Assembly (NCBI RefSeq): GCF_025836995.1 | Contig: NZ_CP107546.1 | Location: forward strand, 434,001 to 498,000 | Length of the DNA stretch: 64,000 nt | Direction of reading: 5' to 3' | Source of the DNA: Microbacterium sp. M28 | GTDB lineage: Bacteria > Actinomycetota > Actinomycetes > Actinomycetales > Microbacteriaceae | Shown: positions 1 through 64,000 of the stretch, piece by piece | Layout of the letters: every line of letters starts with the position of its first letter | Numbering within the stretch: position 1 is the first letter of the stretch | Notes under the pieces: model-generated | What the model was told of the DNA's origin: nothing | Databases searched by the model: none | What the model saw: the letters and a program-made list of their open reading frames with translations, nothing else | Program-made: the position numbers and the translations under genes

Positions 1-2004
1 GATCTCATGAAGGATGCCGGGTTCACGGTCATCCGGGTGGGGGAGTCGGTGTGGTCGACCTGGGAGCCGCGGGACGGCGAGTTCGACCTGGACTGGTTGC
101 AGCCCGTCCTGGACGGAGCGCATGCGCGCGGGATCTCGGTGATCATCGGGACGCCGACCTACGCCGTGCCGCCGTGGTTGCAGCAGGCGTACCCCGAGAT
201 CGCAGCCGAGGTGCGTACGGGGGAGCCGATGGCGTGGGGCGCTCGGCAGGAGGTCGACTACTCGCACCCCGCGTTCCGCTTCCACGCTGAACGCGTCATC
301 CGCGCTGTCATCGCCCGATATGCCGAGCACCCGGCCGTCATCGGCTACCAGGTGGACAACGAACCGGGAATGCTGCTGCCGCACAACCGGGGAACCTTTC
401 GGCGATTCGTTCGCCGCCTCGCGGCGACGTACGGCGACGTCGAGACGCTCAACCGCGAGTGGGGTCTCACCTACTGGTCTCACCGCATCGCCGACTGGTC
501 CGAGTTGTGGACCCCTGACGGCAACACGCTGCCGCAGTACGACCTCGCCTGGCGTCGCTATCAGGCCGATCTCACCACCGAGTTCATCACCTGGCAGGCC
601 GACATCGTGCGCGAATACGCCCGGCCGGAGCAGTTCGTGACGACGTGCATCGCGTATCCGCGCCCTGCCGTCGACGATGAGAAGCTGGTGCGCGGACTCG
701 ACGTCACGGCCGGCAATCCCTACTACGCGATGCAGGACCACCTCGACGCGACGCTCGATCTCGAACCGGTGACGCCGTGGACGACGTCAGGGGTGGCCGG
801 GCTGCTCCGACAGGCGGATCGCCTGTTCTCCTCCAAGCAGTCGCGCTTCCTCGTGACGGAGACGGATGCGCAGTCCATCGGCGGCCCGGAGTTCAACCTG
901 CCGCCCTATCCGGGGCAGTTGCGTCAGGCCGCGCTCGCGCTGATCTCACGGGGCGCGGCGATGATCGAGTACTGGCACTGGCACACGCTGCCCTACGGCA
1001 CGGAGACGTACTGGGGCGGCGTCCTCCCGCACAGCCTCGAGCCAGGGCGCATCTACGGTGAGGTCGCAGCGCTGGGCGCAGCGCTCGGATCCGTCGGCAC
1101 GCGGCTTGATGGGTTCGAGCCTGATGCGGACGTCGCGATCCTCTGGTCGAACGACAGCCGGTACGCGCTCGAGTTCAGTCCGCCGTTCCCCGATGCCGAC
1201 GGGCGAGCCGACCGAGCCGCGTATCACCGGATCTTCGACGCCTTCCATCGGGGCGTCATCGATGCCGGAGCGCAGACGCGCATCCTGCACCCTGCGCAGG
1301 CGCTCGGGATCGGAGCCGCCGCACTGGCCGAACGCTTCGGGGTGCTCATCGCGCCCGCCTTCTACGTCGCCACCGATGAGGAACTCGATCTCCTGGCCGC
1401 CTATGCGGACGCGGGAGGGCATCTGGTGATCGGCATCCGCACCGGGTATGCCGACGAGGAGGCGCGCGCCCGCATCGCGCAGGCGCCCGATCGGCTGGTC
1501 GAAGCCGCCGGCGTCCGGTACGAGGAGTTCTCGAATCTGCAGCGCGACGTTCCGGTGCGCACGACCGAACTGCCGGGCCCTGTGGGAACGGCTCGGCTCT
1601 GGGCGGACGGACTGATCGCGGACGAGAATGCCCAGGTCGTCGCCGGGTACGACCATCCGCGGTTCCGATCGTTCCCGGCCATCGTCACGAAGCCGCATGG
1701 TCGAGGCCGGGTGACCACCGTCGGCACCGTGCCATCCCACGAACTCGCCTCGAGCCTGATCCGGTGGGCCGTTCCGAAGCGGATCGCCGACCGGCTCACG
1801 AGCGAACACGCGCTTCCGGTGACGGTCGGCTCCGGCACGCTGCCGGGCGGACAGCGCGCCTGGTTCGTCTTCAACTGGAGTTGGACCGCGGCATCGATCG
1901 CCCTCGCATCCGATGTGGAGGATGCCGTCGACGGCACCGTCCACAGCGCCGCCGACGAGCTGACCATCGCCCCGTGGGGATCCCTGATCCTGTTGGACCG
2001 CTGA
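1..2004 (+). CDS. GH42 beta-galactosidase, 5'-truncated by window edge
   Basis: The reading frame is open from base 1, and homologues begin about ten residues before the first visible Met, so the N-terminus lies outside the window. The product is a retaining GH42 beta-galactosidase. The visible part starts inside the first barrel strand (motif GFTVIRVGESVWSTWEP). The acid/base Glu is in YQVDNEP near residue 119 of the segment starting at the Met at base 7, and a candidate nucleophile Glu is in LVTETDAQS. The C-terminal half carries the trimerisation and small beta domains usual for the family. There is no signal peptide in view, so it is probably cytoplasmic and acts on imported galacto-oligosaccharides. 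It lies 39 bases before the binding-protein gene of a sugar importer, so it is likely part of that operon. The sugar specificity is inferred from family membership. Confidence 0.88.
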   Translation, partial: DLMKDAGFTVIRVGESVWSTWEPRDGEFDLDWLQPVLDGAHARGISVIIGTPTYAVPPWLQQAYPEIAAEVRTGEPMAWGARQEVDYSHPAFRFHAERVIRAVIARYAEHPAVIGYQVDNEPGMLLPHNRGTFRRFVRRLAATYGDVETLNREWGLTYWSHRIADWSELWTPDGNTLPQYDLAWRRYQADLTTEFITWQADIVREYARPEQFVTTCIAYPRPAVDDEKLVRGLDVTAGNPYYAMQDHLDATLDLEPVTPWTTSGVAGLLRQADRLFSSKQSRFLVTETDAQSIGGPEFNLPPYPGQLRQAALALISRGAAMIEYWHWHTLPYGTETYWGGVLPHSLEPGRIYGEVAALGAALGSVGTRLDGFEPDADVAILWSNDSRYALEFSPPFPDADGRADRAAYHRIFDAFHRGVIDAGAQTRILHPAQALGIGAAALAERFGVLIAPAFYVATDEELDLLAAYADAGGHLVIGIRTGYADEEARARIAQAPDRLVEAAGVRYEEFSNLQRDVPVRTTELPGPVGTARLWADGLIADENAQVVAGYDHPRFRSFPAIVTKPHGRGRVTTVGTVPSHELASSLIRWAVPKRIADRLTSEHALPVTVGSGTLPGGQRAWFVFNWSWTAASIALASDVEDAVDGTVHSAADELTIAPWGSLILLDR

Positions 2005-2043
2005 CGCGCACCCGCTCGTCACTCGAAGAAGAGGAAGAAGGAT

Positions 2044-3390
2044 ATGAGAAACACAGCACATCGCCGCATGGCGCTCATCGCCGGCGCCGCCCTCACCGCT
2101 CTCGTCCTCGCCGGGTGCACTCCCGGTGGGCAGCAGGAGAGCGCGGGACCGATCACGGACGAGCAGCGCGAAGAGGCGCTCAGCACCCCGACCGAACTGA
2201 CCTTCTGGACCTGGGTGCCGAACATCGAGGACGAGGTCGCACTCTTCGAGGCCAAGTACCCGGAGATCGACGTGAAGGTCGAGAACGTCGGGCAGGGACT
2301 CCCGCACTATCAGAAGCTGCGCAGTGCGCTCGAAGCCGGGGAGGGGGCGCCGGATGTCGCGCAGATCGAATATCAGCACATCCCCTCGTTCGTGCTCGCC
2401 GAGGCTCTGCTCGATCTCGCACCCTACGGTGCCGACGAGCTCGCCGACGACTACGTCGGCTGGGCGTGGAATCAGGTCTCACCAGGCGATGAGGTCTGGT
2501 CGATCCCGCAGGACGTCGGGCCGATGGGAAACCTCTACCGGGAGGACCTGCTGAGCCAGGCGGGGATCGCCGAGCCGCCCGCGACCTGGGAGGAGTATGC
2601 GACGGCAGCGCAGGCGGTGAAGGACGCCACCGGTTCGTACATCTCAAACCTCGGCGCCACGCAGGCCGGCCAGATGATCGGCTTCTTCTGGCAGGCGGGT
2701 CTCAAGCCGTTCGGCTACGACGGGAAGGAGACCGTCTCGATCGACGTCAACAACGAAGGCGCGAAGGAGATCGCGTCGTACTGGACCGAGCTGATCCAGA
2801 AGGACCTCGTCGCCACCGACGTCGACTTCACGGACCAGTGGTATCAAGGCCTGTCGAACGGGAAGTACGCCGGTTGGCTGACCGCGGCGTGGGGCCCGGT
2901 CTTCCTGCAGGGAACCGCCGAGAACACCTCGGGGCTCTGGCGTGCGGCGCCGCTGCCGCAGATCGAGGAAGGCGCCTCCGCGTCGGGTAACTGGGGTGGA
3001 TCCTCCGACGCCGTGCTCGCGACGAGCAAGAACCCGATCGCCGCTGCGGAGCTGGCGATGTTCCTCAACCACGACGAGGAGTCGGCTATGCAGTTCGCGA
3101 CGCAGCAGTTCCTCTACCCGCCGCAGATCTCGGTACTGGAGAACCCGGAGTTCGTCGACCTCGAGTCGGAGTTCTACGGCGGGCAGCAGGTCAACAAGCT
3201 GTTCGCGGAGATCTCCGAGACGGTCGATACAGACTTCCAGTGGCTGCCGTTCATGGACTACGCGTACGCCTCGTACGAGGAGAACGTCGGCACGGTCATC
3301 GCGGCCAAGGGTGACATCGCCGCTGCGCTCGACGCGTGGCAGGACGATCTCGTGACGTACGCCGAGGACCAGGGCTTCACCGTCGAGTGA
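2044..3390 (+). CDS. Sugar ABC transporter substrate-binding lipoprotein (CUT1)
   Basis: This is a 448-residue extracellular solute-binding protein family 1 lipoprotein. The signal peptide ends in lipobox LAGC with the lipidated Cys at residue 25. The mature part begins with the usual strand ELTFWTWVPNIEDEVALFEAKYPEIDV and has a typical family length. A purine-rich ribosome site (aggaagaagg) lies just before the ATG. It follows a GH42 gene and precedes two permease genes, so the ligand is probably a galactoside or another plant oligosaccharide. The ligand itself cannot be read from the sequence. Confidence 0.92.
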   Translation: MRNTAHRRMALIAGAALTALVLAGCTPGGQQESAGPITDEQREEALSTPTELTFWTWVPNIEDEVALFEAKYPEIDVKVENVGQGLPHYQKLRSALEAGEGAPDVAQIEYQHIPSFVLAEALLDLAPYGADELADDYVGWAWNQVSPGDEVWSIPQDVGPMGNLYREDLLSQAGIAEPPATWEEYATAAQAVKDATGSYISNLGATQAGQMIGFFWQAGLKPFGYDGKETVSIDVNNEGAKEIASYWTELIQKDLVATDVDFTDQWYQGLSNGKYAGWLTAAWGPVFLQGTAENTSGLWRAAPLPQIEEGASASGNWGGSSDAVLATSKNPIAAAELAMFLNHDEESAMQFATQQFLYPPQISVLENPEFVDLESEFYGGQQVNKLFAEISETVDTDFQWLPFMDYAYASYEENVGTVIAAKGDIAAALDAWQDDLVTYAEDQGFTVE

Positions 3391-3457
3391 GACCGGGTGG
3401 GGCGCCGCCGCGGCGACGCGCGCGGTGCCCCGCCGCCAGCTTCCGAGAGGATCCGTC

Positions 3458-4393
3458 ATGTCGCAGTCCCCCTTGCCGGTGGCGCAGCGTCGCCGAACCG
3501 GCACCATCAAGCGCAAGCAGCAGCGTGCCGCCTATCTGTTCATCCTTCCCTTCTTCATCGTCTTCACCGCGATGCTCGTCGTCCCCCTCATCTACTCGGG
3601 CTACCTGAGCCTGTTCGAGAGCAAGCTCATCGGAGGTGAGCAGTTCGCCGGGCTCGCCAACTACGCCAGGGCATTGCTCGACCCGGATTTCCTGGCCAGC
3701 CTGGGGCGGGTGGCGCTGTTCCTCGTCGTGCAGGTGCCGATCATGCTGGGCCTCGCCCTGTTCTTCGCCCTCGCGCTGGACAGCGGCCGGGCGCGCGGTT
3801 CGCGCAGCATCCGGCTGCTGATCTTCATGCCGTACGCCGTCCCGGCCGTGGTGGCGACGCTGATGTGGGGCTACCTGTACGGCCCGGACTTCGGGCCGAT
3901 CGCGCAGGTGGCGCGCGCCGTGGGCTTCGGCACCCCCGACTTCCTCTCGCCGGGGTCGATCCTCGGATCGATGATGAACATCGTCACGTGGGAGTTCATC
4001 GGCTACAACATGATCATCATGTACGCGGCTCTGCGGGCGATCCCGGCAGAACTGTACGAGGCGGCCGAGATCGACGGTGCGGGCCAGTTCCGCGTCGCCT
4101 GGAGCATCAAGATCCCCGCGATCCGCTCCGCCATCATGCTGACGGTCATCTTCAGCATCATCGGCTCCTTCCAGCTCTTCAACGAGCCCAGCCTGCTCAA
4201 CACGATCGCCCCCGACGCGATCTCGAACTCGTTCACCCCGAACTACTACGCGTACAACCTCGCGTTCATCAATCAGGAGCTGAACTACGCCGCAGCCATC
4301 GCCTTCCTGCTCGGGATCGTGATCGCCGTCGTGTCGTACGTCGTCCAGCTCAGCGAACAGCGCCGTGAGCGGCGCGAGCGGAGGCTCTCATGA
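3458..4393 (+). CDS. CUT1 sugar ABC transporter permease (MalF/UgpA type)
   Basis: This is a 311-residue inner-membrane permease with about six membrane segments. The cytoplasmic EAA loop reads ELYEAAEIDGAGQFRVAWSI near residues 206-225, the docking site for the ATPase. I chose the ATG at 3458 because GAGAGG lies 7 bases upstream and MSQSPLPVAQRRR gives a normal short cytoplasmic N-terminus; an ORF start at 3425 is in frame but has no ribosome site. The stop overlaps the next gene's ATG (ATGA), so the two permeases are translationally coupled. Confidence 0.92.
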   Translation: MSQSPLPVAQRRRTGTIKRKQQRAAYLFILPFFIVFTAMLVVPLIYSGYLSLFESKLIGGEQFAGLANYARALLDPDFLASLGRVALFLVVQVPIMLGLALFFALALDSGRARGSRSIRLLIFMPYAVPAVVATLMWGYLYGPDFGPIAQVARAVGFGTPDFLSPGSILGSMMNIVTWEFIGYNMIIMYAALRAIPAELYEAAEIDGAGQFRVAWSIKIPAIRSAIMLTVIFSIIGSFQLFNEPSLLNTIAPDAISNSFTPNYYAYNLAFINQELNYAAAIAFLLGIVIAVVSYVVQLSEQRRERRERRLS

Positions 4394-5322
4394 CCGATCT
4401 CGACACTCGCGCCGTCGTCGCACCAGGATCGGTCAGCCGCCGACGCCGTGCTCGGCCTCCGCGTCCCTACGTCGCACAGAAGCGCCGCAGCGTGCTGCTG
4501 ACCGTGCTGCTGTGGCTGTGCGTGCTCTACTTCGTCCTGCCGCTGTGGTGGCTCATCGTCTCGTCCACGAAGGACAACGCCGCCCTGTTCTCGACGTTCG
4601 GTCTGTGGTTCGGCGGGGAGTTCTCGCTGTGGGACAACCTCGTCCAGCTCTTCGAGATGCGCGACGGGATCTTCCTGAGGTGGATCCTGAACACCATCCT
4701 GTATGCGGTCGTCGCGGCCGTCGGGGCGACCCTGCTGTCCGCGATGGCCGGCTACGCGTTCGCGAAGTACGAGTTCCGCGGCGGGAAGCTGCTGTTCAGC
4801 ATCACGCTCGGTGCCGTCATGATCCCGCTCACCGCTCTGGCCCTGCCGACGTATCTGCTGTTCTCCGCGGCGAACCTCACCGATACGCCGTGGGCCATCA
4901 TCGTCCCGTCGCTCGTCAGCCCTTTCGGTGTCTACCTGATGCGCGTGTACGCGGCCGATGCGATCCCGGACAGCATCGTCGAGGCCGCGCGCGTCGACGG
5001 CTCGGGCGAGTTCCGCACGTTCTGGCAGATCGGGCTACGGCTCCTCGGACCTGGCCTGGTGACCGTCTTCCTCTTCTCGCTCGTCGGCACCTGGAACAAC
5101 TACTTCCTGCCGCTGATCATGCTGAACACCTCGGAGCTGTATCCGATCACCGTCGGTCTCGCGCAGATCCAGGCGGCTGCCTCGGCCGGCGGCGGTTCGC
5201 AGGCGGTGTTCTCGACCGTGATCACCGGATCGTTCGTCTCGATCCTCCCGCTCGTGGTGGCGTTCCTGTTCCTGCAGCGCTATTGGCAGACGGGGCTGTC
5301 CTCCGGCAGCGTGAAGGAATGA
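4390..5322 (+). CDS. CUT1 sugar ABC transporter permease (MalG/UgpE type)
   Basis: This 310-residue partner permease has about six membrane segments and an EAA loop reading SIVEAARVDGSGEFRTFWQI near residues 197-216. It starts at the ATGA overlap with the preceding permease and ends the operon. No ATPase gene follows. CUT1 systems commonly share an MsmK/UgpC-type ATPase encoded elsewhere, and this fits that arrangement. The next gene is convergent, 10 bases away, with no obvious terminator hairpin between them. Confidence 0.92.
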   Translation: MTDLDTRAVVAPGSVSRRRRARPPRPYVAQKRRSVLLTVLLWLCVLYFVLPLWWLIVSSTKDNAALFSTFGLWFGGEFSLWDNLVQLFEMRDGIFLRWILNTILYAVVAAVGATLLSAMAGYAFAKYEFRGGKLLFSITLGAVMIPLTALALPTYLLFSAANLTDTPWAIIVPSLVSPFGVYLMRVYAADAIPDSIVEAARVDGSGEFRTFWQIGLRLLGPGLVTVFLFSLVGTWNNYFLPLIMLNTSELYPITVGLAQIQAAASAGGGSQAVFSTVITGSFVSILPLVVAFLFLQRYWQTGLSSGSVKE

Positions 5323-5332
5323 GCTGAGAGCG

Positions 5333-6880
5333 TCAGCGGACGTTGATGGCGACGGTGTGCCACCCCGTCGCCCCGTCGGGTGCCGGCGGTGCGGAAGCCT
5401 CGGTCTGCGTCTCCCCGTCGGCACCGACGGCGCGGCACCGGATGCGGTGGTCGCCGGGTTCGGCGGACCACGGCATCCGCCACTGCACCCAGGTGTCGTC
5501 CGAGATGGCCGGAGCCAGCTCGGCCCGCCGCCAGTCGCCGTCGTCGATCTGCACTTCGACGGCGGCGACGCCGGTGTGCGGCTGCCACGCGACACCGGCG
5601 ATCACGCTGTCGCCGGCGGCGACGTCGCGCCCGGCCCGTGGCACGTCGATGCGGGACTGCAGCTTGATCGGACCGCGCTCGGACCACCCGCGGTCGGTCC
5701 AGTACGCCCGGTCCCGATCGAAGCGCGTGACTTCGAGATCCGTGACCCACTTGGTGGCGGAGACGTAGCCGTAGAGTCCAGGTACGACCATGCGCACGGG
5801 GAAGCCGTGCGCGAGTGGCAGCGGCTCTCCGTTCATGCCGATCGCGAGCAGCGCATCGCGGTCGTCCGTGAGCGCCTCCAGGGGAGTGCTCGCGGTGAAG
5901 CCGTCGACCGACGTCGACAGCACCATGTCGGCATCAGCGGTGGGACGCGCGCGCGCGAGCAGCTCGCGGATCGGATGCCCGAGCCACACGGCGTTGCCGA
6001 TCAGGTCTCCGCCGACCTCGTTCGATACGCACGACAACGTCACCGTCGTCTCCGTCATCGGCAGAGCCAGCAGCTCGTCCCACGTGAGTTCGATCTCCTC
6101 CGCCACCATCCCGTGGATGCGCAGTCGCCAGGATGCCGGATCGACCGTCGGCACGACGATGGCGGTGTCGATCCGGTAGAAATCGGCGTTCGGCGTGATC
6201 AGCGGGGTGATGCCGGGGACATCGAGCACCGCCCCGGCTGGTGGAGCCGGCGCCGGGGCCGAGGGCTTCGGCAGGCGCAGCGCGTCGCGCACGGTGGTGA
6301 CCGCCGAGGTGCCCGCGCGCGCGACGGTTCCGGCGATCGTGAGCGCGATGCCGAGCGCGGCCGTGCCGCCGGCCCAGGCGAGGAAGCGGCGCCGCGACGG
6401 CAGCTCCGCGTGCGCTGCGGCATCCGCTTCGGGGCGACCGACCAGGACGCCGACGAGCAGGTGCAGGGCGAGGGCGCCGGTCGCTCCGGCCAGCAGGGAG
6501 GGCAGCCACGACGGCATCCCGGCATCCGACGATCGCGTGACGGCGATCGCGGCGACGATGGCGCCGATCGCGACGAACGTGCTCACACCGGACCGTCGCC
6601 ATCTCGCCTCGCACAGGCCGAGTGCCGCGGCGGCCACGACCAGGACGAGGCCGATCCCGATCAGCAGAGCGACCTTGTCGGCGGTGCCGAACCACGCGAT
6701 CGCGGTGTCCTTCGCCCACGTCGGAGCCGCGTCGATCAGCGCCCCGCCGACCACGGTGAACGGACCAGAGGTCGCGGCGAACAGTGCGGCGGCGAGCTCG
6801 CCGACCCCGACGCCGACGATCGCCGCCGCGATACCGGCGATCGCGGCCATCATCGCGCGGGGTCGGGAAGAGGCGGTCAC
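5333..6880 (-). CDS. Membrane-anchored molybdopterin-dependent oxidoreductase (sulfite oxidase family)
   Basis: This 515-residue protein has an N-terminal membrane region of about four hydrophobic segments, then a further segment after the RRRFLAWAGG stretch (around residues 165-190). The oxidoreductase molybdopterin-binding domain follows from about residue 215. The Mo-ligating Cys is in TLSCVSNEVGG. The C-terminal beta-sandwich is the Mo-co dimerisation domain (GVAWQPHTGVAAVEVQIDDG). It starts at GTG 6880. Catalysis would take place on the outer face of the membrane. The substrate is unknown; relatives act on sulfite or remain uncharacterised. It is unrelated to the sugar genes around it. 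Confidence 0.9.
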   Translation of the reverse strand: MTASSRPRAMMAAIAGIAAAIVGVGVGELAAALFAATSGPFTVVGGALIDAAPTWAKDTAIAWFGTADKVALLIGIGLVLVVAAAALGLCEARWRRSGVSTFVAIGAIVAAIAVTRSSDAGMPSWLPSLLAGATGALALHLLVGVLVGRPEADAAAHAELPSRRRFLAWAGGTAALGIALTIAGTVARAGTSAVTTVRDALRLPKPSAPAPAPPAGAVLDVPGITPLITPNADFYRIDTAIVVPTVDPASWRLRIHGMVAEEIELTWDELLALPMTETTVTLSCVSNEVGGDLIGNAVWLGHPIRELLARARPTADADMVLSTSVDGFTASTPLEALTDDRDALLAIGMNGEPLPLAHGFPVRMVVPGLYGYVSATKWVTDLEVTRFDRDRAYWTDRGWSERGPIKLQSRIDVPRAGRDVAAGDSVIAGVAWQPHTGVAAVEVQIDDGDWRRAELAPAISDDTWVQWRMPWSAEPGDHRIRCRAVGADGETQTEASAPPAPDGATGWHTVAINVR

Positions 6881-6957
6881 AGGCTCAGGCTACGAGCATC
6901 GAGACGCGCACGGGGCACCGGTCACGGAATCGTAAGGACTCGTCCCGCGTGAGGCGG

Positions 6958-7026
6958 GCGAGAAACCACTTCGTACTCGAGAAACCACGTCGGCAGGTGT
7001 TTCTCGCGCCCCGCATGGTTTCTCGC
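6958..7026. repeat. Four-copy direct/inverted repeat element (GAGAAACCA word)
   Basis: The word GCGAGAAACCAC occurs at 6958-6969 and, as CGAGAAACCAC, at 6978-6988. It then recurs inverted as GTGTTTCTCGC at 6997-7007 and as TGGTTTCTCGC at 7016-7026. The copies are spaced about 20 bases apart, so the strand can fold into nested hairpins. The element fills the gap between the MFS gene's stop and the oxidoreductase gene's start, both on the minus strand. It has no U-tract, so it is not a standard terminator. The function is unknown. Confidence 0.7.
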
Positions 7027-7033
7027 CGGCCGG

Positions 7034-8428
7034 TCACGCGGAGCGGCGCTCCGTCCGGATCGGCGTCGTCGCGGCGACCTCGTCGCTGAACTCCGTCGGG
7101 TCGGGCCCGACCACGGTCAGCGGCCGGGTCTCATCGAGCGTGAGCAGGAAGCGGGCGTCCTCTCGGCGGTGCAGGCGTCCGGAGGCCAGCATCCATCCGA
7201 CGCCGATCATCATCGCGAGGATGCCGGCGAAACCGCCGACCGCGATCGCGGCTCGCGGTCCGAAGACGTCCGTGACCCACCCGGCGATGGGAGCGCCCAC
7301 GGGCGTCGACCCCATGATCACCGCCATGTAGAGCGCGAGCACCCGGCCGCGCAGCGCCGGATCGGTCGTCGTCTGGACGTAGCCGTTCGCGGTCGTCATC
7401 ATCGTCACGATCATGAACCCGACGAACATGAGCGACGCGGCGTACGTCCAGTAGGTCGGCATCGCGGCCGAGATGAGCGAGACGACCCCGAAGCCGCCGG
7501 CGGCGATCACGAACACACGGATGCGCGCGCGCTCGCGCCTCGCCGCGAGCAGCGCGCCGGTGAGCGATCCGATCGCCAGCACAGAGCTGAGCACACCGTA
7601 CCCGTCAGCCTCCCGACCGAACTCGAGCGCCATGGTCGAGGCGAAGATGGGGAAGTTCATGCCGAACGCACCGATGAGGAACACCATCACGAAGGTCACG
7701 GCGAGGTCGCTCCGCCGCCACGCGTAGCGGAAGCCCTCGGCCAGACCCGAGCCCTTGCGGCTCTTCGCCCGAGGCAGGAGCTCGCTCGAACGCATCAGCA
7801 GCAGTGCGATGAGCATGGCGAGGAAGGTGACCGCATTCGCGACGAACACCCAGCCGGTGCCGACGGCGACGATCAGGAGGCCGCCGACCGCAGGCCCCAG
7901 GAGCCGTGCCATGTTGAACGACGCCGAGTTGAGCGCGACCGCGTTGGACGCGTCGTCGATCGACACCATGTCCGACACGAACGCCTGGCGCGCCGGTGCA
8001 TCGAAGGCGTTGGTGATGCCGAAGGCCAACGCGAACAGGAACATGAGCGGCAGCGTCATGACCCCGGTCAGCAGCAGCGCCGCGACGCCGAGCGCGAGCA
8101 CCATGAGGGTCGACTGGGTCACGAGCAGGAGCTTGCGGCGGTCGAAGCGGTCGGCCGCCCATCCGGTCAGGCTGACGAGCACGAGCGGAGGGCCGAACTG
8201 CAGCGCCATGGTCACGCCCATGGCCGTCGCGTCGTTGTCGGTCAGCTCGGTCAGCACGACCCAGTCCTGTGCTGTGGCCTGCATCCAGCCGCCGACGTTC
8301 GACACCAGCGCGCCGATGAACCAGACCCGGTAGTTGAAGGTCGAGAACGACCGGAACATCGCAGGGGCCCCGCGCCCGGAGGCTCGGCGCGACGCGCCGG
8401 CGGCGCGTCGCGAGGACGAACGGGTCAT
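7034..8428 (-). CDS. MFS exporter, DHA3-like
   Basis: This 464-residue major facilitator protein has about twelve membrane segments and a basic, low-complexity N-terminus (RSSSRRAAGASRRASGR). The loop GWAADRFDRRKLLLVTQ between segments 2 and 3 is the family A-loop. Family resemblance is to drug or siderophore exporters (MFS_3/DHA3). Its ATG overlaps the stop of the upstream MarR gene (ATGA), so the two are one operon and the exporter is probably under MarR control. The exported substrate cannot be told from the sequence. Confidence 0.9.
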   Translation of the reverse strand: MTRSSSRRAAGASRRASGRGAPAMFRSFSTFNYRVWFIGALVSNVGGWMQATAQDWVVLTELTDNDATAMGVTMALQFGPPLVLVSLTGWAADRFDRRKLLLVTQSTLMVLALGVAALLLTGVMTLPLMFLFALAFGITNAFDAPARQAFVSDMVSIDDASNAVALNSASFNMARLLGPAVGGLLIVAVGTGWVFVANAVTFLAMLIALLLMRSSELLPRAKSRKGSGLAEGFRYAWRRSDLAVTFVMVFLIGAFGMNFPIFASTMALEFGREADGYGVLSSVLAIGSLTGALLAARRERARIRVFVIAAGGFGVVSLISAAMPTYWTYAASLMFVGFMIVTMMTTANGYVQTTTDPALRGRVLALYMAVIMGSTPVGAPIAGWVTDVFGPRAAIAVGGFAGILAMMIGVGWMLASGRLHRREDARFLLTLDETRPLTVVGPDPTEFSDEVAATTPIRTERRSA

Positions 8429-8865
8429 CGCTCGGCCACCTTCCGCATAAGGGCGCTCGCTTCTCGGAGCGTCTCCAGCTCGGCCTCGGTGAAGTCCAGC
8501 TCCGCCAGCGCGGACGACAGCGCGGCATCGCGTTTGCGCACCGTCTCGGTCACGACATCCGTGCCGGCATCCGTGATCGCCACCTGGACGCGGCGTCGGT
8601 CGTCCTCGTCCTGCACGCGGGTCACGTATCCGTCCTCTACGAGGGCTGCGACCGTACTGGACATCGTCGGGGCCGTCACCCGCTCGCGCTGCGCGAGAGC
8701 GCCGATCGTGAGGGCCCCGTTCATCTTCAGATTCGCGAGCACGGCGAAGTGCGCGTCGCTGATGTGGTCGTCTGCGCGTTCGCGTCGGAGACGGCGGGCC
8801 AGCCGGAAGGTGGCCATGCGCAAGTCGGTGGCGGTGGTGTGCAGAGATTCGTCGGAGGCAGGCAT
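8425..8865 (-). CDS. MarR family transcriptional regulator
   Basis: This 146-residue winged-helix protein has recognition region LTIGALAQRERVTAPTMSSTVAALVEDGYVTRVQDEDDRRRVQVAIT, typical MarR with the DRR wing near residues 95-101. It is the first gene of a two-gene operon with the MFS exporter. A palindrome immediately upstream of its start suggests autoregulation. The ligand is unknown; exporter partners suggest a toxic small molecule. Confidence 0.93.
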   Translation of the reverse strand: MPASDESLHTTATDLRMATFRLARRLRRERADDHISDAHFAVLANLKMNGALTIGALAQRERVTAPTMSSTVAALVEDGYVTRVQDEDDRRRVQVAITDAGTDVVTETVRKRDAALSSALAELDFTEAELETLREASALMRKVAER

Positions 8866-8866
8866 T

Positions 8867-8887
8867 ACTTAGGTAGTCTAACTAAGT
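8867..8887. promoter_or_regulatory. Putative MarR operator
   Basis: The arms ACTTAG (8867-8872) and CTAAGT (8882-8887) flank a 9-base spacer, with an inner TTAG/CTAA pair. The site lies directly before the marR start codon (8865, minus strand), where a bound repressor would block transcription. Such A/T-rich TTAG...CTAA sites are typical of MarR autoregulation. Confidence 0.6.
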
Positions 8888-8919
8888 TTCGGATGCCGAG
8901 GGCGGCGAGACTTGGACAG

Positions 8920-8931
8920 GAACCGGTTTCT
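8920..8931. promoter_or_regulatory. LacI-type operator candidate before GH43 operon
   Basis: GAACCGGTTTC contains the perfect 8-base palindrome AACCGGTT (8921-8928). The 10-mer AACCGGTTTC also occurs at 21303-21312 upstream of the Lpl-type importer. It lies 9-20 bases before the GH43 start, a repressor position. The likely reader is the LacI protein encoded at 10490-11506; this is inferred from context. Confidence 0.5.
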
Positions 8932-8939
8932 CGACTACC

Positions 8940-10487
8940 GTGAGGGAGATGAAACTCGTCGAAGACGCGAGCCTGTATCGCAATCCGATCATCGATGCCG
9001 ATGTGCCGGATCCTGACGCCATCCGCGTCGGTGATCGCTTCTACCTCGTGGCATCGAGCTTCCATCGCGCGCCCGGATTGCCGATCTTCGCCTCCGACGA
9101 TCTCGTGAACTGGACGCGCATCTCCTACGCGCTCGAGCGCAACGAACCTTTGGCCTGGTTCGCCCTGCCCCGGCACGGGGGAGGCGTGTGGGCCCCTTCG
9201 ATCCGGCACCACGACGGGACCTTCTTCGTGGTGTACCCCGACCCCGACCAGGGGATCTTCGTCGTGACCGCCGAGGACCCGGCAGGGCCCTGGTCGCCGC
9301 CGCGCCTGCTCCTGGCCGGACTCGGGCTGATCGACCCCTGCCCGCTCTGGGACGAGGACGGCCGAACCTACCTCGTGCACGGCTGGGCGCGCTCGCGCTC
9401 CGGACGCAAGAACGTGCTCACGGTCGTCCCCGTCGACGAGCGCCTCACCGAGACGCGCGGCGTCGCCGTCGATGTCATCGACGGCGATCGCCTCGACGGG
9501 TTCACCACGCTCGAGGGGCCGAAGTTCTACCAGCGCGACGGCGCGTACTGGATCTTCGCCCCGGCCGGCGGTGTGGCCACCGGGTGGCAGACGGTGTTCC
9601 GCGCGGACGATCCCTACGGTCCGTACGAGCACCGCATCGTGCTCGCGCAGGGCGACACCCCGGTCAACGGGCCGCATCAGGGAGCCTGGGTCGACGACGG
9701 CGACGGGGGTGACTGGTTCCTGCACTTCCAGGACCGCGGCGTGTACGGCAGGGTGCTGCACCTGCAGCCCATGGCGTGGGGCGAGGACGGCTGGCCTGTG
9801 ATGGGCCAGGCGGTCGCCGGTGGCCCGGCGCAGCCGGTGCTGCAGCATCCGTCCCCGCGGGGAACCGGTCAGGGCATCCGCACGCTGGCGCGCTCGGACG
9901 ATTTCGCCGGCGGTGCACCGAGCGCGAGCTGGCAGTGGGAGGCCGATCCGGATCCGGATGCCGTGGTGCGGCGCGGCCATGATGCCTGGCGATCGGACGC
10001 GCTCACGCTGCGCGGCAGTGCGGACGGGGGCAATGTCCGCACGTTTCCCCGTGTCCTGTCGCAGCCGCTGCCCGGCCAGCCCTCCGCATCCCGGGTGGAC
10101 GTCGAGCTCGTCTCGGCGAGGCCGGGGGATCGGGCGGGCATCGCCGTGCTCGGTCACGCCTACGTCTGGGCAGGGGTGCGGATCGGCGAGGCCGGGGCCG
10201 AGGCCGTCGTCGCCGTCCGCGGACGCGAGGACCAGGAGGAGCACGTGCATCTGCGGGTGCCGGTCTCCGCTGCGACCGCGACGGTCATGCTGGATGTCGA
10301 CGCCGACGCGCGCGTGCGCGTCGCGCTGATGGCAGATGGTGCGAGGATCGACATCGATCCGCAGTTCCAGGCGATCGAGGGGCACTGGGTCGGGGCGGCG
10401 GTCTCGCTGTTCGCAGCGGGGCGGCACGGAGCAGGCGACGCGCTCGCCCGGTTCCGCGGCTTCGGCATCACGATGGGGGATGGGTGA
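8940..10487 (+). CDS. GH43 family glycosidase (arabinofuranosidase/xylosidase type)
   Basis: This 515-residue protein has an N-terminal five-bladed propeller and a C-terminal beta-sandwich. The general base Asp is in ADVPDPDAIRVGDRFYLVASS (around residues 22-27). A pKa-modulating Asp is in LIDPCPLWDEDG, and the catalytic acid Glu is in TLEGPKFY. There is no signal peptide, so it is probably cytoplasmic. The start may be GTG 8940 or ATG 8949; the only purine run (AGGGAG) abuts 8949, so I keep the longer form. It is the first gene of an operon with LacI, DUF6807 and serine-hydrolase genes. The activity on arabinan, xylan or galactan oligosaccharides is not resolvable from sequence alone. Confidence 0.88.
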   Translation: MREMKLVEDASLYRNPIIDADVPDPDAIRVGDRFYLVASSFHRAPGLPIFASDDLVNWTRISYALERNEPLAWFALPRHGGGVWAPSIRHHDGTFFVVYPDPDQGIFVVTAEDPAGPWSPPRLLLAGLGLIDPCPLWDEDGRTYLVHGWARSRSGRKNVLTVVPVDERLTETRGVAVDVIDGDRLDGFTTLEGPKFYQRDGAYWIFAPAGGVATGWQTVFRADDPYGPYEHRIVLAQGDTPVNGPHQGAWVDDGDGGDWFLHFQDRGVYGRVLHLQPMAWGEDGWPVMGQAVAGGPAQPVLQHPSPRGTGQGIRTLARSDDFAGGAPSASWQWEADPDPDAVVRRGHDAWRSDALTLRGSADGGNVRTFPRVLSQPLPGQPSASRVDVELVSARPGDRAGIAVLGHAYVWAGVRIGEAGAEAVVAVRGREDQEEHVHLRVPVSAATATVMLDVDADARVRVALMADGARIDIDPQFQAIEGHWVGAAVSLFAAGRHGAGDALARFRGFGITMGDG

Positions 10488-10489
10488 CG

Positions 10490-11506
10490 ATGGCCACACG
10501 ACGAGCGCGGACAGCGCCCACGCGCGAGACGACGATCAACGACATCGCTCAGGCGGCCGGGGTGTCGAAGGCGACCGTGTCACGCGTGCTCAACGGCATC
10601 CCGACGGTGAACGCCGAGATCGCGCAGCGCGTCCGGCAGGTGATCGACGAGCTCGGCTACACGCCGAGCCAGACCGCGCGCTCGCTCTCGCTCGGGGTGA
10701 GCAGGACCGTCGGCGTGCTCGTCCCCGATCTCGGGAACCCGATGTTCCACCAGGTCCTGCACGGCTTCAACAGGGCTGCGGCGCGCGACGGCTACCACGT
10801 CGTGGTCACGGATTCGTTCGAGGATGCCGACGGCGAGCCGGACCTCGCCCGCGACCTGCGCGACCGCACGGATGCCGTCGCGCTGTTCTCCCCCCGCATG
10901 ACGCGGCCCGACCTGCTCGAGCTGCTGCCGCGGATCGGCCCCGTCGCGGTGTTCAACCGCACGACGGGCAAGAACGCCGGCTCCGTGCTGATCGACTATC
11001 ACGAGGGCGTGATCGTGCTCGCCCGCCACCTCATCGCGCTGGGGCACCGACGGATCGCGTTCCTCGCGGGCCCTGCCTACGCGCGTGCGAACTGGGAGCG
11101 CGAGCGCGGTCTCGCCGAGATCCGCGAGAGCGAACCGGACGTCGAGATCATCGACGTGCCGTGCGGTCACTCGTTCGAGGACGGATACGACGCCTGGCCA
11201 GCGCTGCGCGCCACCGGGGCCACCGCCGTGATCGCGTACAACGACGTCGTGGCGCTCGGCCTGCTGGGACGCCTGTCCGAGGAAGGGGTCGCGGTGCCGG
11301 ACGAGGTCTCAGTCGCCGGCTTCGACGACATCCCCTTCGCGCGGTACTCGTCCCCCTCGCTGACGACGATGACGTCGCGCCTCGGTGAGATCGGCGAGCA
11401 GATCTGGACCGTGCTCCGAGCGGAGATGACGGCGGATCCCCTGCGCGAGCCGATCATGTTCTCGCCGGAGCTCGCGGCGCGCGCCAGCACGAGGACGCGC
11501 GCATGA
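10490..11506 (+). CDS. LacI family transcriptional regulator
   Basis: The N-terminal LacI helix-turn-helix and hinge read TINDIAQAAGVSKATVSRVLNGIPTVNAEIAQRVRQVIDELGYTPS in part. A periplasmic-binding-protein-like ligand domain follows (about 338 residues in total). I chose ATG 10490 because GGGGGA lies about 9 bases upstream; a GTG at 10484 overlapping the GH43 stop is also possible. It is the second gene of the GH43 operon and probably represses it through the AACCGGTT site. The inducer is probably a pectin-derived sugar (inference). Confidence 0.92.
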   Translation: MATRRARTAPTRETTINDIAQAAGVSKATVSRVLNGIPTVNAEIAQRVRQVIDELGYTPSQTARSLSLGVSRTVGVLVPDLGNPMFHQVLHGFNRAAARDGYHVVVTDSFEDADGEPDLARDLRDRTDAVALFSPRMTRPDLLELLPRIGPVAVFNRTTGKNAGSVLIDYHEGVIVLARHLIALGHRRIAFLAGPAYARANWERERGLAEIRESEPDVEIIDVPCGHSFEDGYDAWPALRATGATAVIAYNDVVALGLLGRLSEEGVAVPDEVSVAGFDDIPFARYSSPSLTTMTSRLGEIGEQIWTVLRAEMTADPLREPIMFSPELAARASTRTRA

Positions 11507-12318
11507 CGATCGAGCTGATGCGCCTCGGGAGCGCGGTCGTCGAGTATCACGACGGCATCGGCGTCGATCACGACCTGTCCCCGCGTCCGTTCCTGACGGC
11601 GACGACACCGCTCGGCGTCGCGGTCACGCAGGTCGAGCCGGGCGATCACCGCCATCATCTCGGCGTGAGCGCTGCGATGCCCGATGTCAACGGCACGAGC
11701 TTCTGGGGCGGACGCACGTACGTGCGCGAGCGGGGCTCCCTGATGCTCGACAACCACGGCATGCAGCAGGTGACCAGCCGCGATGTGCGCGACGGGACGA
11801 TCGTCGAACAGGTCGTGTGGCGGGATGCGCTCGGCGCGACGTTGCTCGACGAGGAGCGCACGATCACGGTCCGCCCTGGAGACGGCGTCTGGGAGGTCGT
11901 CTGGGCCTCGCGGCTCACCGCGCCCGAGCAGGACGTCAGCTTCGGCAGCCCCCAGACGAACGGCCGACCCGGCGCCTTCTACGGCGGGCTGTTCTGGCGC
12001 GCCCCCTTCCCCGAGGCGCGCGTGCGCACCGCGGACGGCAGCGGTGTCGACGCGGCGCACGGATCGCTCTCGCCCTGGATCTGTCTGGACGCCGAGGACG
12101 CATCGCTCGTCGGCGCCAGCACCAACGGCCTGCCCTGGTTCGTCCGCGCCGAGGGATACGTCGGGTTCGGGCCCGCGGTCGCCGTCGAGGGCCGCCGCGA
12201 GCTGCCCCGGGGGGAGACGCTGCATCTCGACCTCGCCGTGGCGATCCTCGAGCGCTCGCCGGTGGATCCGGCCGGGGTCGCCGAGCAGCTCCTCGCCGGC
12301 GTCGGGGACGCCGTGTGA
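11503..12318 (+). CDS. PmoA-like / DUF6807 family protein
   Basis: This 271-residue protein matches the PmoA-like (DUF6807) family. Typical motifs are RPFLTATTPLGVAVTQVEPGDHRHHLGV and NGTSFWGGRTYV. The His cluster (DHRHHLG) and later conserved Asp/Glu residues suggest a binding or catalytic pocket. Members are common in glycan-use loci of soil bacteria, but no reaction is established. It overlaps the LacI gene by 4 bases (ATGA) and the next gene by the GTGTGA junction, so it is tightly coupled to the sugar operon. Confidence 0.8.
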   Translation: MTIELMRLGSAVVEYHDGIGVDHDLSPRPFLTATTPLGVAVTQVEPGDHRHHLGVSAAMPDVNGTSFWGGRTYVRERGSLMLDNHGMQQVTSRDVRDGTIVEQVVWRDALGATLLDEERTITVRPGDGVWEVVWASRLTAPEQDVSFGSPQTNGRPGAFYGGLFWRAPFPEARVRTADGSGVDAAHGSLSPWICLDAEDASLVGASTNGLPWFVRAEGYVGFGPAVAVEGRRELPRGETLHLDLAVAILERSPVDPAGVAEQLLAGVGDAV

Positions 12319-13649
12319 GACAGACCCTGACAACCCTGTTCGCCGAAGCGCAGGCGGCGGACATCGCACTGCACTCGGTCCAGATCAGCGTCGCGGGTGA
12401 GTCCCTCGTGAGCGACAGCATCGAGCCGTTCGGACTCGACGTCCCGCACCGGATGTACTCCGTGTCGAAGTCGTTCACCGGGCTCGCCGTCCTGCTCCTC
12501 GCCGAAGAGGGACGACTCGATCTGGACGACGGCATCGCGGCGTACTTCCCCGAGCAGGGTCCGGTGCACCCCTGGCTCGAGCAGACCCGCATCGACGACA
12601 TGCTCGCGATGACCGGCCCGCACAGCCGGACGACGTACGTCGAGGCATCCGACAGCTGGTTCGACTCCTACTTCCGCGTGCCGCCCACGCACCGCGCAGG
12701 CACGCTGTTCACGTACGACACGAGCGCCTCGTACGTGCTCGCCGCCCTGGTCGAACGCATCGCCGGGATGCCCGTGCTCGATTACCTGCGCCCTCGCCTG
12801 CTCGACCCGCTCGGCGTCGGCGCCGGCGCGCACTTCCTGCCCGGCCCGGAGGGGATCAGCCACGGCGGGTCAGGCCTCATCATGGCGCCGGGCGATCTGC
12901 TCCCGATCGCGGAGCTGCTCAACGCCGGCGGATGCCTGGGCGCAGAGCGCATCGTTCCCGAGCGTGCGGTCGCGCGGCTGCTCGAGCGGCGCAGCTCACC
13001 GGCGATGCAGACCTGGGGAGCGCCGTTGCGTGCCGGCTACGGGCGGCAGGTCTGGCTTCCGGGTGGCGGCGGCTGGATGATGTTCGGGCTCGGCGGTCAG
13101 ATCGTCTACGGCGACCCGGCACGCCGGATCGCGGCCGTCGTGACGGCGGACACCACCACGCTGACCGGCGGCGATCAGCGGCTGGTCGACATGCTGCTTC
13201 GTGCGCTGGATGTCGTCGGCGCGGACGGCCGTGACGCGGATGCCGTGAGCACGCCCGCCCTCGCGCCGCCGGCGCCCGGCGGCCATCCCGGCAACGCGAG
13301 GTCGTTGGTCGTCGAAGTGGAACTCATGACCGGCGAGGACGCCCCTGAAGCGATGTCCGTCGATGTCGGCGCGGCGGGCGGCCGCGTCCGATGGGATGCC
13401 GCGCACGAACTGGTCTTCGACACGGAACGGCCGATGACGACGCGGACGCCGTTGGGCGACGCCGTCATCACGGCCGGCTGGACCGAACGCGGCGTCCTCG
13501 ACGTGAGACTGAGCGCGGTGGGGAACGACATCGCGTCGGTGCGCCTGCGGCTGGTCGCCGACGATGACGGCATCCTCACCGTGATGTGTCAAGGATTCGG
13601 GCCTGCGATCGACCCGTCGTGGACGTTCCGCGGCAGCTATCGGCACTGA
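12315..13649 (+). CDS. Serine hydrolase, beta-lactamase/penicillin-binding-protein family
   Basis: This protein of about 444 residues has an N-terminal serine-hydrolase domain. The SxxK motif is SVSK in RMYSVSKSFTGLAVLLLAEEG. A YDT/YVL region probably supplies the Tyr motif, and SHGGSG the third motif. A C-terminal beta-rich extension starts around residue 310. I chose GTG 12315 because the longer open frame upstream is a shadow of the preceding gene, and this start overlaps that gene's stop. There is no signal peptide, so it is probably a cytoplasmic esterase rather than a beta-lactamase. It might remove acyl groups from imported glycans; this is inferred from its place in the GH43 operon. 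Confidence 0.8.
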   Translation: MRQTLTTLFAEAQAADIALHSVQISVAGESLVSDSIEPFGLDVPHRMYSVSKSFTGLAVLLLAEEGRLDLDDGIAAYFPEQGPVHPWLEQTRIDDMLAMTGPHSRTTYVEASDSWFDSYFRVPPTHRAGTLFTYDTSASYVLAALVERIAGMPVLDYLRPRLLDPLGVGAGAHFLPGPEGISHGGSGLIMAPGDLLPIAELLNAGGCLGAERIVPERAVARLLERRSSPAMQTWGAPLRAGYGRQVWLPGGGGWMMFGLGGQIVYGDPARRIAAVVTADTTTLTGGDQRLVDMLLRALDVVGADGRDADAVSTPALAPPAPGGHPGNARSLVVEVELMTGEDAPEAMSVDVGAAGGRVRWDAAHELVFDTERPMTTRTPLGDAVITAGWTERGVLDVRLSAVGNDIASVRLRLVADDDGILTVMCQGFGPAIDPSWTFRGSYRH

Positions 13650-13667
13650 CGCCGGTCGCGGATTCCA

Positions 13668-13761
13668 GGTCGCAGATCCTGCCGTTATGAGGCCCGCGAA
13701 GCGGCAGGATCTGCGACCCAGACGGGGCGCGAACCTGCGAACCCGCAGGATCTGCGACCCA
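13668..13761. repeat. Intergenic inverted/direct repeat element (GGTCGCAGATCCTGC word)
   Basis: A perfect 17-base inverted repeat, GGTCGCAGATCCTGCCG at 13668-13684 and its complement at 13702-13718, has a 17-base loop. The word GCAGGATCTGCGACCCA is then repeated directly at 13704-13720 and 13745-13761, with a degenerate copy (cgcgaacctgcgaaccc) between. It sits between the convergent serine-hydrolase and permease genes. It could act as a bidirectional terminator, but there is no U-run. The copy arrangement resembles the elements at 6958 and 49958. Confidence 0.75.
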
Positions 13762-13792
13762 GGGGATCTTCACGCCCCGTCGCTCAGGAGGA

Positions 13793-14728
13793 TCAGCCCT
13801 TGACCGAGCCGACCAGCGCGCCCTTGACGAAGAACCGCTGCACGAACGGGTAGATGAGGAGCATCGGCAGCGTCGCGACGAAGATCACGGCCATGCGGAT
13901 CGACTGCGCCGGCGGCACGATGTCGACCGCCGACTCGCTGGCGTTCAACCCGCTCGCCACGATCACGATCTGACGCAGCAGCACCTGCATGGGCCACAGC
14001 TCCGAGCTGTTGATGTACAGGATCGCGCTCTGGTAGGTGTTCCAGTAGTAGACCGCGTAGAACAGGCCGATCGTCGCGATCGAGGCCAGAGACAGCGGCA
14101 GCACGATGCGCCAGAAGACTCCGAACTCGCTGCAGCCGTCGATCCGCGCGGCTTCTTCCAGGCTCTCCGGGATCCCCTGGAAGAAGCTGCGCATGATGAC
14201 GAAGTTGAAGGCGTTGATGGCGACCGGGATGATCAGCGACCACAGCGAGTCGATCATGCCGAGGCTCTTGACGACGATGAACGTCGGGATCATCCCGCCC
14301 GCGAACAGCATCGTGAACAGCACCAGGAAGTTGATGACCCTGCGGCCCTTCAGGTGCTTCTTCGACAGCGCGTACGCCATGAACGCGGTGAGAACGAGGG
14401 AGATGAACGTGCCGCCGATCGTGACGATCGCCGAGACGCCGAGCGCGCGGAAGATCGTCGGCGTCGACAGGATGTAGCGATAGGCATCGAGGCTGAAGGT
14501 CTCGGGCCAGAGGATGAACGGACGCGTCGCCAGCTCTCCGGGCGTTGCCAGCGAGCTCGCCAGCACGTTGACGAACGGCAGCACGCAGATCAGGGCGAAG
14601 GCGATCAGGACGATCGCATTGATGATCGTGAACGCCCGGCGACCTGGCGTGACGCGGCGCTTGTTGCGGGCGGCGCGGCGCACCTGGATCGGGATCGTCG
14701 CGCTGGAGACGGGTACCGTGTTGGTCAT
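13793..14728 (-). CDS. Carbohydrate ABC transporter permease (LplC/YtcP type)
   Basis: This 311-residue permease has about six membrane segments. The EAA loop is SLEEAARIDGCSEFGVFWRI. It starts at ATG 14728 (MTNTVPVSSATIPIQV), with GGGAG 7 bases upstream; a longer open frame to 15205 is a shadow. It overlaps the preceding small membrane protein gene by ATGA and is the last gene of the minus-strand operon 21197-13793. Lpl-type importers are known for complex pectic or polymeric sugars in Bacillus (YesOPQ, LplABC). A rhamnogalacturonan-fragment ligand fits the context. Confidence 0.92.
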   Translation of the reverse strand: MTNTVPVSSATIPIQVRRAARNKRRVTPGRRAFTIINAIVLIAFALICVLPFVNVLASSLATPGELATRPFILWPETFSLDAYRYILSTPTIFRALGVSAIVTIGGTFISLVLTAFMAYALSKKHLKGRRVINFLVLFTMLFAGGMIPTFIVVKSLGMIDSLWSLIIPVAINAFNFVIMRSFFQGIPESLEEAARIDGCSEFGVFWRIVLPLSLASIATIGLFYAVYYWNTYQSAILYINSSELWPMQVLLRQIVIVASGLNASESAVDIVPPAQSIRMAVIFVATLPMLLIYPFVQRFFVKGALVGSVKG

Positions 14729-15195
14729 TTCGAGCTCCCAGGGGTGGGCGTGCGCACCGCGAACAGCGCTGCGGAGAGGAAGAAGAGGAACGCGACGGGA
14801 TACAGCACGAGCTGCGTGCCGATGAGGCACGCCAGCCCCGCGCCGGCGAACCACCAGCCCGTCGAGCGGCGACGCGGCCGATACGTGGCGAAGAACCAGC
14901 CGACCGCGCACAGCAGGGCGATGACGACGAGCGAGAACCCGAACCACGCCGCGAGCGTGTTCAGCACGGTGTGCGCATCGGCCGCGGGGACGTCGAGCCC
15001 GGCGGCGCTGAGGGCAGGAAGGACGGACTCCTCGAGCGTCTCGGCGTCCGCACGGTTGATCACCAGCGCGACACCGCCCTGCAGGACGGCGGCGGCGGCG
15101 AAGCCGATCGCCGCGATGATCAGTTCGGCGCGGCGACGGAACGGGGCGGCGGCATGGGCATCCTGGGGCTTCGACGACTCGGTCATGACACTCAT
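14725..15195 (-). CDS. Small polytopic membrane protein, function unknown
   Basis: This 156-residue protein is not one I recognise. It has about four hydrophobic segments near residues 23-46, 80-105, 112-125 and 128-147, with a basic loop TYRPRRRSTGWW. The start at 15195 has AGGAGG about 9 bases upstream. It overlaps both neighbours by ATGA, so it is translated together with GH28 and the permease. Possible roles include a transporter accessory or membrane scaffold, but nothing in the sequence decides this. Confidence 0.8.
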   Translation of the reverse strand: MSVMTESSKPQDAHAAAPFRRRAELIIAAIGFAAAAVLQGGVALVINRADAETLEESVLPALSAAGLDVPAADAHTVLNTLAAWFGFSLVVIALLCAVGWFFATYRPRRRSTGWWFAGAGLACLIGTQLVLYPVAFLFFLSAALFAVRTPTPGSSK

Positions 15196-16487
15196 ACCAG
15201 CGCACCTCCTCGGGTCTCCAGGCTCGCCGTGCCGTCGGTCACGAGGACGGGGCCCACAGCGCCGTCGATGCGGAGTCCGGTGATGCGCAGGCCTGTCGCG
15301 AACTGCGCGTGCACCCCGGCCGACGCCATCGCCGGGACGCCGTCGGCCATCGCGGGGACGGTGGGAACGGCATCCGGTGCGAAGGAGACGACGAAGTCGT
15401 CGAGCGTGAGATCGTCGATCGGCGCCTCGGGCAGGCCGGAGACCCAGGCGGCGCAGGAGGTGACGTTCGTCGCGGTGATATGGGCCAGATGGATGCCGCG
15501 GAAGCGCGGTGTTCCGGCATCCACCGGCTGGGCGGTTCGGTCGGACACGATCGGCGCCTTGCCGTCCGGCCCGCAGAAGTAGAAGGGGTTGATGACCAGC
15601 GGGCACATCACGCCGTCCATCACGATGTTGGAGACGCGCACGTCGGAGACGGTGCCGCCTCGGCCGCGACGCGACTTGATGCGGATGCCCCGGTCGGTGC
15701 CCTGGAACACGCAGTTGGAGATCACGACGCCGCGGACGCCGCCGGACATCTCGCTGCCGATCACGACGCCGCCGTGGCCGTGCACCATCGTGCAGTTCGT
15801 GATCGCGATGTTCTCGCACGGCACGCGGTCGAGCGACTTCTCGCTGCCGGCCTTGATGGCGATGCAGTCGTCGCCGACGTCGATGTGGCAGTCGCTGATG
15901 CGCACGTTGCGGCACGACTCCGGATCGATGCCGTCGGTGTTGGGGGAGTCGGCGGGGTTGAGGATGCGGATGCCGGAGATCCGCACGTCCTCGCACAGCA
16001 GGGGATGCACGGTCCACGCCGGCGAGTCGCGCAGCGTGACGCCGGTGATCTCGACACGCGAGCAGCCGTGCAGGCCGATCAGCGTGGGACGCGGGAACGA
16101 CAGGGAGCCGGTGCGGAAGGCATCCCACCACCAGGCGCCGCCACCGTCGATCTCGCCGCGGCCGGTGATCGCGATGTCCGACGCGTCCCTGGCATAGATG
16201 CAGGGGGAGTGGATCGTCGTCGCCGCGCCCTCCCAGCGCGCTCCGACCGGAGGGTAGAGGGCGGGGTCTGCGACGAAACGCAGCACCGCCCCCGCCTCCA
16301 GGTGGAGTTCGACACGGGAACGCAGACGCAGAGCGCCCGTCTCGTGCACGCCGGACGTGATCGTCACACGTCCGCCGCCGGCATCCGCCGCCCGATCGAT
16401 GGCTTCCTGCAGCGCGAGCGTCGTGCGCTTCGCGTTGCCGGGCCCGATCCGGGTGGGTGTGCTCTGCATCTGCGTCGTCCCGCTCAT
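15192..16487 (-). CDS. GH28 family polygalacturonase-like hydrolase, cytoplasmic
   Basis: This 431-residue right-handed beta-helix has all the GH28 signatures: NTDGID (residues 183-188), the catalytic Asp pair in GDDCIA (206-207), GHGG (237-240) and RIK (269-271). There is no signal peptide, unlike secreted pectinases, so it probably trims imported oligogalacturonides or RG-I fragments from the end. It lies one base after the stop of the binding-protein gene at 16489 and is coupled by ATGA to the small membrane protein. GH28 also includes rhamnogalacturonases and xylogalacturonases; the subtype is not resolved. Confidence 0.92.
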   Translation of the reverse strand: MSGTTQMQSTPTRIGPGNAKRTTLALQEAIDRAADAGGGRVTITSGVHETGALRLRSRVELHLEAGAVLRFVADPALYPPVGARWEGAATTIHSPCIYARDASDIAITGRGEIDGGGAWWWDAFRTGSLSFPRPTLIGLHGCSRVEITGVTLRDSPAWTVHPLLCEDVRISGIRILNPADSPNTDGIDPESCRNVRISDCHIDVGDDCIAIKAGSEKSLDRVPCENIAITNCTMVHGHGGVVIGSEMSGGVRGVVISNCVFQGTDRGIRIKSRRGRGGTVSDVRVSNIVMDGVMCPLVINPFYFCGPDGKAPIVSDRTAQPVDAGTPRFRGIHLAHITATNVTSCAAWVSGLPEAPIDDLTLDDFVVSFAPDAVPTVPAMADGVPAMASAGVHAQFATGLRITGLRIDGAVGPVLVTDGTASLETRGGALV

Positions 16488-16488
16488 C

Positions 16489-18006
16489 TCAGTTGTTCTC
16501 CGCGTATGAAGCGCTGAGCTCTTCGATGATCGTGCTGAGGCCCTGGCCTTCGAGCTTCTCGATGGCGTCCTCGTAGCCGGCCATTTCGAGCTGTCCGACC
16601 ATGTACTTGTTGTAGGCGTCGTTCGCAGCCTGCTGGATCGTCGACCAGCTCTGGTCGAACGCGTCCGACGACAGCGGCAGCGTGGGATCGACCACCGCGA
16701 ACTCCGTGTTCTCCTCGATCTTCTCGTTGCCCTCGTCGACGTACGGCGTCGAGCTCTTGAACGTGACGACGTTGTCGCTGGGGCGGGACGACGAGTACGG
16801 CTGCACCTCCTGCTCCCACTTCGGCTGGTCGGCGATCGTCACGACGCCGTCTGCGTCGACGGTGTAGTGCTCGTCCTCGATGCCGTTCGTCATCAACGTG
16901 AAGGCCTCCTCGTCGAGGAGCTTGTCGATGAAGGCCAGCATGCCTCGCAGCTCGTCCTCGGTCTCGACCTGGCTCTTCGACATGGCCAGCCAGCCGCCGA
17001 AGCCGCCGTTCGTGTCGGACAGGATGCGTCGCGGCACGTCCTCGTACGTGATGTCGTTGATCAGCGCCCACGACATCGGCGTGTTCGGGTCGGAGCTGAC
17101 CGCGAGGTTCATGTAGCCCTTCGGCTCGAACAGGCCGGTCACGACGATGCCGCCCTTGCCCTGCGCGATCGCGTCGATCTGATTCTGCTTCTGCATCGTG
17201 ACGAACTCGCCGTTGACCGCGCCCTGCTCGTACAGGCCGCGGTACCACTCCATGGCCTGTTTGAACTCGTCGGTCTGGAAGGTCGGGATGACTTCGTCGT
17301 CCTCGACGACGAAGTTGTTGCCTGCGCCGAAGTAGCCGGCGAGGCTCTTGAACCCGAGCTTGAAGCTCTCCAGGCGGTCGAGGAATCCCGTGGTGTCATC
17401 CTTGCCGTTGCCGTCGGGGTCCTGCGTCGCGAAGGCCACAGCGACCTCGCCGAGCTCTTCGATCGTGTGCGGGACCTCCAGGCCGAGATTGTCCAACCAG
17501 TCCTGCCGCACGATCACGCCGTACCGCGCGATCGGCTTCTGGAACGGCACACCGTAGAGGTGTCCGTCGACGCGAGCCGATGCGAGCGTCTGATCGTCGA
17601 TCTTGGACAGGTTTGGGTAATCGTCGAGGTAGGGCTCCACGTCCCAGAACTGGCCGGATTTCAACGCCTGGCGCACCGACGTGTTCGTGATGTTCGTCAG
17701 CGAGGTGATGTCGGCGAGCGAGTCCGACGCGAGTGCGGCGTTGATCTTCTCGTCGGCGGAGGCGGCAGGAACCCACTGGAAGTCGATTTCGGCTCCGGTG
17801 GTCTCCTCCAGCGCGGTCTGGATGGGTCCGTCCGCGTCCGGAGTCGTCGGCGTGTGCAGGATCGCCATCCAGGAGATCTCTTCGGGGATCTCGGCGGCTC
17901 CGCCACCGTCGGCGGATGCGTCGCCCGACGCCCCGCATCCGACGAGCGCGAGTGCGACGACGGCGGCGGAAGCGGTGGCGAGCGTCAGTCGGGAACGGTT
18001 GCGCAT
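16489..18006 (-). CDS. Substrate-binding lipoprotein of Lpl-type importer, copy B
   Basis: This 505-residue family-1 solute-binding lipoprotein has lipobox LVGC (Cys24). It is a close paralogue of the next upstream gene. Long stretches are identical, including the last ~30 residues and central segments such as GNNFVVEDDEVIPTFQTDEF, while the N-terminus and parts of the ligand lobes differ. It starts at ATG 18006, one base after the stop of copy A, and ends one base before GH28. It probably binds an oligosaccharide for the LplB/LplC-type permeases of the same operon. Confidence 0.93.
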   Translation of the reverse strand: MRNRSRLTLATASAAVVALALVGCGASGDASADGGGAAEIPEEISWMAILHTPTTPDADGPIQTALEETTGAEIDFQWVPAASADEKINAALASDSLADITSLTNITNTSVRQALKSGQFWDVEPYLDDYPNLSKIDDQTLASARVDGHLYGVPFQKPIARYGVIVRQDWLDNLGLEVPHTIEELGEVAVAFATQDPDGNGKDDTTGFLDRLESFKLGFKSLAGYFGAGNNFVVEDDEVIPTFQTDEFKQAMEWYRGLYEQGAVNGEFVTMQKQNQIDAIAQGKGGIVVTGLFEPKGYMNLAVSSDPNTPMSWALINDITYEDVPRRILSDTNGGFGGWLAMSKSQVETEDELRGMLAFIDKLLDEEAFTLMTNGIEDEHYTVDADGVVTIADQPKWEQEVQPYSSSRPSDNVVTFKSSTPYVDEGNEKIEENTEFAVVDPTLPLSSDAFDQSWSTIQQAANDAYNKYMVGQLEMAGYEDAIEKLEGQGLSTIIEELSASYAENN

Positions 18007-18007
18007 C

Positions 18008-19531
18008 TCAGTTGTTCTCCGCGTACGAAGCGCTGAGCTCTTCGATGATCGTGCTGAGGCCCTGGCCTTCGAGTTTCTCGATGGCGTCCTCGTAGCCGGC
18101 CATGTCGAGCTGTCCGACCATGTACTTGTTGTACGCGTCGTTCGCAGCCTGCTGGATCGTCGACCAGCTCTGGTCGAATGCGTCCGACGACAGCGGCAGC
18201 GAGGGGTCGATGACGGCGAACTCGGCGTTCTCGGCCATCTTCTCGTTGGCCTCGTCGACGTACGGCTGGGTGCTCTTGAACGTCTTCACGATGTCGGACG
18301 GGCGCGAGGAGTTGTACGGCTGCACTTCCTGCTCCCACTTGGGCTGATCGATGATCGTCACCACGTCGTCGCTGTCGATCGTGTAGTGCTCGTCCTCGAT
18401 GCCGTTGGTCATCAGGGAGAACGCCTCCTCATCGAGCAGCTTGTCGATGAACGCGAGGATGCCCTTGAGCTCGGCCTCGTCCTTGACCTCGCTGGTCGAC
18501 ATGGCCAGCCAGCCGCCGAAGCCACCATTGGTGTCGGACAGGGTGCGCCGCTCGACGTCGTCGTACGTCATGTCGTTGATCAGCGCCCACTTCATGGGAG
18601 TGTTCGGGTCGGCGCTGAGCGCGAGGTTCATGTAGTTCTTCGCCTCGAACAGACCGGTCACGACGATGCCGCCCTTGCCCTGGGCGATGGCGTCCTGCTG
18701 ATTCGACTTCTGCATCGTGACGAACTCGCCGTTGATCGCGCCCTGCTCGTAGAGGCCGCGGTACCACTCCATGGCCTCCTTGAATTCGTCGGTCTGGAAC
18801 GTCGGAATGACTTCGTCGTCCTCGACGACGAAGTTGTTGCCTGCGCCGAAGTGGCCGGCCAGCATCTTGAAGCCGAGTTTGAAGCTCTCCAGGCGGTCGA
18901 TGAACCCGGTCGTGTCGTCCTGGCCGTTGCCGTCCGGGTCGTCCTTGGCGAACGCGATCGCGACCTCGCTGAGCTCTTCGATCGTGTGCGGCGCCTCGAG
19001 GCCGAGGTTGTCGAGCCAGTCCTGACGCACCAGGATGCCGTAGCGGGCGATCGGCTTCTGCACGGGTACGCCGTACAGCTTGCCGTCCACGCGAGCGGAG
19101 GCGATCGTCTTCTCGTCGATCTTGGACAGGTTCGGGTAGTCCTTGAGGTACGGCTCCACATCCCAGAACTGCCCGGACTTCAGCGCCTGGCGCACCGAGG
19201 TGTTCGTGATGTTGGACAGGGATGTGATGTCGGCGAGCGTGTCCGACGCCAGGGCCGCGTTGATCTTCTCGTCCTTGGAGGCATCCGGCACCCACTGGAA
19301 GTCGACTTCCGTGCCGGTGTACTCCGCGAGCGCGGTCGCGACAGGGCCATCCGCTTCCGGCGTGGTGGGCGTGTGCAGCATCGCCATCCAGGTGATGCTC
19401 TCCGGGACGGTGACTTCACCGCTGCCTTCGTTGCTGTTCGCGGGTTCACCGGATGCTCCGCACGCGGTCAGCGCGAGCGATGCGATGGCGACGGAAGCGA
19501 CGGCGATTCCGAGCCTGCTGTGGTTCCTCAT
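18008..19531 (-). CDS. Substrate-binding lipoprotein of Lpl-type importer, copy A
   Basis: This 507-residue lipoprotein has lipobox LTAC (Cys24). The true start is ATG 19531 (MRNHSRLGIAVAS), with GAGAGGA about 9 bases upstream; an open frame to 20140 is only a shadow of the YesL gene. It overlaps the YesL-like gene (stop 19528). It is the presumed first copy of a tandem duplication with the gene at 16489. Having two similar binding proteins may widen the range of fragments taken up by one permease pair. Confidence 0.93.
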   Translation of the reverse strand: MRNHSRLGIAVASVAIASLALTACGASGEPANSNEGSGEVTVPESITWMAMLHTPTTPEADGPVATALAEYTGTEVDFQWVPDASKDEKINAALASDTLADITSLSNITNTSVRQALKSGQFWDVEPYLKDYPNLSKIDEKTIASARVDGKLYGVPVQKPIARYGILVRQDWLDNLGLEAPHTIEELSEVAIAFAKDDPDGNGQDDTTGFIDRLESFKLGFKMLAGHFGAGNNFVVEDDEVIPTFQTDEFKEAMEWYRGLYEQGAINGEFVTMQKSNQQDAIAQGKGGIVVTGLFEAKNYMNLALSADPNTPMKWALINDMTYDDVERRTLSDTNGGFGGWLAMSTSEVKDEAELKGILAFIDKLLDEEAFSLMTNGIEDEHYTIDSDDVVTIIDQPKWEQEVQPYNSSRPSDIVKTFKSTQPYVDEANEKMAENAEFAVIDPSLPLSSDAFDQSWSTIQQAANDAYNKYMVGQLDMAGYEDAIEKLEGQGLSTIIEELSASYAENN

Positions 19532-20217
19532 TCGGTTGTTCCTCTCGCAAGGTGGAGACGGGGCTGCGCGGTCGCGCGAGCCCTGGGGGGTGAGGTCTGA
19601 GCGGCGGCGGCGTCGGCATCCGCGGTGAGCTGTCGGAACACGATGCGCGTGACGAAGCCGACGGCGGCCGCCGGGATGCCGATGCCGAACAGCACCAGCA
19701 GGGGGAGGGCGAACGACGTCAGCAGCCACGCCGTGACGCCGACCGCGGTGGCCGCGACGATCGTCCAGTGCAGGGAGCCGACGCCGAGCATGAGGGCGGC
19801 GGCGATCTGACGGGGGATGCCTCGGACGTCGGTCGCGGCCATCACCGGGAAGACATAGGCGGCGATGATCACGATGACGACCAGGGCCACGACGTTGCCG
19901 AACTGCAGCAGCCAGGTGGACGCGGCGAAGATGTTGGTGATGACGATGGCGGCCGCGGCCGTGAGGATCCAGCCCATCGCCGCCGAACGCCAGTAGTGGG
20001 TGCGCAGATGCCCGATGAAGGCGCGTGTCACCGGCGGCGTCTCGCCGAACCGGAACCACCGGTCGATGTAGGCCGCGACGGCGTACGAGGCCGGGCCGAT
20101 GCCGAACACGACCAGACCGAGCGCGGTCGTCGCGATCCACAGCAGGTTCAGGTAGGCGATCCGGTACACGCCGCGCAGGAACGTGTTGATGCGCACGAAG
20201 CCCTCGAACGAGAACAT
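19528..20217 (-). CDS. YesL-like DUF624 membrane protein
   Basis: This 229-residue protein has about five to six membrane segments. It begins MFSFEGFVRINTFLRGVYRIAYLNLLWI, the DUF624/YesL signature, and includes PPVTRAFIGHLRTHYWRSA. In Bacillus, yesL lies in the rhamnogalacturonan gene cluster next to the yesOPQ importer, and the layout here is the same. No biochemical role is established. Its ATG at 20217 overlaps the last base of the LplB-type permease stop region, and its end overlaps copy A, so it is tightly coupled to the transporter. Confidence 0.87.
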   Translation of the reverse strand: MFSFEGFVRINTFLRGVYRIAYLNLLWIATTALGLVVFGIGPASYAVAAYIDRWFRFGETPPVTRAFIGHLRTHYWRSAAMGWILTAAAAIVITNIFAASTWLLQFGNVVALVVIVIIAAYVFPVMAATDVRGIPRQIAAALMLGVGSLHWTIVAATAVGVTAWLLTSFALPLLVLFGIGIPAAAVGFVTRIVFRQLTADADAAAAQTSPPRARATAQPRLHLARGTTE

Positions 20218-21197
20218 CAGAACACGCCTTCCTCGCCGAACTTCTTCGCGAGCCGGTTGGCCATGATCACGAGGACGAGCCCGACCAGGCCCTTGAAGAG
20301 GCCGACGGCTGTGGCGTAGCTGAGCTGTCCGTTCTGGATGCCTGCCGTGTAGACGTAGGTGTCGAAGATCTCGCCGACCTCGCGGTTGAGCGAGTTCAGC
20401 ATGAGGAACATGTGCTCGAATCCGAGCTCGAGGAAGTCGCCGATCGACAGGATGAACATGACGATGATGGTGGGGCGGATCGCCGGCAGCGTGATGTGCC
20501 AGGTCTGCCGCCAGCGGCCTGCGCCGTCGATCTCAGCCGCTTCGTACAGCTGCAGGTCGACCGCCGTCATGGCGGCGAGGTAGATGATCGTCCCCCAGCC
20601 GGCGCTCTTCCAGATCTCCTGGATCGTGTAGAGCGGTCGCAGCCAGTTCGGGTCCGTCAGGAACGGGACCTCATCGAAGCCCCACGAGACGAGGAGGTTG
20701 TTGATGCCGCCGCCGTCGGTGGTGAGCAGCACGTAGAACAGCGAGACGACGATGACCCACGACATGAAGTGCGGCAGGTAGATGACAGTCTGGATGCTGC
20801 GCTGGAACACCCGCGTGCGCACCTCGTTCAGCAGCAGAGCGAGGATGATCGGCACGGGGAAGGCGAACACGAGCAGCAGCACCGAGATGATCACCGTGTT
20901 GGTGAGCAGCATCATGAACGTGTCTTCGGTGAAGAACCGGATGAAGTGCTCGAATCCGACCCAGGGGCTGCCCCCGATGCCGCGGAACGGCGAGTAGTCC
21001 TGGAACGCGATGACCAGGCCGCCCATCGGCACGTACTTGAAGACGATGAAGTACACGATGCCCGGCAGTGCCATGAGGTACAGCGCCTTGTGGCGCCACA
21101 CCTCCTGCCACCACGGGCGGGTGCGCAGCGGAGGCAGCGCGTCGCGCGCTTCCGGCGCGTCGGGCTGCGTGCTCTGAGCGGCTTCCAGCACGGTCAT
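20217..21197 (-). CDS. Carbohydrate ABC transporter permease (LplB/YteP type)
   Basis: This 326-residue permease has a cytoplasmic N-terminus of about 35 residues (PPLRTRPWWQEVWRHKALYLMALPG) and six membrane segments. The EAA loop is LYEAAEIDGAGRWRQTWHIT. It is the first gene of the minus-strand operon permease - YesL - binding protein A - binding protein B - GH28 - membrane protein - permease. A LacI-type operator candidate lies about 105 bases upstream. No ATPase gene is present, so a shared ATPase is likely. Confidence 0.93.
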   Translation of the reverse strand: MTVLEAAQSTQPDAPEARDALPPLRTRPWWQEVWRHKALYLMALPGIVYFIVFKYVPMGGLVIAFQDYSPFRGIGGSPWVGFEHFIRFFTEDTFMMLLTNTVIISVLLLVFAFPVPIILALLLNEVRTRVFQRSIQTVIYLPHFMSWVIVVSLFYVLLTTDGGGINNLLVSWGFDEVPFLTDPNWLRPLYTIQEIWKSAGWGTIIYLAAMTAVDLQLYEAAEIDGAGRWRQTWHITLPAIRPTIIVMFILSIGDFLELGFEHMFLMLNSLNREVGEIFDTYVYTAGIQNGQLSYATAVGLFKGLVGLVLVIMANRLAKKFGEEGVF

Positions 21198-21471
21198 GCC
21201 GGCGTCCGCATCGCTGCGAGATCGGTCACCATCGGGGGCCTCTTCCTGCGCTCGTCATCGAGTTCCGGGTTCTGGTCACCAGAGAGAAAACGCTTCTTCG
21301 GTAACCGGTTTCCCGAGATTAGCACGGGAGGCGGGCGACGACAACCGTTCCTTTCGGACGTCCCCGTTTCGTGCTCTACAACGTTATATAGAACGAACGC
21401 GAGCCGCGCGGTCGCGCCCGCAGCGCGGGAGATGCCGCGGGGTGCGCATGCCGAGGCGACGGCACGCGAGA
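21198..21471. promoter_or_regulatory. Divergent control region, Lpl-type importer operon / cutC
   Basis: This 274-base gap carries several operator-like palindromes: TCTGGTCACCAGA (21271-21283), GAAAACGCTTC (21286-21296), AACCGGTTTC (21303-21312, the same 10-mer as at 8921-8930) and TACAACGTT (21377-21385, found inverted at 49935-49943). All are LacI-like in form. An A/T-rich stretch (cgttatatag) may hold a promoter for the minus-strand operon. No open reading frame with coding character is seen. Confidence 0.55.
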
Positions 21472-22212
21472 ATGGATGCCGTGACCCTCGCTCTCGAACT
21501 CGCCGTCCAGGATGCCGCCGGAGTGCGCATCGCCCGAGAGGTCGGTGCCGCGCGCGTCGAGCTCACCCAGGGACTTCCGCTCGGCGGACTGACGCCGTCC
21601 CCTGCCGCGCTGGAGCTGGCACGGGAGCAGGCGGGTGCGGATGGTCCCGAGATCCACGTCCTGGTGCGTCCGAGGGCCGGCGGGTTCCACTACGACGCGG
21701 ATGAGCTCGCGGTCATCGAGCGCGACGTGCGTCTCGCGATCTCCGCCGGCGCGCACGGCGTCGTGGTCGGCTGCCTCGACGCCGCAGGCGCACTGGATCG
21801 GCAGGCGATGGCGCGCCTGGTGGATGCCGCGGCAGGTGCGCCGGTGACGCTGCATCGCGCGATCGACGTGACGCCCGATCCTGTCGCCACCCTGCACGCG
21901 GCACGCGAGCTCGGCGTCACGCGGATCCTCACCTCCGGCGGGGCGTCGGCGGCGATCGACGGCGTCGACGTCCTGCGTCGCCTGGTCGACGAGGCGGACC
22001 GCGGCATCCAGATCATGGCCGGCAGCGGCGTGGATGCGGCATCCGTCGTCGAGATCGCCGCGACCGGCATCGACGCCGTGCATTTCTCGGCCAAGCGCAC
22101 GGTGACGGAATCGGGGGGCGTCCGGATGGGCTCTGCGTCCGACGGCGTCGGCGGATACGAGGTCACCGACCGCGACGCCGCGTTCGCCGTGCGGTCGGCG
22201 CTCGGACTCTGA
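21472..22212 (+). CDS. cutC: CutC family copper homeostasis / TIM-barrel protein
   Basis: This 246-residue TIM-barrel protein has CutC motifs throughout: ELAVQDAAGVRIAREVGAARVELTQ, LGGLTPS, IHVLVRPRAGGFHYD and ILTSGGA. The family was named for copper tolerance in E. coli, but a direct copper role is disputed. ATG 21472 is chosen over GTG 21481 because MDAVTLALE gives a complete first strand; neither has a strong ribosome site. It is likely monocistronic and cytoplasmic, and unrelated to the sugar operons. Confidence 0.88.
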   Translation: MDAVTLALELAVQDAAGVRIAREVGAARVELTQGLPLGGLTPSPAALELAREQAGADGPEIHVLVRPRAGGFHYDADELAVIERDVRLAISAGAHGVVVGCLDAAGALDRQAMARLVDAAAGAPVTLHRAIDVTPDPVATLHAARELGVTRILTSGGASAAIDGVDVLRRLVDEADRGIQIMAGSGVDAASVVEIAATGIDAVHFSAKRTVTESGGVRMGSASDGVGGYEVTDRDAAFAVRSALGL

Positions 22213-22264
22213 CGTCCGCGACACGAGCACGACACCGACCGATCGCGTCCGTAGACTCTCTGCC

Positions 22265-23143
22265 ATGGCCGACCCCCGCAACGCCGCGTTCCGCACTGCC
22301 GAGTTCACGGATGCTCACGGCATCGCGATCGTCTACGACGTCCATCCGGCCGAGGGGGAGCAGCGCGGTGTCGTGCAGCTTCTGCACGGCGTCGGCGAGC
22401 ACGCCGGGCGGTACGGGGAGCTGATCTCCGCTTTGAACCGCGCCGGTTTCGTGGTCTACGCCGACGATCATCGGGGGCACGGTCGCACCGGCATGCGCCA
22501 GCACGGGGATGCAGCGAAGCTCGGCCGACTGGGCAAGGGCGGTCTGCACGCGGCGAGGAACGCGATCTGGCAGCTCACCGGCATCATCCGCGACGAGAAC
22601 CCCGACCTGCCGCTCGTGCTGTTCGGGCATTCGTGGGGATCGTTCCTCGCCCAGATGCTCGTGAACGATCATCCGGAGGCGTGGGACGCCGTCGTGCTTT
22701 CCGGTTCGGCGCTGCGCACACCGCTGATGCTGAACGCCGCGCCGCTCAACGCGCGCTGGGAGGGTGAGAACGCCACCGGCTACGAATGGCTCAGCCGGGA
22801 CGCCGCGGTGTGGGAAGAGTTCGATGCGGACCCGCTCACGACCAACGTGCCGTTGCTGAAGCTGTTCGGCCCGGTCGAGGCGCTCAAACTGTACGGCAGA
22901 CCCAAGAAGCACCTCGGTCGCGACATTCCGATGCTCTTGATGGTCGGACGCGACGACGCGGTCGGCGGACCTCGGAGCGTGCACCGACTGGCGGACGAGT
23001 ACCGCGAGAGGTCAGGGCTCACCGACGTCACGACGCTCGTCTACCCCGACGCGCGCCACGAGATCTTCAACGAGCTGCAGCAGGGCGCGGTGCGAGCCGA
23101 CCTGCTGGCCTGGCTCGACAAGCACATCCCCTCTCGAGGCTGA
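22265..23143 (+). CDS. Alpha/beta hydrolase (monoacylglycerol lipase / lysophospholipase family)
   Basis: This 292-residue alpha/beta hydrolase has the nucleophile elbow GHSWGS, an oxyanion HG motif (LLHGVGEHAGRY) and the late Asp/His pair (YPDARHEIFNE). These are the features of the Hydrolase_4 family of monoacylglycerol lipase-like proteins. There is no signal peptide. It is preceded by cutC with a 52-base gap and followed by a small zinc-ribbon gene. The substrate is unknown. Confidence 0.88.
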   Translation: MADPRNAAFRTAEFTDAHGIAIVYDVHPAEGEQRGVVQLLHGVGEHAGRYGELISALNRAGFVVYADDHRGHGRTGMRQHGDAAKLGRLGKGGLHAARNAIWQLTGIIRDENPDLPLVLFGHSWGSFLAQMLVNDHPEAWDAVVLSGSALRTPLMLNAAPLNARWEGENATGYEWLSRDAAVWEEFDADPLTTNVPLLKLFGPVEALKLYGRPKKHLGRDIPMLLMVGRDDAVGGPRSVHRLADEYRERSGLTDVTTLVYPDARHEIFNELQQGAVRADLLAWLDKHIPSRG

Positions 23144-23207
23144 GAGCTGCGCCCGTGACTCAGATCGGCCCTGTCCGCGACGATCGCCGGTTCGCCGAGG
23201 CTCGCGC

Positions 23208-23486
23208 GTGATGACAGACGCGAACCCGTATCCCGGCGCATGCGACATCTGCGTCGGCTACTGGCGCACCTACGCCGACGACGCGCGGGCGGTGACGATC
23301 GGCGAGAGCGACGAGTTCATGGCCGAGGTTCGCCGGTGCCGCTTTTGCGGCACTTACTGGGAGGTCGGGGCGTTCAGTCATCCGAAGGTGCTCACGCGCG
23401 AGGAGGCTTTCCGCGAACTCCCGAACCTCGATGAGCTCGAACGCGCCCGCGGCATCGACTTCCCGGATTCGCCGTCCGGCGGGTGA
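23208..23486 (+). CDS. Small protein with two CxxC motifs (zinc-ribbon-like)
   Basis: This short protein (91-92 residues) has two CxxC pairs, ACDICVGYW and RRCRFCGTYW, about 33 residues apart, a typical zinc-ribbon arrangement. The start is GTG 23208 or ATG 23211 (adjacent codons). I do not recognise a family. The C-terminus is acidic. It lies between the hydrolase and the lipoate ligase genes on the same strand, with 41 bases to the ligase. Confidence 0.7.
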   Translation: MMTDANPYPGACDICVGYWRTYADDARAVTIGESDEFMAEVRRCRFCGTYWEVGAFSHPKVLTREEAFRELPNLDELERARGIDFPDSPSGG

Positions 23487-23527
23487 CGAGGAGGTCGCTT
23501 CCTCGCCGCCCGGCGTAGGCTGAGACC

Positions 23528-24577
23528 GTGCATGGTGAGTACAAGGTCCCGGGTGGAAAGCTCGTCGTCGTCGACCTCGAGGTCAAGGACGGGCGGATCG
23601 ACGGATTCCGGCTCGCCGGCGACTTCTTCCTCGAGCCCGACACCGCTCTCGACGACATCAATGCGGCCGTCAACGGCCTGATGGCGGAATCGGATGCGAC
23701 GGCGATCGCCGCCGCGGTCCGCGGTGCGCTGCCGGACGGTGCCCAGCTGCTCGGCTTCACTCCTGAAGCGGTCGGAACCGCCGTCCGCCGCGCGCTCGTG
23801 ACGGCCCCTGGCTGGCAGGACTTCGACTGGGCGATCGTGCACGAGAAGGCCGTGTCCCCTCGGATGAACCTGGCTCTCGACGAGGTGCTCACCTCCCGCG
23901 TGGGCGAGGGCCGCCGTCGCCCCACCCTGCGCATCTGGGAGTGGAACGAATCCGCCGTCGTGATCGGCTCGTTCCAGTCGTACCGCAACGAGGTCGACCC
24001 GGAGGGTGCCGCCCGCCACGGATTCGACGTTGTCCGCCGCATCTCCGGTGGAGGGGCGATGCTCATGGCGGCGGGTCAGATCATCACGTACTCGCTCTAC
24101 GTCCCGGCATCCCTCGTCCAGGGCCTGACGTTCGCCGACTCGTACGCGTTCCTCGACGACTGGGTGCTGCAGGCGCTGCGGTCGCTCGGCATCGACGCGA
24201 CCTACCAGCCGCTCAACGACATCGCCTCGCCCACCGGCAAGATCGGCGGGGCCGCACAGAAGCGCCTCGCCAACGGCGGCGTGCTGCACCATGCGACCCT
24301 GTCGTACGACATCGACGGTCAGATGATGACCGAGGTGCTGCGCATCGGCCGCGAGAAGCTCAGTGACAAGGGCACGACGTCGGCGGCCAAGCGCGTGGAT
24401 CCGCTGCGCAGCCAGACCGGGCTCTCCCGCTCCGAGATCATCGAACGCTTCAAGGACACCTTCCGCTCGCTCACCAAGGCCGAGGACGGTGCGATCACGG
24501 CCGACGAGTACGCGGATGCCGAGGCCCTCGTCGAGTCGAAGTTCGCCACCGAGGCATGGCTGCACCGCGTTCCGTGA
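23528..24577 (+). CDS. Lipoate-protein ligase A family protein with N-terminal accessory domain
   Basis: This 349-residue protein begins with an accessory domain (residues 1-90, GKLVVVDLEVKDGRIDGFRLAGDFFLEP) of the kind found at the C-terminus of E. coli LplA. The BPL/LplA catalytic domain follows, with RRISGGGAM (170-178) and KIGGAAQKR. Known LplA enzymes adenylate lipoate and transfer it to E2 and GcvH subunits. The domain order is the reverse of E. coli LplA. It starts at GTG 23528 and overlaps the downstream methyltransferase gene by 22 bases. Confidence 0.88.
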   Translation: MHGEYKVPGGKLVVVDLEVKDGRIDGFRLAGDFFLEPDTALDDINAAVNGLMAESDATAIAAAVRGALPDGAQLLGFTPEAVGTAVRRALVTAPGWQDFDWAIVHEKAVSPRMNLALDEVLTSRVGEGRRRPTLRIWEWNESAVVIGSFQSYRNEVDPEGAARHGFDVVRRISGGGAMLMAAGQIITYSLYVPASLVQGLTFADSYAFLDDWVLQALRSLGIDATYQPLNDIASPTGKIGGAAQKRLANGGVLHHATLSYDIDGQMMTEVLRIGREKLSDKGTTSAAKRVDPLRSQTGLSRSEIIERFKDTFRSLTKAEDGAITADEYADAEALVESKFATEAWLHRVP

Positions 24578-25560
24578 TCCCCGCACCCGCCTCCGACGAT
24601 CAGCTCGAGTTTCCCGAACACCCCGGGACGCGCAGCCTCTCGGCCGACGCTGCTCCACGGCATCCGGATGAGGTGGGGAGCGTGTCGGTCGTCCACGGAG
24701 ACAGCCTCGACGTGGCGAGGACGCTGCCGACGGCGTCCTTCGCCCTGGTCTATCTCGACCCGCCCTTCAACACCGGTCGAGCCCAGGAGCGGCAGGTCGT
24801 GACGTCTCGGCGGTTCACCGAGCAGCCGGTGCTCGACATCGAGCAACCGGACGAGGACGAGGCCGCCGAGAAGGAGATCAGGCACGGCTTCCACGGCCAC
24901 GCCTACGAGCGGGTCCGTGGGATGCTGCGCACCTACGACGATCGTTTCGACGACTACGGCGCGTTCCTCATGCCACGGCTCGAGGAGGCCTGGCGGCTGC
25001 TCGCCGAGGACGGCACGCTGTACCTGCACCTCGACTATCGCGAAGCGCACTACGCCAAGGTCATGATGGATGCCGTGTTCGGCCGCGAGTGCTTCCTCAA
25101 CGAACTCATCTGGGCGTACGACTACGGCGGGAAGTCGCGCAAGCGCTGGCCGACCAAGCACGACACGATCCTGGTGTACGTGAAGGATCCTGGGTCGTAC
25201 TACTTCGATTCGGATGCCGTCGATCGCGAGCCATACATGGCGCCCGGACTCGTGACGCCCGAGAAGGCGGCGCGGGGCAAGCTGCCCACCGATGTATGGT
25301 GGCACACGATCGTGCCGACCACCGGGCGGGAGAAGACCGGCTATCCGACCCAGAAGCCGGAGGGGATCCTCCGGCGGATCGTGCAGGCGTCCAGTCGACC
25401 GGGCGACCGCGTGCTCGACCTCTTCGCAGGCAGCGGCACGACCGGTGCCGTCGCGGCAGCGCTCGGACGCGATGCCGTGCTCGTCGACGACAACCCCGAA
25501 GCGATCCAGGTGATGCGCGCCCGGATGCCGTCCGCCGAGATCACCGCGTTCGCTCGCTGA
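24556..25560 (+). CDS. Orphan DNA methyltransferase, beta class (N6-adenine/N4-cytosine)
   Basis: This 334-residue protein has catalytic motif IV, YLDPPFNTG (DPPF at 68-71), before the SAM-binding motif FAGSGTT (290-296). That order defines beta-class amino-methyltransferases. The target-recognition region lies between (around residues 100-260). DPPF/DPPY favours N6-adenine methylation. No restriction gene is next to it, so it may be a solitary, possibly regulatory methyltransferase. It overlaps the lipoate ligase by 22 bases and the convergent aztA tail by 20 bases. The recognition sequence cannot be read from the protein. Confidence 0.9.
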   Translation: MAAPRSVIPAPASDDQLEFPEHPGTRSLSADAAPRHPDEVGSVSVVHGDSLDVARTLPTASFALVYLDPPFNTGRAQERQVVTSRRFTEQPVLDIEQPDEDEAAEKEIRHGFHGHAYERVRGMLRTYDDRFDDYGAFLMPRLEEAWRLLAEDGTLYLHLDYREAHYAKVMMDAVFGRECFLNELIWAYDYGGKSRKRWPTKHDTILVYVKDPGSYYFDSDAVDREPYMAPGLVTPEKAARGKLPTDVWWHTIVPTTGREKTGYPTQKPEGILRRIVQASSRPGDRVLDLFAGSGTTGAVAAALGRDAVLVDDNPEAIQVMRARMPSAEITAFAR

Positions 25561-26221
25561 GCAGTTCGACGACCCGACCGTCCTCAAGAGCGAGCCGATC
25601 GTCGATCCGGTGGAACTCCCCAGGGTCGTGCGTCACCGCGATCACGGCCGCGCCGGTCGCGACGAGGTGATCGACCGCATCGGCGATGACCGTCCGCGAG
25701 TGCGCGTCCAGCGCCGCCATCGGCTCGTCCAGCAGGACGAGGTCGGCACGCTGCACGAGCGCCTGCGCGAGCAGCGCACGCTGACGCTGGCCGCCGGACA
25801 GCGTGCCGATCCGTCGCCGCGACAGCCCGGTGAGCCCGACCTTCGCGATCGCAGCCGTCACCGCGGCGCGATCGGCCTTGCGCGCCGGCCGCCAGAAGCC
25901 CAATCGGGCCCAGGTCCCCATCGCGACGAGGTCGAACACGGTCAACGGCAGGTGCGCCGGCAACGGCGTCGACTGCGGCACGAGAGCCGTTCGCGTCCCA
26001 GGACGGACCTCGACCGTTCCGCTCTGCGGTGTGAGGAGTCCGGCAGCCACGCTCAGCAGCGTCGACTTGCCCGATCCGTTGGGTCCGGAGACGACCAGTA
26101 GCCGCCCGGCGTGCGCGTCCACGTCGATTCCCCGTAACGCCGGATGCCCGTCATGACCGACGGCGACGTCGCGCACGGACAGCACGAGGGTAGTGGGCAG
26201 GAGCACGGGAACGGACGACAT
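25541..26221 (-). CDS. aztA: Zinc ABC transporter ATP-binding protein AztA
   Basis: This 226-residue ABC ATPase has Walker A GPNGSGKST, signature LSGGQRQRALLAQAL and Walker B LVLLDEP. I chose ATG 26221 (MSSVPVLLPTTLVL) because the extra upstream codons to 26254 run through the Zur-like box. It is divergent from aztB, as in other azt loci. It energises high-affinity zinc uptake. Its 3' end overlaps the convergent methyltransferase gene by 20 bases. Confidence 0.88.
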   Translation of the reverse strand: MSSVPVLLPTTLVLSVRDVAVGHDGHPALRGIDVDAHAGRLLVVSGPNGSGKSTLLSVAAGLLTPQSGTVEVRPGTRTALVPQSTPLPAHLPLTVFDLVAMGTWARLGFWRPARKADRAAVTAAIAKVGLTGLSRRRIGTLSGGQRQRALLAQALVQRADLVLLDEPMAALDAHSRTVIADAVDHLVATGAAVIAVTHDPGEFHRIDDRLALEDGRVVELLSERTR

Positions 26222-26238
26222 CCCTTCATTATTGCAAA

Positions 26239-26253
26239 TGAAAATCGTTCTCA
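26239..26253. promoter_or_regulatory. Zur-like operator between aztA and aztB
   Basis: TGAAAATCGTTCTCA is a 15-base imperfect palindrome close to the actinobacterial Zur consensus (TGAAAATGATTTTCA). It sits in the short gap between the divergent aztA and aztB genes, where one bound Zur dimer could repress both. The resemblance is to a known family pattern; binding is inferred. Confidence 0.65.
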
Positions 26254-26275
26254 ATAAGTGCTACAGTCGCTCCTC

Positions 26276-27130
26276 GTGACCCTTCTCGACCCTTTCGCCA
26301 TCGCTTTCGTGCAGCGCGCCCTGCTCGCGGGCGTCCTCGTCGCTCTGATCTGCGGCGTCGTCGGCACATGGGTCGTGCTGCGCGGCATGGCATTCCTCGG
26401 CGAAGCCATGGCGCACGGCATGCTCCCCGGCATCGCGGTGGCGACCCTGATCGGCATCCCCGGCATTCTCGGCGCCGCCGTCAGCGCCGCCGGCATGTCC
26501 GTCGGCATCGGCCTCCTGCAGCGCCGGGGGCGGCTGTCGGCCGACACGAGCATCGGGTTGCTGTTCGTCGCCAGCCTCGCGCTCGGGGTCATCATCATCT
26601 CTGCTTCGCGAAGCTTCGCCACCGACGCGACGGCCATCCTGTTCGGCGACATCCTCGCCGCATCGGGGCAGGACGTCGCGACCCTGGCGTCGGTCGCGGT
26701 CATCACCCTGGTCGTCGCCATGCTCGGACACCGGGCCTTCGTCGCTCTCACGGTCGACCCGCGCCAGGCGCAGCTGCTGGGGTTGCGCCCGAAGCTCGCC
26801 CACGTCCTGCTGGTCGCCCTCATCACGCTCGCCGTCGTCGCCGCGTATCAGGCGGTGGGATCGCTGCTCGTCGTGGGAATGCTGCTGGGCCCCGCTGTCG
26901 CGGCCGGCCCGTGGACGGCCCGCATCCCCACGACGATGGCACTCGCCGCCGCGATCGGTGCCGTGGCCGTCGCCGTCGGTCTCCTCGTCTCCTGGTACGC
27001 CGGCACCGCGGCGGGCGCGACGATCGCTTTCGTCTCCATCCTCGCCGCGGCCGTCTCCGCCGCTCTTCGCCGGCTCGTCCGCCTCATCACCGTCGGGCAC
27101 CGCCACGCCGTCTCGGAAAGGACCTCATGA
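26276..27130 (+). CDS. aztB: Zinc ABC transporter permease AztB
   Basis: This 284-residue metal-type (ABC-3) permease has about eight to nine membrane segments. Typical motifs are VVLRGMAFLGEAMAHGMLPGIA, FGDILAAS and VGSLLVVGMLLGPAVAA. I chose GTG 26276 (MTLLDPFAIAFVQRALLAG) because homologues start like this; an in-frame GTG at 26258 lies only 5 bases from the Zur-like box. Its end overlaps the next gene by ATGA. Confidence 0.88.
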   Translation: MTLLDPFAIAFVQRALLAGVLVALICGVVGTWVVLRGMAFLGEAMAHGMLPGIAVATLIGIPGILGAAVSAAGMSVGIGLLQRRGRLSADTSIGLLFVASLALGVIIISASRSFATDATAILFGDILAASGQDVATLASVAVITLVVAMLGHRAFVALTVDPRQAQLLGLRPKLAHVLLVALITLAVVAAYQAVGSLLVVGMLLGPAVAAGPWTARIPTTMALAAAIGAVAVAVGLLVSWYAGTAAGATIAFVSILAAAVSAALRRLVRLITVGHRHAVSERTS

Positions 27131-28329
27131 GAACCCGTATCGCCGCCGCATCCGGCATCCTCCTGCTCGCGCTCTCGGGATGCACAGCTCCTGCCGCGCC
27201 GGAACCGACGTCCTCGACAGCCGCTGAGGGTGACGGGCACGGTCAGATCGAGGGGGCCCACGAACTGGCGGAGCCGGCCCTGCACCTCACGACGATCGAC
27301 GCCGAGGGCACTGTGCGTCACCTCGACCTCCTCGACGAGGAGACATCCGTGCTGGCCGAGATCGACCCGGTGGACGAGGTCGTCACCGACGGGCGGTACC
27401 TGTTCGGCATCCGCGACGGGTCGGTCACGGTCATCGACAGTGGCGTGTGGACGTGGAGCCACATCGATCACTTCCACTATTACGAGGCTCCGGCCAAGGA
27501 ACTCGGCGAGATCTCCGGACAGGGCACGCCGACCGTCGTCACCGGCGAGGTCGGCATCGGGGTGCACTTCGACGACGAAGCCGTGCTCCTGGACGCCCCC
27601 GCACTCGCCGAAGGACACCTCGAGGAGTCGTTCCGGATCCCCGCAGACGGCCCGGGACTCGTCGTGCCGATGGCCACCGGAGCGGTCATGACCGCACGGG
27701 ATGCCGATGGCGGCGCGACGGGTGCGCTGCGCGTGGTCGCGGCGGACGGCACTCGCGGCGACAGCATCCCGTGCGGGAGCGCCGCGGGGACCATCACGAC
27801 CGTGGTCGGAGTGGTCATCGGATGCGCGGACGGCGCAGTGCTGTTCGCGAGCGGCGACCCCGCCGCCGTCGAGCGCATCGCCTACCCGGACGGTGCGACG
27901 CCGGCGGCCACGGCGTTCGCGGCGCGCGAAGGGCGACCGCGCGTGGCCGCGGTCGCCGGGAGCACGGGTGTCTGGGTGCTCGACACCCGGGCGCGGTCGT
28001 GGACCCTCCAGGATGTCGGCGAGCCGATCGTCCGCGCGGTCGCGATCGACGACGCCGACGGCCGCGTGCTCGCGCTCACCGCCGACGGCGCCGTGCTCGT
28101 CCTCGCCGGCGGAGAAGTCGTCGCACGCACGGAGTCGCTGGTGGCGGCATCCCTCGCCGACTCCGAAGCCGCCGATGCCGTCCGATTCGTCGTCGACCAG
28201 AACCGGGCGTACCTCAACGGTCCGCTCGAGCAGACGATGTGGGAGATCGACGCCGCCGACGGCGCGCGCATCGCCAGGACGTTCGACACGGCATTCGCGC
28301 CACTGCACCTCGCGGGAACGGGACGATGA
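27127..28329 (+). CDS. AztD-like lipoprotein, beta-propeller, paralogue of AztD
   Basis: This 400-residue lipoprotein has lipobox LSGC (Cys19). Short repeated strands such as VRHLDLLDEETSVLAEIDPVDEVVTDGRYLFGI suggest a beta-propeller. It resembles the AztD encoded at 29288: the segment around the Cys pair (IPCGS...GCADGAVLF) aligns with AEC...GCENGALVF. It lacks the AztD NVHGEG His but carries its own His-rich loop SHIDHFHYYE. It lies between aztB and aztC, overlapping both by ATGA, so it should act in zinc handling at the outer membrane face. A duplicate with altered metal ligands is the simplest reading. Confidence 0.75.
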   Translation: MRTRIAAASGILLLALSGCTAPAAPEPTSSTAAEGDGHGQIEGAHELAEPALHLTTIDAEGTVRHLDLLDEETSVLAEIDPVDEVVTDGRYLFGIRDGSVTVIDSGVWTWSHIDHFHYYEAPAKELGEISGQGTPTVVTGEVGIGVHFDDEAVLLDAPALAEGHLEESFRIPADGPGLVVPMATGAVMTARDADGGATGALRVVAADGTRGDSIPCGSAAGTITTVVGVVIGCADGAVLFASGDPAAVERIAYPDGATPAATAFAAREGRPRVAAVAGSTGVWVLDTRARSWTLQDVGEPIVRAVAIDDADGRVLALTADGAVLVLAGGEVVARTESLVAASLADSEAADAVRFVVDQNRAYLNGPLEQTMWEIDAADGARIARTFDTAFAPLHLAGTGR

Positions 28330-29234
28330 GCGCGTTGCGCCGTGTCGCCGTCGTCGTCGCTGCTGCCGGTGTGCTCGCCGGCGTGACCGGCTGCGGTGCG
28401 GCGGCGTCCGACCGACCGACCGTGTACGTCACCACCAACATCCTCGGCGACGTCGTCACCGAGATCGCGGGCGACCGGCTCGACGTCGTGACCCTCATGG
28501 CGCCGGGCGCCGACCCGCACTCCTTCGAGTTGTCCGCCCAGCAGGCCGCCGGGATGCGGGCGGCCGACCTCGTCGTGGCGAACGGCCTCGGACTCGAGGA
28601 AGGCCTCATCCAGCATGTGGACGCTGCGGCCGACGAGGGGGTCGAAGTCGTGGTCGCCGGCGATCATGTCGACGTGCTGGAGTACGCCGACGGCGCAGGA
28701 CCGGACCCCCACTTCTGGACGGATCCGGCCCAGATGATCCTCGTCGTGGACGCCCTCGCGCCGGAACTCGCCGAGCTCGCCGGTGACGGCGCCGACGAGG
28801 TGCGCTCCGCCGCGGATGTCTACCGCGCCGAGCTCTCCGACCTCGATGACGATATGGCGACCGCGCTCGCGGCGGTCCCCACCGAACATCGCGCGCTCGT
28901 CACCAACCACCACGTGTTCGGCTACCTGGCGCACCGCTACGACGTCACGCTGCTCGGCGCGGCGATCCCCGGAGGGACGACCCTCGCGGCCCCCAGCGCC
29001 GCGGACCTCCAGGAGCTGGTCGACGCGATCGACCAGGTGGGCGTGCGAACGATCTTCGCCGAGTCGTCGTCACCGGATCGGCTCGTGCAGGTGCTGGCGG
29101 AGGAGGCCGACCGGGATGTCGCCGTCGTCGAACTCATCACCGAGTCGCTGGCCGCACCAGGAGAGCCCGGCGACACGTATCTGGACATGATGCGCGTCAA
29201 CACGACGCGCATCACCGAGGGCTTGAGCCCCTGA
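28326..29234 (+). CDS. aztC: Zinc-binding lipoprotein AztC (cluster A-I solute-binding protein)
   Basis: This 302-residue lipoprotein has lipobox VTGC (Cys23). Its metal ligands fit the ZnuA/AztC fold: His65 in ADPHSFE, His129 in GPDPHFW, His195/196 in TNHHVFGY and an acidic residue near 246 (FAESS). It passes zinc to the AztB permease. It starts at ATG 28326, overlapping the preceding lipoprotein's stop by ATGA. Confidence 0.9.
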   Translation: MSALRRVAVVVAAAGVLAGVTGCGAAASDRPTVYVTTNILGDVVTEIAGDRLDVVTLMAPGADPHSFELSAQQAAGMRAADLVVANGLGLEEGLIQHVDAAADEGVEVVVAGDHVDVLEYADGAGPDPHFWTDPAQMILVVDALAPELAELAGDGADEVRSAADVYRAELSDLDDDMATALAAVPTEHRALVTNHHVFGYLAHRYDVTLLGAAIPGGTTLAAPSAADLQELVDAIDQVGVRTIFAESSSPDRLVQVLAEEADRDVAVVELITESLAAPGEPGDTYLDMMRVNTTRITEGLSP

Positions 29235-29239
29235 CCCAC

Positions 29240-29271
29240 GCCCGTGAGGGCACCCACACGCCCGAGAGGGC
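29240..29271 (+). repeat. Two tandem mini-hairpins with GNRA loops
   Basis: GCCC-GTGA-GGGC (29240-29251) and GCCC-GAGA-GGGC (29260-29271) recur with a 20-base period between aztC and aztD. As RNA both give 4-bp GC stems closed by GNRA tetraloops. They lie in the aztC-aztD leader and could stabilise the 3' end of aztC mRNA or tune aztD expression; no function is shown. Confidence 0.6.
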
Positions 29272-29287
29272 GACGAAAGGAAACAGA

Positions 29288-30478
29288 ATGACACAGCGCA
29301 AGCGAACCGTGCGCCTCGCCGCCGGTGCGGCCGGTGCGGCACTTCTCCTGGCGGGATGCACGGCCCAGCCGGCATCCGATACCCCGGCCGACCAGCCGAC
29401 CAGCACCAGCGCCGCCGACACCGGGCCGCGCATCGCGGTCGCGTACGAGGGCGGGGTCCTCGTCGTCGACGGCGAGACCCTCGAGGTGATCGACGATTTC
29501 GCATCGGAGGAGTTCGTCCGGGTGAACCCGGCCGGCGACGACCGTCACGTGTTCGTGACGACGTCCGAAGGATTCCAGCTGCTCGACACGCGCGAGCCGG
29601 AGCTGACCGACCTCGTCGTCGAGGCGGGCGCCGCCGGTCACGTGGTCCGTCACGGCGGGAAGACCGTGCTCTACGACGACGCCACCAGCGACACGACCGT
29701 CTTCGACACCGCAGCGCTCGCCGAGGTCGACGGCGCGCTGCCGGATGCCGAGGTGATCGAGGGCGTCGAGGCCCACCACGGCGTCTCCGTGGTGCTGGAG
29801 GACGGGACCTTCGTCACGACCGTCGGCGACGCGAGCGGTCGCTCCGGCATCCGCGCTGTCGACGCCGAGGGCGCGGAGATCGCCGTGAGCGCCGAGTGCC
29901 CCAACGTGCACGGCGAGGGCACGGCACAGGACGAGGCCGTCGTGTTCGGCTGCGAGAACGGCGCGCTCGTCTTCCACGACGGAGCCATCACCAAGCTCTC
30001 GTCGCCGGACGAGTTCGGCCGTATCGGCAACGCGTACGTCTCCGAGAACAGCCCGCTGGTCGTGATGGACTACAAGGACGACCCGGATGCGGAGGGCTAC
30101 CTGCTGACGAACCTCGCGCTCGTGGACACCGAGGCGAAGACGCTGGAGAAGGTCGCCCTGCCCGAGGGCATCAGCTACACCTGGCGCGGAGTCACCCGCA
30201 CCGAGGACGGCGACGCCGTCATGATCGGCTCGGACGGACGCCTGCACGTCATCGATCCGGCGACCGGTGAGATCACGGCATCCCACGACGCCATCGAAGC
30301 CTGGGAGAGCCCGACCGAGTGGCAGCAGCCGCACCCCGCGATCGCCACGACCGGCGACGTCGTCTACGTGACGGACTCCGCGAACCGCACGATCGTCGCC
30401 CTCGACCCGCACACGGGCGAGGAGATCGCGTCGGGTGAGCTGCCCGAGGTGCCGAACGAGATCGCCGTCGTCGGCTGA
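29288..30478 (+). CDS. aztD: Zinc metallochaperone AztD
   Basis: This 396-residue lipoprotein has lipobox LAGC (Cys24) and a seven-bladed-propeller type sequence. It has the conserved Cys pair AECPNVHGEG...FGCENGALVF and His residues in AHHG, NVHGEG and WQQPHPA. In Paracoccus AztD binds zinc and hands it to AztC. The gap to aztC is 53 bases and carries the two mini-hairpins. It closes the azt operon. Confidence 0.88.
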   Translation: MTQRKRTVRLAAGAAGAALLLAGCTAQPASDTPADQPTSTSAADTGPRIAVAYEGGVLVVDGETLEVIDDFASEEFVRVNPAGDDRHVFVTTSEGFQLLDTREPELTDLVVEAGAAGHVVRHGGKTVLYDDATSDTTVFDTAALAEVDGALPDAEVIEGVEAHHGVSVVLEDGTFVTTVGDASGRSGIRAVDAEGAEIAVSAECPNVHGEGTAQDEAVVFGCENGALVFHDGAITKLSSPDEFGRIGNAYVSENSPLVVMDYKDDPDAEGYLLTNLALVDTEAKTLEKVALPEGISYTWRGVTRTEDGDAVMIGSDGRLHVIDPATGEITASHDAIEAWESPTEWQQPHPAIATTGDVVYVTDSANRTIVALDPHTGEEIASGELPEVPNEIAVVG

Positions 30479-30491
30479 TGCCGGCGAGGTC

Positions 30492-31976
30492 TCAGACCAG
30501 GGCGAGGGCGTTGTCGTAGGCCGACGTCGTGATCTGCAGGCCGTCGCCGCCGAACACCCGCGCCGTCCCCGGCTCGGTCCGCCACGCGGGCCAGCCGGGG
30601 GCGCCGTCGCCGACGAACGCGACCGCCGCCGCGTGCATGTCGTCCGCGAGCGACTGCGGCGGGTGAGGACCGGCGAGGTCAGCGACGCGTTCGCGGTCCA
30701 GGCCGTCGAACCAGAATGGGACGTCCAGGCAGTGGCACGCCCAACCCTTGGTCGGGGACACCCAGCTGAACGCGTACACCCAGGTCTCGGCATCCGCGTT
30801 CCTGCGTGCCTCGGCGACGCGGACCACCAGACTGCGGAACACGTGATCCGTGACGAACCGGCCCACCATCGCGGCCGAGCCCTTGGCGCGCTGGGGGCGG
30901 TTCGCCGCCAGGTATGCGCGCCGCACCGCCCGGTCGCGCAACGCGGGCCGCAGCAGCGCGAACGACGGCACCACGCGCAGCGCGCGAGGTGCACGATCGG
31001 CGATCATCGTGAACTCGTCGTCCGTGGCGCCGAGCAGAAGCGGTTTGTCGGAGCCGATTCCGTCCCGCAGGGCGTCGACGGTCGGGCGGGGGATGAGCTC
31101 CCCGTCGATGACCGGTCCCCATGGCAGACCGTCCTCGATGAGGCCGGAGAGCAGGCCGAGCCCCTTCCGCCCGCCGACCGCCTTGGACTGATTCTTGAGG
31201 ATCCGCGACTCCGACACGGAGCGGAAGCCCTCGAGCGTCGGCGCGATCTCGAGGACGCCGGCCAGCCGTTCGCCCCTGGCGCGCGCGACGTCCGCCGGGA
31301 TGTCGGCGAGCGCGGCGGACACGGCCAGCGCGCCATGGAACAGGTGCTGCGCCGACGGCATGCTCAGCAGCGTCAGCACGGCGCCTCCGCCGGCGGACTG
31401 GCCGGCGATCGTCACCCGTTCCGGGTCACCGCCGAACGCCGCGATGTTCGCGCGCACCCACTCGAGTCCGGCGATCCAGTCCCGCACGCCACGGTTGTCC
31501 GGGGCGCCGTCGATGTGCCCGAATCCGTCGAAGCCCAACCGGTACGACAGCGAGACCGTGACGACGCCGTCGCGGTTGAAGCGGCTGCCGTCGTACCAGG
31601 GGCTCGCCGGGGAGCCTTCCGTGTAGCCGCCGCCGTGGATCCACACGAGTACGGGCAGGGCGTCGTCGTCCTCGACCGTCGGGGTGAACACGTTCACGTT
31701 GAGCGTCGCGTCCCCCACCACCGGCGGCTCGGGGATCAGCGTTCCGCCCGGATCACGGCGCAGGGCCGTCGCTCCGTAGGCGGTCGCGTCGCGCACCTCG
31801 CTCCACGGCTCCGGCGGTACTGGGGCCGCGAAGCGTCGGGGCCCCGTCGGCGGCTGAGCGAACGGGATGCCCAGGAACGCCGCCGAAGCGGTGGGCGCAC
31901 CGGCATCCCGCCAGAAACCGCGGACCGGACCGGATGCCGTGTGCACGACGGGCGCGTCGGTACTGGATCGCGTCAT
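30492..31976 (-). CDS. Carboxylesterase, type B family
   Basis: This 494-residue alpha/beta hydrolase is of the type-B carboxylesterase family. The oxyanion motif is HGGG (114-117) and the nucleophile Ser194 lies in GQSAGGGA. There is no signal peptide, so it is probably cytoplasmic. I chose ATG 31976 (MTRSSTDAPVVH), since the longer frame runs back into the divergent ROK gene. It is divergent from the ROK regulator gene, and the palindromes at 31996-32022 lie between. The ester substrate is unknown. Confidence 0.9.
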   Translation of the reverse strand: MTRSSTDAPVVHTASGPVRGFWRDAGAPTASAAFLGIPFAQPPTGPRRFAAPVPPEPWSEVRDATAYGATALRRDPGGTLIPEPPVVGDATLNVNVFTPTVEDDDALPVLVWIHGGGYTEGSPASPWYDGSRFNRDGVVTVSLSYRLGFDGFGHIDGAPDNRGVRDWIAGLEWVRANIAAFGGDPERVTIAGQSAGGGAVLTLLSMPSAQHLFHGALAVSAALADIPADVARARGERLAGVLEIAPTLEGFRSVSESRILKNQSKAVGGRKGLGLLSGLIEDGLPWGPVIDGELIPRPTVDALRDGIGSDKPLLLGATDDEFTMIADRAPRALRVVPSFALLRPALRDRAVRRAYLAANRPQRAKGSAAMVGRFVTDHVFRSLVVRVAEARRNADAETWVYAFSWVSPTKGWACHCLDVPFWFDGLDRERVADLAGPHPPQSLADDMHAAAVAFVGDGAPGWPAWRTEPGTARVFGGDGLQITTSAYDNALALV

Positions 31977-31995
31977 GGAGTCAGAGTATCCGTAG

Positions 31996-32022
31996 GACAC
32001 GATGTGTCGAGAAGTGCGACAC
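31996..32022. promoter_or_regulatory. Overlapping palindromes, putative ROK operator
   Basis: GACAC-gat-GTGTC (31996-32008) overlaps GTGTCG-agaagtg-CGACAC (32004-32022). They lie in the 86-base divergent gap between the carboxylesterase and ROK regulator genes. Such paired palindromes are plausible repressor sites; the link to the ROK protein is by position. Confidence 0.5.
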
Positions 32023-32062
32023 TGGTGACCACGCCGATCCCGACGAAGCATGAGGTGGCCAC

Positions 32063-33208
32063 GTGACACGACCTCCCGCCGGTGCGCAGACCCTGCTGCG
32101 AAGCCTGAACGCACGAGCGATCCTGGAGGCCCTGGCCCGACGCGGCCCCCTCACCCGTGCCGAGCTGATGGGGGAGACCGGGCTCTCGCGCACCGCCGTC
32201 ACACAGGTCCTGCGGATGCTCGAGAACGCCGGCGCCGTGGCATCCGCTGGAGTGGACAAGGTCACGCGCGGCCCGGCAGCAGGGCGGGTCGCCTTGCACC
32301 CAGGGCTCGGGTGCGCCGTCGCGGTGCACATCGACCACCGCTCGGCCAACGCGGCGACCCTGGATCCGACCGGTCGCGTTCTCGCGGAGCGCCGCAGCTC
32401 CTTCGACCCGTCCGGCGACCTGACCGAGCGGGTCGACACCCTCACAGAACTGCTGACCGCGGTGCTTATGCCGTCGGCGGGCCCGTTGCGACTCGCGGTC
32501 GTCGGAGTGCCGGGCATCGTCAGCAGGGACGGCGGCATCCGCGACGACCAGGGCCCGGACGGCGGCGCGTTCCGATCCGCGCTGCAGGCCAGGCTGGGGT
32601 GCGAGGTCCGTCTCGAGAACGACGTCAATCTCGCCGCGATGGCCGAACTGTCCGGTACGGTGGCGACCGGTCTCGACAGCTTCGCCCTGCTCTCCGTCGA
32701 CGACGGCCTCGGCGCGGGCATCGTGATCGACGGCACCCTGCAGCGCGGTGCCGGTGGCATCGCCGGCGAGGTCATGTACCTGCCGCAGCCCTCGCTGCCG
32801 GTCGGCGCCCCCGTGCTGAACGAGGTCGTCGTCGCCGATCTCGCGGCGACGAACGGCCGCGACCCGAACCTCCCGCTGCGGAGCCATCTCGACGCGGCGC
32901 TCGAGGGTGAGGCATCCGCGATCGAGATGACTGCCGAGCTCGCCAGGCGCGTGGTGCTCGTCGCCGGAAGCATCACGCTCGTGATCGATCCTGCGGCGTA
33001 CATCCTGGCGGGCGATGCCGCGCATCCGGTCTTCTCCGAAGCCATCCGCCAGGCAGCCGACGAGGTCGAGCACCTTCTGCCGCTGACCTTCCTGGTGTCG
33101 TCGTTCGGACGCGAGGCGACGCTGACCGGCGCCGTCGGCGAGGCGACGGCGGGGCTGCGCGAGATGCTCCTCACCGGCATCCTCACCGGTTCGGATCGGA
33201 CGCGGTGA
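32063..33208 (+). CDS. ROK family transcriptional regulator
   Basis: This 381-residue protein has an N-terminal winged HTH (RAILEALARRGPLTRAELMGETGLSRTAVTQVLRMLENAG) and a ROK sugar-kinase-like domain (DDGLGAGIVIDGTLQRGAGGIAGEV). The ROK zinc motif HxCxCGxxGC is absent: GEVMYLPQPSL replaces it. It starts at GTG 32063 with GAGGTGG upstream. It is followed without a gap by a ChbG-type deacetylase and a GPH transporter, which it probably controls. Confidence 0.9.
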   Translation: MTRPPAGAQTLLRSLNARAILEALARRGPLTRAELMGETGLSRTAVTQVLRMLENAGAVASAGVDKVTRGPAAGRVALHPGLGCAVAVHIDHRSANAATLDPTGRVLAERRSSFDPSGDLTERVDTLTELLTAVLMPSAGPLRLAVVGVPGIVSRDGGIRDDQGPDGGAFRSALQARLGCEVRLENDVNLAAMAELSGTVATGLDSFALLSVDDGLGAGIVIDGTLQRGAGGIAGEVMYLPQPSLPVGAPVLNEVVVADLAATNGRDPNLPLRSHLDAALEGEASAIEMTAELARRVVLVAGSITLVIDPAAYILAGDAAHPVFSEAIRQAADEVEHLLPLTFLVSSFGREATLTGAVGEATAGLREMLLTGILTGSDRTR

Positions 33209-34134
33209 TGACGACGGCTTCGGATCTCACCGCCCGCCTCGGGATGCCGGACGGCGCACGGGCGATCATCCTCAACGCCGACGACTTCGGCATGTGCCAC
33301 GCGGCCAACACCGCGATCATGGACCTGCTCGATTCGGGTCGCCTCGACTCGACGACGATCATGATGCCGTGCGCGTGGGCGCCGGAGGCGCTCGCCTTCG
33401 CGACGCGGCGCACGGATCTCGACATCGGGGTGCATCTCGTCCTCACGAGCGAATGGAGCGACTATCGGTGGCGGCCGCTGACCGGCAGCGCGAGCTCGCT
33501 CGTCGATGCGTCGGGTCACTTCCCGGCGGAGGCGCGTGCGGTCGAAGAGCACGCGGATGCCGCAGACGTCGCAGCCGAGCTCGCCGCGCAGCTGCAGGCC
33601 GCGTCGGATGCCGGCGTGGACGTGACCCACCTCGACAACCACATGGGTTCGGTCTACGGGCTGGAGACCGGCCGGGACTTCCTCGGCGAGGTGTTCGCGC
33701 TGGCCGCGCGGCACGGGCTCCCGTTCCGACTGCCGCGGGTGGCCGACGGGCCGGAGCTGGACCCCGCGCTGCAGCCCCTGCTGGACCGCGCCGCCGCCGC
33801 GGCGGATGCCCTCGGCATCCTGCTGCCGGACCGCACGTGGACGCATCCCTTCGCTCTGGCGCAGGAGGGGACGCCGCACGAGGAGACCTACGAGCGGGTG
33901 CGCGACGGGTTCGTCGCACTGCTGCGGGCGGTCCCCGCCGGCGTCACGGAGATCTTCCTGCATCCGATGGTCGACGACCAGGAACTGCGCTCGGTCGTCG
34001 ACTTCAGCGCGGCCAAGCGCGGATACGAGCGCAGACTGCTCACTGACCCGATCATCGCCGCTACGATCGCCGAGGAAGGCCTCGTGCGCGTCGGCTGGCG
34101 CGCGCTGAGGGACCTGCAACGCGGACCGCGCTGA
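33208..34134 (+). CDS. ChbG/HpnK (YdjC) family sugar deacetylase
   Basis: This 308-residue YdjC-fold protein has the metal-site motif NADDFGMC and further motifs DIGVHLVLT, HLDNHMGS and HPMV. The family removes acetyl groups from amino-sugar oligosaccharides such as diacetylchitobiose. The start is ATG 33208, overlapping the ROK stop by one base, or the adjacent GTG 33205. The gap to the GPH transporter is 16 bases, so it acts on a glycoside taken up by that carrier (inference). Confidence 0.85.
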   Translation: MTTASDLTARLGMPDGARAIILNADDFGMCHAANTAIMDLLDSGRLDSTTIMMPCAWAPEALAFATRRTDLDIGVHLVLTSEWSDYRWRPLTGSASSLVDASGHFPAEARAVEEHADAADVAAELAAQLQAASDAGVDVTHLDNHMGSVYGLETGRDFLGEVFALAARHGLPFRLPRVADGPELDPALQPLLDRAAAAADALGILLPDRTWTHPFALAQEGTPHEETYERVRDGFVALLRAVPAGVTEIFLHPMVDDQELRSVVDFSAAKRGYERRLLTDPIIAATIAEEGLVRVGWRALRDLQRGPR

Positions 34135-34150
34135 GGAGGGGGTACCGGCG

Positions 34151-35503
34151 ATGAGCATGGTCACCCGCCTGCGGGACCGTCGCCTGGGCGATGCGCCCGG
34201 CCGGCGGCAGACCATCGCGTTTGGCGCCTCCGGGTTTCCGACGCAGCTGATGGCGCAGACGTTCTCGGCCTTCGTCGTCTACTTCTACGTGGCGCAGCTG
34301 GGGGTGCCGGCCGGATGGGTCGCGGCGACGATGATCGCCCACGGCATCCTGAACGCCCTGCTCAACCCCGTCGTCGGCGCGCTCTCGGACCGGATCCGCA
34401 CGCCATGGGGTCGGCGGGTGCCCTGGATCGGCCTGGGGATCGTGCCGTTGGTCGTGGCCTTCGCGCTCGTCTGGATGCCGCCGTCGCTGTCGGCCCCTGG
34501 TCTGATCGCGTGGTTCCTCGTCGTGGTCGCGGTGTACGACATCGCCTTCGTGGTCGTGGTGCTGAACATCTCGGCGCTGTTCCCCGAGATCTTCCGCACC
34601 ACCGCGGAGCGCGCCAGGGGCAACGTGCCGCGGCAGATCTTCGCGATCGTCGGGATGGTGCTGGGGACGGCCGGTGCGCCGCTGCTGTACGACGCGATCG
34701 GGTGGCCGGGGATGGCGATCGCGCTGGGCGCGGTGTGCCTCGTGATGCTGATCTGGTCGTTCGCCGGCGGAATGATCGAACGCCGTGGCGCGGTGCCTGA
34801 TGCCGAGACCTCGATGACGTGGAGCGATCAACTGCGGTACACGTTCGGCAACCGCGCGTTCGTGCCGTACGTGCTGGGGTCGCTGTGCGTGCAGACCGCG
34901 ATCGCGGTGATCCTCGCGGCGATCCCGTTCTACGTGCGCTACTCGCTGCATGCGGCCGAGGGCGAGGGCAGCATCCTGCTCGGCGCGATCTTCGCCACCG
35001 CGATCCCCGCGATCGTGCTGTGGAGCGCCGTGGTCCGGCGGACGACCCCGCGGACCGCACTGCTCTGGGCCGTCGCGGTGCTCGGCCTCGCCGTGCTGGG
35101 CTACCTGCTTCCCGCCACGGTGCTCGGCGCCGCGCTGGTCGGCATCGCCGTCGGTGTCGGCGTCGGAGGGCTGCTGCAACTGCTCGAGGTGGTGCTGTCG
35201 CAGATCATCGACGCGGATGCCGCACGCACCGGTCATCGCCGTGAGGGCGTCTACTTCGGCGTGAACGGATTCGTCGTGCGCGGCTCGGTCGTGCTGCAGG
35301 CCGTCGTGGCCGCCTGGGTGCTGGGCGCCAGCGGATTCGATGCGGCTCTGGGCGACGCGCAGCCGGGAGCGGTGGACGGCGGCATCCGGATCATGCTGGC
35401 GGTCGTCCCGATGGGGTTCACCGCGCTGGCTTGGGTGTGCTTCTGGCTGTATCCGATCCGGACGCGGGATCTTGCGCCGGAGGCGGCCCTCCCCGCGCCA
35501 TGA
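34151..35503 (+). CDS. GPH family (glycoside-pentoside-hexuronide) sugar transporter
   Basis: This 450-residue MFS protein has about twelve membrane segments. The GPH signature NPVVGALSDRIRTPWGRRVPWI lies between segments 2 and 3. The family moves glycosides, pentosides or hexuronides with a cation. It follows the deacetylase gene and is presumably its transporter. The cargo is probably an acetylated amino-sugar oligosaccharide or another glycoside. Confidence 0.88.
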   Translation: MSMVTRLRDRRLGDAPGRRQTIAFGASGFPTQLMAQTFSAFVVYFYVAQLGVPAGWVAATMIAHGILNALLNPVVGALSDRIRTPWGRRVPWIGLGIVPLVVAFALVWMPPSLSAPGLIAWFLVVVAVYDIAFVVVVLNISALFPEIFRTTAERARGNVPRQIFAIVGMVLGTAGAPLLYDAIGWPGMAIALGAVCLVMLIWSFAGGMIERRGAVPDAETSMTWSDQLRYTFGNRAFVPYVLGSLCVQTAIAVILAAIPFYVRYSLHAAEGEGSILLGAIFATAIPAIVLWSAVVRRTTPRTALLWAVAVLGLAVLGYLLPATVLGAALVGIAVGVGVGGLLQLLEVVLSQIIDADAARTGHRREGVYFGVNGFVVRGSVVLQAVVAAWVLGASGFDAALGDAQPGAVDGGIRIMLAVVPMGFTALAWVCFWLYPIRTRDLAPEAALPAP

Positions 35504-35523
35504 GACTCGGACCCGCGAGACGC

Positions 35524-36501
35524 TCAGCCGGCGTTGCGGCGGGCGTCCCAGCCGGTGCGCACCATCTCGTCGACCGTGTACCGCATCTTCCAGTCAAGGT
35601 CGCGGGCGGCGAGATCGCCGGCGGCGACGATCCGGTCGGGGTCTCCGGCGCGGCGCGGGCCGATCTCGGGAGTGAAGTCGATGCCGGTGACGCGGGCCAT
35701 GGCATCCATGATCTGCTTGACGCTCAGACCATCGCCCGAGCCGAGGTTGTACGCGGGCTCGATCGGATCGCCGGCGGCCAGCCGCTTCGCGGCCGCGACG
35801 TGTGCCGCGGCGATGTCACCGACGTGCACGTAGTCGCGGACGTTCGTGCCGTCCTCGGTCGCGTAGTCATCGCCGTTGATGCGCGGCGTCTCGCCCGCGA
35901 TCAGCTTCTCGAACACGATCGGGAACAGGTTGTGCGGGCTGACGTCGTACACGGTCGGGTCCGCGGAGCCCACGACGTTGAAGTAGCGCAGCGACGTGTG
36001 CCGCAGCGGGTGGTCGGATGCCGCGGTGGCGGTCGCCTGGTCGCGCAGCAGCCACTCCCCGATGAGCTTGGACTCACCGTACGGGCTGGCGGGCGCCTTC
36101 GCGGTGTCCTCGGTGACCAGCGCGACATCGGGGGTGCCGTAGACCGCGGCGGACGACGAGAACACGATGTTCGAGACGCCGGCCGCTGCCATCGCCTCGA
36201 GGACGATGCGCGTGCCCTCGACGTTCTGCGCGTACGTGTGCAGCGGACGCTGGACCGAGACACCGGCGTACTTGTAGCCCGCGACGTGGATGACGCCCTC
36301 GGCGTCGTGATCACGAAGGGCCGTCTCGACGAGCGCGCGATCGAGGATCGAACCCTCGACGAACGGAACCCCGTCAGGAGCGAAGGAGACCGCACCGCTG
36401 GAGAGGTCGTCGAGGATGACCGGTTCGAGCCCGGCATCCGCGAGGGCGCGGACGACGTGCGATCCGATGTACCCGGCGCCGCCGGTGACGATCCAACTCA
36501 T
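35524..36501 (-). CDS. galE: UDP-glucose 4-epimerase GalE
   Basis: This 325-residue short-chain-dehydrogenase-type epimerase has NAD site TGGAGYIGSH (6-15), active-site Ser cluster SSSAAVYG (115-122) and Tyr141-x3-Lys145 (PYGESK). It interconverts UDP-glucose and UDP-galactose in the Leloir pathway. It starts at ATG 36501 with AAGGAG upstream; the open frame to 36579 is not used. It lies after galT-galK in the same minus-strand operon. Confidence 0.94.
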   Translation of the reverse strand: MSWIVTGGAGYIGSHVVRALADAGLEPVILDDLSSGAVSFAPDGVPFVEGSILDRALVETALRDHDAEGVIHVAGYKYAGVSVQRPLHTYAQNVEGTRIVLEAMAAAGVSNIVFSSSAAVYGTPDVALVTEDTAKAPASPYGESKLIGEWLLRDQATATAASDHPLRHTSLRYFNVVGSADPTVYDVSPHNLFPIVFEKLIAGETPRINGDDYATEDGTNVRDYVHVGDIAAAHVAAAKRLAAGDPIEPAYNLGSGDGLSVKQIMDAMARVTGIDFTPEIGPRRAGDPDRIVAAGDLAARDLDWKMRYTVDEMVRTGWDARRNAG

Positions 36502-36575
36502 GGTGCTCCTTCCGCGGCGCGGGCGCGCCTCGTCCATTGTCTCAGGCGCGGAGTCGACCACTCGCGACACCCGCG

Positions 36576-37751
36576 TCACGCGTCGCGGCGGGCTCCGGCG
36601 GCCGGCGTGACGGTGAACAGCAGCGGCGCCTCGAATTCAGCGGCCGCGAACGCGTCGTTCACGGCCGCCGAAACGGCCTCCGTGGCATCCGCTTCGATCA
36701 GCGCGATGGCCGCGCCGCCGAAGCCGCCTCCGGTCATGCGGGCACCCAGCGCGCCTGCCGACAGCGCCGCCTCGACGGCCGTGTCGAGCTCGGCGACCGA
36801 GATCTCGAAGTCGTCGCGCATCGAGGTGTGCGAGGCGACGAGCAGGTCGCCGATCGCACGCGGCCCGTCCGCGCGCAGCACGGCGACGGTGTCGAGCACG
36901 CGCTGGTTCTCGGTCACGACGTGGCGGACGCGCCGGAACGTCACATCGTCCATGAGCTCGGCGGCACGGGGCAGATCATCGACCGACACGTCGCGCAGCG
37001 ACGAGGCGCCCATGATCGCCGCTCCGCGCTCGCACGCGTCCCGACGCTCGCGGTATCCGCCGGTCGAGTGGGCGTGCTTGACGCGGGTGTCGATCACGAG
37101 GATCGCGAGCCCCGCCTCCGCAACCGCCAGGGGCACCTGCTGCGCTTCGAGCGAGCGGCAGTCCAGGAAGATCGCGGTGTCGACGCCGCCGATCATCGTG
37201 GCCATCTGATCCATGATCCCGGTCGGCGCGCCCACGGCCTCGTTCTCGGCACGACGGCCGATCCGCGCGAGCGCCGTCCTGTCGAGGCCCGCTGCCCACA
37301 GGTCGTTGAGCGCGGATGCCGTGGCCCCCTCGATCGCGGCCGAGGACGACAGGCCGGCGCCGACGGGAACGTCCGAGGCGATCGCGACGTCTGCTCCGAC
37401 GCCGGTCGCACCGGCCTCCTGCATCGCCCAGGCGACGCCGAGCGGGTAGGCGGCCCACTCGGGAACAGCGGGTGCAGCCCCGGTCGGCGTCGGGAACAGC
37501 TCGCCGAGCTCGGTGAGCGCGACCTCGACCGGCTCCTCGGCGAAGGTCGACGTGACCCGCACGCGGTCGTCTTCGCGGATGCCGACGGCGGCGACCGTGC
37601 GGTGCGGGATCGCGAACGGCAGCACGAAGCCCTCGTTGTAGTCGGTGTGCTCGCCGATCAGGTTGACGCGGCCCGGTGCCGACCAGACGCCGTCCGGCTC
37701 ACGGCCGGTCAGCGCGGTGAACAGCTCTCGGGCGATGGCTTCGGTGCTCAT
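36576..37751 (-). CDS. galK: Galactokinase GalK
   Basis: This 391-residue GHMP kinase has the galactokinase signature GRVNLIGEHTDYNEG (27-41), ATP motif PVGAGLSSSAA (129-139) and C-terminal MTGGGFGGAAI. It phosphorylates alpha-D-galactose at C1. It lies 31 bases after galT and 74 bases before galE on the minus strand. The end-product galactose from GH42/GH35 enzymes would be used here. Confidence 0.95.
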   Translation of the reverse strand: MSTEAIARELFTALTGREPDGVWSAPGRVNLIGEHTDYNEGFVLPFAIPHRTVAAVGIREDDRVRVTSTFAEEPVEVALTELGELFPTPTGAAPAVPEWAAYPLGVAWAMQEAGATGVGADVAIASDVPVGAGLSSSAAIEGATASALNDLWAAGLDRTALARIGRRAENEAVGAPTGIMDQMATMIGGVDTAIFLDCRSLEAQQVPLAVAEAGLAILVIDTRVKHAHSTGGYRERRDACERGAAIMGASSLRDVSVDDLPRAAELMDDVTFRRVRHVVTENQRVLDTVAVLRADGPRAIGDLLVASHTSMRDDFEISVAELDTAVEAALSAGALGARMTGGGFGGAAIALIEADATEAVSAAVNDAFAAAEFEAPLLFTVTPAAGARRDA

Positions 37752-37782
37752 GGTGTCCTCGGGTGGGGTGTGGCAGGGGAAG

Positions 37783-38961
37783 TCAGGAGGCGGGGTCGGC
37801 GACCGAGGCGACGGCCTCGCGCAGGCGCTCGGCGGACTTCTCGGGCGGGATCTCGGCGGTCCACGCCCACATGGCCGATTCGCTGCCGGCGAGGAACTTC
37901 AGCTTGTCGGCGGCGCGACGCGGGCTGGTCAGCTGCAGATGCAGGCGCACGCTGTCGCGGCCGACGTGCACCGGCGCCTGGTGCCACGCGGCGATGTACG
38001 GGGTCGGGGTCTCGTAGAGCGCGTCGACGCCGCGGAGCAGGCGCAGATACAGCGGGGCGAGCTCGTCGCGCTCGGCCTCCGTCGTCTCGGCGAAGTCGGC
38101 GACATGCCGGTGCGGCATGAGGTGCACCTCGAGGGGCCATCGGGCGGCGAACGGCACGAACGCGGTCCAGTGCTCGCCCTGCAGCACCACGCGGTCGGAC
38201 TTCTGCTCGGAGTCCAGGATCCGTGCGAAGAGATCGGGTGCGGTGCGGTCGATGCTGTCGAGCAGGCGGGTGGTCCGAGGGGTGACGTAGGGGTACGCGT
38301 AGATCTGGCCGTGCGGATGCGGCAGCGTCACGCCGATCGCCTCGCCGCGGTTCTCGAACGGGAAGACCTGCTCGATGCCGGGGATCTGCGACAGCGCAGC
38401 GGTGCGATCCGCCCACGCCTCGATGACGGTGCGGGCTCGCGTGACGGTCTGCGTGCCGAAGGACCCGGAGTGCTCAGGGCTGAAGCACACGACCTCGCAG
38501 CGTCCGACGCTCGTGCGGGTGCGCTCGAGGCCCAGCGCCGCGAGGTCGTCGAGGCCGCGCGGCGGGTTCGCCGCCACCGGCACGCCGCCGAATCCATCCG
38601 GAAGCGCCGGACCGAATGCGGGGGAGCGGTTCTCGAACACGGCGACGTCGTACCGAGACGGGATCTCGGAGGGGTTGGCCGGGGTCTGCGGTGCGAGCGG
38701 GTCGGCATCGGCCGACGGCATCATCACGCGGTTCTGACGGTTCGCGGCGACCGTGATCCAGTCACCGGTCAGCACGTCGAGGCGCATCGAGGCGGTTTCG
38801 GGGCGCACGGCGAGATCGCGGGCGTCGACCGCACGGTCTGCTCCGAGCGTCGTCCCCGGGTCGTCGAAGTAGATGAGTTCGCGGCCATCGGCGAGCGTCG
38901 TCGCGTGCTTGACGACGCCAGCGCCGATTTCCGCCGTCCGCAACTCCGCAGATTCATGCAT
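37783..38961 (-). CDS. galT: Galactose-1-phosphate uridylyltransferase GalT
   Basis: This 392-residue HIT-superfamily enzyme has the catalytic HPHGQ (residues 215-219) and the zinc-region CEVVCFSPEHSG. It exchanges UMP between UDP-glucose and galactose-1-phosphate. I chose ATG 38961 (MHESAELRTAE), because the upstream in-frame codons to 39006 overlap the inferred promoter (-35 at 38998-39003). It is the first gene of galT-galK-galE. Confidence 0.92.
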   Translation of the reverse strand: MHESAELRTAEIGAGVVKHATTLADGRELIYFDDPGTTLGADRAVDARDLAVRPETASMRLDVLTGDWITVAANRQNRVMMPSADADPLAPQTPANPSEIPSRYDVAVFENRSPAFGPALPDGFGGVPVAANPPRGLDDLAALGLERTRTSVGRCEVVCFSPEHSGSFGTQTVTRARTVIEAWADRTAALSQIPGIEQVFPFENRGEAIGVTLPHPHGQIYAYPYVTPRTTRLLDSIDRTAPDLFARILDSEQKSDRVVLQGEHWTAFVPFAARWPLEVHLMPHRHVADFAETTEAERDELAPLYLRLLRGVDALYETPTPYIAAWHQAPVHVGRDSVRLHLQLTSPRRAADKLKFLAGSESAMWAWTAEIPPEKSAERLREAVASVADPAS

Positions 38962-38973
38962 GTTCACGTCAAC

Positions 38974-39003
38974 ACGGTACCCTGCGGCCGGTGATAACGT
39001 CAA
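38974..39003 (-). promoter_or_regulatory. Predicted galT promoter, near-leaderless
   Basis: On the minus strand, TTGACG (38998-39003) and TACCGT (38974-38979) are separated by 18 bases, a good actinobacterial sigma-70 pair. The predicted transcript start falls within about ten bases of the galT ATG (38961), so the mRNA would be nearly leaderless. ACGTCAACA is also repeated directly at 38966-38974 and 38997-39005, and could be bound by the LacI protein encoded divergently. Confidence 0.55.
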
Positions 39004-39032
39004 CATTCAGGAGTTGTGAACGGAGGATGCCG

Positions 39033-40055
39033 GTGACGGAGCACGACCCGATCCGATCGCGCCGGGGCTCAGGCCCGTCTGCGCGGGTCTCGATGGCGCA
39101 GGTCGCCGCGCTCGCCGGGGTCTCCGGCCAGACGGTGTCGCGCGTCGTCAACGACAGCCCTCGCGTGGACCCCGCCACGCGCTCCCGCGTCGAGCGCGCG
39201 ATGGCGGAACTCGGCTATCGTCCGCATCTCGCCGCGCGCACCCTGCGCACCGGGCGCTCGCAGACGATCGGTCTCGTCGTGACGACGCTCGCCACCGTCG
39301 GCAACTCCCGGATGCTGCAGGCGACGGCCGAGGCGGCAGAGGAACGCGGATACGCGCTCACCGTCGTCACCGCCGCTGGCACCGACGGCGTCAGCCGCGC
39401 CTTCCAGCGGCTCGCCGATCAGGGCGTCGACGGCGCGGTCGTGCTCAACGAGGCATCCGCTCTCGTGCCGGCCTCCGAACGTCCGACGGCACTACGACTG
39501 GTCGTCGTCGACGCGGCCGACGACACGGAACTGCGGGTCGTGCACAGCGACCACGCCGGGGGCGCGGCGCTGGCGACGACGCGGCTGCTCGAACTCGGTC
39601 ACGCGACCGTGCACCATCTGGCCGGCCCCGAGGACTCCTTCGCGGCGGCCGAACGCGAGCGCGGGTGGCGCGAGACGCTCGACGTTGCCGGCATCCGGCC
39701 GTCGCGCGTCGTCCGCGGCGACTGGTCCGCCGACTCGGGGTACGCGGCGGCCGGGGCGCTTGACGCGGCATCCGCGATCTTCTGCGCGAACGACCAGATG
39801 GCACTCGGACTGCTGCGTGCGCTCGCGGATGGCGGCAGGCGGGTTCCCGAGGACGTCGCCGTGATCGGGTTCGACGACGTGCCGGATGCCGCGAACTACC
39901 GCCCCCCGCTCACGACGATCCGGCAGGACTTCACGGCGCTCGCGCACCGCGCCGTCGAGGCGCTGGTCGCGGACATCGAGGGCGATGCGGATGCCGGCGC
40001 CGGCGGCGTGATCCCGACCGCTCTCATCGAGCGCGCGAGCCACGCGCCGCGCTGA
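39033..40055 (+). CDS. LacI family transcriptional regulator
   Basis: This 340-residue LacI regulator has HTH VSMAQVAALAGVSGQTVSRVVND and hinge LGYRPHLAARTLRTG. GGAGG (39022-39026) abuts ATG 39027 but is well spaced for GTG 39033, so I chose the GTG. It is divergent from galT-galK-galE and convergent with the GH35 gene, so it probably controls the gal genes and perhaps the galactan operon. The inducer is unknown. Confidence 0.88.
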   Translation: MTEHDPIRSRRGSGPSARVSMAQVAALAGVSGQTVSRVVNDSPRVDPATRSRVERAMAELGYRPHLAARTLRTGRSQTIGLVVTTLATVGNSRMLQATAEAAEERGYALTVVTAAGTDGVSRAFQRLADQGVDGAVVLNEASALVPASERPTALRLVVVDAADDTELRVVHSDHAGGAALATTRLLELGHATVHHLAGPEDSFAAAERERGWRETLDVAGIRPSRVVRGDWSADSGYAAAGALDAASAIFCANDQMALGLLRALADGGRRVPEDVAVIGFDDVPDAANYRPPLTTIRQDFTALAHRAVEALVADIEGDADAGAGGVIPTALIERASHAPR

Positions 40056-40078
40056 GGCGGCCGACACCACCGACCCGC

Positions 40079-42298
40079 TCAGCTGCGGATCTCGCGCCAC
40101 AGCGCCCGTTGCGACAGCTCCACGGCGTCGACCGCGCACAGTGCCCCGGATGCCGCGGCGAGCCGATCGGCCGCGTCGACGGGCAGATGCACACCGGCGT
40201 CCTGGCGCAGCGGGAGCACGTGCAGCTCGACAGTGGACCATGGACGGACACCGGCGTCGTGCAGGTTGACGACCAGGTCGGATTCGTCCCAGAACCGGTC
40301 GGTCGCGGTTCTGCCGTCCACCCGCACCTGGGCGACGTCGCCCGCCCAGCGCACCGTGAGCACGGCGTCGCCGTCGAGTTGTGCAGGGAGGTCGACCGCA
40401 TGCACGGCGGCATGCGCATCGAACTCGGCATCCGACGGCGCCGCCTGTCGACCCGCGCGCGATCCGTAGTCGCCGGGCGGGATGGAGGACGGTCGTCGTT
40501 CGCGCACCGACACCGATGCTCGCGCCGGCGTTCCTTCGACATGCTGCCACTGGAGCGTCCGCCAGCCGCCGCGCGCGTATTCGCGGACATCCGGAACCGC
40601 GTCCGCGGTCCGTGACGAGAGGTCGCCTGCCGCATCCCAGGTGAGTTCGTCGTCCGATACCAGGAGGCGCCGACCACCGGCTTCGACGACCCAGCTGCGC
40701 GCGGCATCCGCGGCGGGCAGCACGAGCACGTCGATCCCGCCGACGTGCAGCGCCGGACCGCCTGGCGATATCGCATGCACGGTCCCGGCGTGAGCGATCT
40801 CGACCGGGATGCCGGCGTCCTCGACGAGGACGAGCGTGGGCACGTCTCCGGGCAGCACGGTCAGCGCGGATGCCGTCGCCCATGCGATCTCGGTCCCGGA
40901 GACGTCGAGACCCAGCGGCCAGCGGGCGAGCGTCCCTGCGGGCACGTCGACGGGAGTGCGGGGGAAGACGATGGTGCCGGCATCCGTCTCGACCTGGAAG
41001 CGCGCGCTCTCGGACGTCGCGAGCGGGACGTGCGGCTGGTGCCACCCGATGAACACGAAGCCGCCCCGCACCGCCCACCGCAGCGTCTCGGCATCGTGCA
41101 CGTCGGCGGGGCGCACGTCGGGCAGATGGGCCTCGGCGGTCGCCAATCGATCGCCGAACGCGGCGGCGAACGCGTGCTGCAGGCGCAGCGCCGCGTGGCT
41201 GGGTGAGGTGCGACCCGCCTCACCGATCGGGGCGTGGAAGTCGTAACTCATCCGCGTCATGTCGTTCGGATACCCGGTCGCCTGGGTCTCCTCGAGCCCG
41301 GGTCCTGGGTTCGTGCCGCCGGTGTACATGTAGTAGCCCTGCCACGACGAGCCGCTGCCGAGCTTGGCGTGCGCGATGGCCGCCACATCGAGCGCCGCGG
41401 GCTTCGGGCGGCGGTGATAAGCCGTGGCCATGCCGCCGGCCAGCTCGCACGTCGCGACGGGGAACCACGGCGACACGTCGGATCGGCGCGACGCCTGCTC
41501 GCCGCGGACGTCGACGCCGATACCGGGGTCGTCCCACTCATCGGAGAAGAAGTAGTGCGCACGGAAGGTGTCATCCCACGGTTCGCCGGGGTCCACCCAG
41601 AACCCGTCGCCGTATCCGCCCCAGAGCGGGAGCACCTCGTCGTCCGGCAGCTGAGCGCCGCCCCATGCGGTCGCCGTCCACAGCGGCGCGGACAGGCCGG
41701 CTTCGCGCGCGAGGCGCTTGAGCGTCACCAGGTGTCCCGGTTGGTCGTAGAGCTCGTTGTCGAGCTGGATGCCGAGCAGGCGGTCGGGTCTCGCCCTCCC
41801 GTCCAGCGCAGCACCGAGCCGCCGGAACCACTCAGCCACGAGCGCGAGATACGCGGGGTCGTCCGTGCGGTGGCGCACATCCGCCGCCTGCACCCAGTCG
41901 GGGAAGCCGCCGTTGCGCGCCTCGCCGTGCGCCCACGGGCCGATGCGCAGCACGACCTCGAGGCCCTCGTCGCGTGCCGCATCGAGGAACGCGCCGACGT
42001 CGAGGTTCCCGTCGAACGACGCCTCGCCTCGTACGGGTTCGTGGTGCAGCCACAGCACGTACGTCGACACGACCGTGATACCGCCGGCGCGCATGAGTCG
42101 CAGCCGTTCGGTCCATCGCTCGCGCGGCACTCGGCTGTAGTGCATCTCGCCGGACACCGGCATCCACGGTATGCCGTCGCGCAGCAGTGCACGGCTGGTC
42201 AGGCCGAGACCTTCGCGATGGTCGACGGCGTTCGCCATCCGAGGGCGCCGCTCGTCGCGGGCTCGGCCGGTGGCGTCGAGGCGCAGCGGTTCGGTCAT
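40079..42298 (-). CDS. GH35 beta-galactosidase
   Basis: This 739-residue GH35 enzyme has acid/base Glu182 in QLDNELYDQ and nucleophile Glu285 in TCELAGGM. C-terminal beta domains follow. There is no signal peptide, so it probably acts on imported galacto-oligosaccharides. It starts at ATG 42298 (MTEPLRLDATGR) with AAGGAG upstream. It is the last gene of the minus-strand galactan operon, separated from the preceding binding-protein gene by a long hairpin. Confidence 0.9.
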   Translation of the reverse strand: MTEPLRLDATGRARDERRPRMANAVDHREGLGLTSRALLRDGIPWMPVSGEMHYSRVPRERWTERLRLMRAGGITVVSTYVLWLHHEPVRGEASFDGNLDVGAFLDAARDEGLEVVLRIGPWAHGEARNGGFPDWVQAADVRHRTDDPAYLALVAEWFRRLGAALDGRARPDRLLGIQLDNELYDQPGHLVTLKRLAREAGLSAPLWTATAWGGAQLPDDEVLPLWGGYGDGFWVDPGEPWDDTFRAHYFFSDEWDDPGIGVDVRGEQASRRSDVSPWFPVATCELAGGMATAYHRRPKPAALDVAAIAHAKLGSGSSWQGYYMYTGGTNPGPGLEETQATGYPNDMTRMSYDFHAPIGEAGRTSPSHAALRLQHAFAAAFGDRLATAEAHLPDVRPADVHDAETLRWAVRGGFVFIGWHQPHVPLATSESARFQVETDAGTIVFPRTPVDVPAGTLARWPLGLDVSGTEIAWATASALTVLPGDVPTLVLVEDAGIPVEIAHAGTVHAISPGGPALHVGGIDVLVLPAADAARSWVVEAGGRRLLVSDDELTWDAAGDLSSRTADAVPDVREYARGGWRTLQWQHVEGTPARASVSVRERRPSSIPPGDYGSRAGRQAAPSDAEFDAHAAVHAVDLPAQLDGDAVLTVRWAGDVAQVRVDGRTATDRFWDESDLVVNLHDAGVRPWSTVELHVLPLRQDAGVHLPVDAADRLAAASGALCAVDAVELSQRALWREIRS

Positions 42299-42331
42299 GA
42301 CGGGCTCCTTCTCCGCGGGGCGGGATGCCGA

Positions 42332-42380
42332 GAGGGCAGTGACGCACGGTCGCACGCGGCGGCCCGGCGTCACTGCCCTC
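42332..42380 (-). terminator. Intra-operon hairpin before GH35
   Basis: GAGGGCAGTGACG (42332-42344) and its exact complement (42368-42380) give a 13-bp stem with a 23-base loop between the binding-protein gene and the GH35 gene. It could terminate part of the transcripts or protect the binding-protein mRNA 3' end. There is no U-tract, so a partial terminator or processing role is more likely. Confidence 0.5.
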
Positions 42381-42402
42381 GCGATCACAGGGGTGGCGGT
42401 GC

Positions 42403-43689
42403 TCAGCTCCCGAGGATGACGTCGGCCTCGGCGAAGAACTGCTTCACCGCGTCATCGATCGAGATGGCGCCCAGGCCGATCGACTTGCCGAGATCCCAGA
42501 AGGTCTGCTCCAGCGAGCCGTAGCCGACGACCGGGACGGGCGGAGCGTCGCCGATGCGGTCGGCGGCGGCCTCGATGTAGTCGGCGACCTGCTTGTCCGC
42601 CCCTTCGAGGACGGTGCCCTCGAGCTTCGACGACGAAGCGGGGAAGCCGAGGGTCGTGCCGAAGATCTCGCCCGCCTCCGGGCTGTTCACCACGAAGTCC
42701 AGGAAGATCGCGGCCGCCTCGGGGTGCTCGGTGTTCTCCGCGATCGCGACCTGGAGCCCGGCCTGGCGATACAGGTCCTTCGAGCCCTCCTTCGCGGTGG
42801 GCGGCGCGATCATCGAGATCGATGAGGAGCCGGAGTCGGCGAGATAGCCGCCGAGGAAGTTGCTCCAGCTCATCTCGCTCGCGGTGATCGCGGCGCCGAA
42901 GCCGGACTTCGGCGAGAGCTCCTCGAGGCGCTGCTGCGGAACCGTGACGCCCTCGCGGATCGCGTCGCCCGATTCCCAGAACTCGCGGAGGTCGTCCTCG
43001 GTGAATCCGAGTTCACCGTCCTCGGTGTACAGGTTCTCGCCGTTCGCGCGCAGCTGCAGCTCGAACAGCTGGATGCGCTGCGTGTAGTCCGTGCCGCCGT
43101 AGACGGTGCCGCCTGTGGCGTCGGTGACCGACGCCATCCACTCGTCGAACTCCTCGAACGATGTGCCTGGCTCCGGGGCCTCGACACCGGCGGACGCCAG
43201 CAGGTCGTCGTTGATGAAGTTCGCCCACAGGCTGTATCCGGTGGGCAGCGAGTACTGCACGTCGCCGAGGGCACCGGTGCCGAGCAGGGACTCGTCGAAC
43301 GTGGACATGTCGATGTAGTCCGACACCTCGGCGAGGTCGAGCAGGTTGCCCGATTCGCCGTACTGGCGCAGGTAGCTGTCCGAGAACTGGAACACATCCG
43401 GCAGGCCGCCGCCGGCGGCCTCGGTCTGACGCTTCTCCCAGAAGCTCGGGAAGTCCGTGAACGACACGTTCACCGTGATGTTCGGGTGCTCCTCGTTGAA
43501 CGCCTCGATGAGGTCGTTGTATCGGGTCGCGCGGTCGTCGTTGCCCCAGAAGGCGTAGTTGATCGTGACCTTCTCATCGGGGTCATACGCGTCCGACGAG
43601 CCGGAGTCGCCGCTGCCGCAGCCGGCGAGGACGAGCGCGGCGCCGGTGGCCAGCGCGGCAGCGGTGAGAAGACGGCGGGGTGCGGGCAT
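42403..43689 (-). CDS. Sugar ABC transporter substrate-binding lipoprotein (paralogue)
   Basis: This 428-residue lipoprotein has lipobox LAGC (Cys24). It is a paralogue of the binding protein at 48490; both share YDPDEKVT, AFWGND and NITVNVSF...FWEKRQTEAAG. It lies after the GH42 gene and before GH35 in the operon 49782-40079, so the operon has two binding proteins for one permease pair. The ligand is probably a galactan or arabinogalactan oligosaccharide. Confidence 0.92.
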   Translation of the reverse strand: MPAPRRLLTAAALATGAALVLAGCGSGDSGSSDAYDPDEKVTINYAFWGNDDRATRYNDLIEAFNEEHPNITVNVSFTDFPSFWEKRQTEAAGGGLPDVFQFSDSYLRQYGESGNLLDLAEVSDYIDMSTFDESLLGTGALGDVQYSLPTGYSLWANFINDDLLASAGVEAPEPGTSFEEFDEWMASVTDATGGTVYGGTDYTQRIQLFELQLRANGENLYTEDGELGFTEDDLREFWESGDAIREGVTVPQQRLEELSPKSGFGAAITASEMSWSNFLGGYLADSGSSSISMIAPPTAKEGSKDLYRQAGLQVAIAENTEHPEAAAIFLDFVVNSPEAGEIFGTTLGFPASSSKLEGTVLEGADKQVADYIEAAADRIGDAPPVPVVGYGSLEQTFWDLGKSIGLGAISIDDAVKQFFAEADVILGS

Positions 43690-43718
43690 GGAATGCTCCT
43701 GTCGTGTTTCGGAGGGGA

Positions 43719-45794
43719 TCAGAGGGCGACGGCGTCCGCGAGCGGGGCCGTGTGCGCGGCAGGCGCATCGATCGGTACGAGGACGAACGCGACGCCCTGG
43801 GAGTCGAGGGCCACGCGTTCGACTGCGGCGCCGGTCTCGGCATCCGTGCCGCGGACGGCGACCTCGACCGGGTCATCGCCGTGGTTGATGATCGTCACGA
43901 GCTCGCCGCGCCTGGCGACCTCCACACCGGCCGGCACGTCGGGGACGACCGGACGGACGCCGGATGCCGCCACGAGAGCATCGACGACGGCGGCGAGGCC
44001 TTCGGCATCCGGCTGGGTCGCCAGGTACCAGGCCTCGCCGGCACCGAACCGGTTGCGGGTGAGGGCGGCCGATCCGGACTGCAGGCCGGACTCGAACGTG
44101 CCGAGCACCGACGCGCCTGCCGGTCGGACCGCCTCGGCCACCAGCCGTCCGCCGTACGTCGCGCCGTCGAACGAGAACGGGACCGTGCCGCGGGCCGCAG
44201 CCGCACGTGCGGCCTGGGTCGCCGCCGCGCTCAGCGCGCCGACGCCGTTCCCGCCGGTCGACTCGCCCGCCAGCGCGCCGAAGTCCTCGAAGCGCAGCCC
44301 CACGACATCGCCGAGCAGCGTCAGGAATCCACCGTCGCGGAACTGGTCGTGCTCGTCGACGATGTCGGTGAACGGCCCGGTCACGAGCGTGCCCCCGTCC
44401 TCGACGAAGCGGGCGATCGCCGACGCCCCCTCTTCGCGCAGCAGGTACAGCACGGGGGCGACCACGAGGTCGTATCCGACACCGGCATCCTCCGGCGCGA
44501 TGATGTCGACCTGGATGCCGCGGTCGTGGAACGCGCCGTACCACTCGAGCGTCAGCGCGAGGTAGTCGATCTCGGTCGGGTGATCGCGCTCCTCGACGGC
44601 CCACCAGTTCTCCCAGTCGAACACGAGGGCGACCTGCGCGTCCCGTCCTGGTGCGGGCAGGTCACCGAGCGCGGCGAGCCGCGCACCGAGCTCGGTGACG
44701 GCGTTCCAGGTGCGGGTCTGCGTTCCGGCGTGAGGCAGCATCGCGGAGTGGAACTTCTCGCTGCCTGCGCGGGACTGCCGCCACTGGAAGAACATGATCG
44801 CGTCGGCGCCGCGGGCGATCGACTGCGCGGTCTCCGCCATGAGCGCTCCGTCGCGCTTGCCCGGATTCCCCGGGCGCCAGCTGACGGCATCCGTCGCCTG
44901 CTCCCAGAGCATCCACGGCACACCGGGCTTGAGCGAACGGACGAGGTCCCGCTGGAAGGCGGCGTCGCGGATGCGGTTCGGATTGGCGGGATCGGGATAG
45001 CAGTCGTCGGCGATCACGTCCATGTGCGGAGCCCAGCGACGGTAATCGGCCGGCTTGAACGGACCCATGAAGTTCGTCGTGATCGGCTGGGTGACGCCGG
45101 CGGCGAGCAGGATCTCCCGCTCGGCGAGATAGCACTCCAGCAGCATGTCGCTGGTGAAGCGGCGCCAGTCCAGCATCGACGACGGATTGTGGCTGTACGG
45201 CGCCAGTCGAGGGGGGAAGATCTCGTGGAACGATCCGTACGCCTGCGACCAGAAGCTCGTGCCCCAGGCCGCGTTCAGTGCGTCGATCGTGCCGTACCGG
45301 GCGGTCAGCCAGACGCGGTACGCGTCGCGCGCGGCATCCGAGAAGTCCATCCACAGGTGGCAGCCGAACTCGTTGCCGACGTGCCACATCACGACAGCCG
45401 GATGCTGCGCATAGCGCTCGGCGAGCCGCCGGACGAGCTCGCCGGCCAGGCGCCGATAGGTCGGCGACGATGGCGCGAAGTGCTGTCGGCTGCCCGGCCA
45501 GTACGACGCCCCGTTCTCGTCGACCGGAAGGGTCTCGGGGTAGGTCGCGCTCACCCACGGGGGAGGGGATGCGGTGGCGGTCGCCAGGTTCACCCTGATG
45601 CCGCCGGCGTGCAGCTTGTCGATCACCGTGTCCAGCCACGCGAAGTCCCACACGCCCTCGGCCGGCTGGATGCGCGACCAGGCGAAGATGCCGAGGCTCA
45701 CGATGTTGACGCCGGCCTCCTGCATGAGGCGGACGTCATCGTCCCAGACGTGTTCCGGCCACTGGTCGGGGTTGTAGTCGGCTCCGTACAGCAC
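43719..45794 (-). CDS. GH42 beta-galactosidase
   Basis: This 691-residue GH42 enzyme begins MLYGADYNPDQWPEHVW, the usual family N-terminus. The acid/base Glu142 is in HVGNEFGC and the nucleophile Glu298 in PWMLWEQAT. It has a trimerisation domain and C-terminal beta domain. It starts at GTG 45794 with a GGAG about 9 bases upstream. There is no signal peptide. Its nearest known relatives include YesZ and galactan-acting beta-galactosidases, which fits the context. Confidence 0.93.
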   Translation of the reverse strand: MLYGADYNPDQWPEHVWDDDVRLMQEAGVNIVSLGIFAWSRIQPAEGVWDFAWLDTVIDKLHAGGIRVNLATATASPPPWVSATYPETLPVDENGASYWPGSRQHFAPSSPTYRRLAGELVRRLAERYAQHPAVVMWHVGNEFGCHLWMDFSDAARDAYRVWLTARYGTIDALNAAWGTSFWSQAYGSFHEIFPPRLAPYSHNPSSMLDWRRFTSDMLLECYLAEREILLAAGVTQPITTNFMGPFKPADYRRWAPHMDVIADDCYPDPANPNRIRDAAFQRDLVRSLKPGVPWMLWEQATDAVSWRPGNPGKRDGALMAETAQSIARGADAIMFFQWRQSRAGSEKFHSAMLPHAGTQTRTWNAVTELGARLAALGDLPAPGRDAQVALVFDWENWWAVEERDHPTEIDYLALTLEWYGAFHDRGIQVDIIAPEDAGVGYDLVVAPVLYLLREEGASAIARFVEDGGTLVTGPFTDIVDEHDQFRDGGFLTLLGDVVGLRFEDFGALAGESTGGNGVGALSAAATQAARAAAARGTVPFSFDGATYGGRLVAEAVRPAGASVLGTFESGLQSGSAALTRNRFGAGEAWYLATQPDAEGLAAVVDALVAASGVRPVVPDVPAGVEVARRGELVTIINHGDDPVEVAVRGTDAETGAAVERVALDSQGVAFVLVPIDAPAAHTAPLADAVAL

Positions 45795-45830
45795 GTCGAG
45801 CGGCTCCAGTTCTTGCGGTGAGGTCGGGGA

Positions 45831-46484
45831 TCAGGCGTGGCGGCGCTGGCGTGCGGGGACCGCGACGGCGGCGAACGCGGCGCAGCCGAGGCCGGCGAGG
45901 ATGAGCGGCACGAGCATCCAGGTCAGGACGCCGGCGAGGACGGCGGCGACGGCGAGGTAGACGGCGCCGACCGGGTCGGCTGCGGCGGTGCGCAGGATGC
46001 CGCTGGCGGCGGTGCGCCATCCGGTCTCGGGCGTCCAGGCGCTCGCGGTGATCAGCAGCGCGGTGGCTCCGATGAGGAGCCCTGCCCAGCCGATGAGGGC
46101 GATGGCCTGTCCGCCGGGGAGGATGCCGGACTGTGCGACGAGGATGTCGACGGCGAGGACGATCGCAGCGGCGCCGGTGATCGCCCCGACGACGAGTCCG
46201 CCGGGCAGGAGCGCCTGCCGCCAATCGTGCCAGAAGGTCCGCGTGTGCGATTCCTCGGCGTTGACGTAGCGGCGCAGGTGCCGGATGCCGGCGGCCAGGG
46301 CTGCGGGGAGGGTGATGACAGGCAGGCCGGCGATCGTGATGAGCAGGCCGGTCCACAGCACCTCGCCGAACAGGGCGAAGGCGCCTTTCGCTCCCGGATA
46401 GCGGGCCGGGGCTCGGTCGTCGAGCGTGGGGCCGCTGCCGGAGGCGTCGGCCTGTCGTGCGGCGCGGAGTTGCGAACGGTTCAT
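45831..46484 (-). CDS. YesL-like DUF624 membrane protein (second copy)
   Basis: This 217-residue protein has about five membrane segments (GEVLWTGLLITIAGLPVITLPAALAAGIRHLRRYVNAE). DUF624 features include the basic loop after segment 2 and the Trp-rich HDWRQALLPGG. It lies between the permease and GH42 genes of the second importer, matching the position of the YesL protein at 19528 next to its own importer. No role is established. Confidence 0.82.
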   Translation of the reverse strand: MNRSQLRAARQADASGSGPTLDDRAPARYPGAKGAFALFGEVLWTGLLITIAGLPVITLPAALAAGIRHLRRYVNAEESHTRTFWHDWRQALLPGGLVVGAITGAAAIVLAVDILVAQSGILPGGQAIALIGWAGLLIGATALLITASAWTPETGWRTAASGILRTAAADPVGAVYLAVAAVLAGVLTWMLVPLILAGLGCAAFAAVAVPARQRRHA

Positions 46485-46487
46485 GGG

Positions 46488-47423
46488 TCAGCCCTTCAGG
46501 CCCTGTGTGGCGACGCCGTCGACGAGGAAGCGCTGGAAGACGAGGAAGAACGCCAGGACGGGGAGGAGGGCGACGAATGATGCTGTGACGGTGGCGCCGT
46601 AGTCGCTGGAGGAGGTCTGGTCGTTGTACAGGCGCAGCGCGATGGGCAGGGGGTAGTTCTCGGGGCTGGTCAGGTACAGCAGCGGGCCGAGGAAGTCGTT
46701 CCAGGCCCAGATGAACGCGAAGATCGAGCAGGTGATGAGTGCGGGCTTGATCAGCGGGAGGATGATGGCCCAGAAGATGCGGATGTGGCCGGCGCCGTCG
46801 ATGCGAGCTGCCTCATCCATGTCGCGGGGCATCTGGCGCATGAACTGGACGAGCAGGAACACGAAGAAGGCCTCGGTGGCGAGGAACTTCGGCAGCAGCA
46901 GCGGCCAGAACGTGTCGACGAGGTCGAGCTCGTTGAAGATGATGTACTGCGGGATGATCACGACGTGGAACGGCAGCAGCAGGGTGCCGATCATCGCGGC
47001 GAACAGGATGCCGAGGCCCTTGAACTGGATGCGGGCGAACGCGTAGGCGGCGAGGGCGCTGGAGAGCACGGTGCCGATCACGGCGCCGGCGGCGAGGATG
47101 AACGAGTTCAGGAAGAACCGCCACATCGGAACGCCGGCGATGCCCTCCATGACCTTCGCATAGTTCTCGATCGTGGGCGCGTTCGGGAGCAGACCCATGT
47201 TGGAGCCGAACTCGCTGTTGGGCTTGAACGTGGAGAACAGCAGCCACACCAGCGGATACAGCACGATCGCGGTCAGGGCGATGAGGGCGACGAACCAGAT
47301 GATCGTCTGCCAGGTCTTGCGTCCGACCTTGCGGCGGGTCGGGGCGGCCGGGGCGGCCTGCTGCTGTGCGAACACGGGGGTCGAGGCGGCGCCCGACGTG
47401 GTGGCAGTGTGGGAAGTGCTCAT
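46488..47423 (-). CDS. CUT1 sugar ABC transporter permease (MalG type)
   Basis: This 311-residue permease has six membrane segments and an EAA loop, DMDEAARIDGAGHIRIFWAI. It starts at ATG 47423, overlapping the preceding permease by ATGA. The N-terminus is a cytoplasmic, Ala/Thr-rich tail of about 35 residues. It is followed closely by the YesL-like gene. Confidence 0.93.
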   Translation of the reverse strand: MSTSHTATTSGAASTPVFAQQQAAPAAPTRRKVGRKTWQTIIWFVALIALTAIVLYPLVWLLFSTFKPNSEFGSNMGLLPNAPTIENYAKVMEGIAGVPMWRFFLNSFILAAGAVIGTVLSSALAAYAFARIQFKGLGILFAAMIGTLLLPFHVVIIPQYIIFNELDLVDTFWPLLLPKFLATEAFFVFLLVQFMRQMPRDMDEAARIDGAGHIRIFWAIILPLIKPALITCSIFAFIWAWNDFLGPLLYLTSPENYPLPIALRLYNDQTSSSDYGATVTASFVALLPVLAFFLVFQRFLVDGVATQGLKG

Positions 47424-48415
47424 CGGTTGTCTCCGGCGTAGTGGACCCAGCTGCGCTGAGTGCGGAAGAGGATGAAGGCGATGATGGCGACGACGATCAG
47501 CAGCACCCAGGCGATCGCTGCGGCGTAGCCCATCTGGCCATCGGAGAATCCGCGCTTGTAGAGGTACAGGGTGATGAAGTTCGTCATACCGGCCGGTCCG
47601 CCCGAACCGTTGGAGATGATGTAGGCCGAGCTGAACACCTGGAACGCACCGATCAGACCCAGCAGCAGGTTGAAGAAGATCACCGGCGACAGCATCGGCA
47701 TCGTCACGGCACGGAACCGGTGCCAGGCACCGGCGCCGTCCATCTCGGCCGCCTCGTACAGCTCCTTCGGGATCTGCTTGAGGCCCGCGAGGAAGATGAC
47801 CATCGTCGCGCCGAACTGCCACACCGCCAGCAGGATCATCGCCGGCAGCACCAGGTCGGGGTTGCCGATCCATCCGCCCAGATCGATGCCGAACAGGGAC
47901 AGCGAGTTGTCGACAGGGCCGTCGTTGGCGAACATCGCCCGCCACACGATCGCCACCGACACCGACCCGCCGATCAGCGACGGGGCGTAGAACGCGGAGC
48001 GGAAGAACCCGGCACCCTTGTCGCGGTAGTTCAGCAGCATCGCGACCGCGAGTGCCGCGGCCAGCGTGATCGGCGTCCCGACGAGCACGTAGATCAGCGT
48101 GATCTGCGCCGACTGCATGAACGCGGGATCGCTGGTGAACATCCGCACGTAGTTGTCGAAGCCGATCCACTTCGGCGGGGAGAAGATGTTGTAACTCGTG
48201 AACGACAGGTACAGCGAGTACGCCATCGGGATCAACGTGAGCCCGAAGAACCCGACCAGCCACGGAATCAGGAACCCGTACCCGGCCAGCGTCTCGCGCA
48301 TCGCCTTTCGGCGGAGCCCAGGACGATCGCCCTCCTCCGGGCGGCTTCGCCGGAACAGGGTCCGGCTCGACGACTTCTCACCGGTCACGATGACTCGGGT
48401 GGCTGTGGTGCTCAC
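47420..48415 (-). CDS. CUT1 sugar ABC transporter permease (MalF type)
   Basis: This 331-residue permease has six membrane segments (LAGYGFLIPWLVGFFGLTLIPM) and EAA loop ELYEAAEMDGAGAWHRFRAV. I chose GTG 48415 (MSTTATRVIVTGEKSS), because GGAG lies 5 bases upstream and the extra frame to 48493 overlaps the binding-protein gene end. No ATPase gene is in the operon. Confidence 0.92.
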   Translation of the reverse strand: MSTTATRVIVTGEKSSSRTLFRRSRPEEGDRPGLRRKAMRETLAGYGFLIPWLVGFFGLTLIPMAYSLYLSFTSYNIFSPPKWIGFDNYVRMFTSDPAFMQSAQITLIYVLVGTPITLAAALAVAMLLNYRDKGAGFFRSAFYAPSLIGGSVSVAIVWRAMFANDGPVDNSLSLFGIDLGGWIGNPDLVLPAMILLAVWQFGATMVIFLAGLKQIPKELYEAAEMDGAGAWHRFRAVTMPMLSPVIFFNLLLGLIGAFQVFSSAYIISNGSGGPAGMTNFITLYLYKRGFSDGQMGYAAAIAWVLLIVVAIIAFILFRTQRSWVHYAGDNR

Positions 48416-48489
48416 GGGTACTCCGATGCGGGTTCGGTTCGGGGTTCGAGGGAGGCCGGGGCGGGCGCGATGCCCGCCCCGGCTGCTCA

Positions 48490-49782
48490 TCACTGGTTGA
48501 GGACGACGTCCATCTCGGCGAAGAACTGCGTGACAGCCTCGTCCACCGTGATCGTGCCGAAGTTCAGCTCGGTGCCGAGCTGACGGAACTTCTCCTCGAG
48601 CGTTCCGTAGCCGACGATCGGTGCCGGCGGTGCGTCACCGAGGCGGTCCGCGATCGACTCCTCGTAGTCCTTGATCTGCTGGCTGATCGGGTCGAGCTCC
48701 GCGGCATCCAGCGCGGTCTCGGAGGCCGGCAGGCCGCGGTTGGTGCCGAAGATCTCACCGGACTCCGGCGAGTTCACGAGGAAGTTGACCAGCGTGGCCG
48801 CAGCCTCGGGGTGCTCGGTGTTGGCCGCGATCGTGTGCAGCATCGAGGGCTTCAGGTAGAGATCCTTCGCGTCCTCTTCCGTGACCGGAGGAGCGATGAG
48901 GTTCAGCTCGGTGTAGCCCTCGCCCAGGCCGGCCAGGTAGCCGGCGCCGAAGTTGTCCCAGGTCAGCTCGCTCGCCGTCAGCGCGCTGTCGAAGCCGCCC
49001 TTCGGGAGGACCTCCTCGACGCGCTGCTGCGGAACCCCGATGCCGTCGCGGATCGGCTGGCCCTCTTCCCAGAACTTCGTGAGCCGGTCCTCGTCGAATC
49101 CTGCTTCGCTGTCCTCGGTGAACAGCTCTCCGCCTTCGGCGCGCAGCTGGAGTTCGAAGTTCTGGATGCGGCCGGTGTAGTCGCCGCCGCCCCAGAACGC
49201 GCCGCCCGAGGCGTCGGTGACCTCACCCATCCAGTCGATGTAGTCCGTCCAGGACCCGCCGCCGAAGTTCTCGACGCCTGCGGTCTCGAGCAGGACGGGG
49301 TTCGTGAACAGGCCCCACGCGTTCGTGGACGTCGCGATGCCGTAGGTCGTGTCGTCGACGACGCCGATGTCGAGGATGTTCTGCGGCAGCGGGTCGGTCT
49401 CGATGATGTCGCCGAGGTAGGGGTCGAGATCGAGCAGCAGCCCGTTCTGCGAGTACTGGCGCAGGTAGGAGTAGTCGAACTGCATCACGTCGGGCAGATT
49501 CTTGCCCGCTGCCTCGGTCTGACGCTTCTCCCAGAACTCCGGGAACGCCAGGAAGGAGACGTTCACCGTGATGTTCGGGTACTCCTCGTTGAACGCGTCG
49601 ATCGCCTCGTTGTACAGCTCGGCGCGGACGTCGTTGCCCCAGAACGCCAGGTCCAGGGTGACCTTCTCATCGGGGTCGTAGGTCGCTGCCGCCTCCGGCT
49701 CGCTGCTGGAGCAGCCGGCCAGGACGATGGCAGCGCTGGCGGCGAACGCGCCGACTGCGAGCACACGCTTCTTGTTGAACAT
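48490..49782 (-). CDS. Sugar ABC transporter substrate-binding lipoprotein
   Basis: This 430-residue lipoprotein has lipobox LAGC (Cys24) and mature start TYDPDEKVTLDLAFWGNDVR. A purine-rich site (GAGAGGAC) precedes ATG 49782. It is the first gene of the galactan importer operon and the paralogue of the binding protein at 42403. LacI-type operators lie 84-161 bases upstream. Confidence 0.93.
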   Translation of the reverse strand: MFNKKRVLAVGAFAASAAIVLAGCSSSEPEAAATYDPDEKVTLDLAFWGNDVRAELYNEAIDAFNEEYPNITVNVSFLAFPEFWEKRQTEAAGKNLPDVMQFDYSYLRQYSQNGLLLDLDPYLGDIIETDPLPQNILDIGVVDDTTYGIATSTNAWGLFTNPVLLETAGVENFGGGSWTDYIDWMGEVTDASGGAFWGGGDYTGRIQNFELQLRAEGGELFTEDSEAGFDEDRLTKFWEEGQPIRDGIGVPQQRVEEVLPKGGFDSALTASELTWDNFGAGYLAGLGEGYTELNLIAPPVTEEDAKDLYLKPSMLHTIAANTEHPEAAATLVNFLVNSPESGEIFGTNRGLPASETALDAAELDPISQQIKDYEESIADRLGDAPPAPIVGYGTLEEKFRQLGTELNFGTITVDEAVTQFFAEMDVVLNQ

Positions 49783-50056
49783 CTTTGTCCTCTCTGTGAA
49801 CGCCTCTGTTCGGACCGCGGAACCTCAGCGTCTCGGGTGGTGTGGTGCACGCGCTCCGTGGTGCGGGAAAGCGCTTACCGAGAATCTAGCTCAGATAAAA
49901 ACGTTTCGCAAGGCTCGATCGTATAACGGTATTCAACGTTGTAAAGCCGAGTGGCCGTGACGGATCGCGGACGCGATGACGAATCACGGACGAATCCGGC
50001 CGATCGATCCGTGAAAATCACCAGGTCCGTGAATCGTCTTCCGATCCGAGCGGCGA
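49783..50056. promoter_or_regulatory. Control region of galactan importer operon, with repeat element
   Basis: This 274-base gap between the lacI stop and the binding-protein start holds GGAAAGCGCTTACC (49866-49879), AAAAACGTTTCGCA (49897-49910, also at 55731-55744) and CAACGTTG (49934-49941). All are LacI-type palindromes. The remainder is the TCACGGA repeat element (49958-50032). No coding sequence is seen. A promoter for the minus-strand operon should lie near the first two sites. Confidence 0.6.
49958..50032. repeat. Four-copy direct/inverted repeat element (TCACGGA word)
   Basis: TGACGGA (49958-49964) and TCACGGA (49984-49990) are followed by inverted TCCGTGA at 50008-50014 and 50026-50032. 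TCACGGAC (49984-49991) and GTCCGTGA (50025-50032) are exact complements. The plan (two direct then two inverted copies about 20-26 bases apart, in an intergenic gap after a stop codon) matches the element at 6958. Function unknown. Confidence 0.55.
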
Positions 50057-51058
50057 TCAGGCGGTCGAGGCTCTGGCGCGCAGTTCGAACGGCGTGACGA
50101 ACTCGCGGGCCTCGGCGGGGGCCGTGCCGCGGATCCGTTCCAGCAGGAACGTCACAGCCGTGCGGGCGGTGACCTCGTGCGCCGGCGACACCGAACTGAG
50201 CCGCGGTGAGAGGAAGTCGCTCTCGGGCAGGTCGTCGAATCCGATCACGCGGACATCCTCCGGCACGCGGATGCCGGCATCCGCGAAGCCCCGCAGCGCA
50301 CCGATCGCGACGCCGTCCGTGGGGCAGAACACGCCGTCGACGGGGACGCCGGATTCGGCGACGCGCTGCGCCGCACGGTACCCCTCCTGCATGGTGAAGT
50401 CCGCGACGTCGAAGAAGAGTCGGGGGTCGGGGGTGATCCCGGCATCCCGGAGCGCCTGCTGGTACCCCTCGAGCCGCAGGTCGCGCACCGAATCAGACAG
50501 GGTGAAGCGGACGTCGAAGATCGCGACGGTGCGCGAGCCCTGCGCGATCAGGTGCGCGGTCGCCGCGTAGGAGCCGTCGACGTTCGGCATGGCGATGTGA
50601 TCGAGTGGCCCGTCGAAGATCCCCTCGCCGAGCAGCACTACCGGATAGTCCACACGCAGCAGGCCCTTGTCCGCAGGGCCCAGTCCGACGGTCGACAGCA
50701 GCAGGCCGTCGTGCATGCGGTTCTGCGACAGTGTCATCGCCTCGAGTTCGCGCTCGCGCACGGCGTCCGTGTGCTCGATCTCGACGCGATACCCTTCCTC
50801 GCCGGCGATCGTGGCCACCAGGGCGGCGAGGCGGGCGAAGTAGTGATCGCCGATGTTCGGGACGGCAAGGCCCAGGGTGCCGGTCCGGCCGGTGCGGAGG
50901 TTCCGGGCGGCGGCGTTGACGCGGTAATCGAGCTCCTCGACGGCCGCGAGGACCTTCTGCCGCGTCGACTCGCGCACATGCGGATGGGCGTTCAGGACGT
51001 TGGACACGGTCATCGGCGAGACGCCGGCGGCCTTGGCCACGTCCTGGATCGTCGTCAT
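50057..51058 (-). CDS. LacI family transcriptional regulator
   Basis: This 333-residue LacI regulator has [27 protein letters not shown] and hinge [16 protein letters not shown]. It starts at ATG 51058 with AGGA 8 bases upstream; the frame to 51187 is not used. It is divergent from the GH51-GH43 operon with a strong palindrome between, so it very likely represses that operon. The inducer is probably arabinose or an arabino-oligosaccharide (inference). Confidence 0.92.
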
Positions 51059-51089
51059 CCGTCCATCCTCCCTCGGGTCTTGCCCACGA

Positions 51090-51113
51090 CGGAATTGTAT
51101 CGCTACAATTCCG
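51090..51113. promoter_or_regulatory. LacI operator between lacI and GH51 arabinan operon
   Basis: CGGAATTGTA (51090-51099) and TACAATTCCG (51104-51113) form a perfect 10-bp inverted repeat around TCGC. This is a LacI-family operator shape. It lies in the divergent gap, 32 bases upstream of lacI and 52 bases upstream of GH51, so it can control both. Confidence 0.75.
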
Positions 51114-51164
51114 GACGAGCCCCACGTGGGACCGACCCCGAAACCACTCCTCGGAGAGGACATC

Positions 51165-52685
51165 ATGCCCAGCACCCGTGTCGTCATCGACCTCGACCTT
51201 CCCGGCGCGACGATCAGCCGTCACCTGTACGGCCACTTCGCCGAGCACCTCGGACGGTGCATCTACGGCGGCTTCTTCGTCGGCGAGGGATCCGACATCC
51301 CGAACGAGGGCGGCATCCGCCTCGACGTCGTCGAGGCGCTGCGCGAGTTGAAGATCCCGAACCTGCGCTGGCCGGGTGGATGCTTCGCCGACGACTACCA
51401 CTGGCGCGACGGCATCGGCCCGCGCGACGAGCGCCCCCGGATGGTCAACTCGCACTGGGGCGACGTCGTCGAGGACAACTCCTTCGGCACGCACGAGTTC
51501 ATGCAGCTGTGCGAGATGCTCGGTGCCGACGCGTACGTGAACGGCAACGTCGGCTCCGGCACGGTCCGTGAGATGAGCGAATGGATCGAGTACCTCACGC
51601 GCGCCGATGACTCGCCGATGGCATCGCTTCGCCGCCAGAACGGTCGCGATGAGCCGTGGAAGGTGCCCTTCTTCGGCATCGGCAACGAGGCGTGGGGATG
51701 TGGTGGCAACATGCGCGCCGAGACCTACGCGGACCTCGCCCGTCAGTACGCGACCTACGTCCGCAACCACGGCGACAACACCGTCTACCGGATCGCCGCA
51801 GGTGCGAACGTCGATGACTACGAGTGGACCGACGTGCTGATGAAGGCGCTCGGATGCCTCGGCTGCGACGGCCAGGGCTCCTCGCCCTACCAGGCGCTCT
51901 CGCTGCACTACTACACGATGAGCGGCTCGTGGGAGAGCAAGGGCTCAGCCACCGAGTTCGACCAGGACGAGTGGTACCTCACGCTGTCCCGTGCGTACCG
52001 CATCGAGGAACTGCTCACCCGGCACAGCACGGTCATGGACCGGCACGACCCGCGGCGGCGCGTCGGCCTCGTCCTGGACGAGTGGGGTACGTGGTGGGAT
52101 GTCGAGCCCGGCACGAACCCCGGGTTCCTGTACCAGCAGAACACGCTCAGGGACGCGCTGGTCGCCAGCGTGCACTTCGACGCCTTCCACCGCCACGCCG
52201 ATCGCCTGGTGATGGCCAACATCGCCCAGACGGTGAACGTGCTGCAGGCGATGCTGCTGACCGACCCGGACACCGGCGCCCTGGTGAAGACCCCGACGTT
52301 CCACGTGTTCGCCATGAACACCGGCCACCACGACGCGCAGGCGCTCGCCGCCCACGTCGTCGACGCGGACACGCGCGCCTCGGACGGTCGCGACCTGCCG
52401 CTGCTGTCGGCCTCCGCATCCACGAAGGACGGCGCGGCCCTCGTCTCGCTGTCGAACCTCGACGCCGAGCAGGCGAGGACGGTCGTGCTCGATCTGCGTG
52501 GCGCCGACGTCGCCGGCTTCAGTGCACGGGTGCTGACGGCGGCATCCACGGCCGAGCACAACACTCCGCAGAATCCGGATGCCGTGGCTCCCGCGGCGCA
52601 CGACGGCATCCGTCGCCACGAGCGAGGACTCGAGGTCGACCTGCCGGCGCACTCCTACGTGACGGTGTCGCTGGAGCTGGCGTGA
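51165..52685 (+). CDS. GH51 alpha-L-arabinofuranosidase
   Basis: This 506-residue GH51 enzyme has acid/base Glu175 in [10 protein letters not shown] and nucleophile Glu307 in [11 protein letters not shown]. The N-terminal barrel part begins [18 protein letters not shown], and a C-terminal beta domain follows. It starts at ATG 51165 with GGAGAGGA upstream. There is no signal peptide. It removes arabinofuranose from arabinan or arabinogalactan oligosaccharides in the cytoplasm. It is the first gene of the operon. Confidence 0.94.
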
Positions 52686-53680
52686 CGCAGGAGGCCTACC
52701 TGTTCGTCTACTTCACCGGCGAGACGGGTGCGGACGACGAGGCGATCCGGTTCGCGGTGACCGCTGGGGACGACCCGCTGGCGGACTGGATCGAACTGGG
52801 CGACGGCGAGCCGCTGATCCGTTCTGTGATGGGGGAGCGCGGTCTGCGAGACCCGCATCTCGTCCGGCATCCGCAGCAGGGCCGCTGGTACCTGATGGCG
52901 ACCGACCTGCGCATCCAGGGCAGGCCGGAGGGCTTCGCCGCGGCGCAGCAGACCGGCTCGCGCGACATCATGGTGTGGGAATCGGCCGACCTCGTCACGT
53001 GGTCCGAACAGCGTCGGCTGACTGTCGCGCCGCCGGATGCCGGAAACGCCTGGGCTCCGGAGGCGGTGTGGGATGCCGAGCGCGAGGAGTTCTTCGTGTT
53101 CTGGGCATCCGCGCTGTACCCGCCGGAGCTGGCACCGGTCGACCGGCGCATCCAGGATTCGTACCAGCGGATGTTCTTCGCGACGACGAGCGACTTCGTG
53201 ACGGTCGGCGAGCCGCACCCATGGATCGACGAGCGGCGAGGCCCCGGTCGGGGGTTCATCGATTCGACGATCGTCCGGGACGCGGGCGCGTACTACCGCT
53301 TCACGAAGGACGAGGCGACGATGCTCCCCGTGCTGGACCGCAGCCGCGACCTGCACGCGCCGGAGTGGGTGCGCATCGCCGACAGGCTCGGACTCGGGCA
53401 GCCCAACCCGTGGGGCGGCACCTTCACCGAGGGTGAGGGGCCGACGGCCTTCCGCTCCGAGCGCGACGGATGCTGGTACCTGTTCATCGACCAGCCCGGC
53501 TACCACGGCGGTGCGGGCTATCTCGCCTTCCGTATCACGGACCTGGATGCCGGGACCCTCGAATCGGTGCCGGCAGAGCTTCCGCGCAGCCCGCGGCACG
53601 GCACCGTCGTGCCGATCTCCGCGGTCGAGCGCGACCGGATGCTGGCGGCGTACGCGACCGGGAGTCTGATCGATGCCTGA
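52682..53680 (+). CDS. GH43-like glycosidase, copy 1
   Basis: This 332-residue five-bladed-propeller protein has a general-base Asp in RDPHLVRH, a middle acidic residue in DST, and an acid Glu candidate in TEGEGPTAF. Unlike most GH43 enzymes it has no extra beta-sandwich. It starts at GTG 52682, overlapping GH51 by GTGA. It is a diverged paralogue of the next gene. It probably acts on arabinan side chains with GH51. Confidence 0.85.
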
Positions 53681-54623
53681 CGGGTATCTGCTCGTGCACT
53701 TCGTCGAGGACCACGAGGGCCACGGCGAGAAGATCTACTTCTCGCTGAGCGTCCGCGACGATCCGCTGCGCTGGACGCGTGCGAACGGCGGAGAGGCCGT
53801 GCTGGAGTCGACGCTCGGCACGACGGGCGTCCGCGACCCGTACCTCGTGCGCGGGGAGGATGAGGCGTTCATCATCGCGACCGATCTGCGGGTGTGGACA
53901 GGCGCGGAGCACGACTGGGACGGGTGGACCCGGCACGGCAGCAGGTCGCTCGTCATCTGGCGTTCGACCGATCTCGTCACGTGGTCCGAACCCTGGCTGA
54001 TCGAGGTCGCGCCGCCCACCGCAGGGATGGCCTGGGCACCGGAGGCGCTCTACGACGCGGCGACGGGCGAGTTCCTGGTGTACTGGTCGAGCTCGCTGTA
54101 CGACGAGGCGGATGCCGCGCACGCCCGTGATTCGTATCCGCGGATCCTGGCGGCGAGGACGACGGACTTCCGTTCGTTCTCGGAGCCGTTCGTGCTCGCG
54201 GACTTCGGACCGGGGCATGGCGTGATCGACCTGACGATGGTCGAGCACGAGGGGCGGACGCATCGTTTCCTGAAATCGACCGATGAGCGGCGGCTGTTCC
54301 AGGAGGATGGCTCGTCGCCGATGTCGTCCGACTTCACGATGGTCGCGTCGCGCATCGCCGACGATCTGTACGAGCACGTCGAGGCGCCGCTGATCTTCTT
54401 CGATGCGAAGGCGGGGTGCTGGTACCTCTGGGTCGATCAGTACTCGGACTGGCCGCAGGGGTACATCGCACTGCGCTCGACCGACCTCGCGGCGGGGGAC
54501 TGGCAGCCGGTGCCGCGCGACGAGTTCGTGCTGCCTGCGAACACGAAGCACGGCGTCGTGGTGCCGCTGCGCCCCGGTGAGTGGGATCGACTCGCCGAGG
54601 CCTTCGGCCCCCTCGATCGTTGA
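53673..54623 (+). CDS. GH43-like glycosidase, copy 2
   Basis: This 316-residue propeller protein is paralogous to copy 1. It has Asp in RDPYLVRGED and an acid Glu candidate in VEAPLIFF. It starts at ATG 53673, overlapping copy 1 by 8 bases. Two adjacent paralogues suggest split specificity (for example different linkages of arabinan). The substrate is not shown by the sequence. Confidence 0.85.
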   Translation: MPDGYLLVHFVEDHEGHGEKIYFSLSVRDDPLRWTRANGGEAVLESTLGTTGVRDPYLVRGEDEAFIIATDLRVWTGAEHDWDGWTRHGSRSLVIWRSTDLVTWSEPWLIEVAPPTAGMAWAPEALYDAATGEFLVYWSSSLYDEADAAHARDSYPRILAARTTDFRSFSEPFVLADFGPGHGVIDLTMVEHEGRTHRFLKSTDERRLFQEDGSSPMSSDFTMVASRIADDLYEHVEAPLIFFDAKAGCWYLWVDQYSDWPQGYIALRSTDLAAGDWQPVPRDEFVLPANTKHGVVVPLRPGEWDRLAEAFGPLDR

Positions 54624-54630
54624 GTGAGGG

Positions 54631-55650
54631 TCAACGAGCGGAGGTGAGAGCGGTCGAGCCGCGGACCACGAGCTCGGGCTGATAGACCACGCTCATGAGG
54701 TCGGGGGCCTCCGTGCCGTTGACGCGGGCGATCAGCAGTTCGGCGGCGGCGCGACCCATCTCGCGCGCGGGCTGCCGCACCGACGTCAGTGGTACCTGGG
54801 CGATCGCGGCGAACTCGATGTCGTCGTACCCCACGACGGCCACGTCCTCCGGAACGCGCACGCCGGAGGCGATCAGCCGGTGCACCAGACCGACCGCGAG
54901 ATGGTCGTTCGAGGTGACGATGCCGTCGGGACGGTCCTCCGGTCGCCGCGCGGCGATCTCGTCACCGAACGCGAGGCCCCGCTGCATGGTGGTGATGGTC
55001 GCCCAGATCGGCTCGATGGTCGTTCCTGGGTGCTCGGCGACGGCGAGCCGAGCACCGGCGAGACGCTCACGGACCTGCCGCACCTCCTCGCGGGCGCCGA
55101 CGAACGCCAGTCGGCGTCGCCCGGTGGCGATCAGATGCTCGGCTGCGAGTCGGCCGCCGGCGACGTCGTCGAGGGACACCGAGGGGATCTCTCCGGAATC
55201 GTCGACCGCGTCCACGAGAACGACGGGCACCCCGCGCCGGCGCAGTCGCTCCTGCCACGCATCCACGGGGCCGAACGGGCTCACCAGCGCGCCCTCCACC
55301 TGCACCCGCTCGAACAGCTCGAGGTGGTCGAGCTCCTTGGCGATGTCGTCGCTCGCATTGCCGACGAGGATCCGCAGGCCGGCGGCGGCCGCGGCATCCT
55401 CCGCGCCGGCGACCATGTCGGCGAAGAAGGGGTTGGCGATGTTGATGACGGTCATCCCGAGCAGCCCGCTCCGACCGACGCGCAGCTGCTGCGCCGCCTG
55501 CAGTGGGACGTAGCCGAGCCGATCACTCGCGGCGCGGACCCGCTCGGCCAGCTCGTCGCTGACGCGTCCAGGTCGATTCAGCGCATTCGAAACGGTGCTG
55601 ATCGATACCCCGGCGAGCTCGGCGACATCCCGGATGCCCACGCGTTTCAC
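54631..55650 (-). CDS. LacI family transcriptional regulator
   Basis: This 339-residue LacI regulator has HTH GIRDVAELAGVSISTVSNALNRPGRVS and hinge LGYVPLQAAQQLRVG. I chose GTG 55650 (MKRVGIRDV), since GGGAGGG lies 4-5 bases upstream; the long open frame to 57750 is only antisense to the giant gene. It is divergent from the CE12-PL11 gene, and several LacI-type sites lie between them, so it probably controls that gene. Confidence 0.92.
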   Translation of the reverse strand: MKRVGIRDVAELAGVSISTVSNALNRPGRVSDELAERVRAASDRLGYVPLQAAQQLRVGRSGLLGMTVINIANPFFADMVAGAEDAAAAAGLRILVGNASDDIAKELDHLELFERVQVEGALVSPFGPVDAWQERLRRRGVPVVLVDAVDDSGEIPSVSLDDVAGGRLAAEHLIATGRRRLAFVGAREEVRQVRERLAGARLAVAEHPGTTIEPIWATITTMQRGLAFGDEIAARRPEDRPDGIVTSNDHLAVGLVHRLIASGVRVPEDVAVVGYDDIEFAAIAQVPLTSVRQPAREMGRAAAELLIARVNGTEAPDLMSVVYQPELVVRGSTALTSAR

Positions 55651-55685
55651 ATCGCCCTCCCTTAGACGCCTGCACTTCTGGCAAT

Positions 55686-55810
55686 GGTATGCGCTTTCCT
55701 CGGAGGGAGGCGCATCCGTGACGCGCGGACAAAAACGTTTCGCACTTTTGCTTGCCACGGTGATGCGGCACGTGCAAGACTGCCGGACGAGCGGCTGGAA
55801 TGCGCTTTCC
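55686..55810. promoter_or_regulatory. LacI-type operators before giant CE12-PL11 gene
   Basis: GGTATGCGCTTTCC (55686-55699) and GGAATGCGCTTTCC (55797-55810) flank AAAAACGTTTCGCA (55731-55744). The first two are near-palindromes of one type, also found as GGAAAGCGCTTACC (49866-49879) and GGAAAGCGTTTACC (63386-63399). Their spacing (111 bases) would allow looping. They lie between the LacI gene and the giant gene. Confidence 0.65.
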
Positions 55811-55872
55811 GCACATTCATCCCCCGCCTCTCCAACGTTTTCCTTTGCCACCGCCGTCAACAGGAGAGAACT

Positions 55873-58800
55873 GTGCCCCACGAGTTCGCCATCCCCGCCC
55901 ATCGAGCCCCGCAACCTTCCGGCACAGCCACGAAGACCACTCGACTCCGCGTCGGCGGGATCATCGCCGCCACCGTGGTCGTGGGATCCCTCATCACGGC
56001 TCCAGCCGCCGCCGCGGTGCTCGCACCGAACGAGGATGGTGCCTGGCGCTTCGACTTCGGCACCGCGTCGAGTCCAGTCGCGGAGGGGCACCAGCAGGTG
56101 CTGACGAGCTCGCTGTACACGCCGGAGGCCGGCTGGGGCGTCACACTCCCCGACGGCGCCTCGCTGTTCGATCGCGACCGCAGTACCGACGGTTCGCCCG
56201 CCGGTGCGATGGAGGACGACTTCATCGCGGGCACGAACTGGGGCTTCGCCCTGGACGGCGTTCCCGAGGGCGACTACGAGGTGACGGTCACGATCGGCGA
56301 CGGGCTCAGCTCGGCATCCGGAACCAACGCGACCCTCACGCTCGAGGGCGTCGCCCAGACGCGCCTGGCATCCGAGCGCGGCACCAACCTGACCACGACG
56401 TTCCCGGTGACGGTGACGGACGGGCAGCTCACGATCGGCGTGACCGGATCCGGGCTCGGCGCCTACATCAACGGTCTGGTCGTGGCACCTGTCACGCCGG
56501 ATGCCCCGGCTGATCTCGTCGCGGCGAAGGTGGCGTGGAACGGAGTCGACCTGACCTGGTCGGCAGCAGAGGGCGCCGCCGAGTACCGCGTGCTTCGCGC
56601 CGACGTCGAGGGTGACACCACCGGCGAGTTCGCGCAGATCGGCGAGTCCGCCGAGCCGACTTACACCGATGCATCCGTGGTGCAGGGCGGTTCGTACGCC
56701 TATGCGATCGTGGCCGCGAGCGCCTACGACCGCGTCTCCTCGCCCTCGGCCGAGGTCCGCTCCGGGGTTATCCCGGAGCTCGTCGCCCCGGAGGCACCGA
56801 CCGACCTGACGATCGCTCAGGTCACCGCCGACGCCGTCGTGCTGGCGTGGTCTCCGGTCGCGAACGGTGACGCGTACGTCCTCGAGCGCGCCGGCGCAGA
56901 TGGCGCCTTCACCGAACTCGCCGTGCTGGAGACCCCCGGCTACACAGATGCCGTGGACACGACGCAGCCGTGGTCGTACCGGGTGACCGCCCGCAACCAG
57001 GTCGGCTCGTCCCCGGCATCCGACGCGGTGGTCTCGACGATCTACACGGCACCGGCTCCGATCCCCGCCGGCGACGTCGTCACGTTCGACTTCGGCGCGG
57101 GCCAGGTCGCCGACGGTGCGCTCGCCGTCACCTCCGCGACCGCGTACGACGCGGCGTGGGGCTACGGATTCTCCACCGCACCGGCATCCGCGACCCCTGA
57201 CATCGACCGCGGCGGCGACGACCCGCTGCGCAGCGATTTCGTCGCGGCGGCCGGCGCGACGTTCGAGATCGACCTGGGAGCAGGCGACTACTCGGTCCAG
57301 GTCGTCGCCGGCGACGCCGAAGCGGCGAGCACGACGACCATCACGGCCGAGAGCATCGCCAAGGTCCAGGCCAATCCGCAGGCGGCCGGTTCGTACCTCG
57401 AGATGGCCTTCCCGATCGCTCTGGTCGACGGGCGGCTGACCCTGCAGATCGCGGGGGATGCCGCGGCGCTGAACGCCCTCACCATCACCCGCCTGCCGGC
57501 GCGCGTCGCCGGCGCCATCGGCACCGCGTACATCACGGGCGATTCGACCGTGCAGACCTACGACCCCATCGCGTACGCGCCGCAGGCCGGCTGGGGGCAG
57601 ATGATCGACCGGTTCTTCGCCGACGACATCGCGTTCGCCAACCACGCGATCGGCGGTCGGTCCTCGAAGAACTTCATCACGCAGGGCCGGTTGGACGAGG
57701 TGCTGCGCAGCATCCGTCCCGGTGACTACCTGATGGTCCAGTTCGGGCACAACGACGCCACGCAGGGAGTGGATGACCGCTACGCGAGCCCGGCCGATTA
57801 CAAGGAGTATCTGCGCGTCTACGTCGAGGGTGCGCGTCAGCGCGGGGCCACTCCGATCCTCGTGACGCCGGTGTCTCGGCGCTCCTTCAACGCGGAGACG
57901 GGGGAGTTCAACGTCAGCTTCCCGGAGTACGTCGCCAAGATGACGGAGCTCGCCGTCGAGGAGGACGTGCCGCTCGTCGACCTCTCGGCATCAAGCCGGG
58001 CGTACCTGAACGAGATCGGACCGGATGCCGCCAAGGCGGTCTTCCTGCACGTCGACCCTGGCGTGTTCCCGAACCGGCCCGCCGGTACCGTCGACGACAC
58101 GCACTTCCAGGAGTACGGCGCGATCCAGATGGCGCGACTCGTGGCGCAGGGGGTCGCGCAGCTCGATGACCCGCTGGCGGAGAAGGTCGCCGACATCCAG
58201 CCGCCCGCCGAGGTGCCCTCGGCTCCGCAGAACGTGGTCGCCGGAGCCATCAGCAACGGAGGCGCGACCCTGCAGTGGGACGCATCGCCGACCGCCGACA
58301 TCTACAAGATCTACCGGCAGGCGGTCACCGACCCCGATCTCGCCTGGTCGCTGGTGGGCATGGTGACCCAGACCAGCTCGATCGTGCAGGGCCTGGCCGA
58401 AGGCACCGCATATCGCTACCGCGTCGTCGCCGTCAACGGTCGAGGAGAATCCGAGCCGAGCGCGGTGGTGACGTTCACCACGAAGCAGGCCCTGTACAAG
58501 TACGATTTCCAGCTCGCCGGCAACCCGGTCATGGCCGGGTACACCGAGGTCACCCCCGATCTGACGTACAGCGAGGAGCGCGGGTACGGCTTCGTCGTCG
58601 CCCCCGGCGCCGCAGCCGGTCGTGACCGCGGCGCGGCGGAGGGATCCGACGATCTCGTGCGCGACTTCGTCCTCCCCGGAGACAGCGCGACGTTCGCGCT
58701 CGACGTGCCGGACGGCACGTACTCGGTCAAGACCTACTCGGGCGACTGGATCGGCTCGACCCGCACCAGCTTCCGGGTCGAGGGCAAGGACGCCGGCAGC

Positions 58801-61800
58801 GGCAACGCCGGCCGAGGCAGCGTGAACTCGACTCTGCGCGGCCCGTTCCTCGTCACGGACGGACAACTGAGCGTCGAGGTGTACGGCGCGGCCGCAGGCA
58901 CCCGGTTGAACGGCCTCGAGGTCACTCCGATCCTGCTCGGCCCGACCGGACTCGAGGTCGCCGACGTGGATGCCGACCCGAACGCGCCGGCCGTCTCGCT
59001 CATCTGGGATGCCGAGCCGGGCCTCACCTGGAACGTCTACCGCCAGTCGCCGTTCGACGCCGTGCCGGTGGCCGTCGGAACGACCACGGAGCCGGCGTAC
59101 GTCGACACCACGGCGCGCGTCGGACTGGACTACGACTATCACGTCACGGCCGTCGACCAGACGAAGCTCGAGTCGGTCCCCTCGACCACGGTGACGGCAT
59201 CCCTCGTCGACCCGGAGGCGACAGCGCCGTCCGCACCGACGGACCTCGTCGTCGAGTCGATCGAGAAGCGCTCGATCGAGTTCTCCTGGGCCGAGCCCCT
59301 CGGCGCGCAGTACTACCTCGTCTTCCGCTCGGAGGTCGACGGCGAGCGCGGAGAGCTGATCGGCATCGCCGACACCAGCCGGTACACCGACACCGGCGTC
59401 CTCACCACGATCCCCTACTACTACACGACCGTCGCGGTGAACGCCGCTGGCGCGGGAGACGCGTCGGAGCAGCTCGCGACCGACGCGGTCACGGTGCTGC
59501 AGCGTCAGGCCGAGTACCTGGATCGCGCACCTGCCGTCGTGGCGACCGATGCCGGAAACCTGGTGTCCTGGCGCATGCTCGGCACCGACCCGGACGACGT
59601 GGCCTTCCACGTCTACCGCGACGGCAAGCGCATCACCGCCGAGCCGATCGCCGACTCGACGAACTTCGTCGACGCCGCAGGCACCGCGGCATCCGCGTAC
59701 TTCGTGACGAAGGTGCTGAACGGGGTCGAGACCACCGAGACCGAGGAGTTCGGCGTGCAGGACGGCGCGTACCGTTCGGTGCCGCTGGACAAGCCGGCCG
59801 ACGCCTACACGAAGGACGGGCAGCCGTACACCTACAACGCCAACGACACGAGCGTCGGCGACGTGGACGGCGACGGCCAGTACGAGCTGATCGTCAAGTG
59901 GGACCCGTCCAACGCGCAGGACAACTCGAAGGGCGGGTACACCGGCAACGTGTACCTGGACGCGTACGAGCTGGACGGCACGCGACTGTGGCGCATCGAC
60001 GGCGGCGTCAACATCCGCGCCGGGGCGCACTACACGCAGTTCCAGGTCTTCGACTACGACGGCGACGGCCGTGCCGAGGTGATCATGAAGACCGCGGACG
60101 GCGCGATCGACGGCGCAGGACAGCCGATCGGCACCGCGGGCGCCGACCATCGCAACAGCTCGGGGTACGTGCTCACCGGACCCGAGTACCTCACCGCCTT
60201 CGACGGTGCCACGGGCGCGGCGATCGACACGGTCGACTACACGCCGCCGCGCGGCGACGTCGGCGCCTGGGGCGACACCTACGGCAACCGCGTCGACCGG
60301 TTCCTCGCCGGTACCGCGTACCTGGACGGCGAGCACCCCAGCGCGATCTTCAGCCGCGGGTACTACACGCGTGCGGTCGTCGCCGCGTACGACTTCGACG
60401 GAACCGAGCTGACCCAGCGGTGGGTGCTCGACTCGAACGACGCGGGCGCCGAGGCGCTGTACGGTCAGGGCAACCACAACCTGTCGGTGGCCGACGTCGA
60501 CGGCGACGCCAAGGACGAGATCGTCTTCGGTTCGGCGACGATCGACGACGACGGCTCGCTGCTGTACTCGACCGGACTCGGACACGGTGACGCGATCCAC
60601 GTGTCCGACCTCGTCCCCTCGAACGCAGGACTCGAGGTCTTCGCCGCGCACGAGGACATGGGCGCGTCGCAGAACGCCGGCGCCACCATGCGAGATGCCC
60701 GCACCGGTGACGTGCTGTGGTCGATCCCGGCGGTGAAGGACACCGGGCGGGCCGCCGCCGGCGACATCGACCCGCGCTACGCGGGCGCCGAGGGCTGGGC
60801 GATCGGCGGGGATGCCGCGTGGAACTCGCCCGTGGGCCAGCTGATGTCCGCGGACGGCGAGCTGATCGGGGAGCAGATCCCCGCGGCCAACTTCCTCGCC
60901 TGGTTCGACGGGGATCCCCTGCGCGAGATCGTCGACCACACCTTCGACCAGGCGGCCTACCGCGGGTACCCGACCGTGTCGAAGTGGAACTGGGAGACCG
61001 GGGAGTCCGAGGTGATCCTCGCCGATGAAGGGGCGCGCTCCAACAACGGCACGAAGGGCAACCCCAACATCCAGGCCGATCTGTTCGGCGACTGGCGGGA
61101 GGAGATCGCGTGGCGGTCCGCCGACTCCAGTGAGCTGCGGATCTACTCGACCACCGACGAGACCGACCTGCGCATCCGCACGCTGATGCACGACCCGGTC
61201 TACCGTCTGTCGGTCGCGTGGCAGAACACCGGGTACAACCAGCCGACGCAGACGAGCTTCTTCCTCGGCGACGGGATGGAGCAGCCCGCTGCGCCGAAGA
61301 TCGCGGTGACCGGCGACCCCTCCGGCGCCTCGGACACGACGGCACCGGTCCTCGCAGGGATCCCCGCCGACGGGACGCTGCTCGCGAGCACGTCGACCTT
61401 CACGGTCGACGTCACGGCGGCGGATGGCGAGTCCGGTGTCCGCAACCTCGACATCGCCTTCGACGGGCGACCCGTCGCCGCTGGCGAGCAGATCGACCTC
61501 GCGGATCTCGTCGGTCCGCACACGTTCACCGTGAACGCGGTCAATCACGACGGCCTCGTGTCCTCGGCATCCGTGCAGCTGCTGGTGTTCGACGATGAAG
61601 GCGCGTCCAAGGCCCCGGGCCGAGGGGTGCTCTCCAGCGACTCCGGCTACGAGGACGGCCTGCGTGACGGCGAGTACACCGTCTCGATGAACCTGTGGCA
61701 CGGCGTCAACGGCGCGGTGTTCCGGCTCTACGAGAACGGGGAGCTGATCTCGACGAAGCTGCTCGACGCGAACTCGCCCACTGCGCAGCTGGCGACGGTC

Positions 61801-62184
61801 GACGTCGCGGGCAAGGAGAACGGCACCTACGTGTACACCGGCGAGCTCGTCAACGCGGCCGGGACGACCGCCACGACATCGGTCACGGTGAAGGTGAGGG
61901 ATGCCGCTCCGGCCACGCCGGTCCTGTCGCACGACAACCGCGACAGGGACGGCGACTACACCGTCACCGCGAACCTGTGGTGGGGCACGAACGCCACGGC
62001 GTACCGACTGTTCGAGAACGGTGTGATGATCGACGAGCAGGCGCTCGCCGCGGCATCCCCGAACGCGCAGCGTGCCGTCACGCACGTGACCGGACGGGCG
62101 CCGGGGACCCACACCTACGTCGCCGAGTTCTCCAACGCGGCCGGGACGACGAGTTCGAAGGAGATCACGGTGACCGTGCGGTAG
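55873..62184 (+). CDS. Secreted multidomain CE12 acetylesterase - PL11 rhamnogalacturonan lyase
   Basis: This 2103-residue secreted protein starts at GTG 55873 (AGGAG about 7 bases upstream) with a Sec signal peptide, cleaved near residue 48 (APAAAA). In order: malectin-like domain (about 50-205), two FN3 domains (209-395), second malectin-like domain (400-545), CE12/SGNH acetylesterase (550-770), FN3 (780-870), third malectin-like domain (874-1015), two FN3 domains (1020-1205), PL11 lyase (about 1211-1805), an Ig-like domain, and two similar tail domains (1912-2103). The CE12 catalytic residues are Ser558 in GDST, His626-Asn627 in GHND, and Asp741/His744. The PL11 part has YesW-like Asp/Gly-rich metal repeats (VGDVDGDGQYE). 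It has no cell-wall anchor. It should deacetylate and then cut RG-I outside the cell. Confidence 0.93.
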   Translation: MPHEFAIPAHRAPQPSGTATKTTRLRVGGIIAATVVVGSLITAPAAAAVLAPNEDGAWRFDFGTASSPVAEGHQQVLTSSLYTPEAGWGVTLPDGASLFDRDRSTDGSPAGAMEDDFIAGTNWGFALDGVPEGDYEVTVTIGDGLSSASGTNATLTLEGVAQTRLASERGTNLTTTFPVTVTDGQLTIGVTGSGLGAYINGLVVAPVTPDAPADLVAAKVAWNGVDLTWSAAEGAAEYRVLRADVEGDTTGEFAQIGESAEPTYTDASVVQGGSYAYAIVAASAYDRVSSPSAEVRSGVIPELVAPEAPTDLTIAQVTADAVVLAWSPVANGDAYVLERAGADGAFTELAVLETPGYTDAVDTTQPWSYRVTARNQVGSSPASDAVVSTIYTAPAPIPAGDVVTFDFGAGQVADGALAVTSATAYDAAWGYGFSTAPASATPDIDRGGDDPLRSDFVAAAGATFEIDLGAGDYSVQVVAGDAEAASTTTITAESIAKVQANPQAAGSYLEMAFPIALVDGRLTLQIAGDAAALNALTITRLPARVAGAIGTAYITGDSTVQTYDPIAYAPQAGWGQMIDRFFADDIAFANHAIGGRSSKNFITQGRLDEVLRSIRPGDYLMVQFGHNDATQGVDDRYASPADYKEYLRVYVEGARQRGATPILVTPVSRRSFNAETGEFNVSFPEYVAKMTELAVEEDVPLVDLSASSRAYLNEIGPDAAKAVFLHVDPGVFPNRPAGTVDDTHFQEYGAIQMARLVAQGVAQLDDPLAEKVADIQPPAEVPSAPQNVVAGAISNGGATLQWDASPTADIYKIYRQAVTDPDLAWSLVGMVTQTSSIVQGLAEGTAYRYRVVAVNGRGESEPSAVVTFTTKQALYKYDFQLAGNPVMAGYTEVTPDLTYSEERGYGFVVAPGAAAGRDRGAAEGSDDLVRDFVLPGDSATFALDVPDGTYSVKTYSGDWIGSTRTSFRVEGKDAGSGNAGRGSVNSTLRGPFLVTDGQLSVEVYGAAAGTRLNGLEVTPILLGPTGLEVADVDADPNAPAVSLIWDAEPGLTWNVYRQSPFDAVPVAVGTTTEPAYVDTTARVGLDYDYHVTAVDQTKLESVPSTTVTASLVDPEATAPSAPTDLVVESIEKRSIEFSWAEPLGAQYYLVFRSEVDGERGELIGIADTSRYTDTGVLTTIPYYYTTVAVNAAGAGDASEQLATDAVTVLQRQAEYLDRAPAVVATDAGNLVSWRMLGTDPDDVAFHVYRDGKRITAEPIADSTNFVDAAGTAASAYFVTKVLNGVETTETEEFGVQDGAYRSVPLDKPADAYTKDGQPYTYNANDTSVGDVDGDGQYELIVKWDPSNAQDNSKGGYTGNVYLDAYELDGTRLWRIDGGVNIRAGAHYTQFQVFDYDGDGRAEVIMKTADGAIDGAGQPIGTAGADHRNSSGYVLTGPEYLTAFDGATGAAIDTVDYTPPRGDVGAWGDTYGNRVDRFLAGTAYLDGEHPSAIFSRGYYTRAVVAAYDFDGTELTQRWVLDSNDAGAEALYGQGNHNLSVADVDGDAKDEIVFGSATIDDDGSLLYSTGLGHGDAIHVSDLVPSNAGLEVFAAHEDMGASQNAGATMRDARTGDVLWSIPAVKDTGRAAAGDIDPRYAGAEGWAIGGDAAWNSPVGQLMSADGELIGEQIPAANFLAWFDGDPLREIVDHTFDQAAYRGYPTVSKWNWETGESEVILADEGARSNNGTKGNPNIQADLFGDWREEIAWRSADSSELRIYSTTDETDLRIRTLMHDPVYRLSVAWQNTGYNQPTQTSFFLGDGMEQPAAPKIAVTGDPSGASDTTAPVLAGIPADGTLLASTSTFTVDVTAADGESGVRNLDIAFDGRPVAAGEQIDLADLVGPHTFTVNAVNHDGLVSSASVQLLVFDDEGASKAPGRGVLSSDSGYEDGLRDGEYTVSMNLWHGVNGAVFRLYENGELISTKLLDANSPTAQLATVDVAGKENGTYVYTGELVNAAGTTATTSVTVKVRDAAPATPVLSHDNRDRDGDYTVTANLWWGTNATAYRLFENGVMIDEQALAAASPNAQRAVTHVTGRAPGTHTYVAEFSNAAGTTSSKEITVTVR

Positions 62185-62278
62185 ACGGCGGCGGGGACGG
62201 CGGGCAATCCGTTCGACGGATGCCTCCGAAGATCCTGTAGATGCGGCATCGGGCCGCACAGGAACAAGGAGGTCAATC

Positions 62279-62698
62279 ATGCGCTCGTCCCCGAACCGTC
62301 TTGTCGCCACGGTGTTCGGCGCGGTGTACATCCTCGTCGGGCTCCTCGGCTTCGCCGTCACCGGAGGTGTGGGTTTCCTCGCGACCGAGGGAGGCATGCT
62401 CCTCGGGATCTTCATGGTCAACCCGCTGCACAACGTGGCGCATCTGCTGATCGGCGGGGCGCTGCTGATCGCGGGGCTCGTGTCCGTCCGGGCGGCCAAG
62501 ACCGTGAACATCATCATCGGTGCGGCGTACCTGCTGCTCGGAATCGTCGGGTTCTTCCTCGTCGGCACGGCTCTCAACATCCTGGCGCTGAACACGTTCG
62601 ACCACTTCCTGCACCTCGCGAGCGCGATCGTGCTGCTGGGCGTCGGGATCGCCGCCGATCGTTCGGTCGACCGGGCCTCGGCAGGCTGGGCCGCCTGA
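62279..62698 (+). CDS. DUF4383 membrane protein
   Basis: This 139-residue protein has about four membrane segments. The motif FMVNPLHNVAHLLIGGALL is the DUF4383 signature. It is common in actinobacteria, with no known function. GGAGG precedes ATG 62279. It is followed 11 bases later by a second small membrane protein. Confidence 0.85.
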   Translation: MRSSPNRLVATVFGAVYILVGLLGFAVTGGVGFLATEGGMLLGIFMVNPLHNVAHLLIGGALLIAGLVSVRAAKTVNIIIGAAYLLLGIVGFFLVGTALNILALNTFDHFLHLASAIVLLGVGIAADRSVDRASAGWAA

Positions 62699-62709
62699 CC
62701 GGGCCCGTC

Positions 62710-63291
62710 ATGAATCACTCGACGATGACCCCTCCCACGGCGGTGGAGGCCGATGCGCACCGTGACGCGGTGGCGGTCTGGCCCTCCATCGCCGCGTGGG
62801 GTGGTGGACTGATCCTCGTCGCGCTCGGGGCCGGAGCGCTGACCGCGGCGGACGGCGGCCCCGCGCTCGCGACGACGGCCATCCTGCTGCTCGTGGCAGG
62901 GGCCGCGGTCATCGCCTGGGGGACCGTGACGCTGATCCGGGCACGAGTCGTGGTTCCGAAGGCCGGTATCGCGGGCGCGATGGCGAGTGCCGCGCTCGCG
63001 ATCGCCGCGTTCGCGCAGGACCCGGTCCGGATGGGAATCCTCGCGGTGGCGCCGGCGGTGGCGCTGCTCGTCGTGACGGCTGTGGCCTGCGCGCTCCGGT
63101 TGCGGGGCCCGGCCGGCGGGGGACCGTACGCGGGATCCGGAGGACCTCGTCGACTGCGCGTCGCGGAGATCATCGTCGGCGCGATCCTGGCCTCGGCGCT
63201 CGTGACGCCGGCGCTCGCCTCGGTCGAGGCCGGACACCTCGCCCCACCCGGTGAGAACGTGGTGACGCCCGACATCGGTCACCAACACTGA
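62710..63291 (+). CDS. Hypothetical membrane protein
   Basis: This 193-residue protein has about five hydrophobic segments and a soluble C-terminus ending VTPDIGHQH. I do not recognise the family. It is probably co-transcribed with the DUF4383 gene. A strong terminator follows at 63312-63349. Confidence 0.75.
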   Translation: MNHSTMTPPTAVEADAHRDAVAVWPSIAAWGGGLILVALGAGALTAADGGPALATTAILLLVAGAAVIAWGTVTLIRARVVVPKAGIAGAMASAALAIAAFAQDPVRMGILAVAPAVALLVVTAVACALRLRGPAGGGPYAGSGGPRRLRVAEIIVGAILASALVTPALASVEAGHLAPPGENVVTPDIGHQH

Positions 63292-63311
63292 CGACAGTTC
63301 CGGTCGGACAG

Positions 63312-63349
63312 GCGCACCGCCCCACCCGTTCCCGGGTGGGGCGGTGCGC
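63312..63349 (+). terminator. Strong intrinsic terminator
   Basis: A 17-bp perfect stem (63312-63328 and 63333-63349) with loop TTCC follows the membrane-protein gene, and its 3' side continues into T-containing sequence. It is the strongest hairpin in the window and marks the end of the two-gene operon before the oxidoreductase gene. Confidence 0.85.
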
Positions 63350-63385
63350 TGCTTGCGTTGGAAGCGAGTCGCATGGCACACTAAC

Positions 63386-63399
63386 GGAAAGCGTTTACC
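63386..63399. promoter_or_regulatory. LacI-type operator before Gfo/Idh/MocA gene
   Basis: GGAAAGCGTTTACC fits the same 14-base pattern as the sites at 49866, 55686 and 55797. It lies 42 bases before the oxidoreductase ATG and after the terminator, so it should control that gene with the same or a related regulator. Confidence 0.55.
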
Positions 63400-63441
63400 C
63401 CAGCATCCGGATTCGGATGCCGACCTCACGAACGGAAAGCA

Positions 63442-64000
63442 ATGTCACAGGCGACGACCCGCGAGATCGGGATCATCATGAACGGCGTCTCCGGACGCAT
63501 GGGCTACCGGCAGCACCTGGTGCGCTCCATCCTCGCGATCCGCGACCAGGGCGGCATCGAGCTGTCCGACGGCACGCGCGTCACCGTGAAGCCGATGCTC
63601 GTCGGCCGCAGCGAGCAGAAGCTCGCCGAGCTCGCCGCCAAGCACGGCATCGAGGACTACACCACCGACCTCGACGCGGCCCTGGCGGACCCGCGGTGGG
63701 AGATCTACGCCGACTTCCTCGTCACGAAGGCACGTGCCACCGCCATCCGCAAGGCGATCGCCGCCGGCAAGGCCATCTACACCGAGAAGCCGACCGCCGA
63801 GTCGCTGGAGGAGGCGCTCGAGCTGGCCCGCCTCGCACAGGCCGCCGGCGTCAAGACCGGTGTCGTGCACGACAAGCTCTACCTCCCCGGCCTGCAGAAG
63901 CTGAAGCGTCTGATCGACTCCGGCTTCTTCGGCCGCATCCTGTCGGTCCGCGGCGAGTTCGGCTACTGGGTCTTCGAGGGCGACTGGCAGCCGGCGCAGC
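63442..64000 (+). CDS. Gfo/Idh/MocA family oxidoreductase, 3'-truncated by window edge
   Basis: The frame stays open to the window end, so only the first 186 residues are seen. They form an NAD(P)-binding fold (IGIIMNGVSGRMGYRQHL) with the family motif AIYTEKPTAESLEEALELARLAQ, the conserved Lys of EKP being part of the active site. ATG 63442 is chosen with GGAAAG upstream. It may oxidise a sugar or sugar acid released from pectin; the substrate is not known. Confidence 0.85.
   Translation, partial: MSQATTREIGIIMNGVSGRMGYRQHLVRSILAIRDQGGIELSDGTRVTVKPMLVGRSEQKLAELAAKHGIEDYTTDLDAALADPRWEIYADFLVTKARATAIRKAIAAGKAIYTEKPTAESLEEALELARLAQAAGVKTGVVHDKLYLPGLQKLKRLIDSGFFGRILSVRGEFGYWVFEGDWQPAQ

Follow-up and report, generated by a model that had tools for sequence, protein, structure and literature searches.

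What kind of element is the short, four-fold repeat that lies in an intergenic gap of Microbacterium sp. M28, and does it belong to something larger than itself? The window analysed here is a stretch of 64,000 nucleotides, positions 434001-498000 of a genome that consists of one contig of 3.37 Mb. The first-pass annotation of this window had described four copies of one word with a period of about 20 bases, the last two inverted. The copies are indeed present at 6958..7026, with a period of exactly 19. Each box is 12 bp long and the boxes are separated by 7-bp spacers: box 1 (6958..6969, + strand) matches GCGAGAAACCAC with 0 mismatches; box 2 (6977..6988, +) reads TCGAGAAACCAC, with 1 mismatch to GCGAGAAACCAC; box 3 (6996..7007, -) reads GCGAGAAACACC, with 2 mismatches; and box 4 (7015..7026, -) reads GCGAGAAACCAT, with 1 mismatch. 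Because two forward boxes are followed by two inverted ones at an exact 19-bp period, the whole forms a 69-bp nested palindrome, to which no strand is assigned and whose ends are GCGAGA...TCTCGC.

The element lies, as first described, between two minus-strand reading frames, both named by reading. Upstream of it in the reading direction is an MFS-type transporter gene (7034..8428, -), the stop of which is 7 bp away, and downstream is a molybdopterin-oxidoreductase-like gene (5333..6880, -), which starts about 80 bp past the element. Both neighbours are outside the repeat/nuclease system that is the subject of this report.

Single 12-mers with at most 2 mismatches are no commoner than chance, with 7 seen in the whole window and 6.1 expected. 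The four-copy arrangement has 12 of 72 sum-of-pairs mismatches; across 40 third-order Markov windows, scanned at all periods from 12 to 40, the best four-copy score was 22 mismatches, and the next best place in the real window scored 25. A chance origin of the four-box arrangement was rejected on these scores. RNA folding, which the first-pass annotation had put forward as a check, was better for each strand of the element than for all 200 shuffles (z -4.3 and -5.1). A search of 6700-7300 for intrinsic terminators (a GC stem, then a T run) called 0 terminator-like sites, and the T run is absent, so that a terminator identity was rejected, in keeping with the earlier judgement that this is not a standard terminator; with 0 Rfam matches within the window, membership of an Rfam family was rejected as well. 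Two more gaps of the same plan had been reported within the window, and these did not materialise: four-copy scans and a generic pattern of the plan both returned only 6958-7026.

One plan, many words

A genome-wide search for clusters of the word, likewise proposed at first pass, found 22 exact copies of CGAGAAACCA against 1 for the reversed control. Since 21 of the 22 sit inside elements of the 69-bp plan, the exception being the copy at 301167, the word is not one that is common at random positions. The generic plan, GAGA-N15-GAGA-N19-TCTC-N15-TCTC with at most 2 mismatches, matched 22 places in this genome and gave 0 control matches; nine places carry the window word and thirteen a second word, GAGACTTGG with variants. 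The word search added a tenth window-word element at about 1037669, which brings the genome's total to 23 (10 + 13). Elements of the second family lie at 33627, 55629, 103591, 416606, 504682, 774524, 794681, 1461655, 2712715, 2921704, 2933302, 3289607 and 3290874; their words are GAGACTTGG, GAGACGTAC and variants, and their spacer is conserved and of GCGGGGT type.

According to a reading-frame caller, 21 of the 23 elements lie between genes, two of these overlapping a gene end by 9-28 bp. Of the other two, the element at 35697 is ahead of its gene's true start, as judged by eye, and that at 1725666-1725730 runs in frame through the linker region within a gene of biotin-carboxylase type. The earlier statement that no coding role is possible therefore stands for the window element and fails for this sibling.

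Across the genus, a GAGAAACCAC pair with at most 1 mismatch was found in 39 of 198 genomes, and the generic plan in 139 of the 198, at 0-76 places each, with 0 reversed-pattern matches in all of them. The words differ among genomes and the plan is constant; GAGAATTGCC, GAGACTGCAC, GAGACGGGGT, GAGACAGAGC and GAGAACCCAT are words of other genomes on the same plan, and some arrays that flank the gene described below have other cores than GAGA on the same 19-bp plan, for example GATAAACGC or CATAAACGC (counted by eye). These genome and genus scans strongly support the first-pass surmise of a class of elements that share a plan and differ in their words. In a family-level sample, 19 of 398 genomes matched the generic plan and 3 genomes gave a control match. 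The matches comprise 8 of 9 genomes of the own genus, 4 of 5 of genus g58 (at most 15 places) and 7 single matches in seven other genera, which may be chance in view of the 3 control-match genomes. Over 174 distinct elements, palindromic pairing was 0.78-0.99 in the outer word (positions 1-9, where the GAGA positions were pre-selected by the search pattern) and 0.48-0.59 at spacer positions 10-15, against 0.26 expected from composition.

Longer arrays, with at least three boxes per arm at the 19-bp period, were seen in G160 (C1:3026260-3026326, L073) and G176 (C1:346522-346569, L074), and whole elements appear to be tandemly duplicated in G160 (C1:436284/436443, L072; 159 bp apart) and G025 (C11:380385/380621; 236 bp apart).

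Searches of titles and abstract starts in the open-licence PMC literature found no description of these elements or of their pairing with a nuclease, and a literal search for the word returned, among the matches listed, unrelated papers only (the hits being assumed primers). The window element genuinely belongs to a class, and this class is absent from the literature found by these searches.

The gene between the elements

In three genomes, a gene for a protein of about 330 residues lies between two elements spaced about 1.2 kb apart. M28 has one intact copy of this nuclease gene, at 699249-700208 (-), outside the window; a window-word element precedes its start by about 90 bp, and a degenerate array follows its stop. 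A second match in the same genome, at 1294182-1294649 (L269), is distant and partial (E 6.8e-9), overlaps a 322-aa open frame and has no element within its 3.5-kb locus.

The flanking recurs throughout the genus. Among 48 loci that carry the gene (30 from protein searches and 18 chosen for diversity, at most 3 mismatches; 2 further fetched regions without the gene stand outside the 48), 39 have an element upstream of the gene and 36 have one downstream; 35 have elements on both flanks and 40 on at least one. Ten loci had no match to the pattern or a doubtful one; inspected by eye, nine of them carry palindromic arrays on each side of the gene, and the tenth, L137, is doubtful. For 80 named loci at no more than 2 mismatches, the element is upstream in 41, downstream in 33 and on both sides in 28, over a background of 5 places in the 366 kb of these loci away from the gene. 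A word-blind test, which takes the best ungapped match between flanks, gave a median of 19 for flanks of the same gene versus 10 for those of different genes; after 10 of the 80 loci were dropped for short flanks or N, 42 of 70 loci had an own flank pair that matched better than any of the 15 random non-self pairs, as did 18 of the 28 loci lacking the GAGA pattern.

Element number also follows the best protein match over the 198 genomes (Spearman 0.56): at least 3 elements were found in 44 of the 45 genomes with a best E of about 1e-85 or better, versus 72 of the 153 others. Eleven of the 198 genomes have at least 3 elements with no homologue at about E 1e-25 or better, so that either element families outlive their gene or the gene was missed, and 28 have a homologue at about 1e-25 or better yet fewer than 3 GAGA-type elements. 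The second word of M28 may be an example of such a family: no cognate nuclease gene was found for it in this genome, and the family may consist of orphan repeats or have a divergent reader. Its close pair 3289607/3290874 encloses msrA-like and acetyltransferase-like genes, not the nuclease. In genome G098 the word beside the gene differs from the commonest word among that genome's listed places.

The protein family (E at most 1e-40) is present in 92 of 396 genomes of the order, and relatives in the scan of named genomes are nearly all from Microbacterium. Comparison of the flanks at eight loci outside the genus suggests that the pairing of gene and element extends beyond it: at L290 and L294 the two flanks clearly share a word, at L288 the comparison is suggestive, L289, L291 and L292 are confounded by a shared neighbourhood, and at L287 and L293 the flank match is not above that of non-self pairs. 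Many homologues show a stop inside the matched frame, and gene decay in the nuclease family may be common.

At E up to 0.1, three members of the family gave no match to Pfam or NCBIfam. Up to 52 of 62 members are matched by the AbiEi models of PADLOC, whereas Pfam AbiEi_1 matches 2 of 62 (best 2.4e-5) and DUF559 and MTES_1575 match 2 of 62 each (best E 0.19 and 0.13). The Pfam scan of the 62 members at E<=1 contained no Y1 transposase family, and no PDB chain was similar by sequence (best E 0.74). Abhydrolase_8 (16 of 62 members, best 0.0023, most matches weak) fits neither fold nor motifs and was taken for chance.

For a named relative (L175) that shares 65% identity with the M28 protein, the AlphaFold model reached a mean pLDDT of 95.4. 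VIA-align matched model residues 13-192 to the AbiEi antitoxin 6y8q (Z 9.0, rmsd 6.6, 163 aligned) and residues 197-303 to the catalytic domain of the homing endonuclease I-Bth0305I (Z 8.3, rmsd 3.0, 95 aligned) and to Vsr (Z 6.6), the Z values here being close to the tool's own caution level of 8. Foldseek found 6y8q at E 9e-4 and nothing else below 0.001, and nucleotidyltransferase structures (MenT1, ANT; Z 6-8) match the middle domain, which is what an AbiEi fold would lead one to expect. All of the 62 members share residues E196, E200, D231, E242, D244 and K248 without exception, so the nuclease centre looks intact. From this predicted fold, and from the AbiEi, homing-endonuclease and Vsr matches alone among the structure matches, we read the protein as the fusion of an AbiEi-like module with a Vsr-like PD-(D/E)XK nuclease.

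Mutual information between the flanking word and alignment columns, computed over 65 proteins, peaked at residues 96-110 in the middle domain; the winged helix, where a signal was expected, was not the top region. Among pairs drawn from 64 proteins at 50-60% whole-protein identity, the identity of residues 96-110 was 0.71 in same-word pairs (n=109) versus 0.43 in different-word pairs (n=465), these pairs being non-independent, a defect common to all segments, of which the others show no effect: the median difference over all 15-residue segments was 0.00 and that of the best non-overlapping segment 0.10. At 60-70% identity residues 96-110 led again, with 0.76 (83 pairs) versus 0.55 (35 pairs). 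Since these residues change with the word at constant overall identity, the protein probably reads the word, a point for which the support is good; this covariation is the strongest sign of word recognition and of a joint change of word and protein. GAGAAACC and GAGACGGG are taken as words read by two different homologues. Each palindrome family seems to be read by its own nuclease-type protein, the gene for which lies between two copies.

Homes and signs of movement

Among the 80 loci, the gene has a map-type neighbour in 27, a gcvP-type neighbour in 20 and a nusG-type neighbour in 12 (named by reading). Near the map gene, the unit occupies two neighbouring gaps and occurs in both orientations (13, 6 and 8 of 27 loci). 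So few and such conserved homes look like vertical inheritance, which argues against mobility, as does the gene's absence from the plasmid and phage collections searched; this behaviour resembles the single-copy habit of RAYT genes (PMC3116915). The M28 protein matched 0 of 72,556 plasmid records at E 1e-10 and 0 of 50,697 phage records at E 1e-5, and a phage or plasmid origin was rejected because the protein occurs in no such record searched. The 30 candidate stretches of viral contigs held no relatives of the protein, the generic element pattern matched 1 stretch of viral contig, and the window element was not found in plasmids.

Pairwise locus alignment showed no case of an insertion gap in the 120 most similar of 530 pairs. 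A projection of flanks for empty sites gave candidates, of which the four inspected all proved to be diverged elements or unrelated indels, and no target-site duplication, such as goes with a MITE, was recognisable by eye at the elements of M28. For the in-gene element at 1725666, comparison with 29 homologous loci from other genomes showed a hypervariable linker, so that its exact junction is unreadable. Past the end of the orthologous transporter gene, 29 of 29 loci from other genomes lack the window element (the gene end being poorly located in L154 and L168); against this, G113 and G036 have same-word elements at distances of about 55 and 230 bp from the end of that gene, which could reflect shared ancestry. 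None of these comparisons yielded a clean empty site. The signs of past movement are indirect, namely the spread of copy number among species, the absence of the window element at those 29 loci and the two gaps and both orientations that the unit takes near the map gene, and both cleavage of the elements and their mobility are what we infer.

Elements with different words were also seen at the same sites. The gap before a tRNA-like gene holds a GAGACTTGG element in M28 (33627; L110:1501-1565) and a GAGAAACCAC element in G070 (L052), and the carboxylase linker holds elements of different words in two species, M28 (1725666; L116:1501-1565) and G098 (C1:1586943-1587007; L313). Such pairs point either to favoured sites or to a change of word in place.

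What the element may be

We interpret the element as a REP-like, non-autonomous repeat of a REPIN/RAYT-like system that pairs repeats with a nuclease, an enzyme unrelated to RAYTs, a reading to which we give a probability of roughly 0.7. The four inverted boxes would form a binding array for a dedicated AbiEi-Vsr-type nuclease, the AbiEi-like part of which would bind each box. Occupancy of all four boxes would bring nuclease parts together on the palindrome, and the nuclease would cut or nick there, at the element, at its ends or at empty sites. Cutting would let copies spread by repair, or be kept, at tolerated and mostly intergenic sites, analogous to the role that RAYTs are thought to have for REPINs. 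Binding, cleavage and mobilisation are all steps that we infer. We further envision, tentatively and with slightly more doubt than belief, a new selfish or domesticated system of Actinobacteria, in which a single-copy AbiEi-Vsr nuclease would read a genome-specific word through residues 96-110 and, through DNA cutting, would disperse or maintain four-box palindromes. No HUH, DDE, serine or tyrosine recombinase would take part in such a system, and the segment would serve as a protein-to-DNA recognition code.

REPIN/RAYT systems ('REPtrons') are described, in the parts of two papers used here, as short, mostly intergenic inverted palindromes in dispersed, genome-specific families, with the RAYT (TnpA-REP) as a dedicated single-copy gene that is often flanked by the repeats (PMC3733652, PMC3116915). 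The repeats of M28 likewise flank a single-copy gene and are dispersed mostly outside genes (21 of 23 intergenic). The enzyme, however, is of AbiEi-PD-(D/E)XK type, whereas a RAYT is an HUH (Y1) tyrosine transposase; the boxes begin with GAGA and not with GTAG; and there are four of them at 19 bp. Since enzyme type and tag were tested and both differ, the element is not a member of the REP/RAYT family, though it would work like a REP. The phyla named for GTAG repeats in the part of the source consulted are Proteobacteria, Cyanobacteria, Chloroflexi and PVC, with Actinobacteria not among them (PMC3733652). The CGTC-tagged REPs are dispersed palindromes too, with a tag that differs from that of the GAGA elements; the same part of that source gives no gene flanked by CGTC units and no known dedicated transposase for them (PMC3733652). 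Towards Vsr, I-Bth0305I and the DUF559/MTES_1575 nucleases, the predicted fold of residues 197-303 (Z 6.6 and 8.3 for the first two) and the invariant acidic residues suggest a likeness, and sequence similarity to the last two is marginal (2 of 62 members each, E 0.13-0.19); unlike Vsr, homing and DUF559 nucleases, the present protein is fused to an AbiEi-like part and flanked by its own repeated words. A homing endonuclease spreads through repair after cleaving the allele that lacks its insertion.

Proteins of the AbiEi family bind tandem inverted repeats, two in the case of AbiEi and four in that of Rv2827c, and both proteins repress their own promoters in this way, according to the part of the source consulted (PMC7319586). 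The predicted fold of residues 13-192 and the PADLOC matches (52 of 62) suggest a kinship with these type IV toxin-antitoxin proteins, and the element could accordingly be conceived as an operator and not a repeat: an AbiEi-like autoregulator would act at the boxes beside its gene, the dispersed elements would be its regulon, and the nuclease part would be inactive or have another role. The upstream position of the element in 39 of 48 loci and the covariation of word and protein would suit such an arrangement. We nevertheless consider it unlikely, because a second copy is found past the stop of the gene as often as not (36 of 48), several elements of M28 are placed between convergent gene stops or run in frame within a gene, copy number ranges from 0 to 76 among species, and the nuclease residues are invariant in 62 of 62 members. 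The present protein also differs from AbiEi and Rv2827c in its extra C-terminal nuclease-like domain, in the dispersal of its sites over the genome, and in its neighbours, which are housekeeping genes of map, dsbA, infA, ribosomal, gcvP and nusG type (by reading). In AbiE systems the antitoxin gene shares an operon with that of its cognate toxin, AbiEii (DUF1814).

Another enzyme, a RAYT or other transposase encoded elsewhere, might move the elements, with the AbiEi-Vsr gene as a frequent passenger or a host control factor. The 11 of 198 genomes that carry at least 3 elements and lack a close homologue would then be accounted for, but neither the covariation of residues 96-110 with the word nor the enclosure of the gene in many independent loci would be, and we regard this as improbable. 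More improbable still is a role at the RNA level, in which the nested palindrome would supply a hairpin acting as terminator, attenuator or mRNA stabiliser. Both strands do fold far beyond shuffles, the elements of M28 are mostly intergenic, and the spacers pair above the level set by composition (0.48-0.59 vs 0.26); yet a T run is missing, no terminator-like site was called, one element is set in frame within an open gene, and a terminator would not predict a fixed 19-bp plan or the covariation of word and protein. That the elements are self-marks, bound or cut by the nuclease for chromosome maintenance or for telling self from foreign and kept by selection instead of mobility, would fit the PADLOC AbiEi matches of 52 of 62 members, the intact nuclease residues and a gene found on no plasmid or phage, but is scarcely credible given a copy number that varies from 0 to 76 and the many genomes without elements.

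If our reading of a REP-like repeat with its own nuclease is true, the arrangement of repeat plus enzyme would have arisen a second time, from an unrelated nuclease. A protein family that no Pfam or NCBIfam model clearly covers would gain a role, and a class of intergenic palindromes that most sampled genomes of the genus carry would be explained. Because they represent many natural and parallel changes of specificity on one scaffold, the element words would, moreover, be a free data set for a protein-DNA recognition code.

Follow-up and report, generated by a model that had tools for sequence, protein, structure and literature searches.

A further CE12-PL11 fusion protein, predicted to be secreted, in Microbacterium sp. 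M28: a known, widespread arrangement with additional end domains

Proteins in which a CE12-type esterase and a PL11 rhamnogalacturonan lyase share one chain have been described before: 50 CE12:PL11_1 proteins are listed in CAZy, HUW50_16055 of Metabacillus sp. KUDC1714 has been modelled and the same synergy between the two activities proposed, and no CE12:PL11 protein had been characterised as of 2023 (PMC10483417). We found no later assay of any such protein in the open-licence literature. In the cellulosomes of Clostridium thermocellum and Acetivibrio clariflavus, the same enzyme families occur with binding modules, as Doc-CBM35-PL11 and CE12-Doc-CBM35-CE12 proteins (PMC4711584, PMC12037645), but these are separate chains united on a scaffoldin, contrary to the single chain described here. 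Among relatives of solved structure, YesX and YesW of Bacillus subtilis are lyases that stand alone and carry no esterase, and neither YxiM (2o14) nor Aspergillus RGAE (1deo) is fused to a lyase.

We analysed a window of 64,000 nucleotides of Microbacterium sp. M28 (contig NZ_CP107546.1, positions 434,001 to 498,000), in which one gene on the forward strand (55873..62184) was identified as a CE12-PL11 fusion through its domains, structural relatives and comparisons within the genus. As the first-pass annotation had read it, the frame (+1) opens with GTG at 55873 and continues uninterrupted to a stop at 62184, giving 2103 amino acids, and it has a strong third-position bias (GC 0.90). This start is supported by an AGGAG, read directly, that resembles a ribosome-binding site 6 nt before the GTG (55862..55866, +), and by a relative (G100, 81% identity) whose alignment with the fusion protein starts at residue 1. 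The N-terminus (residues 1 to ~48; 55873..56016, +; TKTTRLR...GGIIAATVVVGSLITAPAAAA) looks by eye like a signal peptide, from which the protein is predicted to be secreted.

Pfam recognised three PF21254 stretches, FN3 domains, a GDSL/SGNH esterase (residues 556-756) and two PL11 models (1211-1808) in this protein, and the domains follow one another on the forward strand. The chain opens with a galactose-binding-like domain of PF21254 type (GBD1, 56026..56487; Pfam and the architectures of relatives) and two FN3-like domains (56491..57048; Pfam, and a match of residues 188-388 to a titin FN3 tandem). A second PF21254 domain (GBD2, 57076..57492; Pfam and comparison with YxiM) forms a YxiM-like unit with the CE12-type SGNH acetylesterase (57514..58167; Pfam, solved relatives and alignment). 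An FN3 domain separates the two enzymes (58198..58482; Pfam match, residues 783-868), followed by a third domain of PF21254 type (GBD3, 58486..58917; Pfam), two FN3-like domains that precede the lyase (58924..59496; Pfam, solved structures and AlphaFold) and the PL11 rhamnogalacturonan lyase domain itself (59503..61308; Pfam and alignment with YesX and YesW). Three Ig-like domains close the protein, the first at 61330..61587 (sequence comparison and AlphaFold) and the others as a tandem pair of ChitinaseA_N type at 61630..62181 (Pfam), common to other CAZymes of the genus. Three of the FN3 domains pass Pfam unaided, the other two being assigned from their position, FN3 matches among solved structures and AlphaFold strands. 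The PF21254 domains had been labelled malectin-like, a label that was ruled out, as the matches are to AGA-YXIM_GBD (PF21254) and no Pfam malectin match appears in the fusion protein up to E = 1. An AlphaFold model of residues 402-1208 built the domains well, but its pTM of 0.67 leaves their relative placement tentative. The GBD and Ig-like domains are probably carbohydrate-binding modules or spacers.

Both enzymes are thus present on one chain by Pfam and by solved relatives, the esterase N-terminal and the lyase C-terminal, as had been claimed. The CE12 assignment of the esterase part, which carries the GDSL match (PF00657/PF13472, residues 556-756), is based on its matches to YxiM (9e-43) and RGAE (6.5e-8), YxiM being matched along its length by the GBD2-esterase unit. 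The SGNH motifs are found at Ser558, Gly595, Asn627 and Asp741-x-x-His744, as in RGAE, with the catalytic Ser558, Asn627, Asp741 and His744 placed exactly as first reported; wherever the fused proteins are aligned, these four CE12 residues never vary. The lyase part scores 107 and 803 bits with PF18370 and PF21348 over residues 1211-1808 (cut-offs 27.8 and 27) and is matched over its full length by solved YesX (1.8e-225) and YesW (1.8e-215), as well as by B. licheniformis RGL11; what had been described as PL11 repeats amounts to a single, complete catalytic domain. Of the 123 proteins aligned, all have Arg1626 and 122 have Lys1728 and Tyr1788, the corresponding Arg, Lys and Tyr of PL11 enzymes being known to bind substrate (PMC8787155) and being conserved in YesX and YesW.

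As in the window protein, CE12 comes first in HUW50_16055, a binding domain lies between and PL11 comes last; the middle domain, in the same place as our GBD3, is annotated there as CBM35 (PMC10483417), as against PF21254 here. Relative to HUW50_16055, the window protein adds an N-terminal GBD-FN3-FN3 and the three C-terminal Ig-like domains, while Metabacillus crassostreae and Sediminibacillus loci have the full core GBD-CE12-FN3-GBD-FN3-FN3-PL11 in common with it. The CE12:PL11 fusion is a known, widespread arrangement, of which the window protein is a further member with extra domains at its ends.

The breadth of this arrangement was assessed in several genome sets. Within the genus, 19 of 149 genomes carry the fusion (this one and 18 others). 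In a scan of named genomes, the best 80 of 455 relatives were kept, and all 80 were single-frame CE12-PL11 proteins with the same core, a set that favours this core because it was ranked by similarity; one of them (L116) ends at a contig end and is therefore without the first GBD. These best 80 span Actinomycetota and Bacillota, with Microbacterium, Arthrobacter, Pseudarthrobacter, Cellulomonas, Demequina, Isoptericola, Kribbella, Tessaracoccus, Paenibacillus, Cohnella, Metabacillus and others. A fairer draw, seeded with PL11 in 396 genomes of the order and inspecting the long-frame PL11 matches rather than every short one, found PL11 in 62 genomes and the fusion in 30 of those 62, and all 27 new fused proteins had the identical core and order. 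Chance is excluded, because dozens of independent genomes show this same architecture. CE12:PL11 fusions are common in plant-associated Actinomycetota, and the earlier statement that the two enzymes usually occur separately gives way to these counts and to the published fusions (PMC10483417).

Some loci depart from this pattern. One (L196, G1146:C22:12600-22200) has, on the same strand, a GBD-CE12-FN3-GBD frame of 1489 aa that is still open where the stretch ends and a separate 1421-aa PL11 frame, possibly a split form or a differently built pair. In Pseudarthrobacter sp. NamE2 (L068), two standalone GBD-CE12 proteins lie just upstream of the fused gene. Several PL11 matches in other families of the phylum and the order (L120, L155, L165 and others) include a single in-frame stop (TGA, TAG or TAA) and could be pseudogenes, matches overrunning the true stop or assembly errors.

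The neighbourhood of the gene includes an alpha-L-arabinofuranosidase (PF06964, GH51-type; 51162..52685, +; Pfam), two GH43-like proteins (52682..54623, +; under the Pfam cut-off) and, divergent from the fusion gene, a LacI-family regulator (54631..55665, -). Besides these GH51-type and GH43-like enzymes, the region encodes GH42, GH35 and GH28 enzymes, galactokinase, galactose-1-phosphate uridylyltransferase, an epimerase, parts of sugar ABC transport and LacI regulators, with a GFO/IDH-DUF993-isomerase-like set downstream. These surroundings fit the use of RG-I that bears arabinan and galactan side chains. Across the whole host genome there is a single PL11 protein, together with one other CE12-like protein. 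Although unsaturated rhamnogalacturonan products are expected from the lyase, no GH88 or GH105 scored above cut-off in the genome, which means that the enzyme normally following, for unsaturated rhamnogalacturonan disaccharides, is missing or different; a sub-threshold GH88/GH105 match (19.6 bits) in a 403-residue protein is probably unrelated.

Taken together, the window protein is very probably, judging from its sequence, a secreted bifunctional enzyme that degrades RG-I, a substrate first proposed from the sequence and supported, as a prediction, by the enzyme families and by the neighbouring arabinan, galactan and pectin genes. Its CE12 part would strip acetyl groups from the galacturonate of the RG-I backbone, its PL11 part would cleave rhamnose-galacturonate bonds via beta-elimination, and in the host the enzyme would feed a pathway that uses RG-I together with its side chains of arabinan and galactan. 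That a sequencing or assembly error joined two genes, an explanation raised at the outset, has a negligible probability and is refuted by the relatives: the same fusion occurs in 19 genomes out of 149 in the genus, this one included, and in many other genera, with relatives that are 80% identical along their whole length. It is rather improbable, too, that the esterase is not specific for RG-I and that the two activities share a chain and not a substrate, other acetylated pectin or xylan being the candidates: CE12 members act on rhamnogalacturonan, pectin and xylan (PMC10483417), and NCBIfam gives a partial match to the pectin acetylesterase PaeY, far under its cut-off, but Arg596 of block II is invariant in the fused proteins, also present in RGAE and replaced in the seven standalone CE12s compared, and the fusion has been kept across two phyla.

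How the lyase cuts is a finer question. YesX is exo-acting (PMC9314435, PMC7596534), whereas YesW, like most characterised PL11 enzymes, is endo-acting (PMC8787155). The active-site loop has 13-15 residues in all 102 fused rows aligned (a few genomes being entered twice); YesX has 14 there, and YesW and RGL11 have 5 each. In the window protein it has 15 (WAIGGDAAWNSPVGQ; 60796..60840, +; alignment) and occupies the YesX position. The loop of YesX was reportedly shown to be the cause of its exo mode by Ochiai et al. 2009. Because every fused member has this long loop, we slightly favour a fused lyase that acts from chain ends in the manner of YesX, and the likely mode would be exo-lytic cutting aided by deacetylation in cis. 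The competing reading, somewhat less probable yet a serious one, is that the fused lyase has the endo mode of YesW, the long loop leaving the cleft unblocked and the esterase opening acetylated stretches for random cutting. It agrees with the endo mode of the majority of PL11 enzymes, with the sequence of the fused loop, which is unlike that of YesX, and with 11 fused rows whose second loop is short (9), these being from Bacillota in every case checked; against it stand the first loop, close to YesX length in all fused members, and Paenibacillus woosongensis and Metabacillus crassostreae, in which a short loop (6) in the standalone PL11 stands beside a long one in the fused PL11, a contrast that repeats, at the level of loop length, the YesW/YesX division. 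Loop length is an indirect indicator of mode, and long loops are not confined to fused proteins, since they are also frequent in standalone PL11s of Actinomycetota. Nor is deacetylation always needed by PL11 enzymes, since BT4175 releases acetylated oligomers from native celery RG-I (PMC13154352). The processive attack suggested in the first-pass annotation finds no indication in the sequence, the loop resembling that of exo-acting YesX.

The esterase His and the lyase Arg were 879 ± 4.4 residues apart (range 851-886) in a set of 99 proteins, most of which came from the similarity-ranked scan, while the parts before and after this interval varied between 137 and 887 and between 186 and 752 residues (lengths taken from stop to stop, with a few proteins cut by contig ends). 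A cruder, motif-based measure in the PL11-seeded draw gave 850-913. With distant members, the spacer domains share 33-61% identity and the enzymes 59-79%, and since the interval is near-fixed, the spacer is conserved by length more than by sequence, which may reflect selection on distance or merely an absence of domain shuffling within the core. In quick trees with few outgroups, the 99 fused rows of CE12 fell on one side of a supported branch, with one phylum change among them, and the fused/standalone label switched four times in the PL11 tree, which would fit few origins followed by losses of CE12, for example in the family's GBD-FN3-FN3-PL11 proteins. A single old fusion event is likely, as far as these trees go, and not proved. 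That the fixed interval and the universal YesX-type loop reflect one conserved machine, in which an exo-lyase is served by its own-chain deacetylase clearing acetyl groups that stall it at the chain end, at a distance set by FN3-GBD-FN3-FN3 and by descent from one fusion common to Actinomycetota and Bacillota, is a speculative reading that we consider unlikely in this full form. The loop and the fixed spacing are the testable parts of an otherwise largely ordinary fusion: were this reading true, these proteins would be natural self-clearing exo-lyases for acetylated RG-I, useful in work on pectin structure, and the FN3-GBD-FN3-FN3 spacer would offer a test of whether active-site distance matters in multi-enzyme proteins.

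The C-terminus was modelled by AlphaFold as confident Ig-like sandwiches (pLDDT 92), and a specific fold or anchor role was rejected, as Foldseek returned generic matches only (TM <0.4). The fusion protein is the only occurrence of the tandem Ig-like pair (61630-62181; NLWWGxN...YENG) in this genome, and in the same genus the pair also terminates secreted GH53, GH43, GH59 and GH32 CAZymes (L200, L202, L203, L204, L206) that are unrelated to the fusion protein; it looks like a shared module for binding or retention.
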